Source of the DNA: Polytrichum commune
Lineage: Eukaryota; Streptophyta; Polytrichopsida; Polytrichales; Polytrichaceae
Assembly (NCBI GenBank): GCA_950295325.1
Contig: OX485805.1
Location: 49,624,758 to 49,688,757 of the forward strand
Direction of reading: 5' to 3'
DNA length: 64,000 nt
Positions 1 to 64,000 of this stretch are shown one piece after another (position 1 is the first letter of the stretch; each line of letters begins with the position of its first letter). The notes beneath the pieces are model-generated. The model was not told the DNA's origin. It ran no database searches and saw only the letters and a program-made list of their open reading frames with translations. The position numbers were made by a program, and so were the translations under genes.

Positions 1-46
1 TTTGCTGTTGCTTTTTCTTTTTCTTTTCCTTTTCCTTTCCTTTGAC

Positions 47-54
47 TATATAAA
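47..54 (+). promoter_or_regulatory. TATA box of the C2-domain gene
   Basis: TATATAAA lies about 190 bp upstream of the ATG at 244 and directly follows a pyrimidine-rich run (1-43). Spacing and orientation fit a core promoter with a 5' leader of roughly 160 nt. The transcription start itself is inferred, not seen. Confidence 0.5.
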
Positions 55-243
55 TGAAAGGCATGTAAGAATTCTATGTGTCATTAAGCTTGCTTCGGAT
101 TGGCATTATGAGATTGAGAGCTTGAAGAGTTTTCAAACCCCAAAATCAATTATGCTTTTGAAAGAGGAGGTCAAAACCACTTGAAGTCTTCATCAGTTTG
201 TTTTCTTGAGGTTACTCATACACTGTGAAGAGGTGAGATTGCA

Positions 244-735
244 ATGGCGAAGTGTGACGTGGAAGTGACAATCGAGTCTGCTCGTGACTTGAAGAATGTG
301 AAGCTTTTGGGCAAGATGAGCCCCTATGCACTCGTGCATTACGGTTATGGATGTGGGGAGAAGAGGTTCATCACCCCGGCTCGCAAGAACGGTGGCCGCA
401 ACCCAATTTGGAACTTCAAATTTGTGATCAGAATCGACTCCACGGAGTTGCTCGAGCAAGCGGGTGGCGTCCCATTGATGATTGAAATCTTTGACCGTGG
501 TGCTAAGAAAGCTCGCTTCGTTGGGGTAGCCCAAGTTCTTTTGCATCCAAGCTTGGCAACGGAGGAGGGATCTGAAGAAAAACCGGAGAGGTCATGTCAC
601 ATGGTCTACTGTGACAAAACGTCCCAAGGTGTCCTCAACATCTCAGCTATACAACGATTGATCGTCCAAAAGTACACTTACCCCTTCGCACAATACAAAT
701 CGAAGATTCAACTCCAGGACGTTACAGTTATGTAG
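244..735 (+). CDS. Small single C2-domain protein (SRC2/BAP-like)
   Basis: This 163-residue intronless ORF is dominated by one C2 domain from about residue 4 to 130. Its opening (VTIESARDLKNV, then LGKMSPYALV) is the typical start of plant SRC2/BAP-type C2 proteins. It is followed by a conserved NPIWNFKF strand and a hydrophobic strand ending in EIFDRG. C2 domains of this group bind membranes or calcium and act in stress or defence signalling at membranes; that role is family knowledge. The acidic Ca-binding loops look incomplete: S replaces the first-loop Asp after GKM. Calcium-independent binding is therefore possible. The start is chosen because it is the first ATG, the domain begins immediately after it, and a TATA box stands about 190 bp upstream. 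The tail after residue 130 has no recognisable feature. No signal peptide or membrane segment is visible. Confidence 0.8.
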   Translation: MAKCDVEVTIESARDLKNVKLLGKMSPYALVHYGYGCGEKRFITPARKNGGRNPIWNFKFVIRIDSTELLEQAGGVPLMIEIFDRGAKKARFVGVAQVLLHPSLATEEGSEEKPERSCHMVYCDKTSQGVLNISAIQRLIVQKYTYPFAQYKSKIQLQDVTVM

Positions 736-1164
736 TTGTAGTTGCATGTCACATGTGACCCATGGAAGACATGACAACATGCATAGTCCTGTTGAAACGT
801 AGGTCAGGTCATACTATTGAAGAGTTTCTTGGAGTGTCATCTTAAGTTGTTGTAAGTGCATTTGCTACAACCTCCGAATTGCATGGCAAGGCTTGCCATG
901 GTTGAAACCACGTGGGATCCATTTGTATAATTGAATTGTGGGAGTTACATCCTTTTTGTACCATAGGTTGTACAATGTCTTTGCAATCCACAGTCCAATA
1001 AAGATTGTGATTCACTATAGGATTTGGTTTGCAGAGGAGTCACTATTGATGTTTGAATTCTTGAGATTTGATGTGGAACATTGTGGACTTACGTTTGATG
1101 AACCGCATCATGGTAGACTTGAAAATTTCAATTGCGTTGGCTACAATTGCGTTGGAAAACCGAA

Positions 1165-1235
1165 GGATGTCAACATGTAACCGGTTGGACTTGCAAACAC
1201 TAGGATCTCAACCGATTATGCATATAAATCTCCCC
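1165..1235 (-). repeat. Partial copy of the GGGGAGA-ended MITE family
   Basis: One arm of the family seen complete at 2023-2233, 4454-4629 and 6929-7128. It shares the ACCGGTTGGACTTG block and ends with AATCTCCCC. The other arm is not recognisable, so this is a truncated copy. It lies immediately 5' of the receptor-kinase fragment. Confidence 0.6.
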
Positions 1236-1308
1236 GATCACTGGTTTGTCTGAAGATACTTGAATGTCAGTTTTGATAGATTCTAAATTGGGAGGTTGAT
1301 TTTGGTCC

Positions 1309-1761
1309 GTGTGCAAAGTGCAGATCCACGGCACACGCGGCTACCTGGCGCCGGAATGGGCGCAGGCCCCGACGCTCATCACGACCAAGATCGACGTCTA
1401 CAGCTTTGGGATGGTGTTGCTGGAGATCGTGAGCGGCCGCCGGAATCTCCAACCCTCCAGCAACCTCGTGGACGCCGACCTTCGTAAGCCCGATTGGTAC
1501 TTCCCGTTGTGGGCGTTGGCCAAGCTCGATAGCGGCTCTGTATATGGAGCTTGTGGATCCATCCTTGACTTAATTGTAGACCCCGAGGAGGTGGAAAGGG
1601 CGTTGCAGGTGGCCTTCTGGTGCATCAATGACATGCCAGAGCAGAGGCCGTCGATGTCGGCCGTGGTGCAAATGTTGGAAGGGGAGATCCCCGTAAAACG
1701 TCCAGTGCCGCGACCCAAGTTTCTTGAGATGCTCATGATCAGTTGGAGCCTCGAATCTTGA
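1309..1761 (+). pseudogene. 5'-truncated S-domain-type receptor-like kinase fragment
   Basis: The reading frame encodes the C-terminal half of a plant receptor kinase: activation-segment end [10 protein letters not shown], subdomain [20 protein letters not shown], subdomain [17 protein letters not shown] and VVQMLEG. This is the pattern of G-type lectin S-receptor-like kinases. The ATP-binding loop, the catalytic HRD and the DFG motif are absent, as are the extracellular lectin and transmembrane parts. The homology starts abruptly next to a splice-acceptor-like GTGCAG at about 1318-1323, so this could be a last exon whose upstream exons were lost or lie outside the window. The fragment is GC-rich against AT-rich flanks. 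Without the catalytic residues it cannot be an active kinase; I call it a relic. The 3' end and flank recur at 2268-2545 and 2675-2800, which supports local rearrangement. Confidence 0.75.
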
Positions 1762-2022
1762 TTTTATTTTTGTTTCATTGATCCACAACACCTCAAAACC
1801 TTGTAAAAACATGCTTAGATTTCCTCTTTGGTATTTGAGAAAGCTTGTCGGGCGGACAGGATGTCCGTAGGCAGGAGAAGAGCAAATTTCGTGGTGGGAT
1901 CGAATGTGAGCCTGTGAGGGTTTGGAAACGAACATAAGGATATGGGAATGCCTGATTTATTACGTCGAGAAAGGGTAGCAGTCCTAGGCACCCTGGGAAG
2001 TTCCTGTCCGGAATCACTGTCT

Positions 2023-2233
2023 GGGGAGATTTTTGGTCATAATCGGTCATAATCGGAGTGTTTCCAAGTCCAACCAGTTACGTATTCTGGACTTTCGGCT
2101 TTTCTTTATTTGGTTTGAAGTATATTCTGAATATTCCACTAAAATGATCGGTAATTTTCCTGAAGTCTTAAAATTCAACCGGTTATTTCTCAAACTCAAC
2201 CGGTTTATCTGTAACTAGCGATTGGTTCTCCCC
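2023..2233. repeat. MITE, GGGGAGA...TCTCCCC family
   Basis: A 211-bp element with ends GGGGAGATTTTTGGTC and GATTGGTTCTCCCC. Internal blocks AACCGGTT and CAAGTCCAACCAG are shared with 4454-4629 and, in opposite orientation, 6929-7128. Coding capacity is absent. I could not identify a reliable target-site duplication. Confidence 0.7.
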
Positions 2234-2267
2234 GTTCATTGTCGGGAATCCCATGTGCCCAACCCTA

Positions 2268-2545
2268 CCTTCTTGAGATGCTGAGGATCAATTGTAGACT
2301 TCCACCTTGAATTTTTTTATTGATCCACAGCACCTCAAAAATTTGTAAAAAACCTAACCAGGTTTTCTCTGTGGTGTTCGAGGAATTTTTTGGGGCGTCC
2401 GTGTAGGCGAAAGAGGAGTGTTCACAATGAAAACAAACAGAAGGGTTCAAATTCAAACATTAAAATTTGAGAAACGCCTGGCTTTTTACAATGGAGAAGG
2501 GTAGTTGTCTCAAGCACCCTGAGATACTCCCGTGGGAAACTCGAG
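2268..2545 (+). repeat. Duplicated 3' flank of the receptor-kinase relic
   Basis: This segment repeats 1719-2010: the block around TTCTTGAGATGCTCATGATC, then TTGATCCACARCACCTCAAAA, and later GGGTAGYWGTCYYAGGCACCCTG occur in the same order about 540 bp apart. It carries no kinase coding sequence. The MITE at 2023-2233 sits at the junction between the two copies. Confidence 0.65.
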
Positions 2546-2674
2546 CCCCTACGATTGTTCCCAGACCCTTTAATCCACAAACGTCCTCTTCAAACTACCC
2601 TTCTCGTGTGTGAAACCTGCAAGAATCGTGTCGAAATCAACATTCCCGAGTCAGGCCGGTACTCCTCGATTATT

Positions 2675-2800
2675 CATAGATGAGCTTGTGGATCCCTCGT
2701 TGACCCAGATCATCCCAGTATAACTTCGGGTGTTACTACCCAAGTTTTTTGAGATGCTCATGATTAGTTCTAGACTTCGACCTTGGTTTCATTGGTATAG
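2675..2800 (+). pseudogene. Second remnant of the receptor-kinase C-terminus
   Basis: GAGCTTGTGGATCC followed by TTGACCCAGATC resembles 1547-1580 of the kinase frame, and CCCAAGTTTTTTGAGATGCT resembles its final codons at 1715-1735. The intervening sequence of the intact-looking fragment is missing. This is a heavily decayed, deleted duplicate. Confidence 0.5.
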
Positions 2801-2839
2801 GTTTCTAGGGTTTATTTGTATTCCGGGGGACCAATTTAT

Positions 2840-3020
2840 GTAACATTTTATTTCATTGCCAAGAAACAGAAATGAAACATTTTCTTTATTTCATTGCTCA
2901 TTGTTTCTTTATTTCATTGCCAAGAAACATTTTATTTCATTGCTCATGGTTTCTTTATTTCATTGCCAAGAAACATTTTATTTCATTGCTCATGGTTTCT
3001 GTTTCTTGGTTTCTTGGCAT
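2840..3020 (+). repeat. Minisatellite of TTTATTTCATTGCC/CTCATGG units
   Basis: About three imperfect repeats, each joining a TTTATTTCATTGCCAAGAAAC half to a TTTATTTCATTGCTCATGGTT half. The GCCAAGAAAC anchor recurs at 2858, 2919 and 2965. The open frames through it are a by-product of the repeat. Confidence 0.8.
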
Positions 3021-3423
3021 GAGCCGAAGCAGAGAGAGGGGAAGAGTCTCCAGAGTGCTCGAGGTGGAACCAAACAACCCCGAGAAGCATGATTGCATGA
3101 CGAGTTAACAACCTTGGTTTCATTGATCCATACATAATATCGTAGATTCAACACACATTGATTCAAATTTGAGCAAAGTGTCTCTACAAATAATCAGCAT
3201 TTCGACACCAAAATGCCGAACTGCTCACCACCTACGGTCTTATTGAGTAACACACAAATTAGAAGCTTCTACCCATTAATTTGGATTCTTCATCACTTCT
3301 TGTGAAAGGCACAGTTTACTTTGAAATTTGGAGCAACTACATGGACAGCCTACTCGCAATATTGTTGCTGCAAGTGAATGTTGGAAGTTTACAGTGAAAC
3401 ATTGCTCTTTCATGCTCTCCTTC

Positions 3424-3670
3424 CACTAGGAGAAAACTTGTCCATTCCAACCATCCGTTGCAATTTGTCCATTGCAACTCATGACGAGAAATTGCACACA
3501 TAGATCATTTTGATTGCCAACTAGAGGTTTTTGGTTGCCAATTCTCCCAAATCCACAACCAAAAATCTTCAGTTGACAACTAATTTGATTTATTTTATGT
3601 ATTCTCTCACCAACAGTTGCAATGAACAAGTTGCAATGGATGGTTGGAATGGACAAGTTCTCTCCTAGTG
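3424..3670. mobile_element. CACTA-type MITE with 3-bp TTC target duplication
   Basis: A 247-bp element with terminal inverted repeats of about 40 bp: left CACTAGGAGAAAACTTGTCC, right end its near-perfect complement GGACAAGTTCTCTCCTAGTG. TTC stands immediately outside each end (3421-3423 and 3671-3673). CACTA termini plus a 3-bp duplication are the hallmarks of the CACTA (En/Spm) superfamily. The element has no coding capacity and would need a transposase from elsewhere. Decayed relatives are seen near 14540-14600 and 18010-18180. Confidence 0.8.
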
Positions 3671-4453
3671 TTCTTTCACCGTAACTTCTCTTATTCAAAA
3701 GGGCTTGGAGTTTGCAACATTTGTGTAAACCCATCTATCAATGGATGAAGGGACTCTAAGTAAAAACAAGTCCCCTTCTACATTATAATAGCTCACTACA
3801 TTTTCACCTTCCCAATGGATGAGTTTACAGAGACACCATGAATCTCTACCCAATCAAAACGTGTTGACTCTTGATACACACAACGAATGCAAGTTGCATT
3901 TCTACAGGTACGGAGTGCATCCATGTGCATATACATGCCAACCTTATTCATAAGCAGCGAGCTATGTAACCAAAAAACGCCCTTCTTTATAATTATTATC
4001 CAAGAAAATTTGAATGGAACCACTACAAACTTTCACAGCAATATGCAAAGATACATCATCAGCTGAAATTCCATATACCAAGAGACTAGTTGTGCAATTA
4101 AACATGTGCTATATCGGTCACCTAATAACAGTTATAACACTATGATACTGCAAATGAAAGATTTATTCCCAGTGTCCAAAAAAATAAAAGGCAAATTTGA
4201 ACTTGTCACAAAATCTACCCTCAAAGTTAAAAGATATTTGCACACAGCTAAGTAAAGTAAAGCAAAGCAAAGCAAAAGTATCAGTTGGTGAAAAAAAAAA
4301 ACATTTATAAGCCAAGATATGTCAGTTATAGTGAACACCACAGCCATCAAACTCAAAGGACGTTCGTTTCAATTGTGGATAAAACCCATCCTCAAGAGAC
4401 ACAAAACAGTGCTTGAAAACACAAATCCCTATACACCTCGGAGTACAAGTGCC

Positions 4454-4629
4454 GGGGAGATTTTTGGGCACAATCGGTCAAATCTCTAGTGTCGCCAAGT
4501 CCAACCGGTCACATGTTGTGATCTTTCAGTTTTTCTTTACGAGTTTGAGGTGTATTCCATAGACGCCTCTATAATGATCGGTTCTTGAACTCCAACCGGT
4601 TCATGTGTAATTAGCGGTCGGTTCTCCCC
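4454..4629. repeat. MITE, GGGGAGA...TCTCCCC family
   Basis: A 176-bp copy of the family at 2023-2233, in the same orientation. It has GGGGAGATTTTTGGGCAC on the left, CAAGTCCAACCGGTCAC inside and GGTCGGTTCTCCCC on the right. It ends 38 bp before the most likely ATG of the hypothetical ORF at 4668, so that ORF's promoter would lie within or beyond the element. Confidence 0.7.
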
Positions 4630-4667
4630 GTTCATTGCGGAGTACGATACAAATCCTTCATCCTATA

Positions 4668-5162
4668 ATGGATCACTTCGAGACTTGCTGTGCAGGCATT
4701 TCCAATCTACTCGAAGAATACGAATGCAATCAGCGCCACGAGATCACGACTCAAATCGTGCCAGTTCCAGTTCCCATCTTATACTGTTGTGTCGCAAAGC
4801 TCGCAGATCTGATGTGCCTTGGCCTCCACAATTTGCATGAACCCGTGAACAAAGTAGTGCGGCTCTTGCGAGAAGGGTTGTTGAGCTCCTTCTGCATTAA
4901 TGAACAAGATGTTGATAAGAATGCTGCAAACTTCCTAGCAGAGTACATGCAACATACTGCAACGCCCCAAGAAACGATCCCAAAGGTTGAAGATCCAAAG
5001 GTTTTGGAATCCAATTATACTTGTTTTGGTGATGGAATGCACTCCGCGTCCACCAATTTAATGCTTGACAAAGGATCTGAATATTGGAACGGAGTGCCAC
5101 ATGCAATGACGGAAGAGAAGGTTCGTGATCTGGTACTATTGTTTCAAGCTAAGCTAGATTGA
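4668..5162 (+). CDS. Hypothetical protein, about 164 aa
   Basis: I do not recognise this family. The ORF gives a soluble protein of about 164 residues starting MDHFETCC. It holds a central Leu/Val-rich part (LADLMCLGLHNLHEPVNKVVRLLREG) that could form amphipathic helices, and ends TEEKVRDLVLLFQAKLD. An in-frame ATG at 4635 would add 11 residues but lies almost at the end of a MITE, so 4668 is preferred. No signal peptide or membrane segment is visible. Codon use looks gene-like and the ORF is long for this AT-rich region, but it may be one exon of a larger gene or a decayed fragment trapped between repeats. Confidence 0.4.
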   Translation: MDHFETCCAGISNLLEEYECNQRHEITTQIVPVPVPILYCCVAKLADLMCLGLHNLHEPVNKVVRLLREGLLSSFCINEQDVDKNAANFLAEYMQHTATPQETIPKVEDPKVLESNYTCFGDGMHSASTNLMLDKGSEYWNGVPHAMTEEKVRDLVLLFQAKLD

Positions 5163-5164
5163 GC

Positions 5165-5530
5165 CTTAAATGGTTAGTGCTTGTCCTGACTGGCCCACTT
5201 CTTCCATGACATGAAACATGCAATTCGTACAAGATGCTTAGCAAATTCAAATCGAGGCCATAGCCACTTTCCTCATAATTTTTGGAGCTTCTTCATTGCC
5301 GAAGTGAAGATTCTCGTGCTCATTAAACGGTCATATATCCTCCCCTCCCCCCAATTTATGTTAGACTATGGAACTGAGAATGAGTATGTTATTTGAGCGC
5401 ACAGTCCAATCTCTTTTATATACATATCTTTTTAATATCCATTCTTGGAGCCACACCAGACCACATACCACTCAAACATAGGTGTCTTAATAAGAAACGT
5501 AACTGAATAAGGGATGTTCACCTTAACGCA
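5165..5530 (+). repeat. Dispersed repeat R4, copy 1
   Basis: Shares the same ordered blocks with 43765-44150 and 14590-14890: TGGCCCACTTCTT, GCCACTTTCCTCATAAT, GTGAAGATTCTCGTGCTCAT, a C-rich run, TTGAGC...AGTCCAATCTC, then ACCACATACCACTCAAA. The length is about 360 bp. No termini typical of a known class could be fixed. Confidence 0.65.
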
Positions 5531-6900
5531 AATGGAAAATCCAAATAACAGACCCGGAACTGCCTGAGCTGCTTATGAACTAGGTAAATGGATACGAAGA
5601 GCCTTGCCGCAGGTTGTAGTAGACATCTAGTTTCCGTGTGTAGGATGTGCACATAATTATGCAATGTCCATTAAGTGGGAGGCGAAACACCTTTTGTGGA
5701 TTAAAACTTTTAATTAATAATAATAAATGTTGAATTTATGTACTTTATAGTTATATTGACGTAGTCTAGTAGTTGTAACATTGTTGACTCATACATGTGT
5801 TCGGTGACCTCCAAATGCATTGAAGTTTATTTTTTATTTTTTATTTTTTACTTTATGTTTATTATGTACATGAACAAGACTGCACATGTCATGTATAATT
5901 TGGTGACCTAGTATCACACTTTACACTTTCGTTTATTTTTCATTGCAGAAGATGAAAACATGGCAACAAGTGACATCATCTTATATCTTTAGACGGAAAA
6001 TGCCGGATTGTGAAAATTAAAACCAGATATTGAACATTCCATCGTTCTTACATGGATGAAACTCCATAATCATCCCCACAAAAGCATACAATCTAGATGT
6101 ATTTGTCAATGTTCCGATGATCATGTCCATATTTGGATGAAAATATGTATTATTATCCATGAGTGGCTTCATCAATCCAATGGTTGTCACCATTTGGCTT
6201 TCATGAAATAATTATTTCAAAAAAAAAACCCAACATTACGATGAGGTTGAAAAACGACTTCCCTTGGAAGCTCCCATAATAGCAATAAATGTGTAATGTT
6301 TTCATTCCAAACATCATCACCTTATCAACATCTAAAATACATTAAATATCAAGTATGTAGTGTCATATGGTATTTTATGTCATTGTGGTAACTTTTCTAA
6401 TGACGCCTCTTTTGAATAAGTTTATAATCTCAACTTACTTTTAGTTCATCCAAATGCCAATTATTGAAACAAATTTTGATATATGCATATTAATAATTAC
6501 GTAATGTAATGTTGTCTTGGATTTAAATTTCACTTTATAAGTGATATTAATTGCAACACTGTAAATCTATAATGCCCAAACAATTTACAAGGAATGACAA
6601 ATAATGTTAGGTTACATTTATTGTTGGTGACACTACTCGGGCTAGAATTATACCTCACACATATGTTGCACATTTTGTAATTTTTTTTGTATTTTTACAA
6701 TTTACTTACAAATTCTCGGATTTGTAAGTAAATCCATTTTTGTCCCCACATAACCTCGGTAACAACCTATAGTCCTTCTTAGGGACCATGACTAGGGTTG
6801 TCGATCCCACCTAACTTACTTATGCCCACCCTCGACCTCTAAGCTTCTTGTAAAACAAAGACGCATGTTGAGTGTGGCCCTCATTTTATAACTCTTGTGA
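5531..6900. other. AT-rich spacer, no gene seen
   Basis: Frames are short and broken. One block near 6592-6650 (AATGACAAATAATGTTAGGT and following) recurs near 8547-8610, which marks another low-copy dispersed repeat. Confidence 0.6.
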
Positions 6901-6928
6901 GGAGATTTTTTTTTTTTTGATATGTGTT

Positions 6929-7128
6929 GGGAGATTTGACCGTTAGTTAGTTACATATGAAACCGGTTGAGTTTGAGAATCAACCGGTTGAAGATCAAGA
7001 CTTTAGGAAAATTACCAATCATTTTAGAGGAATCTACGGAATATACCTCAAATTAGTAGTAGTTCAGAACATGTAACCGGCTGGACTTGGAAACAGTAGG
7101 ATTTTGACCGATTATGCCCAAAAATCTC
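6929..7128. repeat. MITE, GGGGAGA family, inverted orientation
   Basis: A 200-bp copy in reverse orientation to 2023-2233. It starts GGGAGATTTGACCGTTAG, carries AACCGGTT twice and the block TAACCGGCTGGACTTGG, and ends GATTATGCCCAAAAATCTC. Confidence 0.7.
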
Positions 7129-7527
7129 TTGGACATTGGAAAGGGCTGAAATTTTATATCTCCTTGTGGAACTTGAGTAGTTGTGAGGCAACAATTGCTT
7201 CTCGAAGGTGATCTTTAACTCTTAAATGCTCAAGCAATCCGAAATGGTTGCCACCTAATATTGTACTGGGGTTTGCGACCCACTAGGTGGCAATCTACGT
7301 GGATGGAAAGGTGTCTGCTGGTGTAGGGGGGTGCCCACTACCATGTGGGCAAAAATAACATATAAGAATATCATACTCCAAGCATGTAGGATTTTTTGTT
7401 AGGTTGGTATTGCTTGTTTTGGGGGGCAATTTCATGTGTTACTCAAATGCAGGAGCTAAATTGAGGAGACGAAGTTAGGAACCAAAGTCAAGAGCAAATA
7501 TCTTTCACATATGATGCCCAATTTGGG

Positions 7528-7559
<32 letters not shown>

Positions 7560-9358
7560 CCCAATTTGGACAAGGTGATGGTTATGCACAACTTTGACTG
7601 GATGGATCTGGAAAAAAACATGTTGCACATGTTGCTTGCCACATGAAAAAGGGGAAATCTCTCAAAATGACCTCATATGGCCCCTTCAACTTTGAGGGTG
7701 GCGGACATCATCCTTGCAACTTTCTAAAATTTGTGGAATGACCGAAATGGTCATGAAATCCTCTAGCTGCTCCCTAGATGAAGACCTTGCTCATTATTCA
7801 ATCTGACCTAGCAAATGTGGTTCGATTAAATTCAAATTTTCACAAGAAGAATATACGGTAGTCTACTTCACATCTATACAGTTGGATTTTAACAAACAAA
7901 AAAAGTCTAATTTTCTACATAATAGAAATTTTTAGTAGTGGTGTTGGGGGTACCCAAAAATGGCATGTGAAGTCTTGAGTGTTTAAGGGTTAGAAACAAT
8001 CCATATGGAGAGAGAGGTACAAGAGCATAAGAATCTCCTCTTTAATAATGAAGACGATACTTACATCAACCCCAAGACTTTATGAGGAAAGTGGATACAA
8101 CCTTGATTTGGACTTGCTAACCATCTTGTACTCATTACATATATCATGTTATGGGAGATGTGAGTTGAAAGTTGCCAACTATGTACATAGATATTGAATC
8201 GCAAAGTTCAATTTTTGTTTTATTTATTATCTTATATCTCCGACATTGATACTTGCAAAGTGGAGGACATTAAATGTGTTCACAGATACATACTTGATGG
8301 CCCACACCATCCCGACCCTTTGGACCCATACGTATGACACATGACTTTAAAATAACGGTGCAAAACAACCGATTGACAGCCTCACCACCACCACCTCCAC
8401 CATGTTATCTGTTGCATATACTCTATGTGAATATAGTCATGTGCCAAAAAAAAAGTGGTGCATATAACTCGTTGTGGGAGAACTCAAGAATTCTATGTAC
8501 AATTAAATTCATGTCTTTTATATTTCACGCCATTTTTTTTTAAAGAATGACAAGTAATGTTAGGTTTACGTGTAGCGTCGGTGATACTACACAGGCGGGC
8601 TACAATTAGTATTGAGCAAGACAAATAGAATTGGTGAAACTAAATAAGATATTTAATTGTATTGATATGATGCTATTTTCCATATGCTAGCAATATGATT
8701 AGAAGAGGAATTACTAGTTTAGTACCCTCCAAAAGAAAGATGGAATTACACCCAAGCTTCTCATTTGTTTCCTCGAGGCTCTTGCAGCAGAAAACAGGCA
8801 TGACATACCTAGAACTTTGCAGTCTTTTGTATTGCTTATGAGGTCCCATATCAAACTTGATTCATTGACACTACACTAAATATACCAATTAGTGAGTGTA
8901 GGACATTAGTAAGGGTGGGAAATTAGTGAAGGTGATACTAAATTCCTTTATGCTATGAATTAGTGCCACCAAAGATCTAGGAAGCATTATTCATCTCAAC
9001 GATCGGCACTTGGCATGAAAGTATCAACACTTGACATGAAAGTACCAACACTAGGCACTAATCACAAAAAGTAGTGGCACTTGGCACTTGGCACTATTCA
9101 CTAACAAGCATGTGGCATGCATTAATCATGGGTACCTACAAAGTGACACTTCCTTCGCATCATTCACATGGTTAAATGAACCAATGACCAACAGGAGATA
9201 GTAGATTTCTCTGATTCTAGTGACCCCATTTAGGAATCCCCCCATCTCAAATTGGGGCCCCTAATCACTTGCGATGGTGCTACGCAACTATGTGAAGAAA
9301 TTAATACACAATGTACAAGGTAAGAAATTTGCTACCTTCAGAAAGAGTTTGCTTGAAT
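7129..9358. other. AT-rich spacer with a T26 run and short repeats
   Basis: No gene recognised. It contains a poly-T run at about 7534-7559. At 8995-9115 there is a low-complexity patch of CACTTGGCA / GACATGAAAGTA repeats. The spacer ends at the stop codon of the minus-strand exonuclease gene. Confidence 0.55.
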
Positions 9359-12238
9359 CTAAACTGGAGCAAGTGGGTTTGGTGACACAGTAGTAGTAGC
9401 CCACACGAAGAAGTCACACTTCCCACCTGCAGTAATTGTCCACTTGCCACATGAGAAAAACTCTCGCCCATGTGACGACCCGGGCTTCTTCACCAAGCGT
9501 TTCTTGCTCTTGACTCCACAATGGCACATTAAGTTCGACTCATTGAGGTCCTTCTTTGATGTGCCTAAATTTTCAAGGCTGGAAGGAGGTGGCGTAACCT
9601 TAGGCCTCTTTAACAAGGGCATGGTGATCTTTGTGCCATCGTCGTTGTAAATTTTGAACGAGTTTGTCACCTGTAACCTCACTCCTTGCTTTACTAATTC
9701 CAGTGCAAGGTACGCCGTGTTCCTTGCATCGTCCAGGCCACAGTGTTGTCGGCCCTCCCATGAGCGGCCTGTGAGCTCTACAGAGCCTTTCAGATTTGTT
9801 TTGATGTCACCATATTTTTGCCGGAATGGTACCTTCAAGTTGATCCATCTGCAATGTTAACGAATCAAATTAAGCGATTGACTTATAGTATGGGGATACG
9901 TACTCAAATGACATGCCAGCCGTTTCTCCTGAAATTTAAAAACCTGAGAGTTGCAATGAACCCTTAAAAGCCTAGACATTGCAAAATGGGACTCCCCACT
10001 TTAAATTGACGGACCTTGCTAAAAATTGGGTAATATTTAGCAGTTTGTTTTTCACACATAGCTATTGAAATCGCCTATTATAAACTTCTGAAGCTTGATC
10101 ATAAAAATACATCGACGGTTATTGTCAATGTCTCATGAAGTGTTCACATCTCACAAGACATTTTGACAACTCTGCCACTTGAAGAACATAGAAATGCTTG
10201 CCACTCCATGGCATTTATGAGTTAATCATATCAAGGTACTCATCAAAACAATGAGCTTTGTGTTGAATATGGGAGGATAAACAATATGTTTTATCCTCTC
10301 CCATACTACTGAAGTATGTAGCCAAACAATTCAGATGAAATTCCAAATTCAAGGTATCCGGTAGCCATATGAATCTGTAGATGCAGCTGTAGAAGCACAA
10401 ACTGTGCAAAACTTGCTATCAGATAACCAAAATGTCGGCACATCCATTGGAAGCCTATAAAGTAGTGCAACTATTTTGTGTGTATTTTTATTCATACCTA
10501 TTGAAATATGGAGGTTTCTGCACACATTTCCACTTGCACTCTGACTCCAACATCACCTTGCAGTCCCAGTCAGACCATGTTGCCACTATGAACCGCTTCC
10601 CTTTCACATTGTTCTCCTCCAACCAAACATCATGCATTTGAAGGGCTTTTCCCAGCGGCACCCCATTGTCAACCTACAACCAACAATGACACAGTGAAGT
10701 ATTAAGCAAGAGAAATTCAAGTTGAATGAGCAACTCTTTACTACCAAGTTCCTCATTTCGCAGAGTTCATAATCTTCTGAATGCTTTGACCCTAGGACAT
10801 GGTCATGGTTGTAGAATACAGCAAAGTATCCTGACAAATCTTCAGCAAGTGAGTGATGTTAATCACACATGTTTTTTTCAATTTCTTTCATATTTCAACT
10901 CAAATACAGCAATTCGAAATGTCTAGTAGTGTCTAATACAACACATCTGCAGATGTATCACACTGGAGCAGACCACTCTTTATGAATTGACCATTTTAAG
11001 GGCCATATTGGACATGATTTATTCACAAAGTGAGATCTATCACCTTATGACAAGGCATGAATCAACTTTTCCTTACAATGCACATATTAATTTTCAAGAG
11101 GGTTTTAGGGTTTAGGGAAGTTCCAGCATTTGAGTTGATATCACATTTTGTTTCTGAAAACTGGTGTTGCATGACCATGCCCCCCACGTATAGATGCAGC
11201 TAACAGAGTTTTCCTCTAACTCAACATGACTTTTGGTCCGGAGTTGGTTGTTTTGCACACAACACCTTCCATGTTTGGTAAATTTTTGGTGCATGCTTGG
11301 AGGTAGTCACATGGAGGTTTGAACAAACCCATTGAGTTCAGGGATACCTCTAATGTGTTGAGCGTAAAGACTGCAGACTCTACAGGTGATAAGAAACTTA
11401 GCACAGCTTTCTATGTAGAAATTATGATGTTCTACTCACCAATCACTGACCTGCTCTTGTTGAATACCAGTGAGTCTTTTGCAGAACTCTGTGAGCTGGG
11501 GATGACAAACAGGCTTGACATATGTGCGGAATACTGCCTGAATTCTTAAAGTTTCCAGATTCACCAGCACCGCCGGAAACTCTATGATTTCTTGAGGAGT
11601 TAACGATGTCTTGTTATCACATGTTGCCTCAAAGTCAATAACCACAAGATAATCAAAATAGGGAGGTGCTTTCAAGAACCCTAAAACCGATGCTATGGTT
11701 GGTTGTTTGTGCTTCACTTTGACTTCACACCCTTGTGCTGGCAGACATGGAACCCTTATATCCAAATTGGCCGCTCCATCTGGTTCAAAAGTATATACAA
11801 CATTTGATCCGGAATGCGACTCTCCTGCATTCATCAACTCTTCTTGTACATCTAAGCTTTTGAGAGGTCTACGGTTTATAAATGACTCTTTGAGAGGATC
11901 TGCCAACCCTGTAACTTGTACATCATCGTCGCTTCTTCCACACCGTTGCACATTCACAGAAGGCATCTGAGAAAGATTCCCTTCATGTTGACACCTTTTC
12001 TCTGAAAATATTTTTCTTTCAGTGGTGAGGGAAATGCTACTACGAATCAATCCATCATTATAACTACAAGGACTCAAGGTTGGTAATTCTCCAAGTACAC
12101 CTGTACTGCCAGGCTCATCCGATTTCAGTGAATGCAAAGAATTACTTGAACCCTTGTGAGTTTGTTCAGGGCATATAACACTTCTATTTCGAGACTGGAG
12201 ACGCAAAAGAGCAGCCTCACGGTTCCTTTGCATCCGCT
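9359..12238 (-). CDS. ERI2-like 3'-5' exonuclease with C-terminal GRF zinc finger (N-terminus unresolved)
   Basis: Three exons are clear on the minus strand: 12238-11451, 10673-10498 and 9848-9359, joined by GT-AG introns in matching phases. They give about 483 residues after a short unresolved start. All DEDDh exonuclease residues are present: D and E in VIDFEATCD, D in TWSDWDC, H and D in HCGLDDARN. The C-terminus is a GRF zinc finger: CHCG, then GREFFSC, then CDFFVWA. An ERI1-type exonuclease domain plus GRF finger is the animal ERI2 arrangement. Family members trim 3' ends of small RNAs, histone mRNA or rRNA; the exact substrate here is unknown. The first about 190 residues (RMQRNREAALLRLQSRNRSV onward) are low-complexity and lack a known domain. 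Phase requires a one-base codon start from an upstream exon, probably within 12790-13100, that I could not fix. The introns hold fold-back repeats at 11112-11300 and 12330-12760. Confidence 0.85.
11112..11300. repeat. Half copy of the fold-back family (intron)
   Basis: One arm only: CTCTAACTCAACATGACTTT, GGTCCGGAGTTGGTTG, TTTGCAC and GGTGCATGCTTGGAGGTA appear in the same order as the left arm at 12363-12466. It lies in the intron between exonuclease exons 11451-12238 and 10498-10673. Confidence 0.65.
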
Positions 12239-12329
12239 CTGCAGTCATGTAGAGAAAATGCTTCAATTATGATTTCACACAAAGTATGTTTAGCTGCTGA
12301 CAATCCATTGACTCAAACCAGAATTTCGC

Positions 12330-12760
12330 AGAACCAAAGACACACAAGCCAATAGAGTTATCCTCTAACTCATCAACATGCCTTTTGGTCGGGAGTTGGT
12401 TGGTTTGCATGAAATTTACAGAGCCTCCCATGTTCGGTAGGTTTTCGGTGCATGCTTGGAGGTAATGTGGGGGTTTCAATGATGAACACTCTATATTGGT
12501 TCATTGAAAGTCAAACCTCAGCTCATTTTGGCATACCAAGAGTTGCTAAAATGAGATTGGCGCTCAATGAACCGAACCGTAATAGGATGCACTTCATTCA
12601 AATTCAAACACTACCTCCAAGAATGCACCATCACAAGTGGAAAGAAAATATTGATATGTAAGCAAAACAACCAATGGAAAATCATAGGGGACCAACTCCC
12701 ACCGAAAAGCCCCATTTATGTAAAGGAATTTAGCTTGGTCAAAGTAGGTAAGTGGAATAC
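12330..12760. mobile_element. Fold-back (inverted-repeat) element in exonuclease intron
   Basis: A palindromic element with arms of about 100 bp. Left 12363-12466 contains GGTCGGGAGTTGGTTGG and GGTGCATGCTTGGAGGTA. Right 12609-12711 contains CACTACCTCCAAGAATGCACC and ACAACCAATGG...GGACCAACTCCCACC. The centre is itself symmetric (GGTTCATTGA and TCAATGAACC). Relatives lie at 11112-11300, 33085-33360 and 49330-49600. No coding capacity is seen. Transcription through it would give a long hairpin. Confidence 0.75.
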
Positions 12761-13106
12761 CTTTTTGCGAGTCATCCATAGCGAGGTTTGTTCAGGTTCA
12801 ATTCAGGAGCAACTGAACCTTATCGCCTCAATTCCTTCCCAGAAACATTGCATTCTTTGAGACGACGGTGATAATCCTTCTCCTTCTTGCCAGATGCACA
12901 TCCATGTGGAATCCTGAGATTCTCCTAAGAATTTCAACCACTTGTAAGTGTCTCCCTTTTTAAGGAGGTTTGACCCGCAACAACAGCTGTAAGGTGACAT
13001 AGAATTTCTGCACAGAATAGAATAAAAAAATTGCAAGGAAAGATTCTCAGTATCTCGTCGACTGCCTTCAACTCTAAACCCTTTCAATCAATCTCTCGTG
13101 ATCACA

Positions 13107-13115
13107 AACCCTAAT
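13107..13115 (+). promoter_or_regulatory. Telo-box-like AAACCCTAA upstream of the exonuclease gene
   Basis: AAACCCTAA sits in a CT-rich stretch just beyond the probable 5' end of the minus-strand exonuclease gene. A longer AAACCCTAAACCCTAG stands at 13498-13513. Telo-boxes are common in plant promoters of housekeeping and RNA-related genes. Function here is inferred from sequence and position only. Confidence 0.3.
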
Positions 13116-13513
13116 TCTCTCTCTGTCTGGAAGTTTGGTCCACACCAACAGCCATGATTTTACAAACATTTCAGCAGAAATTTGCAAAAATGTTATGTGT
13201 AATTGACAAAGTTGGACTGTAATTTCCATCTCATCGATTACAACCTAATCAAGTTCTCAAATACTCCTCACATGACTTCAAAAGTCAGCTACATCTCTGT
13301 ATGAAACCGTAAATATTTTCAGGTTCACAAAGAGATCACTCTTTTGATTGCATTTATACAAGAATTCAGTAAGTAAGCAAGCCGTTAATTCAGACTTCAA
13401 AGGATTGAACCTGTAGAGAGGATGATGTAGCAGTGCGAGAATCTCTTTGACCATCGGTCACCTCTGCACTGCTAGCTTAACTTAGCACTAAATTCTTAAA
13501 CCCTAAACCCTAG

Positions 13514-14540
13514 TAACCTCACCGGTTACATTGAGGTGTTTATTTATCTCTTTGATTGCTTAAAATGTATTTCATAACATTACTCATCCTAAATAGAAAA
13601 AATGACATGTTCCATGGGGACCTTGCCGCAGGTCAAGCCATAGTATTTTGAGAATCACATCATGTTTATTCTCGGTTCTTGTTCATGTTATTCTTCTTGT
13701 CTTGGGTAAGTGACAGGTGGAGCTTAGCAATGTTATAAGTTTGCCCTTAAAAAAATTTAAGCATTGCATTCAGAAGGATAAACACTTGCATTGTGTGTTA
13801 CAACACCACGGTGTTGGATATACAAGCACGATTCCAAACATATTTTTTGAAATATAACCCGTTTTCGTGGGAAATTGGAAAATCCATATGAATATGCAGC
13901 ACAAATACTCACAAGTAGAAAGCTAAGTTTGGTTTGGTGGAAGGTCTAGTATTCATTGAACTGTCTCGGTTTTCCTAATTTAGCTTACAATGTGGTCGTC
14001 ACATTATCACTAAAAACCTCTTTTCATGTGGAGTTGGTGAAACACTTGCTCCCACTAGAGTTCCACCTACCACCCATCATCTACTTTTACAAAACACACT
14101 TTATGTGAACGAGAGTCGGTAAAAAAAAATGTTAGTTTTGTGAACGAGAGACTCTAATAGTAGGTCAACTTTGACTTAGGTGGTTTTATATGTGAAATCC
14201 ATAATGTTGAGTTTACACAAAGTATAAAATTAATGTGATAAGTCATTGATGGCATATCCGCTTCAACATATATATTTTGTGAGATGTTTCAATATAAAAT
14301 TTGATTAAAAAAAAATTCAAGAACATACTTCATACATTAAGTGCACTATAACATACACAATATTACACATAATTATTGATGTACCGCATAATCCAACATT
14401 ATTACCTCAAAGCTCAAGATCCAAAAAGAAATTCACATGTGAACAATCATTTACCATTAAATCGGGCTCATAATGTTACAAGAAAAAAAAGGAAAAAAAA
14501 TTTTGAATTCATATTGACTTACTTCTTGTGAGAACCATCA
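13514..14540. other. AT-rich intergenic spacer
   Basis: No gene, RNA or repeat with readable ends is seen. Frames are short. It separates the exonuclease promoter from the repeat cluster that starts at 14540. Confidence 0.5.
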
Positions 14541-14890
14541 TTAGGAGAAAATTCATTCATTCCAACTATCCGTTGCAACTTGCTTGTTGGCACCTCTTGA
14601 TGAGAAAATGCATAAGCGAGGTGATTAGCAAATCCAAATCGCACATGTAGCCATTTTTCTCATAATTGTCAAAGCTTGTACGAATATCTTACTCAACAAC
14701 AAAATGAAGATTCTTGTGATCATTAAGTGGTCGCCCCCCCCCCCCAATCATGTTGACTATTGAATCTAGAATGATTAGCATATTTTGAGCATGTAGTTCA
14801 ATCTCATTAAAACATTTGTCTTTTTGGTGGCTTGGATTCATAGCTAACCACAAAGCACTCAAATGTAGGTGTTTGTTATGTTTGATTTCA
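14540..14890 (+). repeat. Relic of the CACTA-type MITE followed by R4 copy 2
   Basis: TTAGGAGAAAATTCATTCATTCCAAC followed by ATCCGTTGCAACTTG (14542-14583) matches the left end of the element at 3424. From about 14590 the sequence matches repeat R4: TAGCCATTTTTCTCATAAT, GAAGATTCTTGTGATCATTA, a C-run, TTTTGAGCATGTAG, CCACAAAGCACTCAAA. It appears to be a composite of two decayed elements. Confidence 0.6.
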
Positions 14891-14944
14891 TCACGTCTAT
14901 TGTTATGTTTGATTTCGGTATAGTTGAAGTCAAACACCCAACAA

Positions 14945-14945
<1 letters not shown>

Positions 14946-14976
<31 letters not shown>
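14946..14976 (+). repeat. (CT)n microsatellite
   Basis: About 15 uninterrupted CT units. The minus-strand Arg-Glu reading through it is an artefact of the repeat. Confidence 0.95.
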
Positions 14977-14981
<5 letters not shown>

Positions 14982-15131
14982 GTGCCACCGTAAAGTTGAG
15001 GTCTAACACCAAAGGAATTAGCTTCTTTGAATTCATAGCCAACCTGAACAAATTCCCAACGGAACTACTATAATGTATTCAAATAGAATATTTCAATCCT
15101 CAAGACCTTCGATTTTTGGATTGTACGAGGT

Positions 15132-15475
15132 CTCGGGGGGGGGGGGGGGTAGTCATTGGTTGGAGTAGCAATATATGTGCGAACAAATGATAGGGTATTT
15201 TAAAAACATGGGGGCAAAAAATTATAAATGGACTTAAGAGTAATATAGGGTATCAAAAATGGCACTGGACATCTTTAAGTACTATAGGGTATGGAATAAT
15301 AAGTAATTTGGAATTATAAGTAATGCAAGCCATATTTTTTATTAACCCAAAGTAGAAATTACATAATGATAGCATGTGAAAAAAAAATTGAAAGTAATAC
15401 CCCCCTATAAAATAGTGGTTGTTCGCACCTATATCCTTAACTTTTTAACACACTACCCCCCCCCCCCCCCCCGAG
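15132..15475. mobile_element. hAT-like MITE with 8-bp TACGAGGT target duplication and poly-G/poly-C ends
   Basis: A 344-bp element starting CTCGGGG(G)nTAGT and ending ACTACCCC(C)nCGAG. The inverted repeats contain long G and C runs, and both ends share the GTGCGAACAA block in inverted orientation. It is flanked on both sides by TACGAGGT (15124-15131 and 15476-15483). An 8-bp duplication is diagnostic for the hAT superfamily. No coding sequence is present. Confidence 0.85.
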
Positions 15476-15855
15476 TACGAGGTATATTGTTGAATCGATG
15501 ATTTTTAAGAAAGACTTCACTGCACACTTGCAGTATTTAGACAACATGAGGCAATATACCTTACTCGATCTCAAGGGGACTCTTGAATGTGACAGGGTCA
15601 ATAGGCTCAAATTCACATTGGTAATAATTTTTATTAGTTTTTCCTTTCAATCGTGGACAACATGAACAAATGAACATCAACCAAGAATTGACTAGATGCA
15701 ATGACCTATTGGTTTTGGCCTACTTGGACAAGGGTGGTGGAAATTTAGTTTGGTCGTGTGAGCATCAAAAGTGGGCTCTTGCAATGAGTAAGCTCATTGG
15801 TCTTATTGTGCATTGCAATTGGTGCCATGAAGATGATGGGTCTTATGGTAAGTAC

Positions 15856-15857
<2 letters not shown>

Positions 15858-15905
<48 letters not shown>
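15858..15905 (+). repeat. (TG)n microsatellite
   Basis: More than 20 uninterrupted TG units, probably highly length-polymorphic. The Cys-Val run in the overlapping frame has no coding significance. Confidence 0.95.
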
Positions 15906-15908
<3 letters not shown>

Positions 15909-18900
15909 TAATTTAAATAATAAAAAAATACTTGGGTATCTATAACAAGGATTTCACATTTTTGGATATTAGTATCATACGGGTATTTGACAATATTTTG
16001 TGTTCAATATGATATGGGTTTATATACCATGCATGATCTTCATGCCTAGGCAAAATCACCCTAATATCAATATGGTTCAGAATGGTGTTGGCCCATATTA
16101 TTTGTTAGGCATACAAAGATTCTCTCATCTCGAGATACTCATCAAATATGAATATTTTGACTAGTATTGAAACCCATGCATTATTATGCCATTATTAATA
16201 CCATGCATTCACCTAGATATATTAGACCAACATTGGCAAGTACCATGGTGCCATGGTAGTTTTGGTATTTCTTATTTTATTTCAGGATTTATCATATTTA
16301 AAAAAAATTATTCGTTTCAATAACTTTGTTGTTGTAAAAGTGAAATTTTGGTGGAATATTTTATGTCAAAATAAAACCTTTAAAATAAATTATATCACTT
16401 GGAAATAGTTTTGTCCACACCACCCTTGGACGTTGGCATACCTATTTATAATACAATCAATTACCCGAAGACAATGTTTGAGATTGAAATTTAGATTGAA
16501 TCTTAGAAGACTAGGATTTTCTTTATGCATCTTGAATGTTGGCCTTGAGTAAGCATCGACTGGTGGGATGACCATGTGATCCTTGTAGTGACTCTTACAT
16601 CCACCTTATACTATATCGTGACAAATCTAAAAGTTGTTTAATAGGATACTTTTATCCCTACTTGTTACATATTTGCTTTATGAGAACACATGATATGATT
16701 CATTTGTGCATCTATGTATGTTCTTCAAATTAAAATTCTTATAAAGATAAGTAATGCAAATTGCTACAAGAGAGTTACTAGGTAATGTTGTTTGGACTAG
16801 CTTTTGTTAATTATTTTGTTTTATGTTTGTACATCTAAGCAACATGGGAGACAATGAAAGTACATTTTGCAAGGTCAAATGCATTTGTTAATATCGGGAA
16901 GCCAAGACAACATTACTCAACCATGTGGGTCATGAGAATATAACCATGGGATGTTCAATATAAATCTAAGTTTTCCTACCGTAGTTTCCTGTGGTCATAT
17001 TTCCAGGGCCCATAGAATGAACGCACAACACTAAGAATGTTAAGACCAACCCCTAGACTTTAAAATATATAATCCTTTAGGACAAGAGTTGAGGCCGATA
17101 GTCAAGAAAAGATCATCAAGACATTCAAACCATCGCAATGTGATGGTAAGTCCAATAAAATGTCACACATCCTCTTGAAAAGTTGAATGTTTGAACATAA
17201 AATATTTGGATCATAAATCTCTCGCAAATTAATATCTTCACTTTCCAATAGCTTTGCCAAAAAATGTAGCAGTGTATGAAACCCAAATTGTGCACATTTT
17301 TTTTCTATTCAACAAAATTTTATCTAAACGAATGAGATTAAATAAAGATTATAATGTACGCACATTTGGAATTTGTTACAATTTGGAGTGATTATGCATG
17401 ATTGGAAAAATGTTGAGCATTGGAAAGGTGTAAAGAAACCCAAACTTGGACATTGGACAAATCAGAATTTGAGGCGCAAAGGGAAGGTGAACGATTTTGA
17501 GGTTACATTACAAGATGTTCCTTATACTCCACACCTCACGTGCATCTTAAGATGTCTTTGGTGCTTTACTTTATTCTCATGTTATAACTTGAACAAACTT
17601 CCAAAAAAAAGACTACAATGCACATGTGTTTAGCATTCACTTCCGTGACACTCAAAATAAATGAAGCAAAATTGAGGCAAAAATGCACATGCGTGAGTTC
17701 TATCAATGTTTAAATTCAAAAGTAAGTTGTTGCTAAGAATGACATGAATAAAAGGAATGAAGGTGAAGAAAACATTCTTTGAGTGGAGTTGGCAAAAGTG
17801 CATGACAACACGCTAATTACACAACTGGAACACCTACTTTTACCAAAAAAATTGGCAGATGTACATGATCAAATGCATATTTTTACATTACAGATTATTG
17901 TAGATATGGGATCATTAGATCATAATTGGACACGTTGGATAAATTCTATAATAAAAAAACATGGTTTGGATAAAATGTTTACTAATGCAAATCTTATTTG
18001 TTGCAACTCTTGCCAAATAACAATCAAATGAATTTCATTGCTCATTGGAGGTTTTTAGTTACCTTGTTTTAATGGATGGAAAATAAATTGATCCTAAAAA
18101 AATACATATATTTTCCTAGGAGTTACAATGGACAAGTGACAACTACAATGGTCATTAATTCTAGCAAACTGGCCATAGAACCAATGAATCCAAGAAGGTC
18201 TATTATTGAGATAGACAAATAGGGTTATCATGATGGAAGTTGTGTCCTAAGGCCTTGAATAATTAAGTGGAAGAGTTCATCCATTACATATAAACAATGA
18301 GCAGTTGATAAGACAACAAATGAAAAAAGATGAGGGCACCCAAAAGGTTGAGGGTGAGTAACTCTATAATGGACATTGAATTAAACCTAAATTTAGTGAT
18401 GTATGTTGCTCCTAGATTTTAGTTTTAAGTAACTGGTTGAGAACTTGGATGAGGGCGGCCAAAGGTCTACACCCCTTCCAAAGGACACGAGCATATGTTA
18501 TACTTATTCAGATCTTCATGGAACCTTTGAGGGAAACCTTTAGAGTCGAATGGATTAATAAAAAAAATATGTCAGAGATGGATGCCATCATTAGGTTTCA
18601 AGTCCATGCATAAGTTTCATCACCATTGAATTATCCAGATTTTCATTCCTCCTCATCATCTTCATTCTCTTATCCCTCTAGATCTTTCTCAACCTCAAGA
18701 TCATTTTCATCATGAACTTGACAATGCCGACACCAAGCTAAATTTTGACGGCAATGCATTGTTCACCTTCTTGAAGTTTGTGTTATTATTTCAAGAGCGC
18801 AAATCAAGGAAAAAATATTGGGAGCAACAACATCATATGAGCAGATTTTTGATTGAATATATTGGTGAAGGAGGTATCTTGTGAAATATATTCATTGAGG

Positions 18901-20055
18901 TGCTTTTGACCATTATAGATCAATTCATCTTGCAACCTCTTGTTGATGTTTAGGGTTATCCTTAGCCATTTCCATAGCCATCTTAGATTGTAGCATCTCA
19001 TTAATTGTGTAGATAAAATGTATCTTATAAATGAAAGGGTTATTCTGCAATGCCAATATTTTAAAATCAATTTATAATACAAAGGTTGAAAACTTGTTGA
19101 TTTCCATGATAAGTATAGAAAGTTTGAATGTGACCTAATGTGCTAAAAACCAGACACATTGACGCTATTTGTTGTAGAGGAAAAACAAACTTAAGTTGCA
19201 GGGTTTTTTGTGATTCCTTGGACAATGCCCACTCAATCTGGATTTTCAACCAAAGATTTTCAATCCGATGCGAAGAAAGTATGTGATAATTGATAATTTC
19301 ACCCTATTATTATGCTTTTAAAACAATCCATATTATTGCCAACGCCTACATTCTTTTCACAATAGTGTCATCCTTTTGAAATCCTTGCTCACCATGGCAT
19401 TCAAAAGATTTGTGCGTTGTCTTCATTAAACCCTACTACGCAATGTTTGATTGGACCTTAAGACTAAATGAGCATACACCAAAATGCAATGTTAATTCCA
19501 TATATTGTTTATTGATTTTCAAGTTGTGACCATACTTCTTGTGGCCAAATTTTGGGAGGAACATTTTCTTTTTCAAGAACTTGAATGTTTAGAGTGTTCG
19601 AAGTTTCTTTGCAAGAGCTTAAACCCTTTTTAGGGCAACAAACAATCACCACACCACATTACTAGGTGCATCAATGAATCTCTTGATTCCTAGGCACCAT
19701 AGCAAATAACTCTATGAAAAATGTGTAGCTCTTAATAGAGATTATTAATAAGAATGATTGAACAAGTATATTCAATTTTTTTCCTTTTCTCATTTTTTAA
19801 TAGTATGAGAAATATCTATTTAATTGTGCTTGCAAACTATGTGTTGTGCCCTTCGAATGGGATTTTTGGGGCTTAATATTATGCCCTTTGCTTCACTTGA
19901 TAACTCAAAATTTACAAAAGAAAAACTCCTTGAAGTTGTGAACAAAGAATACAGAAGTATCTCCAATGCAATCCAACTTTGAATTCATTTGAATGTTTCA
20001 TTCATTAGTGTATTGTACTCCCAAGTTGCATGTCCCACATAAAATTACTAAGCAG
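15906..20055. other. Gene-poor AT-rich region with decayed repeats
   Basis: No gene recognised. At 16918-17030 there is a small inverted repeat (GAGAATATAACCATGGGATG and a diverged complement) related to 20060-20175. Around 18010-18180 lies a decayed relative of the CACTA-type MITE (GGAGTTACAATGGACAAGTG). Frames at 17373-17633 and 17783-18031 are short, without recognisable domains. Confidence 0.5.
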
Positions 20056-20059
20056 TGTG

Positions 20060-20175
20060 CATTTGTTAGGTGGGCTTTGAGAATATAGCCATGGGATGCA
20101 CAAACTTTGCACAAGGAGATTCATATTCATACTCAAATCCCAACATCCCATGATTATATTCCCAAGGCTCACATT
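20060..20175. repeat. Short inverted-repeat element
   Basis: GTGGGCTTTGAGAATATAGC and CATGGGATG pair with CATCCCATGATTATATTCCC and AAGGCTCAC about 50 bp further on. A diverged relative is at 16918-17030. It lies about 390 bp upstream of the coiled-coil gene's ATG. Confidence 0.5.
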
Positions 20176-20565
20176 TTCTTAGTATGTTATGCAATTGATG
20201 GCATTCTTAGTCAACCCTTGCAGAATATTAGGGTTTAAAACCAACATGTTGCCAATGAGCTGGAGCACATCCGGAACCCTCAAAGGCTAATGGAATTAGA
20301 TATATTCCTCCTAAAGTTAGCTCATGATTAAGAATCCATACAAAATCCTCAAAAAAAGGAATTGGGGTGACAAAGAATAATCTCTAAGGTGTTAACGACT
20401 TTCATCGATTCTCAACCACAAAAAAAATTCTTGAAACAATTTGTATTCTATCTCTCTACATACATACATCAACTTCTTCATGAGGAAGCAAACATAAATG
20501 AAGAGTCTCTTTGCTTGCAGGTGATTATCACTATTAACTGGAGGGCACTCTAATTTGCATACACA

Positions 20566-23500
20566 ATGGTAAAAGTGCATGTTGCCCCGCCAGGGGGTTG
20601 GGTACCTGAGACCATCAATCCGGATAGATGGGCCGACAATATGCTCAAAGCATGGAAGGTGTGAGATTCATATGCATTCAACTATCTACATGTAATATGT
20701 AATGTGTATCTTATATTACAAAATTCATGTAATGTTTAATGAACCCAAATTACATGCATCCTAGATTTACATTTAAAAAAAACCTAAATACATTCAATAT
20801 AAAAAATGATGTATAATAGTGTGATGTTGCTATCAAATTTGAAACTTCATTTCCTTGGCCAAGGAAAACCCAACTTTAATTGTTACATCTTCACTAACAA
20901 CTAAGATTTGTTATCAAAAGCTTCAATTTTTGTGCAAAAAATACAGACTGCAGCATATCACAAGGGTATCCATGTGCAAAAGAAAGCCGTGTCCCTTTTG
21001 AATGTTGGTGAGCATCTAAACTACATAAATAAATCGCTTGTAGTGTATATATAGTCTTTCATAGTTCATGAATCTATAGCAAAGTTGAAGCTTGGCCTTG
21101 AATGACTTTATTTTGGACAAGAATATGCAATGATTTCAATCTTAGCTGCTACTTCATAACTCACGTATTAACTATTCTCAATCAATATTGATTTTTGTTG
21201 CCCAAAGATGAGGCCGACCCTGGTGACCTTGTGAACACACCAAGGTCTTTGCAAGCATGTCTTCTCCTTGGTATCGATCCAAGCGAGATCCAATATCGGT
21301 ATAACTTTGTACTTCCTTCTACACTTAATTCACAATATACATATAGAGAGAGAGAGCTTATCTCTAAGTCCCGTAAGGGTTAGAATTCAATCATAATAAC
21401 ATTGGACAACCCTCATTGAAATTCAATGTATCACTAAGTATGAATAAACTTAGTAGTCTTTTTTTAGGGTGGGTGGGGTGGGGGGCTCTTCCCAAAATAT
21501 ATTTTGGGACATAATAGGTCTTGCTTTTGTTAGAAAGTGAACCTAGATAACTATCATTGTGAGGTTTGTGAAAAAAATTCTAGCACATAAATGTATTAAA
21601 TATCTTACTATTTCATCCTCAACAAAACCAACGAAGTAAGAATCAAGCTTGATGCTCCCATGTAGTCTCCCTCTTTTGGGAGTGGTTTTGAACAACCTCC
21701 TAGTGGAGCTCATATTTTGAAAGGAAGGCATTACACATTGTATTATACCATAGGAGAACCCATGAGCAATACATGGCCAATGAGTTATATTTTATAATCT
21801 CAATGCAAAGCATTGATCTGAGTAAGCCTATTCATTCATTATCATGTTGAGGTTTCAAAAAATCAAGTAATCCCCCCCTAAAATAGGAGTAATATTTTTT
21901 TCTACAAGAGCAACGAATTACTTTGACCAAGAAAAACAAATATAATAAAGAGCCTAGAGTACTTAATGTGTCATAATTCTTGTTCCACCTCATATAATGA
22001 GAACCTAATATGTCTTTTGATGTGTTGTGGATTAAAACATAAGAAGCATTGAAATAATCATACAATATTTACATTTTGATGATCTTGTCTCTTTTGTAAT
22101 TGTACAGAATTTCCAATATGAATATGTAACAAAGAACTTTGGAGTGCAATAGATTCAAACTCAATTGTACCAACTTTTTGACGTCTTTTGTGTATGTTTT
22201 TGTTGGGTTGAGTTGCGAAAGATCACTCTACTTGTTATTAAATATATTGAATGTTTAAATATGACAAAGCATATGACTTGTTGCTTCAAACTTATATTGC
22301 ATTGTAGGTGCTGTCACGATGGACATCGGGGCTCACAACCTTGTTCGAATTATCAACACAGTTGATTGATTGATGTTTTTGATCATTTAGGTCTGTGCTT
22401 TGAATCTCAAAAATGTATCTAGTAGTTGCTGTATTAAATAATAATAACATTGGGTTCAACATGAGGAAATATAGCACCTGTAATTGCATCTAATGACTTC
22501 ATTTAATTTCTTCATCTATCTAAATAAGATATGACAACAAGGTTACCTTTCAGTAAAATTGCTCAAATCGTTAGATCAAAAGCTCTCTTGAAACTTGAGT
22601 ATTATAATGAAGGCAGAGAATGAAGGTTTTGACGTCATCATGATTTATTGATAAGCATAATTATTGTTTATAGTCCCCCAAATTGCTTGGGAAATTCAAT
22701 GGTTGACTTATGATATTTGAAACATGTTTCTCAAACCATTTGTGTGTCAACAGGTAACAAAACTTGATGTTTGATTCCAATTGTTCCCACTTAGTAAACA
22801 AAAACAAGCCTTTGTAGTTTACACCTTTCTAGGGGGTGATGGTTGGTATCAATGGAGTTGTAACAAACATAATATCATCCTTCATACCCTTCCAAGTTTT
22901 CATCATGTTGGTAAACATTGGACTTCTATGAAATACTCAATAGAAATTTAAAATTTAAAATTCAACAAGGGTTGGAGTTGTGTATATATGGATTGTGGCT
23001 AGTACAATAACAACTCTTGGAAACAAATTTCAATATGTGTGAAAATTGCAAGGGCAATCACAGCCAATGTCCCAAAAGGACCAAATATTGTTTCTTGCAA
23101 CTTCATCATCACTTGTGTTTTATTTTTTTAACCATGTATTTGAATGCTAAAATCTATGTTGTTGTTATAGAGATGTGTCGTATTTCACGGAGCGAGGTTT
23201 GAGCAAGGAGTTGCAGGAAATAAAATTTCAATATAGTGAAGTCCAAAGACGAGGTGACCAAACTTGCACATTAAGGAGGAAAATGGACTAATAAATATTC
23301 TATTGCATCAACAACAAAAAAAACAAAATAGTATAATTTTATCGCTCGTTATGTTATACAATAGATTTCTATGATATAGAACTCAACAAACAAATAGGTT
23401 TTCTCAATGTCACAGTGCATAGTAAAGAATTATTTTTTTGGTTGTATGTGTGTTGTGGGGGGGGGGGTTGATGTGAATTTTAATAATGATGTGTAACCCA

Positions 23501-26500
23501 GGTAAGTTGAAAAGACTCATTGACGAAAGAGAGAGAATAATCAAAGAGCATGATACTGGAAGTGTTTTTATTGAAAATGGAAAGGTTGTTCAAGGAGCTG
23601 GCCAAGGAGGGGGGAAACAAGCGGTTGCTTCTGAGGCTCAACAAAAGGTCTCTAAAACTAGCTATCCTAAAATACATTTACCTCATTGGCTTCGAATCAA
23701 TGTAACAACTTTGTTGTATGTACCCCAATGATATTAAAAGATGACAACGCTCCAACACTAGACCAAATATTATTATCCCAATATATAATTTTTTACGATT
23801 TCAAGAATTAAAGATACATAAGTTGTTTGATGGGTTGACCTATATGAAAACAACTTGGTTAATGTTAATTGGTTAATTGATTAGTTGGGTTCAAAATGTT
23901 AGTTGTTCTTTGTTGAGATATTAGCTAATGTGGCCACCAACGGTGGAGTCTCCATGTCATGTGGTTGCATGTAGTATCAAGATTCATGTTTCAAATCATG
24001 TTAAACTAAAGGTCACATATGTATGTATTTTGACCAACAGCTACATCTCAAAAAAAAGTTATGATGTTCACATTCTCATTTCTAATAAAGAAACTTGTTG
24101 AAGTTCTAAAACGACAAGTCCACATCTAAATACGAGTGGGGATCATAATATTCTAATGAATTCGAAACTTTCAAAACTTTGCATGAATCAAGAACATTTA
24201 GTGTGATCAAACAGGCTCTTGCCAAAGCCGCAGTTCAAAAGAGGAGGATGGAAAAGGAAATGGCTAAGAAACGAGCACTTGAAGAAATGAAAAAGTTAAG
24301 CTCATTTCTCATGTAATTTTACGAGATTATGTGAAACTAGATATGTTTTATAAGTTCACATTTGATCTTTTTGTTATCTAAGGTATTGTTATGGTTCCCG
24401 GTCCTTCCCTCTTACATTATGAAATAAGCAAACAAGTGATTGTACATAGTCCATTAAGGGTCATTTCAGACAATATGGTAATCCACACACCGTGAATGAA
24501 TAAACTTATAAAGTTCAAACTTGAATGAAGCTTCAAGTTTGTATATAACTTGAATGACGTCTCTAAATCAAAACCCCAATATTTGGAACCGACACCCTAC
24601 AAAGTGATGCATGGTGGCCAAAATTTGTATTCCTAAATCAAGTTACTATTGTTTGTGAAAATGGAACATTGGATATGAGGCTCCTTTTAATAGTGAGTCT
24701 AAGAACTATCTACAAAAATTTGTACATAGGAATGATTGGTGTGTAAGTGCAATTTTCTTAGTTATAGATATTGTTTCTATTTGGTTCACATGAAACTTAG
24801 AGAGTAAGACATGAATTAGTTTTGATGAACATTGCAGGCCATGGAAAAAGAAGCCAAAAGGGTAGCTGAGGTTCAAAAAAAAAAAGAAGCTGCACAGGTG
24901 AAATGATAAAACATACTATGTTGAATTAATGTTTTAGAATCACATGTTCACTTCTTTATTGTTTCAAAATGGTTTTTGAGTTGCCAAAATCTATGAATGA
25001 TGTTAAGTAGGCTAGAAAAACTTTTCAAAACAATCTTTTGATCTTGAAACGATTGTAGAATGTTAATGTGAACGCATGCGAATTGGTTGAAGTTTACAAA
25101 TGGTACTTCATTCTTTCATGATAGAAAGCGGAAAAAGCAAGAAAAGACAAAGAATTTGCAGCTCAACAATTTGCTAATGAACAAATGAAATTAAAAGAGG
25201 CGGAAGAATTAGAGAAGAAATCTAGAAGATTGGCTGAGCAAAAATACCAAGAGGAGATCAAATTGGTAGCTACAAAGGCAATTGCTGCAGTTAGTTCTCA
25301 AATCCATCTTAGTTCACATACTTTTATATTTTGTACTTGCTAATATTGTTCAAACCTCATGCCTAGGATTACTATTGTGATGAATACGTCTCCCATGTCT
25401 TCACAAAGTAAAATGGTTTGAATGCTTGACGTGCAAATTATGACCAAACTTTCCAAATATGCATTACCTTATATGAAAATGATAAAATCGCAACAAATCC
25501 CATTTGTGTCCACACACAAAACTCATTATAAACATCTATGCTTTTGGATTGTATTCAATATAATCTTAAAGGATGTCTTTATTTTTTGTGATAGAAAAAA
25601 GCGAAGAAACTGGCTATACAAAAAGAAAAGAAAAGAATGCAAAAGCAAGAAGAGTTCCGGAAACAGTTAGAAAAAATACAAGAAGAGTTGATAAAGGTTT
25701 GTAACCTTGTCCATACCTTAGTATTAACTTGTCACCAATTACATTGTAGCATCTCCTTTTTGTGTATATACATAAACATCATATTATTGAATAATAAGTC
25801 TTTGTAAAACATGAATTTTTGTTAATAAAAGAACATTCTTTATCAAAGTGTTTTCCACATCATATGCATATACGTAGATATGCAACCTATTAAACGAAGT
25901 TTGGCATTATATATATATATAATGATATCATATGTATCAAACATCTGAAGTTCAATTTGGAATGATTCAGAAAGCTGTGCAAAGAGAGAAAGAAATGAAA
26001 GCCAAAGATGCAGCTCGAAAAAAACTTCAAGAAGAGAAAGCCAAAGAGCTTGCAAAAGCAAATGCTTTTGCCCGTGCCGAGGCCGAAAAACGACAAGAAG
26101 CAGCAATAGCAACATGGCTTGGATTTTTACAAAAGAGAAAGGATGACTATGAAGCGAAAGTCAAAGTAATTTATATATATACATATATAGATAGATGAAT
26201 ATGATGATCTAGATTGTTTTAACTTTGACATGTTAATTCTATGAGTCTATGTTCCATGATTTCACCCATAGTTTATCAAGATTTTGACAATCAAGATTCC
26301 TGAGAACCTAGCAAGGACCGGTTAACACATGGAGTCTCAAGTCCCAACATGGAGGCAAAGTCCCAGCTTTGGAACCTCAAGAAACCATTAAAATATGGTG
26401 TATATTCATTAAAGTTGGATCTGAATTATTTTATGCAAAAAAAAAATCACAAGACTGTGTGGAGAGGTGGGTCCCAAGCCTCACCTTCAAAAAGTGTGGC

Positions 26501-28480
26501 CATGTAGGCATCCATGTCATATCTGGGACTTGGGACTTGGAACTTGGGACTCCATGTGCAATGGCGAAGTCCCAACTTCCAAGCTCTCAATGGTTGACAT
26601 TGCATAGATTGACCTGAAGTGACTTGGGACTTGGGACCCCGTGTGAACTGGCTCTAAGTAGATTTGTTTAAAAATAAAACGCAAAACGCAATGCAAAAGG
26701 GTGTCAGTTTCGTATTTTCATTTCTACATTTATTATTTTTTCCCCCATCTTGATTAAGCCTCACGTTAAAATACAAATCGAGCTCCACTAAACTTTGTAT
26801 GTTGCCACCATTTGGAAAGGCACAAAAAATAAAAGCGAAAGAGAAATTGATGATATGGAAGAAACAACAAGCAGAGAAGAAAGCTTATGAAGAACAGAAA
26901 GAACAGGACCGGCTCAGGACCATCAAAAATGCAATCGAGAGACGAGAAAAACGGGCTGCCGTGAGTCTCAAACCCTCTCAACACCCATCATGTTTAAAAT
27001 TTTGTGCATGTCAAAGTATAACTTGAAATATTCTGTTACATAATAAAACTAAACAAATTAGCCTACAAAGAGTTTATAGTTCAACCATAACCTAATTAGG
27101 CTTCGTAGTTTAAGTGTTTTGAGTGTTCTTTCCACAAGGGCCTTTGACTTGCAAGGCTACAGTTTGTTAGATATTTGACATGTTGTAACTTGACAATTGT
27201 TATAATCATGCAAAGATCTTTCGAAAATTTGATCATAATACAAACCCTAGGTTTCAAGAACACTGTAGAAACATGATAATAATAATGATGACAAGTGTCG
27301 TTTATCTTTATGCTACAATTCGATCCCATCACTATGAAGTTGTGATCCACATCACATGTTAAAAGTTCACTTCATTGACTATTTGTCGAGGAGGAGGTTT
27401 ATAGTCCTTTCCTGAAATGCCGTCCTCTGAGGCGGCCACGTCACTTTCTAGGGTTAGGGTTAAGCCTCCTCCTAGAAGACCTGGTTGTCATAAGTTTTGG
27501 GTTTCTGAGCAGTGATGGAGTTTGCAACCTCTTCAATCTGCTACTCTTGCTGTCCCCTGTTCCATAAGGGTGACGCACCTGATGTTCATATTTTTTATTG
27601 CAATTGCATTTGTCTGTCTGAAGTTTGAATCCTCGGAAGTTGATATTATACATATGCACGTTATGAGCAGGAGAACATGGCAAAGGCAAGGCAAAAGAGA
27701 AAGATGTTGGAGAAATATTTGGCAGAAAGAGAAAAGGAGAGGCAAAAACACATTACTGAACAAAACTTGCAATCTTTTGCTCAGTATTGGCGTTGTCAAC
27801 AAACTGCGCGCAATCAAGTAAATTTACTCCCAAAACTTGAATACATCATTTTTCACTACACTAAATAGGATATTTAGTGTTTGATACACTACATACGAAC
27901 GCATACACTAAATATCAATAACCCTATGAAAGTAAGTAACCTTAAATGTAAACTCAAACACTAAATACCAACTATGGTAATATGTGGAAGTTACATGTTT
28001 GAATTTAGTGTTAGTAAGGATATGAAAAAAACTAAAAAAATAAAAATGATAAAAAAAGAATTCCAGCATATCTTCTAACACTAATTATTAAAAAATTGAA
28101 AATTAATGTTGAGCATGATAGGGTGGTAATAACATTAAATATAATCAAACACTAATTATCCTATTTAATGTATCTTTTTGGATGCTAGGTGTGTAGCTTT
28201 TCCAATACTATAACTACAAGATTAAATAGGAAAGTTTGATCAAAACATTACTACGGTTGGATAATGTGTAACTACAAGCAATCACTTGAACCAAAGATAC
28301 TAATGATGGTCACATCGCTTTGGAAATTTGCAGGCACTTCATAGAAGACAACTACTCGATGAAATTGAGAAAGCAACTGCAAAAGTTAAAAGTTTACTTG
28401 ACGCTAGGGTAGATATTCAAAAACAACGGCAATTACTCCAAGCTAAAGAGATGTGGGCTCACGCTTATGGGCATAAATAA
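20566..28480 (+). CDS. Coiled-coil protein, CCDC177/DUF4659-like, probable sperm-flagellum component
   Basis: Thirteen exons join in consistent phase: 20566-20658, 20947-21007, 21208-21298, 23171-23253, 23502-23647, 24215-24294, 24838-24897, 25125-25289, 25595-25696, 25971-26165, 26820-26960, 27671-27817, 28334-28480. The product is about 503 aa. It starts MVKVHVAPPGGWVPETINPD and carries TPRSLQACLLLGIDPSEI near residues 60-80, a motif like the one before the coiled coil in CCDC177/DUF4659 proteins. From about residue 95 to the end it is almost continuous Lys/Glu/Ala coiled coil (RLIDERERIIKEHD ... AKEMWAHAYGHK). There is no signal peptide or membrane segment. A flagellar role is inferred from similarity. 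Exons after 24838 are all phase 0. The exon 24215-24294 is one base short of phase 0: five A's precede donor GTTAAG where six would keep frame. This could be a homopolymer error, a real frameshift, or use of an acceptor inside the next exon. Exon 5's donor (GTCTCT) is weak. Confidence 0.8.
26470..26645 (+). repeat. Low-complexity CTTGGGACTTGGGAC tract in intron
   Basis: Repeated (C)TTGGGACT / TTGGAACT words within the intron between exons 25971-26165 and 26820-26960. There is no coding continuity with the flanking exons. Confidence 0.6.
27859..28170. mobile_element. MITE with CACTAAATAGG ends and TA target site, in the last intron
   Basis: The left end CACTAAATAGGATATTTAGTG is complementary to the right end, which reads CACTAATTATCCTATTTAATG. 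TA stands directly outside both ends (27857-27858, 28171-28172), as in Tc1/mariner (Stowaway-like) insertions. The length is 312 bp. It sits wholly in the intron before the last coiled-coil exon, so it need not disturb the protein. Related ends occur at 43385-43601, 60925-61144 and 63418-63624. Confidence 0.7.
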
Positions 28481-28496
28481 AATCATCCACATACTA

Positions 28497-29222
28497 TTCT
28501 CCCTCTTTAGTATGACACGTTTAGGAAACACGAAAAAAAGTTGTATTATCGAGGTGTCGTCTTCTCATTAATATGACAAATGATGTGAAGTTGTCATATT
28601 ATTGAGGGCATACGAAAACATAAGTAAAATGAGCTTAAAAATATATACAACAAGTTTAAGCAATATAGAGTGTATGAAATAATAACTCCAAACAAATACA
28701 TATGTTCTCAAGAACTCTTGAAATAGGAGTCCAAAGATCTCTTGTGTTGCCTACGCAAGTTAGTAGCTGTCATCTTATCTAACTTCCCTACTAACTTTTG
28801 AAAATTAATAATTTCATTAACACCAAAATATAAAGAGTTCTCTAATAAGGAACTAGACAACATTGATGTATGACGTTTAGCATCAAGATATTGGTGATAC
28901 TATATCACCTGTGTACAAGGCAACATACTAAGCAGGAGGCCACTCTAACCCTAACCATGCCCATTCTACACTAGTAACCCTAATTATCATGAAGTTCCCG
29001 AAGATAAGTGAAGTTCCCAAGTAGTTCCCAAGTGAAAATGGATGCATTTTAGATGTACATAACATAGATGAAAGGAATTTTAGCATTAACTACCTCTTTA
29101 ATATGACAGAACAGAGATTCTAAATGTCACATTATCAAATGTCGTAGTCACATAAAAGAGGGAGTTTTGAACTAAAGTTTGTGCTGTAATATCGAGGGTG
29201 TCATATTAACGAGGTTAGACTA
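28497..29222. repeat. Terminal-inverted-repeat element, about 720 bp
   Basis: The left end CCTCTTTAGTATGACAC is mirrored at the right by GTGTCATATTAACGAGG. Internal copies of the same word (TCATTAATATGACA at about 28565 and CTCTTTAATATGACAG at about 29094) suggest a nested or sub-terminal repeat structure. It begins 17 bp after the coiled-coil gene's stop codon, so it probably lies in that gene's 3' UTR or directly behind it. Confidence 0.6.
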
Positions 29223-30614
29223 TTTTTGTGTGTTCCATGTTATTGCAAAATCGAGTCATTGATGTAATCCTTTTGGGATTGAGATCAACATGTTGTCATG
29301 ATGATGATAATAGGGGTGATAAAAATCACTTATAAATATTATAATTCATGTTTGTATGGATACAATCATGTCAACCCTTAATGGCCTAAACGGTCACAAC
29401 ATGTGACTCAATTTCAAATGATTAGATCTTGCTTGAAAAAAAAAACAAGCATTGTTTAGCGTGTTGTTTCTCCAGTCGTAGCTATCGAATTTGTCTGTCA
29501 CCTCCAAAAGCTTGATCATAATATTTCGTTGATAGTTACCCTCTATACCTTATGTAGTTTCCCTAATCTCAAGGCATTTTGACAACTTCATCACTTCAAC
29601 ATTGTATCATGCTTGCACGTTTCCACCCATCTTTAGAGTTTATAATTCTAACAAATCAGGTCAAATTTCTCATCAAAACAATTAGATTGGATTAATTTGT
29701 CATATTTTAAAATTTAAGACAAAGACTTTTAAATTCATCATTCGAGGGCCTAAAATAAATTTCGTATTTTGCATCATATGGATCTGATCCTTTGAAGGTG
29801 CCTCAACAACTCTTTTTTGTGGTAGTCCTAAAAAAAACCCTTGGGATTTTATAACAAATCTTTAAAAATATTTCGCCCCTCGAGCCTTTAATGTTGATAC
29901 TCAGTGATTTCAATAAAGCTGAGGACATCTAATTGATGGCAGCCATTGCAGGAGCCAAACAATTTCTCCAGCACAGTTTGTGCCAGGGTAAGCTTCACGT
30001 TCTCTTTACAATTCTCCAAAATTTTAATCACAATCTCAGTGATCACTTGAAACAGTTGGAGAATGCAATAATTAGATTTTCAATGTAGCAAAAGCCAATA
30101 CAATACTAACTATTCTAGCTCAGAATTCTTGAGCTCAATGTGCAGATCACTACTTGACAAAAGATTCAGAAATTCACCAGCATTTTAACCTTGAAATATC
30201 CCAAAATGTTGTTACTTTTGATTTAAGCAAAATTCTGGGATAATGTACATCTTAAAATTACTTTTGTCACTTAATCCTCTCAAAGGGTTAATGTACATCT
30301 TAAGAATCACATCACCTATCACCTAACCTTGGGTCCCTGCTACCAATTGGATTTCATTCAAACTCACTTGATCAATCTGCACTTTCTGAGTGCCTGATTG
30401 ACCTATTTTTCCTAATGGATACTGGTTTCAATATTTGAAGAACTGGCAAGAAATTCATACCTTACCAGTAGGCATCAAAATTCAGAGGTTCAGCTGATAG
30501 ATGCACAAATCCATGGAGCCATGCATAGCTATAAGACGTTGAAAATTGTTGATCTGGTACTGCAGCACCGCCAGTGCATAAAAGTTCCGGGTAAGGAAAA
30601 AAAACCTTTGCTAG
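29223..30614. other. Intergenic spacer between coiled-coil gene and NNF1-like gene
   Basis: No gene is seen. The two flanking genes converge here, so both 3' UTRs and poly(A) signals should lie in 28481-30614. AATAAA-like words are frequent but cannot be ranked by eye. Confidence 0.5.
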
Positions 30615-33553
30615 TCATGCATTGGGGGTGTGAGTTACTAAAAGCTCCGCCCGTTCTTTCCGAACCTGCATAATACAATGTCGCACATGCCAAATGTTAT
30701 TAAAATTATCTAAGCTCACAAGAAGGACACTGAGGGGATTCATGGTTTTTTTTTTAAGTAAAAATAAAAATCATAGTTGTAAGCTTACCGTGGCAAGCAT
30801 GTCCACTAAAGCTGTGGGACGCTGAGAAACCTTTGCCTTCAAAGCTGCCCTTTGCTGTCTGAGCTGTGCAGTGTGCTCTTCCTCCTGTTGAAAGTCAAAT
30901 TTGCTTGAGTTTTAATGAAACACACGCAAGTCAGACTACTGACTAGAAAATGCTTTAATTTCACACAGAAATTACTGCATAGAATGGACAAACATAGAAC
31001 ATGAGATTACAGTAGTTCCATACAGTAATTACTGCATAGAAAATAAAGTTACGATAATTGCAGATTCTTCACATCGAGGAGAATGTAGATGATTTTTTCT
31101 TAGGAAGAATCAGGTTGAAGCTGCCAATATTTCATGTATGTGAAACATTTCACTATTATGTGAGTGCCTGTACTTAAGTTTGTATAGGCAGCACCAATTC
31201 CCCTGCTTAGAGTATGAAGGTGCAGTGAAACAATTTACCTGCTCAACTAGAAGCCTGAGCTTCTCCACCTCCTCGTGCTTGATTTTAATTGTCAATTCTC
31301 GAACAGCATCTGCCATAGGTGCAGACCTGCAAAATACACATCATAATTTTATGCACATTTTATGTGTGGTGAAGGAGGATTCAACAATGCTGCCAGAATT
31401 GCAGTCCCATTCTTATTATTATTATTATTATGATTACTCTTCCCAATGTCATCGCATCCTCAACAGCCAACATCACCGGAAACTATATATATCCAGATCA
31501 ATCATCCAATTGCATTCCGTAAGGAACTGAAAGCTCAATGATTGAAGGCCACCAAGGAATGGTGGCTTGAACCCAAAGCCTTAATCCAGATCCCATGGGA
31601 ACTGTGAGGTTAAGCCACCTAAAGATCATAATAGTACTTAGATGGGTAACCTTCCTAGCTCTTAATTTCTGGTGCACCTTGCCACTTATGGTGCACCTAA
31701 TCATAGTGGGGGTATCTAGGTGAAAAGGAATATTTTTAACCAATCATCTAGGAACCTAGGGGCTTGCCATTGGGGGAGATAGGTGCCAGCCAACTTGTCC
31801 GCACCCATTCAAGGTGTTCACCTTTGAAAGGAGGCAATAGTCTTTGGGGGCCCTCTAATTCTCGTGATGCATGTTTTGGGATTACATACAGACTTAGACC
31901 AACTTGAAAACAAAGCAACACCATAATTCACACTGGTGGCAACATTGGAGTCGTCTTTTCTTTCTTTCTTCCAAGCCACCAAATGACCCACTGACTACTT
32001 GCACTTGGGAATCATTTCGGGGGAATGCAAAGTTAAATGCAACCATGGGCTTTCACCTAATAGATCATGCTTGCAAATGGGGGGAACGGAGGGCTACCTG
32101 AAACTTAATCCACCATCCTGTTCCTGCTGCTGGATAAGCATCTCCATCTCCTCAAGAACCTCCTTCACCTACAAACAATTTGTTGGCAATCCTCATCACC
32201 ACACTGCAAATGAAAGTTGAGGTTTAAGCTGCTCTAAGCACATTATTCTACAACAAAGGACTTTTGGCAATTGTGCAAATTTATCAACACTGTAGGAAGT
32301 TTGAGTTTCTGTGGGTGAGATATTGCTCAACCCCAGCTGCACTCCTATGGCAAATTAGAGGACCTGTGTTAATTTTCATTTTGCCAACAAAGAATGTATA
32401 ATCTGCCCTGACGTGATGATGACTTCATCACATTCCAGTCAAGGAAGTGAAATTAATATGCTGACATTGTCAAAGAAGGTCCTATTTTAGCTTGCAGAAG
32501 ACAGATTTGGAAATAGAATATTCAACAACAACAACAACAACAATCACATTTGATCTCAAACCATATGCACAATGAGCAAAACCATATATAAAAGATCCTA
32601 CCTCCCACGCTTCGCATTGCAGCTTGAACTCCAACTGCACAAAACCATCATGTCAATGCTTGAGTGCCAATGTTTACTGTGCTCAGTTAGCCCCTTCCCA
32701 TCTGTTATTAATCACTATCAACCCAAAAAGCTTAAGCGTTCTGAAATGAACAAGGCTTTGAGGTTCAAATGTCACCCACCATGATATCCTCTTGAAGTTT
32801 TGCCACTGCCTGTCCCAATCAAGTTCAGGCACCATGTCAATAGGGTTTCAAGCCACTTGAAATCGTAAATTTACAAACAAATTGATGGGGTTTTAAAGAG
32901 GAAAGTCATACCTGTGTGTAGATGTAGTAGAGCTTCTCTTTCTCTCTTTGTGTCAGCTGTGGAAAAGAATTCATAAATTCCTGCACAGATTACAGTAACG
33001 AAGGGGCATTTCTTCGGTAGTTGGTTCTCTATGATCTTGCATTGGTTGTATTGCATACATAGTCAATGATTTCTTTCTTACCAGTTGTGACGGTGCATGC
33101 CCGAAGGTAGTGTTTGAATGTGAATGAAGAGCAACCTATTTCGGTTCATTGCAGGACCTTTTTGGCATGTCAAACTGAGTTTGACCCTCTATGAACCAAT
33201 ATAGACTGGATAATCTCTATTCAAAATTCCACATGGTGACTACCTCCAAGGATGCACCGAAAACTTGACCCCAACATGGAAAATGATGATATATGCAAAA
33301 CAACCAAATCCTTCCAAAAATTAACATGTTGATGAGTTAGAGGATGACTCTAATGCGTGGAGCCATTTTTATTTTTTGGAAACCACACAAGAATGCATAG
33401 GAAATCAAGAAAAAGGGGGAAAAAGTTTACATCTTCGGAGACGGCGATAAGAACACCGTGGCTGGTGAGCTTTGTGGCATCCCACAGAAGCTCATACCGC
33501 GATTTCTTCACCTCGCTCGTTTGCTCGCCTCTGCTCCCCATCATCATCATCAT
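30615..33553 (-). CDS. Probable kinetochore MIS12-complex subunit NNF1/PMF1
   Basis: Eight minus-strand exons assemble in perfect phase into 186 aa: 33553-33431, 32980-32912, 32809-32780, 32634-32602, 32168-32098, 31326-31239, 30884-30789, 30665-30615. The chain has an N-terminal helical region (SRYELLWDATKL, then EFMNSFPQLTQREKEKLYYI), a middle part AVAKLQEDIM...EVLEEMEMLIQQQ, a short proline-containing break, and a C-terminal coiled coil (AVRELTIKIKHEEVEKLRLL, RQQRAALKAKV). Order, spacing and length match NNF1/PMF1, whose human member is about 205 aa. NNF1 with MIS12 bridges centromeric chromatin to the NDC80 complex. The start is a run of five ATG codons (MMMMM) from a CAT microsatellite at 33539-33553; any could initiate. 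Exons 3 and 4 are only 30 and 33 nt. Family assignment rests on pattern, not on a search; gene structure is more certain. Confidence 0.75.
33085..33360. repeat. Fold-back family copy in NNF1-like intron 1
   Basis: Carries GGTGCATGCCCGAAGGTAGT, GGTTCATTG, CTACCTCCAAGGATGCACC, GCAAAACAACCAA and finally GTTGATGAGTTAGAGGATGA, the complement of the outer left end of 12330-12760. The left outer arm is missing. Confidence 0.65.
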
Positions 33554-33997
33554 CCCAAATTCTTGGTTTCTGGAAATTTCTTCCTGGGCGATCTAAAACC
33601 CCAATCTTCTGAATTTTTCCATACACATGCTACTGGAAATGGCAAAACCTCCAGAGAGAGTTGAACAGATTTTTCTTACGATGCTTTTTGTGGGTTTGAG
33701 TTCTGCATTTGAGATTCTGTGGCCCCTGCACCATGGGTGAGGGAGCTCTTGTTGGCTATGGCGACTCCGAGCTTGAAAACCTGTGCTCCGAAACCCCAAA
33801 ACCTCTGGAACTTTTAAATCCTCCAAAACGCGAATCAACGTCTAGAAGAAGTGATGATTCAAAATAACGATCTACCAAAATCAAATATATACATGTGTCT
33901 TTCCCGCCATTTTACGAAATTCGCACTCGTACCCACCTCCACTTTCATCACAAACAAATACCAATTCGAAGTTCAGTACAATAAATATCTATCTAAT

Positions 33998-34524
33998 GGG
34001 GCATTCCCACCTGACATTAGTTAGAAGTAGTTTTAGTCTAAAAGCGGTTTTAGTTCTTATCTAGGGTTCACACGTATGGCTCTTTTTAGTGCCAGCCTAG
34101 TTGGCAAATGATGTGGCATGGCTTAAAAGTGGAGGTTTTAAGCCTCAACCACCGACCCTCCCATCAATACCTAAACATGAGGCAAGAATATAGGAACTTT
34201 AAAAGTGTCGCCTCCCACCCTTGTGATTGGTTGCTATGAGGGCACGAGGAGCCCCATTAACAAAAACCGATGGTAAGATAGGTGAGTAGTAAGGCATTTG
34301 GGGGGATGGGACAAAAACTACCCAACATTCATTGCTTGGTAGATAAAACCATGAACACGTGTGAAACAGTGAAAGCTACTTAACTAAAACCTACTTGAAA
34401 ATCTCCAGAGCAAGTTCTTGTAGGTGCATTGGGATAGTCGGATGCCTCCGCTATAACTGAGGGAGCTTTACCCGGTTTTTAGGAAATACTTTGGGTCTTA
34501 ACTAAAGTCAGGTGGGAATGCCCC
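33998..34524. mobile_element. Tourist-like (PIF/Harbinger) MITE with TAA target duplication
   Basis: A 527-bp element with inverted termini GGGGCATTCCCACCTGAC(A/T)TTAGTTA at left and the exact complement GTCAGGTGGGAATGCCCC at right. If a flanking T/A pair is counted as part of the terminus, TAA lies on both sides. A TWA 3-bp duplication is characteristic of PIF/Harbinger. It lies about 440 bp upstream of the NNF1-like start codon. Confidence 0.8.
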
Positions 34525-34531
34525 ATAACTT

Positions 34532-34572
34532 ATCTATCTATCTATCTATCTAACTTGTCTATCTATCTAGCG
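34532..34572 (+). repeat. (TATC)n microsatellite
   Basis: Tandem TATC/TATCTA units directly after the right end of the Tourist-like element. A shorter TATCTATC tract also precedes the element (33987-33995), so the element inserted in or beside this microsatellite. Confidence 0.85.
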
Positions 34573-35850
34573 ATACCATAGACAAGGTTTATCTGGGCCG
34601 AATGAGAAATACTAAATACTAAATTTACAAGGTATTCGTATTTCAACACATTAGCAAATCCAAGTGAGGAACATGAGAGTTGGGCTTGCTACTTTTGGTG
34701 TCAAAATGAATACCTTATAAATTCTTGAAATGGTGATCCTAGATATATAAATGGTTTTCTTCCATATATGTACATTTCAAAGTTGGATATGTACTTATAT
34801 GCTAGAAATAAAGTTCTAGGTTGCAGACCACTTTAGGAATGTAGACCTTACTATCAATTGCAATTGCAAGATATTGTTATTTCCACATGCAAGCATCCAG
34901 GAACAAGCAAGTTGTGATCCTCAAAAAACTAGTGGCTTTAGTCTTAGTTTTGTGGCAAGAACCCCATGGGACACAATATCTCTTTTATTTAGAATGGATG
35001 AGGGAACATGACGCTTAGGGTGAGTATCCCACTCGCCTACTAGATTATGGTGCGAATAAGGACAAACCTGCCCAAATGTAGAGGGGATCTAGTGGGGTAG
35101 GGTTCGTATGTGCCCACTAGCTACTCCCATCATCTCAAATATGGGCACATCTGCTAACCTCCTCCTCCATGTGAATATTCCTCTTCCTCCTAAAACTGAT
35201 CTTCAACTCATCAATGACTAGCACTTGTAAGTTAAGATTCTTTAGTGGATGCATGGAAGTCTAGCAGCTAGTGTCTACGGCCCTTCACACTCTAGCGGAC
35301 TACTAGAATGGTTGGATGGCAGCTTGTGCTTAACTACATGCGAACACGTTTGACCCATTATTATCAACACCTAGTGGGCGAGCAACCTACATGGAAACTC
35401 ACCCTTAGTAGTGTTATGTGGTTTCTAAAAAGTGAATACCTTGTGAAAATCAAAACAAATATGGGACACAATTTGAACAATCCGTGCACCCGAATGAATC
35501 CAAGCATGTGATGAGAGTACAATAAATTATGGAGGTTTATCAATGCACTTGTAGGGATGTCTGGTCCACACAGTGGCAACCCATGTGCAAGATAAATAGG
35601 CATACCCAACACTTCACCTGAATCCAACATTTATAAATCATGTACAAGAGGTACATATTAATCATGAAGTTGTACACTTTATGAATATATGACAAGGTGT
35701 TGGTTTTAGATAACCTACAAATGAAACTTCAAACCCTTATAACTTCTGCATATGGTGTCCAAACAATGTGCTCTTTAATGTGGTAAGATCCTCTTGATCT
35801 TGCAGAAGAGAAAATGTATAAATTTGACAGTTCTGAAAATAGCAAACATG
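34573..35850. other. Intergenic spacer
   Basis: No coding region or RNA gene is recognisable. The longest frames (35308-35511 on +, 35364-35630 on -) overlap each other on opposite strands and show no domain. Confidence 0.5.
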
Positions 35851-37180
35851 CTCCTCCTTTATTCTGTCGGTTTTAGGTGCATACAAGCAACAATGTGCCC
35901 TTTGATGTTTTGCAGCCCAGACTCTGGAGCTTGTGGTACAACACAAATCAAGAACTCAAATGTTTCACAGGGCACCAAAATTGTACATGATCAGAGGTTA
36001 AGATCATCAACTTCTCCTACCTATCCATCTAATACTCTGCATGCTGGAAGTGATCTACAATGTGTCTGTTCAGATATTTTGCTATGCGCATTTGCAACTT
36101 CTACACCTCTTAATGCTCGAGTTATTGCGGAGGAAGCTCTTAGAGTTTAGCAATCTGAATCAAATTGCATGTGTTTGGATGATTATGAACTGGTGGGTGG
36201 AAGCAGCAATGTACCGTTTAATATTTTGCAGCTCAAATTATGAGCTGGGCTTGTGGTACATCACGAATCAAGAGCTCATCAAATTCACACGGCGACAAAA
36301 ATTGTAGATGGTAAGAGGTTAAGATCATCAGATTGTCCTACATATCCTCCTCGACTCTGTCCATCTCACATTAGTTATGCATGCTGTAAGTACTCTTACA
36401 AATTTCCTATTCGGACATTCTGCTCTAGTGTTGCCAATTATAGTAACCATGACGAAGGAAGCTTGAGTTCAGCAGTCTGAAGGAACTTGCTCATGCAATT
36501 AATAAGCAACAATTTACCCATCCATGTTTTGCAGCCCAAATTCTAGAGCTTGTAAGACTACACAAATCAAAACCTCATAAATTTCATGAGGCAACAAATA
36601 TGTACATGATCAGAGGTTAAGATCATCAAAATTCTCCTGCCTATCCATCTGATGCTCTATGCGTGCTGTAAAAACTCTACAATTTATCTATTCAGACATT
36701 TTGCTATGTACATTTGTAACTTCTACAACTCTTAGAGCTCAAGCTATGGCGGACGAAGCTCTTACAATTGAGCAATCTGAATCAAATTGCATGTATTGGA
36801 ATAGAATGACCATGAATTGGTGGGTGAAACAGTAGCAGGAATCTTAGTCAGTAATCTGAAGAAATTTGCTCGTGCAATCAAGCAACAATTTACCTATTGG
36901 TGTTTTGCAGCCCACATTCTGGAGCTTGTGGTACGACACAAAATCAAAACCTCATAATTTTCACAAGGCAACCAAAATGTACATGATCAGAGGTTAAGAT
37001 CGTCAAAGTCTCCTACCTTTTCCATCTCAATACTACTTATGCATGCTGTAAGTACTCTACAATTTTTCTGTTGGGACCTTCTTCTATGTGCATTTGGGAG
37101 GAATTCCACAACTCATAGTACTCGGGTTCATCAGCAATGTGATGAAATTGCATGTGTTGGGATGATCATGCACCGGTGGG
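35850..37180 (-). repeat. Degenerate tandem array, four units of about 300-375 bp
   Basis: Four copies share, in order, TTTTGCAGCYCAnAYTCTGGAGCTTGTGGTA, CATGATCAGAGGTTAAGATC, YCTACCTATCCATCT, GCATGCTGTAAGTACTCTAC and CAATCTGAATCAAATTGCAT. The anchor AGAGGTTAAG is at 35993, 36314, 36612 and 36989. The last copy runs into the stop-codon region of the minus-strand gene at 37166: CATGCACCGGTGGGTGAAGA there resembles TTATGAACTGGTGGGTGGAA at about 36172. The array may therefore be repeated duplication of that gene's 3' end. Open frames within it lack domains. Confidence 0.75.
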
Positions 37181-37576
37181 TGAAGAAGCAGTAGGAGGCG
37201 GGTGGTTGTCGATGGGACCATCATTGTGTTCTTGGCCATTTAGGGTTTCCGGAGCATGGCCGGTGGAGTCGGCGAGCATCATCCGCTGCTGCGCAGCCTG
37301 CTGGGCTCCGATGGCCCGGACAGTGGCCTGTTGCTGAACAGACATGGCCTTGTACTCCCTAGCTTTGGCAACCGCATCCTCCTTCACCTCCTTGTTGAAA
37401 GGGTGCAGCAGGATGGTGGTGGCCGCTCTCGCATTCGCAGTGGCCCCGTCCACAATCTCCCGTGCTCCAGATGTTACGTTCACCAAATCCTCTCTCGCCT
37501 TCGCCTTCTTCTCTATCTTCCCTGCTTCCTTGGGACTCATCATCACCTCCTCATGACCATTCCCTGCACTCGCCAT
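37166..37576 (-). CDS. Small hydrophilic Ala/Lys/Glu-rich protein (LEA-like?), 136 aa
   Basis: This GC-rich single-exon ORF stands out from AT-rich surroundings. The protein begins MASAGNGHEEVMMSPKEAGK, has a charged KIEKKAKARED stretch, a central amphipathic region (REIVDGATANARAATTILL, KEVKEDAVAKAREYKAM), a Gln/Ala-rich run (AQQAAQQRMM) and a Pro/Asn-rich tail. There is no signal peptide or membrane helix. Composition suggests a largely disordered, late-embryogenesis-abundant-like protein of desiccation or stress response, but I recognise no LEA signature and call the role tentative. The ATG at 37576 is preferred over one 24 nt upstream because of its better context (GTATGGCG) and composition. 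Tandem repeats flank both sides: 67-69 bp units upstream and 300-375 bp units from the stop codon onward. Confidence 0.6.
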   Translation of the reverse strand: MASAGNGHEEVMMSPKEAGKIEKKAKAREDLVNVTSGAREIVDGATANARAATTILLHPFNKEVKEDAVAKAREYKAMSVQQQATVRAIGAQQAAQQRMMLADSTGHAPETLNGQEHNDGPIDNHPPPTASSPTGA

Positions 37577-37609
37577 ACTCACTCCAAACAAATCCTTCAC
37601 AATTCCTTC

Positions 37610-37890
37610 TCTGATTCCCTCTCCTGTTCCTCACAACCTGAGAAGATGGGCCTCTAAATTGGGTTGATCCTCTCTTCCTCCAATCCTCTCCTATTCCTGA
37701 CAACCTGTGAAGAGGGGCCTCCAATTTGGGTCAATCTCCTCTGCCTCCAAATCCTCAACTATTCTTCACAACCTGTGAATCTGGGCCTCAAAAATTCCGT
37801 TGCTCTCCTCTTCATCCAAATCCTCTACTATTCTTCACAACCTGCGAAGATGGGCCTCGAAATTGTGTGAACTTCTCTTTCTCTGAACTT
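37610..37890 (-). repeat. 67-69 bp tandem repeat just upstream of the small gene
   Basis: Four units each contain ATTCYTCACAACCTGYGAAG followed by GGGCCTC and CTCCTCTTCCTCC. The anchor ACAACC stands at 37633, 37700, 37768 and 37837. This is the 5' leader or promoter side of the gene at 37166-37576. A further block, AAACAAATCCTTCACAAT, occurs at both 37588 and 37967, so a larger duplication overlies the array. Confidence 0.8.
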
Positions 37891-38389
37891 GTCACTACTA
37901 TTGGAACAGCCACTAAACACTGTGGGTTTTTGGCCAGGAACTTGCATGGAGAAGTGGTTGAGCACAAACAAATCCTTCACAATGTCTTACTTACTCCTCT
38001 ATTCCTCAGAATCGGGTTATTTTCTCCCCCTCCAAATTTGTCACTACTATTGCAACGATGCTACCATTGACAGAGAAAGACTGAGATGCTTTGAACAGGG
38101 GATGAATTTCCCGAGTTTGTTTGATGTGGGTTTTTGTCCAAGAAGTTGGATTCGACAAGTGATTGAGCAGCGTTGTGACACTTGGCCCCGTTTTAAAAAA
38201 GCTACATACTACAGTGGTGAGTCACACACCATCGACATGGCACCTGTAGGTTGCAAATCACTTCTTTGCGACACTTGGCGCATTTGGGTATGGTGGAGTC
38301 ATGAAGTTACTCATCATCAGGTGGGCCATGATCGAAGTTGCAATTGCAATTTTCCAGCAACGTTTATGCCCGTTTGCGTATGATTATAT

Positions 38390-41300
38390 TACTTGATTTA
38401 TGTGAACTTTCTAAAAGGTAGCCTTTACTAATTCGTTTGCCATGGCAAATCGGCCTTGAACTTAGCACTTCAATTTTGTATCAACTTCTTTTTAGTGCAA
38501 TTTCTAATTGTCTGCTGATGCTTGAAGAATGACCGGCGAGGAAATTCAAGTAAAGTTACTACACTAGTGATACTCGCCATGAAATTGGCACACGATCCTC
38601 GAAGGCTGGTTTTCGTAAAGGAGGGCAAGGCTGATTTTTGTTCACTTTGAATCCATGTTATCAATGACTTGACTTGAGTGCGTGAGGCAGACACTCATTC
38701 AACCAAATGGATGTTCACGAATAAGTTGACCCGAAATGCTTAGTAACTGACCCAAAATGCTTCAATGGTGTTGACGAATAATCCAAAAATGAGCTCAAAT
38801 GTCGATGATTTCATTTTTTTTCTGTGAATTTTTACAGTACTAGGTCAAGTACAGTCAAGTATGGCAAAAAGGTATATATATATATTTATATACAGTAAAA
38901 CTGCTCACTCATTTTTCCTCGTTGCATTTTAAAACTATTGCGTGAGCCAGTGTGTCAACGCTGTCTTACAAAAATCGGTTCAACTCTTCACCAGTGCATT
39001 ATTTGAAGACCAAACCCCCAAACTGAATCTGACGAATGAAGACGACCCATCAGCTGGTTTTTAATGTTCTTAACAGAATCCAATTTCAGGGGAAAACCAA
39101 CAAATGCAAACTTCGAATACCTTGTCCTTTCTGCCACGAAGTTATACTATTGCGGTGGCCAGACATGCGAGTTTTATATGATATCCTAATTTTGTTAACT
39201 CTGATGAATCATTGATCGGAACCTGGCTAGATAGCTACGCCTATATATCTAGATCTATGACCGCTTTCTGAATTACCACCCACCTCTCCTTTTCTTGGAT
39301 TTGGTATTGTGCAGGGGCTACTAGAAGCGCCGACTCGCAAAACGACAAGAAACTACGACGACAATGCATGCGAGACAGACATGATCCAAAAAAAATATGC
39401 ATCAGCCATGATCTCAATCAATCTCCTGCCAACTGACTGAATCATGATCATTTTGATACATTTTAATTGGCAGTCTGCACTTTTAGCATCTGCAGAGAAT
39501 TTTGGACGGTGCTGCTGGCGTGTTTGGAAATTTCCATTAACCTTAACTTGACTTGCAGGTTTTAAGAACTTGAGTCGATGGACCTGCAGGCGCTGGCATA
39601 TTGCACAGCTTGCAGATTGGTCAACATCGTCAGATGGTGGTAACTAAATTAAATAGCCTTACATTTTGACGTAACTTATAATTATAAGGAAGCAAAGACT
39701 TCTTACTGTCCTATCCAAAAAGTTGTTGTTATTGGCATTATCCTCGGCTTACCGCGGTCACACCTTCAGCAGTGATGTGAATTAGGAGCCGGTTTGTTCA
39801 AGATCTTGTATTGCTGTGTGTAATCACCCCGAGAATTCATCATAGCCTTTCCGAACCTCGCAAGACTGTGAATCTAATCACCAGGCAGTTCGGCCAACAG
39901 GTCTGCCTGATCAATACCCCAAGCCCTGAACCTTAAACCTAAACCATAAACATCACATTACTGAGGAAAGACGCTTCGTTCGAACCTAGGAGTACAGTTA
40001 ATTAGCAAGTAGCTCAGACTGATTAAGCAACGCAAGCGGCAAGAATGCGGCAGCGATCTCATCGGCAACCAGCTCCAGTCTATTGCTCAGCTCGCTCGCA
40101 ATCCACAGTATAAGTGCACGAGGCTTACCTTGCAAGACTGACAAGTTCGTGGAGTGGTTCAGCAGTACTACTACTGTCAGGAATTTTAAAAAACCGGCGG
40201 CTCTGCCCAGCTCGTGGACGCAGATTAGGAGCTGCGATGAGGATGCCCTTTCTGCAGTACTGAGCAAATGATCTCCGGGAGTACGTGTGGCCTCGGGATT
40301 AGTGATGACAATTGCATTGCATAATGATGATGAGTCTGGTAACTGCACTGATGATCTTCCTGCACTAACTTAGCTGTGTTCACTAAGTAACATACCTACC
40401 AGTATTTTTCTTTTTCCTTTTGGCTTCATGAAACCAAATTGCACCAAAAAGAATAAGGCGACCTTTCTCCCTTTAGATCCAACACTTGGAAAGAATGGGT
40501 AAAAAAAGTCAACGGGGCGATGTGGTTTGGCAACTCCGTATCCAGTGTCATGCCAACACCAACATATCAGCAATAATAGCTTCCCCCTTGTGAACTAACT
40601 TCACACTTTAGAAGTAGAAAAAAATTGCATAACCTTCGCCAACTTTAAATTCGGATACTACACGCTAAAAGCCAAATGCCCTATTGTCTATACTTCATTT
40701 TGCATTGTGCAGCCAACAATACAATAATGCTGGTACTACTCTGAGAACCAAATAACTAAAACACTGATACCTACTACATGCATGCTTGGGGAGGTGGCAG
40801 GCCGCGGATATCTATTTATAGTATACATGTAGGGCGAGGGGCTGCTGCAGGCAGGATCAACTAACTGGTGGACTAGCGAGAGGGAACTAACTTAATAAGC
40901 TATTCTGGTAAGGTCACTCCTGCGACTGGTGTCATATTGCAGGGTCGGGTGGAGGATGATCCGCAACTTACTGAAAGCGCGTCGACGAATTCTCTGACAA
41001 AAACAAGAATATTCCCCTGCACATCATCACATGGCACGTATATTTATACAGACCCCGCTTCACGCCGCAAGACCTGCGGCCACCCAATTACATACCCCAA
41101 CGCAAGCAGCAGCCTGATGAGGCAGGCCGGCAGGCAATTTCAGGTAAATTACTGCATTCAAGATGTGCAATGTGGCTGCAAAATATTTGCTAGCAAGCAA
41201 GCCCCAGGCCTCGAATCTACAACGTGTGAAAGATTCCTCAGCTTCAAGTGATATGTACAGTATTATGAAATATAAGGAAATTGGTTTTAGTCCGGGTGGA

Positions 41301-43380
41301 ATTAGCCAGAAGGATTATGGGGCTTGAAAGTTGACAGGAGACATTCTACATGATCAAGATGATGCCAAGAATAGAAATAAGAAACAGTGAGTCCGACATA
41401 TTATATAGTTCCTCCGAATATCACATTAATTTTGTATGTTACTAGAATAATTTTAAAATAAGAACTGGCAGCAGCATACTGTTGGTGTAGACCATTAGTT
41501 AGGTGCCAGAGCATTTGCTTACAGCAAGTGCAGGGTAAGAACTCAATGTGCCCATCACCTGTAATCATTTGTTGGGTGGAAAAGTAGTATTGCTTGGACT
41601 CTAACTTACTACAAGTATTATGTTTTCGGCAGCTATTTTGGAATCACCTCTTTGTGGCTGAACGCGTGAGAGATGTCAAGTAAAATTCTGTGCAGGCATA
41701 AGTTACATATGAAGATGCTCTCAAGCAGGCTTTTCTTGCTAAAGAACAGAACTCAAAATTCTACCTCAAGGGAAAGAAACTAACTTAGACTACCTTCACG
41801 TCATTGAACTCCCTCAACTATGAATGTGAAGGGTACTTGAAGCAACCATTGATACCACTCCAACACAAACTCATTGTGGCTTACCGCACCTCACATCATA
41901 GACTCACCATTGAAATTGGGCGGTGTCTAACTATATATCCCAACCCCTAGAGATAACATGTTATGCCACTTTTGCTCTTAGAACATGCCAACCGTTGGCC
42001 ATCAAGTTGGGTGCAACGAAATGGTTCCGTCTTTAGGTCATCCAATTGCTCCACCAACATGCTGCAATTGTTACTGTAGAGTTGGCGGGCCCCAAATAGC
42101 CCTTCCTGACTAGAATAGCTTGGATATATTGCGGTCCATGTTTCAACCCCTCTGTAAGGGAATCAACTATCAATATCTCACATTCTTTGACCAAATAGAA
42201 TCTTAGCTTCAACTATTTCTATAAAAATCCTTGTGTTAGTATAAGATATTAGTTTTGATCATGGGACCAACAGTTCATGGAGCTTGTATAGAGTGAACAT
42301 GTGGGACATATAACAACATTACTCCCCCCTAAAATAATGTTACTCGATTTAGCACCCCCTTTGTGAACTTGTGTTTGGTGTACAACGTGTGATCATGCTC
42401 TTAGTACAATGCAGTTGAAAATGAGGCACACTTGGTGTCCAAAATATTGATCCCTGCTATTCTTGGCAAGTCTGGTGCAGGCTGTTTTGGGTAAGAAATG
42501 TACATACATGGATGTGGATTCTGGAACTGTATCAGATAAAGGAGTGCATAGCTGGATTGTTGTACGCGTCTGATCTGGATATGAAACGCTTTGGAACCTG
42601 AAGAATGACACAAACTAATTCAAAGTAATGAGGACTTGAGCCTAATAACATCTTCCACCTGCATCCATCTTATTTATAGATCGCAGGAAGGAAATTCCGA
42701 AGCAACACAAGCAATAACTGTCTCAGAAAAGTTTTGCAAGAATGAAGCTTAGATGAGGTCATAATCAAGCTTATAAAGAAACGTTTACCTCGTTCAAATG
42801 ATGATCCTGCGAGGAACACATTGATTAATGGTGCGCATCTTGACATTATGTGAGGAGTCGATGTATCCTACTATGACATAATTCAGTTGGTGAACAAGAA
42901 GGAAAAAAAAACTGGAACTTTACACAGACGGGGCCAGTACAGTGATCTTTGATTTCACAGAAAACACTTCGCCTATGAGTTAGCTCTAACGTGAACAGAT
43001 TAGAACCGTAGCTCGCATTGATCAATATTTCGGTCATTGGCCCTCCTAATTGTGTTCACTATTGAATGTGGAGTAGTTTTAAAAATTTGAAGATGTAGAC
43101 AACGTCTTTTTAAGTATCATCATGTGTCTTTTATCTTTGATCCTCACCGGCCTAACCACAAACCATTCCAATAGAGGTGCCCGTTAAGAATTACACCTTA
43201 ACTGCTTCACTAGTCCCATGAATATCGATCTGCGAGGACTCGCACATGATCATTGGGATCTCGGGGGATTCTTAGTGTCGATGATGATCAACTCATCTGA
43301 GCTTCCAAGGTGAAGGCAGTGTGGATTCACTCATCCTAGTTTTCTTACACAGCAATTACCTCATGCTACCAGCATGGAGC
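38390..43380. other. Long intergenic region, no gene recognised
   Basis: It includes modest frames at 39998-40348 (-) and 40937-41251 (+) with mixed composition, no conserved motif and no clear splice partners. A (TA)n patch is at about 38874-38890. Base composition is more balanced here than at 13-20 kb, so an unrecognised non-coding or lineage-specific gene cannot be excluded. Confidence 0.45.
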
Positions 43381-43384
43381 ACTG

Positions 43385-43601
43385 CACTGAATATGATGTT
43401 TAGTGTCACTTCCTATTTGGAGTTACACAATGCTATATCATTTTACGATTGATCTAATGTTTTATCACATAAATTTGTTAATGCTCTATATTATCCAAAC
43501 AACCAATTTGACATTTGTTGGTAAATTATGAGCTACACAATAAATTGATATACCATTCCGTAATTCCAAATAGTAAGTGACACTAAATACAATATTTAGT
43601 G
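43385..43601. repeat. MITE with 55-bp inverted termini (CACTAAATA family)
   Basis: The left end starts CACTGAATATGATGTTTAGT and continues GTCACTTCCTATTTGGAGTT; the right end is its complement over about 55 bp with roughly nine differences. The right flank is TA, the left flank TG. Related copies are at 27859-28170, 60925-61144 and 63418-63624, and the GTTACACAATGC block recurs in the satellite at 57265-58240. Confidence 0.75.
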
Positions 43602-43764
43602 TACTTGTGTAAATTTGCATAGGAGAGAGGGAATTTATTGTACACGAGAGTACCTCTCATTCATGTGACATGAAAACCTTGAAATAGTATGCAAACAAGA
43701 GGTTAGTTCTTCTAGTCAATTTGACATTAGAATTAGTTCTAAAAACCCTGAATTAGAATAAAGT

Positions 43765-44150
43765 AGATGGGTGTTAAATGGTTATTGCTCCAACTAGCCC
43801 ACTTCTCTTTGGATATGAAACGTGCAATTTATAAGGAGATGGTTAAAGTGAATCCAAGGTGAGGTCATAGTTACTTTCCTCTTAAATCTTGAAACTCATA
43901 CAAATCACTTATTCATTATCAAAGTGAAAATTCTCATGCTCATTCAATGGTCATATAATTCCCCCAAAAAAATGTTCACTATTGGACCTAAAATATTTAT
44001 CATATTCTGAGCATGTAGACAAATCTCTTTTGAACACATGTCTTTTTGTGTGTCTGTTCTTGAAGCCACATCTAACCACATACCACTCAAATATAGGTAT
44101 CCATTCAAGAAGAGTAACTAAATAAGGGATGTCTACCTTAGTCCAAGTCA
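43765..44150 (+). repeat. Dispersed repeat R4, copy 3
   Basis: Matches 5165-5530 through CTAGCCCACTTCT, GATATGAAACGTGCAAT, GTTACTTTCCTCTTAA, GTGAAAATTCTCATGCTCAT, ATTCTGAGCATGTAG and AACCACATACCACTCAAATA, ending in AACTAAATAAGGGATGT. It is the best-preserved partner of copy 1. Confidence 0.65.
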
Positions 44151-44631
44151 TTTGAAATGAATCGGCCACAAACATAAGGTCGAGGTCTCCATAGTCAACC
44201 AAATCCATTTAACTGCTCACTAATGTACATGTAATGTCGACATGGATGAGATCTTGTATGGATGACTCAACCTTCTGTGGTGGCGACTAATGATTGATTA
44301 CCCTCATAAGAGTCTTGACAATTGTCATAGCCAGAAATCAACTTTTAGGTGAGCGGTTGTGGGTTAACCTATAGATCGGCTGTGTGTTCCAGTAAACCTT
44401 ACCACTTCAAAAGTTGTAACAATTTCCAAAAATATTCATGATATATTATATTTTTCGTTTAATTTTCATTTTCCTTAGAATTTTTTTTCTGTTTGCAAGA
44501 AAAATGATCCCCGCTACACTATTACTCCTCCTGAACAGATGCAAACTCTCTTATTTTATCGGTTATAGGGGCGTCAACCTTATAAGGGATCCCATAATTC
44601 CCTCTCTTCATCTGCACGTCTGAGGGATTAA

Positions 44632-44650
44632 TTAATTAATTAATTAATTA
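44632..44650 (+). repeat. (TTAA)n microsatellite
   Basis: About five TTAA units in tandem. Confidence 0.9.
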
Positions 44651-47600
44651 TAGTCTACCTGTGGCTCACCAGGAACTAAAACACCGGCAGAAGAGCCGCC
44701 TGTTTTTTAGACTCGCAGGCAAGCCGCTGGCATCTAGCTAGATAGCAGATTATGGAGAAATTTTTGCAATCGATGTTGAATTGTCACGGTACAAATCAGT
44801 ATGTGCTTGAAGATTCTTTTGTAAGACATTAGAATCCAGCACTCACCACGACTTGATCCTAGGAACCAGGAAATTAAAGGTCTTGCGAGTGTGCAGATGA
44901 TATCTGTCTCGAAAGCTTTGAGGGGAATTCCATCAAAGTAAGCTTGGCCTCCTGATCAGGTCGCTCGACCTGGTTTCTTTGATTACTTTGATAGCACCTG
45001 GGCTGCTAGCCAGGTGATCTGTTCTAGACAGGCTGAGCTTAATTAGCATCACTTGGAGTTTTATCACACGCCGATGAACTTAGTATCGCGCGGAAGTTTT
45101 AAAACACTCTTTGGTGGTTACAGGTTTTCACCTTCTGCAATGAATTCGTTTTTTTTGTGCCCCCCCAAAGAGAAAGAGGAAAAAATATATATATATATTA
45201 GAAAAAAAAAAAAAAAAAATCTTTCGCTGCAGACGATGCAACAAGGTTTTGTTATGCAGGAGGACAAGTTCAGAAGTGCAGTCTGGTTTTCATACAATAA
45301 ATTGAAAACAGAACGTGATGGAGAATCCAGTTCAATTCCGGTGGTTCTTATGAAGATGATTACGGGTCTCAAAATTCCTGAAGTGCCTCAACATGCATCA
45401 GTGATGTTCTTTCTCAAGAGAACCATGGAAGTGTGATGGAGCTTCGGACCCTGGTGAGTGCTCTGGAAAACTTCCTTTACTCTCCGCCACCAAACATCTG
45501 TACCTGCTGGATATGTCAAAGTTTGCAGTTTAATTGTAAGAAAAAAAATAAAAAATGGGAAAGAAGCTAGAAATGCACCGTGAGCAGTAGAATGGCGGTT
45601 TATGGGATCTGGACTGACCCTGGAATTGGAAACTATGCATTAGGACCGTGTCTGAATCCCATCTGGATGGTGGATGAGTACTCAACATCCAGGTTTGAGA
45701 ATGTAATCAATTATCAGACCTTCGGCAGGTTGCCGACAAATGAAGTCCCTGCATTCTGGTGTCTGCTGGTAACCTTCGATTCTCAATTCAAAGCACATTT
45801 GATGTAATTAGCATTTTCATTGCAAGGAGATTATAATGCCCTCCACCCGAAGTTCATTAGGGTGAACCACACATTCCAGCAGCTCAACGTCCACCTTACT
45901 TAGAAAATGTCTTTTGGTCCAACAGATTGTCTGCAAAGTTCTAAATGATGGGCATTAATGTTTTCCCATCAAATTACTTTAGTTTAGGTAATGGGTGGAT
46001 CCGGCTCACAACTTGTGGTCACTCCCACAGCTCGGTTGGGTGCACCCAATGCCCAATATCTAGTACAAAAGTTTAAGTTTGGTGGTGGCCAAGTCCACAT
46101 TCATGAGGGATTTGCAGAAATGATGAAGTTAAGGTCAATACTTCGAACATTAATGTTCCACTGGATTTTTGGTGGATCATTCTTGAATGAGATTGACATT
46201 TATATGCACAGGGGATGTTGGTTCACAACGAACTGTTCATGAACCAAATCTCTATATAATTATCCACATACAAGAGTGTGAGAGAAGTTGACAAATATTA
46301 GATCAACATGGCAAACTATATTTTTCATCTTTCATTTCTGAATGGTAACATAGGCACAGAAATAGGAGATATGATCCCTACCTAGCTGGTAGATGGAAAT
46401 GTTAAGTTCCCTTGCGACTCTCTTATTAGAGAGTACATATGGATCAGAAGCACAGGATGATTTAAGGATGCAGGTATTAAATTTAAAGGATTAGATTGTT
46501 CTAAGTCGCTAAGACTTGAATCAATAGCTCTGTATTGGAACTTTCAGATGCATTCTGTTTCAATTGCATTCTAGCTCGCAGCAGCATTACATAAACTAAA
46601 TGTCAGACGGGTTTCTGCTATACTCGTACTATATACTATTAAAGCCCCATACTTGTCATCTCCAGTGAGAATCTGTTCTGAACCCCTTAAATGTCAAGAA
46701 AAGCATAGATGGGGCTTTGGGATAAGATAAATGAAATTATTTATTGTTGATAATTTCGTCTCTTGGTAATTCTTGAAAAAGCAACCTTGATTGAAATACT
46801 ATTATTCTTCTGATGAGATCTTTTTATTTAAGAAATGAGTTTGAAACCAGCATGGAAATACGGTTAAGTACATGAAGGAGTGAACAGAGCACAACTCTAT
46901 GCGGAATCTAGTATTTTTTTACCACCATTTCTAACATGATTGTATTTTCCTTTCTTTCAAACTTAGTTGTGCATAATTTAGTTTTCAGTTTTAAGACACA
47001 ATTTCATCCAGCAATATTTGATAGGATTTTTTTATATAATATTTATGATCAAAAACCTTCTGCATGATTAATTTTTTTAGCACGTCAAGATGTGAATTGC
47101 AGCTCTCTTGCTACCAACAAACTAGGCATCACTATCTCATGTAAGCCTCGTGTTGATGTCATATTGTGAACATACTCAAGTAGCACTATCTGTGTCCCTT
47201 GTGATTTCTGACAATGAGGCATTCATGTTGTAAGCTGAAGACGGTAAGTGGGCTCATTACCAGAATCTTCCACTTCCTGAGTACTTCCAATTTAGGATCA
47301 GGCTTTCAATTTATTATAACATCTTGAGTTGTTTGAAATCTCAATAGCATGTTGGGGGGTCTTGGGACTCGTCAACATTAAGCACGTGTGAAGGATGACA
47401 TACCTCCAAGCCTCTGTCTACTTACAATTTCTTCAGAGAGAGATCTATACTTCATAAGGACAACTTTAGATCAGTTGCAAGAAACAATTAGAAGTGGATC
47501 CTTGGCAGTCTATACGGCTCTCCGCATGTGCGTTAGTGAGAGTATATGGTCCCACAGCATTGTTGGTGCAGTCGTGCCAAGTCTTCAGATTTTGTAATCT

Positions 47601-48420
47601 GGATGTCCTCAAATTTCTTGGAGTTGTGCAATTCATTTCAGTTTTGTTGAGTCATTCAACAACATGCATGTCATCCAAATACTTAATATATGCATCCCAT
47701 GATAGAAGTGGGCATACATACAATACTTGGATGACATGCATGCATGATACACTGGTCTTCTGCATCCCAAATTAAGTGATGTGGCTCTGCAGATGTTTGA
47801 CCCTTACATGCCATTGATGACCTCTCAGGTCACCGATTAATCTAGTGTTGGGAGCCTTGAAGATTTGAGGTAGGGTTAGTTACCAAGCTACTATGATCTT
47901 GATCAGTTACTCGAGTGATTGATTGTATAATCTCTGTTGGGGATCATTAGCTAACACGAAGCGCTTGCCGATTCCACGACTGTTGTGCTGCACGTGAGAG
48001 TTGGATCTCATCAACATTATGAACTAGGTAATGGATGTGAGGAGCTCTGCCACAGGGTGACGTATTAGGTGCCAATCTATATGCATAGGTAGGTTTTGGA
48101 TTCCTACTACAACCGATGGTAGGCAACGTGTGTTTATGATTGGGTAAATTGTCGAGGCTATGCCAGGGTCATCGATTACGGATGATAATGTGCCTCCAAA
48201 TTGTATCCAATCAAGAATAGACACGCTGACAGATTCATTCGGACCGACCATTGTGGACACGAGTAAGCACTAACGAGCAATTTTGAGCTTGAGCTGAAGG
48301 GCCGGTCATACAGAGCTTGAGCTCAAGCTTGCAAGTCTTGGTGGGCCAAGGTAAAAGAATATGAGCTTATATGTGTGACTAAGATGGTGGAGCTTTGGAC
48401 TCATCTTAATTTGGATTGAT
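44651..48420. other. Intergenic region, no recognisable gene
   Basis: Frames at 45053-45436, 45580-45807, 45991-46242 and 47388-47597 (all +) have ordinary amino-acid composition but no domain I can name and no convincing shared splice phase. They could be relics of one decayed gene. An AT/A-rich tract lies at 45187-45219. Confidence 0.4.
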
Positions 48421-48423
48421 TTC

Positions 48424-48502
48424 CAAGTTCAAGTCGGAACTTGAACTTGTAGTCATTATGCGTGTCATGACTAATACAAATCCAAGTTCCGACTTGAACT
48501 TG
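48424..48502. repeat. Perfect 20-bp inverted repeat (hairpin)
   Basis: CAAGTTCAAGTCGGAACTTG at 48424-48443 is exactly complementary to 48483-48502, with a 39-nt loop; similarity extends a few bases outward. It could be a small fold-back relic. No flanking duplication was found. Confidence 0.75.
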
Positions 48503-49329
48503 AAAAGTAATCCAAAACAGTGGTGACCAACCTTGAGACAATGTTCCACTAGGCACTTGCAAGGTGTAAGGCAACCCCCTGCACATGAGCTGTCAAACAT
48601 CTCAGAGACTGCTGCTCCGTAGATCGGTCGTAGATCGCAGGGAGTTAATTACAGTGCATATCCAGGTTGCAATATCTAGGAACTGGTATCAAACGGTTCA
48701 CGTTCCTAATTCGTAGAACTGGTGCCAGTATATATATTTAATATGTATTTGCATGCTGCAGTCTTAGAAAGTGGAACTTGGTGATCCACTTAATACGTAA
48801 TCGAGCTCCTTGTACAGATCACAACGTAAGAGGGCGGTCATGAACTTCAAGCAGTCAGTCATGCAACTAGTTATTTTGAAAACAGCTCCTGTACGATGAT
48901 TTCTACGCAGTAAGCAACGCCTGATCATCAACATGAGGTTCTAAATGTTGTGGACCAAAATGAAGTGTTTGGGATACTAGGTGGTAAATTATCTGCTGTT
49001 CTCTGGAAAACCTGAACTGAATTGACATAGTGTCTTGTACATGCTACTTTTGTCTGCATAAAACAACTTGGTCAACTTTCAGTTTCAACCGGGTTTGTTA
49101 AACTTCCACCATCTCTCTAGATATCGAATTGTCTAAACCATGGACAATATGATAGGTTGTTGACTCTTCTCTGCTACATAACTTCAGTACTTTTACAATA
49201 ACAGATTCGCCTGCATGAAGGTTCGTATGCCCTGCTTTGTTTTGTTAACGTGCTTCTTCTACTAATCAGCAACCTTGGACTGTTATTCTTCAACTCAACG
49301 GGACTTGTGGACAGGAGTTGGTATTTTTC
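48503..49329. other. Intergenic spacer
   Basis: No gene, RNA or organised repeat seen between the hairpin and the fold-back copy. Confidence 0.4.
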
Positions 49330-49600
49330 CATCACCACCACCACGTGATAATGTGGAGGTTATTTGAACGAAGAATATTCTATATGGGTTCATTGAAGGG
49401 CAGAACGTAGTGGCGCTAAAATGAGTTTGGCCGTGAACAAACCGAATTACGTTGCTTTTCGTTCAAAATTAAGCACTACCTCCAAGCATACACAACCAGG
49501 GGAAAGAAAATTTTGATTTTGTATGAAAACAACCAATGAGAAATCATAGGAGACCAACTCCCGACCAAAAAGTCATATTGATTTAAAGAATAATTCTGAT
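49330..49600. repeat. Fold-back family copy
   Basis: Contains TATATGGGTTCATTGAAGG, TGGCGCTAAAATGAG, CACTACCTCCAAGCAT, AAAACAACCAATGAGAAATC and GACCAACTCCCGACCAAAA, colinear with the right part of 12330-12760. The outer left arm is lacking. Confidence 0.65.
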
Positions 49601-51842
49601 TGACCTGATTCCTCGGCAGCTTCAATCTGATTAGGTGCAATAAGGACAATATTTAAACGAGGAAAGTATGTGGTTTCCATCTATATAAATGTTGGCTGTC
49701 TTTCACCACTGAAGATCATCAAACACCTTCATCCTGCGCACCAATCAAAGAGCCTGCAGCCTTTGAAATGTTCACCTCATATAGTTCGGTCATACTCCTC
49801 TGGAGCTAGATGCTCAGAAAATGTATTAGGAAGACATGACGCATTATTACTTCGGGAAGATGGCACCGTGGTTTGAATGCTGCATTACTTCGACACCTGA
49901 ACTCTGTCAATTACCCTTGAGAATGGCGCCATGACTTGGTGTTGGAGGATCTAACATTCATAGTCTCTTAACCGTCAAAATCATCACACTCACTCCCAAG
50001 CGCTGCTCTCGCATGTACTTCTTATCTGGCCTCTTAACCTTAACAGCTAAACTTAACAATTGGTTTCTTGCTTGTGGTCCGAGTCTTCACCAAAGTTGTC
50101 ATCCTCATGAATCATGTAGGTGTCATACACTTTGCTTAGTGCTTTAATTTTCATTCTGAATCTAGATGTCAGTGGATTCAGTTAAACAGGTGAGAAAGTC
50201 AACCAAACTGAACGCACTAGGTGGACAGGATTCAGTACTCGGGAGCAGCATTCCCTGCATAGAATGGAATGAAGCCGCCAACGCAGATGCTAGATTCGTA
50301 CATGCAATTAATAATGTTGACAAGTAAGTTTGGAAAAAGGCACTAGACGTTGCACAAGCCCCATGAACTCAAGTCCAAACATGACATTTAAGCCATCGGA
50401 AAGTCTACCTACATGAACTATCTGACGTTGAATAACTAAAATGAAGATGGAAACTATCAGTACATGCCTTCAAGTCATCTGGAGAAGCAAAAAACTCCGA
50501 CAATACACCAGGTACGATACTGATCCTTAACGACAGTGGTCAACATTCCTGGTTCATGACCATGCAGTGTAACGTACAAATGAAGCGTTTGTTTACAGGA
50601 AGCTCATATGCCGAACCGACGTCGGGGTAAAAGTTGTGCAAACACACTCATGCATCAGAGGATGTAATCTTTCATACGCAGCATGCACATCAATATCATG
50701 ATAACCAGTTCTTATTTTTGAGGCTTGAAACTGGAAGGACTCTCATTATAAGATAGTGCTCCCAACTTTTCCAAAAATGAAATGATCTTGCAGAAATCTT
50801 GATAGCTGTAATCACTCCATACAGATACAAATTGAATTCCCAGAACATATACTCCCAGAACATCATGTCAATCTGCATGGTGAATAGGGATCATGCACTG
50901 TGGTAGGTTATTGGACGAAGTAGGCGCTTGCAGCAGAGATGGTGTCAATGAAATGTTGAGATTTCAAGATGAATCTATTGAGCAATAGCCACAAACTTGT
51001 GTCTATGATACATAAAAGAAATCCAGAACAGGGTGCTGTTCCTTGGATAGGAACTGCACACTAAAGAATACAGCCTATCAGGTCATAGAACATGAAGATC
51101 AGCACTAGACAATCAGGAGCATGTCCACCTGCCTACATCTAGTATGCCTCCAAAACAGTTAGGCTTCTATAAAGGGACTTTCAAACAATCCCTGCTTAAA
51201 CATCCTACTCGAAATGTAAGCCTGCTTCATCAGATGCTACTTAATGTCCTATCCTTCAAATGGGGATCACTACCTCCACTACTCACACGTGTCTTATACC
51301 TGCGCGTACTGTGTCACGTCCTCCTCATAGCACGCACGCAGAAATCAATGAAACTAGTAGACTTCCAGGTCAATTCAGTTCAATCAGCTACAACAGGAAG
51401 AAAATTTCTAAAAAATTTAAGGTAAAAACCTAAAACTATGTGAACTTTGAGCCTTGAGAGCTTCTGTCAAGTGCAACCAAAATTGCACACAATGATGTTG
51501 TTACATGACTCCTACAGGCAGCATCCACCAGACACTTTTGTTCCTATAAATTCAACTCCAGGGTTGCACCTGCCGAATGCAGTCAGGTGGTCATTTTGGG
51601 TCCGAAGTAAACCGCATGGGTTGAAACCAGCTTTAACCGGATGTAGTTGTGATGATGATGACGACCACGACGATGATGATGCATTCAACAGCTCCATTCA
51701 AGCTGTGACTCCATCAGGAAGAAACTGCAAGATGAGCTACACCAATTCGAGCAGCAGCTTCTCTAATTTCCAGTTGTAATGTCTTGACATGATGATGATA
51801 AATTTTTTGTTGATATGAAACTTTTAGTAGGGGTGGCCTAAC
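49601..51842. other. Intergenic region downstream of the LBD gene
   Basis: No gene is recognisable. The LBD 3' UTR should begin at 51842 and run leftward. A GAT/GAC-rich patch at 51650-51680 is simple sequence. Confidence 0.4.
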
Positions 51843-54800
51843 TTAGTGGTTGTTGGTCAATGTAAGATACACTCCAGCGCTCCTCAGCTCGTGCTCTGGC
51901 ACTCCATGGTGGTGGTGGTGGTGATGGTGATGGCCATTAGCCCTTCGGAGATCGGCGTCGGAGGTGACAGTGAGGTTGAGCAGGCCACCACCTGCAGGTC
52001 TGCGCATGGCCATTGCGTAGGGATCGGGGGCATCCACTGTTTGGTCCGAATCCTGCAGCAAGGAGTGCGAGTGGTTGCCTGAGGTGTCGATGAATGTGGT
52101 TCCGGAGTCGGATGACCCACGGTAATGCTGCAAGCTGTTGTTGTTGGTGGTGGATCCTGCCCGAAGCTGTTCAGCTGCTGCCTGGATTTCTGCTTTCACT
52201 TGATGTCCCAGCAACACAGAAGACTGTTGTTGGTGGATTGGAGACTCCCCTCTAATGTACCTGCTTGAAGAAGAAGGCCCCAAGTGTGCTGTGAGAGAGG
52301 TGCTTTGTTTGGTTCATTTGACGCAACAACTTGGGTGGGTGACCCTGAAGAAAGTTCAGGGGAGTCACTTAGTGTCTCTGTACAAGAAAGGGCACGTAAG
52401 ACCAGTGTTAGTATTCGAGGTTAAGTTAATAGCAGATCAGCTTCCCTGCATGGAACTAAAGAACCTTCTCTACAAGTTCGTAAAATGTTTCTATTTCTTC
52501 CATGTCAGTTGCTGACCTCAAGCGGGGTGTATCTAACAGCCGGAGGATCTAAACCTGCATTTACCCTGTTATTACTGTCATCAGATTACCACTACCTATC
52601 CTCAGCGTTAAGTTTTCGGGATTCGAAGTTAAACTTTCAAACCTACTGGGTTAGATTCCAGGAAGCTAAGCTTTTGGTTGTGTATTCTCTCAGGATTCTC
52701 TCCTTTACGTTGGTTGGTTTGAGTAGCTGACCTAGAAACTTATTCGGTCCTGCTACATGGACCTGATCAGAGAATTGGACAGCAAATGTACTAGATTTCA
52801 GAACCTTTCACAGACCAGTTTACCCTGGATTGAGAAATGCACAAAATACACCTAGTGAGCTCAGGGAGGTACTACTATATCGAAAATTCTATCTCTCGGA
52901 CCAGCGAACCAAACTTTGCGTTCAGAAAAAACCAGGCCGATGAAGTCAAGATGCCAACTTCTTCGGGAACCCTGGCACCGATTAGCCGGAAGAAAGGCCT
53001 AGAATAATGTTTTCTAATAATTGTTGGGAAGCTACTCAGAAAGCTCAAGAACTTGGACCTAAAAGCCCATATTTCATTGGCTTGTCAGTATTCGGACGAC
53101 CTACCCCGAATTCACACTTCCGCTCTTCGACTTGAGGACCCCAAGAAAGTGAGCCAGTTTCATTTCTGGTTCCTGGTTCTCACAAACCTTGACAACACCT
53201 TGAGATAAACAAACAGGAGTAGTGTGGTTTTGGGGTTCCCTTCTTCAGATTGGTCATTAGTGTTAACAGTTTGAAAAGAGACAAACTACAACCCGCAACA
53301 AAAACTCAGACTCAGAATATTTGCTTGTTAATAACTCAGGTTAGTTTGCAGATCCTGCAAAGAGATCTGCATTCCTTGTCACTATGTGAACATCAATCAG
53401 TCCTCAATGTATCTAGCCCTGACGATCATGTGAGGCTCAAAAGCGCTAACTTTTGAGTTCAATCCGAGGAGGGCCCTTTCTCTGATAACTCAGACTCAAA
53501 GTGGTAATCAGAACATGAAACGTGACGAAACACATGCTGCTTATTCAATGTTGATCACTAGTAGCGACTCTAAGCAGACACCCAGGAAAGGACACCACTA
53601 GGTTTCTATGAATAAACTTTGGGGAGCCTAAAGAGAATCTTGCAGCTGTACGCTTCATAAGCTTCAAGTTCTCCTCCTCACGCAGCATTAACTTTTCTAA
53701 CAGAAACGAAGGACCACAAGCTTAAGAAAATCGATGCAGTACTGGCTGCTCTAACAGATTTCCAGCTTGTCTAGCCAGCTGAAGTAGAACTTACTGATAG
53801 TTCTGGGAGAAAATCCATTATAATGTGAACGAGGACAAGCAGAAGAGACTGAGGTGCACAACCTATTCATTGAGACAAGTCCGACCTGGGACTTCCTCAT
53901 TATATCCCTCTTGTAAAGCATAACTCAGCTCCCAGCCAGGTTGTCTCTAAAGTTCCTGTTAACCCAACTCAGATTGGTAAGGGCAGGGGATTGACAATCT
54001 CCAATCTGGGCAGTCTTCTGTTTACATCACCGTGTCAAGCTGCTGCCATTGATTAGATTAAAAACTTCCTCTGAAGTCAAGAGCGGCACGGATTCAACGG
54101 ATTTAGAGATCTAGCACCAGGAAGAAATGCATGTTGATAAATAATGTTATATTATAACTACCTGCCCATATCAAATCTGCCTGAAGATGCTGGTTTGAGC
54201 TGCTGGTCGAAGCTGTCGTGCCGTAAGTACTGGTCTTCGAAGCAGGAGGATGTGATGGGGTTATTTTTGGAGAAATCTGCACTGAGGTTTATATCCGAGT
54301 ACTGCTGGAGGTGCTGCATCAGGGCGCTTGAGTCTTGCCCCGTACTCACATTCACCACGCTGGTGCTGCCTCCGAGCGTGGCCGCCACAATTTGTTGCAT
54401 CTGTGCCTGCGGGATTCAACCATCATCACCTCCCACTTTTAGTACATAACCCTGAACCTGCAACTTCCACTGCGGAAACTTCAATCTGCTCATTGACCTG
54501 AGCTTCAACTTGATACCTCCCAAAGGTACACCCCCTCCTCCCACTTTCAGTACGAACCATTAAACTTTCAGACTGTGCAGGACGTTACAGAAGCCACCTC
54601 CAATTACCAGTGAATAATCTTAACCTCTTGGTGCAGAAACTCGAATCTGCTTGACATGTGAGCTTCAGATTATTTTGCAGCACAAACCCAGACCTTAAAT
54701 GAATCTGTTCATGCGTCAAGCTTCGGATTCTTTTGGTAGAACACCAGCCTACCTTAAACCTCTCAGCGCAGACACTTGATGAATCTGCTTACATGTTAGA

Positions 54801-55875
54801 GATTCAGATTCCCTTGCAAATAACCACTCACTTACTTTCGAGTATTAGACCTGCCGAAACTGAAATCTGCTCGCGTGGTATTCAGATTCTCGTACCACAA
54901 GTTACAACCTCCCATTCTCAGTAACAAAACTTAACCTCTTGGCGCAGAAACTTGAATCTGCTCACGTGAACAAGCTTCAGATTCTCTCACAAATTACCAC
55001 CAATCACTATTGAGTGCCACCAGACCTCAACGTGCCTGCCAGAACTCAAATCTGCTCACGTGAGCTTCACACTCTCTCTTACGCAAACCACCTCCCATTT
55101 TCCAGTGACACGTCCTTAATCTCTCGGAGACAAGAACCTTGCATCTGCTCATTTGATGCAAGCTTCGGATTCTCTTGCAAGTCATCACCACCACCAATCA
55201 TTTTCGAGTGCCAGTCTACTATAACCTTTTAGTGCAGATGATGAACACTTAAAATTTTGATTCGTGTTTCCTTACAACGCACTAAACCACTCCACCCTGA
55301 AACAGCTCCAAAATGGTTAATCCTCCAAAGCTAGCTGCATCCATCCCCATTGCGCACCATTAAATTCTACTGTTACACAACATCATCTGCTTGTGATGTT
55401 GATCGGCGGTTGTGGTGGTGGCAGTTGCTGTTGCTGTTTGGTTGGTTGGTTGGTTGGTTGGTTGGGACTTAACCCTGATGAAGACGATGTTGATTTACTA
55501 TGGTCCTACCTGTTGGTTGAAATTGTGCTGCTGCTGGAGGAGGTAGAGTTGCTCACGCGCCATGGCGAGCTCCTCCTTAAGCTTGGACACCTGGTTCTGC
55601 AAGATGGTGATGACTCCCAAACAGCCGTGCACCGGGTCCTTCTCTCGAGTATCAGCCTCGTAGGCGATGGACTTCACCGTGTCCTCACGCTTGCTCGGGT
55701 CAACGTGCTTGAGGATGCGCAGGATGTTGGAGACTCCGAACAGCTTGTGCACGTTTTGGAACCGCTTTGGCTGGTCGGGTGGGAAGTAGGGTGACAACGG
55801 ACAGTCCGGTGTGCACTTCCTTCGCTGGTACTTGCAGGCGGCACACGCGGTGTTCGTGCCACCCGACCCCGTCAT
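51843..55875 (-). CDS. Class I LBD (LOB-domain) transcription factor, 342 aa
   Basis: Three exons: 55875-55510, 54406-54162 and 52260-51843, with GT-AG introns and matching phases (0, then 2). The N-terminal LOB domain is complete: the zinc-finger-like block CAACKYQRRKCTPDC (C-x2-C-x6-C-x3-C), the GAS-type block FQNVHKLFGVSNILRIL, the DPVHGCLGVI motif, and the leucine-zipper-like LQNQVSKLKEELAMAREQL found in class I members. The rest is a disordered Ser/Gln/His-rich tail with a nine-His run (51908-51936) and a short conserved-looking end GVYLTLTNNH. LBD proteins are plant-specific DNA-binding nuclear factors for organ boundaries, lateral organs and vascular development. The exon 3 start uses the acceptor CTTCTTCAAGCAG at 52261-52273; the stronger-looking one 32 nt upstream would force a stop within 13 codons, which could be a second isoform. 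Intron 1 holds a degenerate tandem array. The start is the first ATG before the LOB domain. Confidence 0.92.
54440..55235 (-). repeat. Degenerate minisatellite in LBD intron 1
   Basis: Roughly eight imperfect units of about 80-100 bp share GCAGAAACTTGAATCTGCTC, CGTGAGCTTCAGATTCTCTT and ACCACCTCCCATTTTCAGT. The AATCTGCT anchor recurs near 54482, 54651, 54780, 54870, 54953, 55050 and 55143. It fills most of the 1.1-kb intron. Confidence 0.75.
55436..55466 (+). repeat. (GGTT)n microsatellite next to the LBD exon 1 donor
   Basis: Seven GGTT units (TTGG on this strand) lying about 45 nt inside intron 1 from the exon 1 donor. Confidence 0.9.
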
Positions 55876-57080
55876 CGCAGCTCAACAAATCCCTCCAACA
55901 CCCTTCCCCTTCCCTTTCCCTTCCCCTACCCCTTCCCCTACCTTACCTCCCTCCCCCAAAACGTCCACCAAAATCCCTACTCCTACTCCTCCTCCACCGC
56001 TGTCGCGGCGGCAGCAGCAACAACCCCCACTGCACCAATCCTCATCATCATCTTCGCAACACCACCATCACCATCCTAACCCTACCCCTAAAAATTCCTC
56101 CGCATGAATCAATCCACCTCCTTCAACCAATCCTTCTCTCTCTCTATCTATCTCTCTATCTATCTATTCCTGTCTATCTATCTGATCTTCACCCTCCTCC
56201 TCCTCCTCCTTACACGCAACGACACAGCGGCATCCCCGAACCTGGATTTATCATCATCGCCGAATCGTCGGCCTTGGGCATGATGACCCCATGACCCTGG
56301 TGGGCTTATTGAGAGGAGCTCATGTAGCGACGACGACGAGAGTGTAGCGCTCGACGATGAAGAATGCCGACGAGGAGTGGGAGGTTGGTGCGATCCAGGT
56401 GGTTGGCGAGAGGCGGGTTCGGGAAGTAGGCCGTGGAAGGAGAGGAAAGAAGAGGACAAATGGGGGGTAGGGCTGGGGCCCGGGGCTGGGCTGGGCTAGG
56501 GGACAGATCGAGAGAGACAAGGCGCGAGGGGGTGCTGACGGAGCGGAAGAGAAAACTTTGCAGCGATCATGCTACTCCAGACTAAAGTTACCAGAAGTGT
56601 GATGGGGGGCCGGGAGCTGCGAAGAGGGGATCAGGGAGGGAGCTCTTCTCGGTGATGAGGAGAGGAGGAGGCAGCTGAGCTAGCTAGCTACCTAGCTACC
56701 TAGCTACCTAAGCTGGGCTAGGAGTGGGGCCTTTGATGAGTCTTCCCAACAACCCGCCTTCCTGAATTTTGTCACTGCCGGGCTCCCTCCCGCCGGCTAC
56801 TAGCTCCCATGTTCATCCACCTGATCAGCATCGTGTGATGACGCCGTCGAGCGCTTCTATCGACTACTCAACCTGAAGAAGAAGAAGAACAAGAAGAAGT
56901 TGGGCGCAGCGACGTCGCGATGGCGATGGCGATGACGAGCAGATGATGAGGAAGGTGAGGAGGGGCGCTGCGAGTAATTCTTAACTTAACTCGCGGGCAC
57001 TAGTGTCGCTCGCTCGCTCTCTAGCTCCAGGCGGAGGAGGAGCTGGGGGTCGCTACGCTAGGCTAGGCTAGGCTAGAGCA
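55876..57080 (-). promoter_or_regulatory. Purine-rich leader and promoter region of the LBD gene
   Basis: On the coding strand this about 1.2-kb region is GA/GGA-rich: CT, CCT and TATC tracts on the given strand at about 55900-55990 and 56130-56215. It also carries (AGCT/ACCT)n at 56680-56712 and (GGCTA)n at 57055-57076. GA tracts are typical of long 5' leaders and GAGA-type regulatory DNA of plant developmental genes. Upstream ATGs exist on the coding strand (for example at 56459), so upstream ORFs may affect translation. The transcription start is not determinable by eye. Confidence 0.45.
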
Positions 57081-57185
57081 GGAGGAGCAGCAGCAGCCTG
57101 TCTTTAGGGCTGCACGAAGATACTGCACACGCCTGCAGGTGGTGGGCACCTGGCCCACCCCACTGGGAAACTTACCATGTCATAT

Positions 57186-57212
57186 TGTGTGTGTGTGTGT
57201 GTGTGTGTGTGT
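57186..57212 (+). repeat. (TG)n microsatellite
   Basis: About 13 GT units, immediately left of the element that contains the 195-bp satellite. Confidence 0.95.
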
Positions 57213-57264
57213 AATCCCAATTAGTAAAGAGTCTTTCTATGATTCGGAGTTACGCCGCGAATGT

Positions 57265-58240
57265 AATGAGAATGTGACGTTTTACCAAACGCAGTCATTC
57301 GGGGTCTACAATGTCCGCCCAACCCATTGAACTCTCGTAAGTGGAAGTTGAACTCCTGAGGAAGATGTTATTGCACTGCGTAACTCCAGCTAGTAACACG
57401 CTCTAATTGGGGTGAACGATGTGCTCAACCATCTAAGATGCCAACTTCACCCCGTGTACTGTGAGAATGTGGTGTTTTACCAAGCAAAGTCATTCGGGGT
57501 CTACAATGTCCGCCCAACCCATTGAACTTTCGTAAGTGAAAGTTGAACTCCTAAGTAAGATGTTATTGCACAGCGTAACTCCAGCTAGTAACACGCACTA
57601 ATTGGGGTGAACGGTGTGCTCAGCCATCTAAGATGCCAACTTCACCCCGTGTACTGTGAGAATGTGGTGTTTTACCAAGCGAAGTCATTCGGGGTCTACA
57701 ATGTCCGCCCAACCCATTGAACTTTCGTAAGTGGAAGTTGAACTCCTAAGTAAGATGTTATTGCACGGCGTAACTCCAGCTAGTAACACGCACTAATTGG
57801 GGTGAACGGTGTGCTCAGCCATCTAAGATGCCAACTTCACCCCGTGTACTGTGAGAATGTGATGTTTTACCAAGCGAAGTCATTCGGGGTCTACAATGTC
57901 CGCCCAACCCATTGAACTTTCGTAAGTGAAAGTTGAACTCCTAAGTAAGATGTTATTGCACAACGTAACTCCAGCTAGTAACACGCACTAATTGGGGTGA
58001 ACGGTGTGCTCAGCCATCTAAGATGCCAACTTCACCCCGTGTACTGTGAGAATGTGGTGTTTTACCAAGCGAAGTCATTCGGGGTCTACAATGTCCGCCC
58101 AACCCATTGAACTTTCGTAAGTGGAAGTTGAACTCCTGAGGAAGACGTTATTGCACTGCGTAATTCCAGCTAGTAACACGCACTAATTGGGATGAACGGT
58201 GTGCTCAACCATCTAAGATGCCAACTTCACCCCCGTGTAG
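57265..58240 (+). repeat. 195-bp tandem satellite, five copies
   Basis: The anchor GGGGTCTACAATGTCCGCCC occurs at 57301, 57496, 57691, 57886 and 58081, exactly 195 bp apart. Units differ at only a few positions, so amplification is recent. Each unit carries GTAACTCCAGCTAGTAAC and GCACTAATTGGGG, resembling the inner terminus of the MITEs at 43385 and 60925. The sequence just left of the array (CCAATTAGT...CGGAGTTACGCCG, 57218-57258) is the inverted counterpart of the unit's CGTAACTCC...ACTAATTGG. No open frame spans it. Confidence 0.92.
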
Positions 58241-60119
58241 GTTTGTTGCCAATTCGTCTTGAATCGTGACCTACATATTATTTCGTGGTGTTGATGTTGG
58301 ATGAATGAGAGGTAAGCTCATGTACAATAAAAGCCCTCTCTCATTGCCAAGGTTACAGCCAATAGTACACCCCCACCACTATTACCAAGGTTAAGGGGGT
58401 CTAGTAAAACATGACGGAGAGAGTGGGATTTATCGTATGCGGGCGTAGGGCCAAAGCATGGTAAAGTGAACAAGGAAAGTGGTTCACCCTTCAATTGTGA
58501 TACAATTTCCATATATAGTAATGGAAGTTGGCTCAATTCTATGCAAAATGTCATTTCAAGACCATGGAGCCCTCCAATGGGTTTGAACCAAACATAGTAC
58601 AAGATTTGTGCTTCATTAATGATATAGAGATATGTATGAAGTTTATCCTAAATTGGGTGGTGGATTTGAGCTAAAACCTACTTCATTTCAGAATCTATTA
58701 TGATTTGTGTGTATAGTTTTAGTATTTGTCAAAATCATGTTGTATGTAAGTGTGCCACAAATTTTGAAGCAAAATACATTTTCTTAAGGTCTACTTCACC
58801 CTCACTTTCCGGAAATTGACAATTCTACAAATTTTAGAATCTACTACTATGGATGTAAATTATGTAGTTTGCAAATATATTTATGAAAACATCGTGACCC
58901 ACTTTATAAGAAACTTTAATATGAATCTTTATTTATTCTTTATTTATATAACTAGGCAATGTGGCTACTTGCACCTCTAAACTAACATGGTACAACGTTT
59001 GTTCACTTTACCATGCTTTAGCCCCGTATCTCTCATTCATATAACATACAAGCCATGAAATACTATGTAGCCTAAAGGTTGTTTTTTTTAGTACACTCAG
59101 ACATTGGAATTTGGTTTTAAAGAGCCCAAATTAATCTACCCAAGGTCATGATTTGAGATGAATTGGCAACAAACCTAAAAGGGGTCAAGTTATTAAGTTG
59201 GATGGATGAGAGGTACACTTGTATGTGATGATGATTCCCTCGCTCCATAAAACACGAACCATGTAGGTTCGTGGTTCATTCATCTTGAGTGGGTCTTTCT
59301 ACACTAGTTTGGGGTCATTGATGCTATAACAAAATTACACGCATTTTCACCTTGGGTAATATCGGTGGGTCCCACTTGAAAGAGAGGAGACATCTAGCCA
59401 TGGCCCACTACATTGGTTTGGTTTTCCAACACATACTGAGGGTGTAATAATAAAAGCATGCTCCCTATATGTTGGTTGCTAATTCATCCCACTATAAGTT
59501 TGTTGGACTAATTCGGGGTCTTTGACCCTAGTTTAGGGTTACTATGTCATAAGATAGCAGCACCTCGGCTCCACAATAGAAATCAACCTTTACACCCTCC
59601 TCTCCTCAAGTTTGCATTGGGTCCCCTTGAAATTCAACTCATATTTAAGTAAATTTGGAAAAAATCTCAAAATCTGGAGTTTTTGGTGGCTTCACTTCTA
59701 TGGGCAGGGTCGTTGATACACTTTTAACACACTTAAATATTAGTTATTCACTCCCACTACATTTTTCACACCTAATATTTGTAGGCTAAAATTTAAAAGA
59801 TGATTAGGATGGGTAGATAATACAATGAAGAGATGGGGTCCCAATGGGGTATTATCACATTCAAGTGTATGTCTTATTTATCCAACATAAAAGCTCTAAG
59901 ATTCTATACAATCCAGAGCTTAGTTTTTAGATTGGTTTAGTTATCACCAATATAGACTTCAAAGATCCCGAATTAGTCCAGTTCAAGTCATTTGAGATGA
60001 ATCGGCCATGAAAGTTAGCATTGGTGGAAAGCATTGGGCTCTTCCCCACCTGCACTACACCTTTCACAACTATCGTGGGCTCAAAATTAACATGGATATT
60101 CAAAAATATTGTGGCCCAC

Positions 60120-60120
<1 letters not shown>
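58241..60120. other. Repeat-rich spacer with a large inverted repeat
   Basis: AAAGCATGGTAAAGTGAACA at about 58452-58472 is complementary to TGTTCACTTTACCATGCTTT at about 59009-59029. The blocks GGATGAATGAGAGGTA (58297) and GGATGGATGAGAGGTA (59200) form a direct repeat. GTCATTTGAGATGAATCGGCC at 59988 also matches 44146. No gene is recognised. Confidence 0.55.

Positions 60121-60125
<5 letters not shown>

Positions 60126-60154
<29 letters not shown>
60126..60154 (+). repeat. (TA)n microsatellite
   Basis: About 14 TA units. Confidence 0.95.
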
Positions 60155-60157
<3 letters not shown>

Positions 60158-60924
60158 GTAATGCACTAAGGGGAGAGCATGGTGGTTCGAAGGCAGCGCC
60201 CCCAATGTGAGAGGGCAAGGTGCATTTTGGTACATATAGCACATGTATGTTTCCTTGTAGGGCGTACTTTATGCCCATGTAAGGAGGGCATAATGAGCGA
60301 GGATATGTATGTGCAAGCATTTTGCACTAGCATAATGCCCTCCCCTCCAAAACGAGGAGGTTTTGCTTGAGAACAAACAAATATCTACAAACTATGAAAA
60401 CTAAAAGTGCTTAATGAAATAGGGTGGCTTATGAACTAATAAAATAATATATATTTAAATGATAATAAAATATTGGTATTATATTGATGTTATTTCTCAG
60501 CCTAGCACAATAAACTATGTTTTTAAAAATGTATTGATTCCATATTCCTAGTTTTGAGCATATGATACTGTGGGTTTTAAAAATGGCATGAATCAAGAAA
60601 AATCATATTGACCAAAATTATCATGATATGCCAAACTTCTAGTGGGCCACAATAAATAAGTATGGGATTTGTAGTCACTAAGTAACTCTGCTCCCTCGTT
60701 CCCAAGTCGATTCTTTTGTTTCTCTCTCTTTCGTTTTTGCACCAACTTCACTATATTACATACCCATAGATTGAATTATACCTCACAATACACCTCAGTT
60801 ACTCCCACCGAATTTGGGAGAGGGGCCTGAAGGAGAATGAACCCACACGGAGATTGGACCATATTTATATATTTTTTATTTTTATATTAATTTTTTAAAA
60901 AAAACTAGTATGCTAGAATAACTA
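60155..60924. other. Spacer, no gene seen
   Basis: Short overlapping frames on both strands at 60126-60370 lack any domain. The remainder is AT-rich without organised repeats. Confidence 0.45.
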
Positions 60925-61144
60925 CACTAAATATTTTATTAGTGTCACTCACTACTTGAAATTATCCAATGTTGTATCTATTAACTGTATATCTCATATT
61001 TTACCAACAAATGTCACATTGGTTGTTTGGACATTATAGAGCATTAACAACTTTACTCGTTGAAAGAAACACATCAATAATAATAAGAAGATATAGCATT
61101 GTGTAACTCCAACTAGTAAGTGACATTAATATCGAATTTAGTGT
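60925..61144. repeat. MITE copy, CACTAAATA family
   Basis: The left end CACTAAATATTTTATTAGTG and right end CGAATTTAGTG are inverted, with the inner blocks GTCACTCACTACTTGAAATT and GTAACTCCAACTAGTAAGTG. TA precedes the left end; TG follows the right end. It is the closest relative of the repeat unit in the 57265-58240 satellite. Confidence 0.65.
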
Positions 61145-62826
61145 GGGCCACAATAATTCTTTGTAACCCCCATTATAATCATAACAAAAAAATCAATGTG
61201 GGCTATGTTTGTTTTCAACCCATGCCAAATCTCCATATTTCAAATTAGTATGGGCCAAGTTTATGGTTTTCTAGGAGATTGATGCAAATGACTGCTCTAT
61301 TTTATGCTACTTTTGTAATTGAATTAATACTCAAAGTTGTTGGTCGGAAATCTTCAAGTAAACTTAGGGGAGGATCCATGAGCTTGGGCCCCATTGTTTC
61401 CACCCTAGATAGACAATTGGCGTGCCCTACAAGTATAATATATGCATTAATTATTACCCACATACATAGGACTATTTAATGCAGTAGACCACCGTCTCAA
61501 GTCTTATGAACCAAAGGCACTACCCACATCGACAAGAAACCAACAACTCCCTCACAACACAGTTTCGTCATTTAGTATTAGTCATTGGCACATGTCATCA
61601 TGCAATTGATTGAAACTTCTCAAAAGTTGACATGGAAATTGTATTTAGGCATAAACATGCTCAACCATACATGAACACAAGGTAGTGTTTTCATTTGCAT
61701 TGCTTGCTTCTAAGTCAATATAATTATCTTTTAAAGGTCATATAGAGGGTGAAATATAAGAAGTGAAAGCATGAGTTTCATATGTAGTTTTATTCATATA
61801 TATTGTAGTTAAGTCATGAGTTTGATCGTTTCTTCTTGGAAACATGTAAATTGAGCTCGGGAACTTCTTGGGAGTTGCAAGGGTGGATGGATGTCCTAGT
61901 GTGTATCTATCCGGAGTGTTTGCTGGAACCGAAGAGTATTCTACTAACATTCACCAAAGACAAGATGCACCCCCAAATACTGGTTGGTTGTTTCGTACAT
62001 TTCAAGGATGATTCTACTAGGTACACACAAAGTGCCTCTTTATAATTTCCCTCATATTCCACGGGCATGCTATAAATGTATAAACACCCTTCAAGTTTCC
62101 TGGTGTGGCATTTGCGGTGCATAATGACCGCTTCGAGTGTGTTATGCCCCGATAGGGCCCTCTCCCCATGGCTTTCCATGAACAAAAGGCCATCCCTCAA
62201 GTTGCGCTCTCAAGTTCTTGTCTTTATGCACAATGCTCCTTGGGGCTCGGCCCTATTTTACCACTAAACATATGATTTGGTGTGGCCAACACTAATCATC
62301 ATCAACCCAAATGGATTGTCCTCTAATCATTGGGCGCCAACTAGGGAAGGAATCACATGATACTTGGAGCTGCATGACAAATCATGAAGACCACTTGAAT
62401 TAACATAACACGCCGATTTTAATGTCACACCACCTCAGATGTTTAGTGTAGTGTTCAAGTTCAAGTGCACTTATACATTTGGTCTAGTCATCATATAGCC
62501 CATATTTTTCGTCATTAGCCCCATGTGAATGACCTTATGATCATTGGGTGACAATCAAAGAAGGTGGCATGAGACACTTGCTAACTACAATTTACAAGTC
62601 ATCGAAATTACTCTAATTAACATGGCATGTCAATTTTAATGCCACACTAATTCACATTCAGATTGTACATACCTTTACCTCACCTCATCTTTTCACACTT
62701 GAGTCTTCAAACCTCTTAAACTCTCAAGTATATGTTTGTTGATTGCCAGTAAATACAATGACCTAACTACCATTAGTCTCTATGTGCACAATATCAAATT
62801 ATCAGTGTCACCGCAAAGATCACGGG
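61145..62826. other. Spacer with a diverged direct duplication
   Basis: No gene. Near 62300-62440 and 62500-62650 the ordered words CTAATCATTGGGYGMCAA, ATTAACATRRCAYGYC and TTTTAATGYCACAC repeat about 217 bp apart, marking an old tandem duplication. Confidence 0.45.
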
Positions 62827-62938
62827 TTGTCACCACTAAATTTTACCAGTATGAGGTAGGTTTTAGGTATCCAAATATAATACCATATTATATTTGGACA
62901 CTTGAAAATTATCTCGTAGTGGCAAAGACTAGGTGACA
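62827..62938. repeat. Near-loopless 112-bp hairpin
   Basis: Arms of about 55 nt: TTGTCACC near both outer ends, TCCAAATATAATA and TATTATATTTGGA meeting at the centre with a loop of only a few bases. Pairing is interrupted in the middle of the arms. It resembles a small fold-back MITE or a MIRNA-type hairpin; sequence alone cannot tell which. Confidence 0.65.
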
Positions 62939-63417
62939 ATGACTCATGAACCTTGTAGTGTGTTTGTAAACGAATAAAGTCCCCAATATTCTTTTTCTTT
63001 TTCTTCTTCTTATTTTCAATCCAAATGGTGGCGATTCTATGAAAATAAGAACATTGCCACACATGTACACATTTGCTCCAATCCCTAAGTACCTATGTCA
63101 TCATTCTTCACCTTCGCATTTGCATTATTCCCGAGCGGAGGAAAAAAAGTAAAAAGAAGTTACACTTCATATAAATATATTACAACTTTTTAGTGCCATT
63201 GAACCCTGGCTACTAAAAGCACTCCCTAGATCCATATTTTCTCCACTACAAATGGCTCCCAAGATCATCCTTATGCTTGTCAAACAAATTATGAATATGA
63301 TAGATTTATGAACACACTTTCAAGTTTTTGTGACTTGATTTTGACCCAAGGTAATTTGCAGGGGTAAAGAGACAACCTATTGGGATTGGCAACTTGATTG
63401 CACATATCAACGTCATA

Positions 63418-63624
63418 CACTAAATATGATATTTATTGTTTGAAGTTACACACTGCTAAACCTTTTTACTCATGATGTAGGTTTTTTTTAACCAAGTAAA
63501 GATGCTAATTTTCTATGATGTCTAGTGTGACCTTTGTTGGAAGAAAAAAAATGACACTCACAATAAATAGTTATAGCATTGTGTAATTCCAAATAGTTAG
63601 TGACACTAAATACAATAATTAGTG
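63418..63624. mobile_element. MITE copy, CACTAAATA family, TA target site
   Basis: The left end CACTAAATATGATATTTATT and the right end, reading ...ACTAAATACAATAATTAGTG, are inverted over about 45 bp with mismatches. TA borders both ends (63416-63417 and 63625-63626), in agreement with the copy at 27859-28170. Confidence 0.7.
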
Positions 63625-63626
63625 TA

Positions 63627-64000
63627 GTTTGTTGGATCATATCTCTTGGAATATGATTCTCCAATGACTTCTTGTCTTGGATAGTGCAAGGTTTAGGGTT
63701 TATGAGATTCTAGATGGAAATGGTATGAATGATAGACCCGAAATAGTCAATACATGCGTTGGGGGCTAGACTTCATCACCCACATCCCAATATCTACAAA
63801 TACGGTAGATGTACCATCTACCTCTAATCCTAGATACTAGACCAGGTAATAACAACACAAGGCTCATGTAATGTTAGAGGACACACACCTACCTACGACT
63901 TCTCTCTACACCTATACATGTCGTATAATAATCGCTTGGATCTTACGTAGAAACTACATTTTGACACTAAACTGGAGTTATCCTTGCAGTTTCTAAAAAA
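63627..64000. other. Window end, no feature recognised
   Basis: No gene or repeat with readable ends was seen in the final 370 bp. Confidence 0.4.

Follow-up and report, generated by a model that had tools for sequence, protein, structure and literature searches.

Does a plant nuclear gene encode a relative of the animal protein CCDC177, and if so, on which part of the protein does the kinship rest? The locus that raises this question lies within a window of 64 kb, by which we mean the whole stretch of DNA analyzed here (64,000 nucleotides). Below we describe the gene model, the conserved module at the N-terminus of its product, the charged region that follows it, and the functions that the protein may serve.

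Gene model of the locus

The 13 exons at 20566-28480 (+) join in phase into a reading frame of 1512 nt, corresponding to 503 aa and a stop codon (Table 1). This model had been proposed in a first-pass annotation, and it was borne out by a coding signature and by an in-frame stop preceding the ATG. G+C at codon positions 1, 2 and 3 was 0.556, 0.321 and 0.355, respectively, compared with 0.324 in the introns, a clear coding signature. Of the 12 introns, 11 begin with a GT donor and all 12 end with an AG acceptor. The chance of finding an open frame in intron sequence of each exon's length ranged from 0.009 to 0.243; since the exons had been chosen as open, these values were not multiplied into a test. 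A tblastn search within the window (E ≤ 1) returned 10 matches, all lying on or across the exons, with no second copy. The exon 3/4 and 4/5 joins are independently supported by the relatives described below, since the conserved module spans both.

Table 1 Exons of the plant gene, with positions counted from the first letter of the window
Feature	Position	Strand	Remarks
Exon 1	20566..20658	+	Start codon; in-frame TAA five codons upstream
Exon 2	20947..21007	+	AG acceptor, GT donor, phase kept
Exon 3	21208..21298	+	Contains NTPRSLQACLLLGIDPSEIQY, the module start; aligned with L015 and provisional human CCDC177
Exon 4	23171..23253	+	Module linker and FQYSEVQRR
Exon 5	23502..23647	+	KLKRLIDERERIIKEH, the module end, then a Gly-rich stretch
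Exon 6	24215..24295	+	Donor AAG/TTAAGC (slash, exon end), non-GT; GT reading ends at 24294
Exon 7	24838..24897	+	Alternative in-frame acceptor gives a start at 24861
Exon 8	25125..25289	+	Charged rod
Exon 9	25595..25696	+	Charged rod
Exon 10	25971..26165	+	Charged rod
Exon 11	26820..26960	+	Charged rod
Exon 12	27671..27817	+	Charged rod
Exon 13	28334..28480	+	C-terminal end and stop codon

Only one join, that of exons 6 and 7, qualifies the gene model, which is otherwise sound. The donor of exon 6 (24293-24301) is the sole non-GT donor among the 12. It has four possible explanations, any of which would suffice: an error of one base in the assembly, a genuine non-GT donor, use of the GT that lies one base before it, or skipping of the exon. 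Use of the GT one base before the exon end, together with the alternative AG acceptor of exon 7, stays in frame and gives 495 aa, while skipping of exon 6 (81 nt, phase 0) leaves the frame intact and, by arithmetic, gives 476 aa. The missing GT could also be taken as the mark of a pseudogene, with the locus being a decaying copy. We consider this very unlikely: the reading frame with its start and stop codons is intact, as are 11 of the 12 introns, the site can be bypassed in frame in two ways, the codon-position signal is clear, and an assembly error of one base accounts for the donor equally well.

A conserved N-terminal module

The TPRSLQACLLLGIDPSEI motif is located in exon 3, and belongs to what we designate the PRSL module (residues 62-126 of the plant protein). 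The motif, written as a degenerate DNA pattern, was run over prokaryote genome contigs (84,980 species), giving 18 stretches, of which 17 were judged by eye on translation to be chance matches. The remaining one is real, and lies on the 3571-base contig JARLIC010000049.1 (hereafter L015), filed under a Paceibacterota MAG. Translation of L015 revealed, after the motif, the same tail as in the plant protein. Its gene contains three GT...AG stretches of exactly 30 nt, removal of which yields one 544-aa frame, with a start that is not fixed, comprising the module and a charged rod. Because three 30-nt introns occur in one gene, we read L015 as a mis-binned eukaryotic contaminant; the introns of the plant gene, in contrast, are 200-1872 nt long.

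A profile scan of 379 genomes of the phylum under which L015 is filed produced one match, in the same genome. The dynein family had no match in that genome, and control genomes were equally silent. Among viral contigs, no relative emerged from the 19 stretches picked out by a protein scan that used the first 185 aa, or from the 25 of a profile scan, and no match was found in PHROGs. The DNA motif occurred in six stretches of the viral contigs, three of them identical, all of which were rejected as chance by eye on translation.

The human CCDC177 sequence used for comparison is provisional: the C-terminal piece is backed by a match to DUF4659 (see below), whereas for the N-terminal piece the match to L015 is the only backing. 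The plant protein and the provisional N-terminal piece aligned over 84 aa with 33% identity (E = 5e-10, taken as one comparison), a result reached by none of 5000 shuffles. The likeness to CCDC177 noted in the first-pass annotation therefore holds for the N-terminal module, as judged with the provisional sequence. The plant and L015 modules were 38% identical over 76 aa (E = 4e-15, again as a single comparison). With shuffles that kept the place of each residue modulo seven, the module z-scores were 20.6 for plant and L015, 15.5 for plant and provisional CCDC177, and 15.7 for L015 and provisional CCDC177. The part following the motif, which had played no role in the motif scan that found L015, was significant by itself in every one of the three pairs (0 of 5000 shuffles each).

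The three sequences define a consensus of PRSLxACxxx(G/A)(I/V)xPxE(L/I), a linker of 21-25 residues, [FY]xxxExxRxxKL and ERxxI, with 15 invariant columns. The spacing from PRSL to KL is 48 residues in the plant protein, 50 in CCDC177 and 52 in L015, and the order of module followed by charged rod is common to all three. No curated profile was found for CCDC177-like proteins, and no Pfam family for the module. The plant protein carries the N-terminal PRSL module with the conserved tail of these proteins. Since the module is common to CCDC177 and to a eukaryotic protein, that of L015, it is probably older than the split between plants and animals. This N-terminal module is thus a conserved part of CCDC177, common to a plant and another eukaryote, and the question is no longer one of an animal family but of an old eukaryotic one, open to study in moss or liverwort. 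With three sequences to define it, the module, which probably dates from early in eukaryotic history, can now be searched for.

DUF4659 and the charged rod

The first-pass annotation had likened the motif to that of CCDC177/DUF4659 proteins; the link to DUF4659 (Pfam PF15558) was contradicted by profile search. The joined 503-aa protein matched no Pfam family at E ≤ 10, a negative to be read with the knowledge that HMMER filters can discard biased sequences. Its last 243 aa matched only Crystall_3 (0.099) and BING4CT (8.1), both under the cut-offs, and residues 1-129 gave only a weak SMN_YG-box match (0.075), also under the cut-off. The pieces of L015 scanned against Pfam had no DUF4659 match, and its exon gave weak rows only (RelB, 0.13; TMEM247, 0.16), again under the cut-offs. 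The control for the DUF4659 scan was the provisional human CCDC177 sequence. Its C-terminal 390 aa aligned with positions 2-373 of the 374-position PF15558 profile (E = 4.2e-110). The PRSL motif falls in its N-terminal 99 aa, and these matched no family in Pfam. The motif thus lies outside DUF4659, which covers the other end of CCDC177. Membership of the plant protein in DUF4659 was rejected, as neither the whole protein nor its last 243 aa matched the profile; the two are alike in their charged, coil-like composition only. In a literature search, DUF4659 was not found named.

Residues 151-503 of the plant protein are 70% E, K, Q, A or R, and the ~350 residues after the module probably form a highly charged helical rod. 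The earlier description of this region as a coiled coil was not borne out, as heptad periodicity was not found in it: in a simple windowed power test (range 3.2-4.0, two residue sets), the hydrophobic peaks, at 3.42 and 4.0, were reached by 77 and 64 of 500 shuffles. The L015 rod also had no hydrophobic periodicity (263 and 230 of 500 shuffles reached the peak), and the provisional CCDC177 piece peaked weakly at 3.66 (21 and 26 of 500). For the plant rod, a single charged helix is possible.

Comparison of the rods gave z-scores of 4.1 for plant and L015 (0 of 1000 shuffles), 4.3 for L015 and provisional CCDC177 (1 of 1000), and 1.0 for plant and provisional CCDC177 (164 of 1000). The corresponding values for the C-terminal ends were 3.1 (12 of 1000), 3.7 (4 of 1000) and 0.55 (289 of 1000). 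The plant protein thus resembles L015 in both module and rod. With animal CCDC177 it has in common the N-terminal module, a near-equal spacing and a long charged rod, but the two rods are not alike beyond shuffles. These results bear on the suggestion that the plant protein is a true DUF4659/CCDC177 orthologue, with a C-terminal part that has diverged past recognition. Such a history would accord with the homology of the module to provisional CCDC177 and with the L015 rod, which forms a bridge by matching those of both plant and CCDC177. We nevertheless regard it as unlikely, given that DUF4659 was matched neither by the plant protein nor by the L015 pieces scanned, and that the direct plant-CCDC177 comparisons of rods and C-terminal ends were not significant.

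A single-sequence search of the PDB gave no row below E 0.5. With a three-row profile, 11 rows were obtained at E ≤ 10, the best four being two designed helical repeats (0.00051 and 0.008), ZapB (0.0025) and ribosomal L29 (0.043). As no PRSL motif is present among the alignments listed (5 of the 11 rows), we take the best of these rows to be chance helix matches. Weak matches to RelB antitoxin were seen in both Pfam (0.13) and the PDB (0.34 and 0.56), with L015 1169-1402 and the three-row profile, respectively, over the PRSL...GIDPSEL part of the module; these perhaps reflect a shared local helix-turn likeness, or chance. When the L015 exon was modelled as a single sequence, the model, itself weak (mean pLDDT 70.5, pTM 0.32), contained short helices at residues 4-10 and 23-29 and longer ones at 33-50 and 55-77.

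Possible function and genomic surroundings

We propose, at slightly less than an even chance, that the plant protein is a rod protein of the cytoskeleton, of old eukaryotic descent, that may belong to the flagellar apparatus of sperm. The plant nuclear gene encodes a protein of about 500 aa, in which the conserved N-terminal PRSL module is followed by the charged rod. As the likeliest mechanism, we infer that the rod would run along microtubules or another cytoskeletal array, and that the module at its N-terminal side would dock a partner. For a land plant, the likeliest site may be conjectured to be the flagellar apparatus of swimming sperm, at the basal bodies, axoneme or microtubule ribbon. 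Should the plant gene prove sperm-specific, it would add one more unknown part to that apparatus. Possible, but on the doubtful side, is a broader scheme in which the PRSL module is the mark of an ancient eukaryotic flagellar-apparatus rod family. Unicellular eukaryotes and plants whose sperm swim would have retained this family, and animals would have put it to another use as CCDC177. Flagellate sperm are found in non-seed plants, cycads and Ginkgo, and Cycas has most of the genes for flagellar assembly (PMC9023351).

The protein could instead be a general cytoskeletal rod with no special tie to flagella, serving interphase or division arrays and kept in many plants, including flowering plants. 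This is a serious alternative, if somewhat short of an even chance, and is favored by the lack of a cilia link in both the structural and the literature searches; none of our results argues directly against it. None of the 11 PDB rows obtained with the three-row profile, which was run without an axonemal positive control, is named ciliary or axonemal; since the profile has three rows and lacks such a control, the absence of ciliary chains is weak evidence. CCDC177 together with 'cilia' was not found in the literature search. Judged by titles and abstract openings, the CCDC177 literature listed deals with tissues of humans and animals, among them brain, blood and tumours, and none of these titles or openings addresses its mechanism. 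In an exome study of male hypogonadism (PMC10784340), CCDC177 variants were frequent, occurring in 8 of 9 normosmic patients and 4 of 13 in the NC group, and the available part of the article offers no mechanism and contains no word starting with 'flagell'. Literature on plant flagellar proteins and splice sites provided nothing mappable to the plant gene. As for retention in flowering plants, Hodges et al. 2011 (PMC3268115) describe 21 of the 4,802 proteins examined as conserved in ciliated species yet retained in non-ciliated land plants, with a ciliary origin inferred; because of these 21 proteins, a flowering-plant orthologue alone would not refute a ciliary past.

Ten other open frames of the window were compared with Pfam, and five matched: a LOB domain, an ERI1/ERI2-type exonuclease, a GRF zinc finger, a C2 domain and a protein kinase fragment. 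No tRNA was found in the window, and no Rfam family reached its gathering score. An exon at 55501-55881 (-) encodes a LOB-domain (LBD) transcription factor (Pfam LOB, E = 3.3e-41), with one PDB match, Ramosa2; the LOB domain is a plant marker. The region 9362-12266 (-) contains the frame of an ERI-type 3'-5' exonuclease (RNase_T), for which the best PDB match is ERI1 exoribonuclease 2. The GRF zinc finger lies in a separate open frame downstream of it within the same region, and the two may possibly belong to one gene; exonuclease plus GRF zinc finger is the layout of animal ERI2. The window also contains two tandem arrays, one at 57267-58239 with 5.0 copies of a 195-bp unit (96% matches), and the other at 37618-37883 with 3.9 copies of a 67-bp unit (78% matches).
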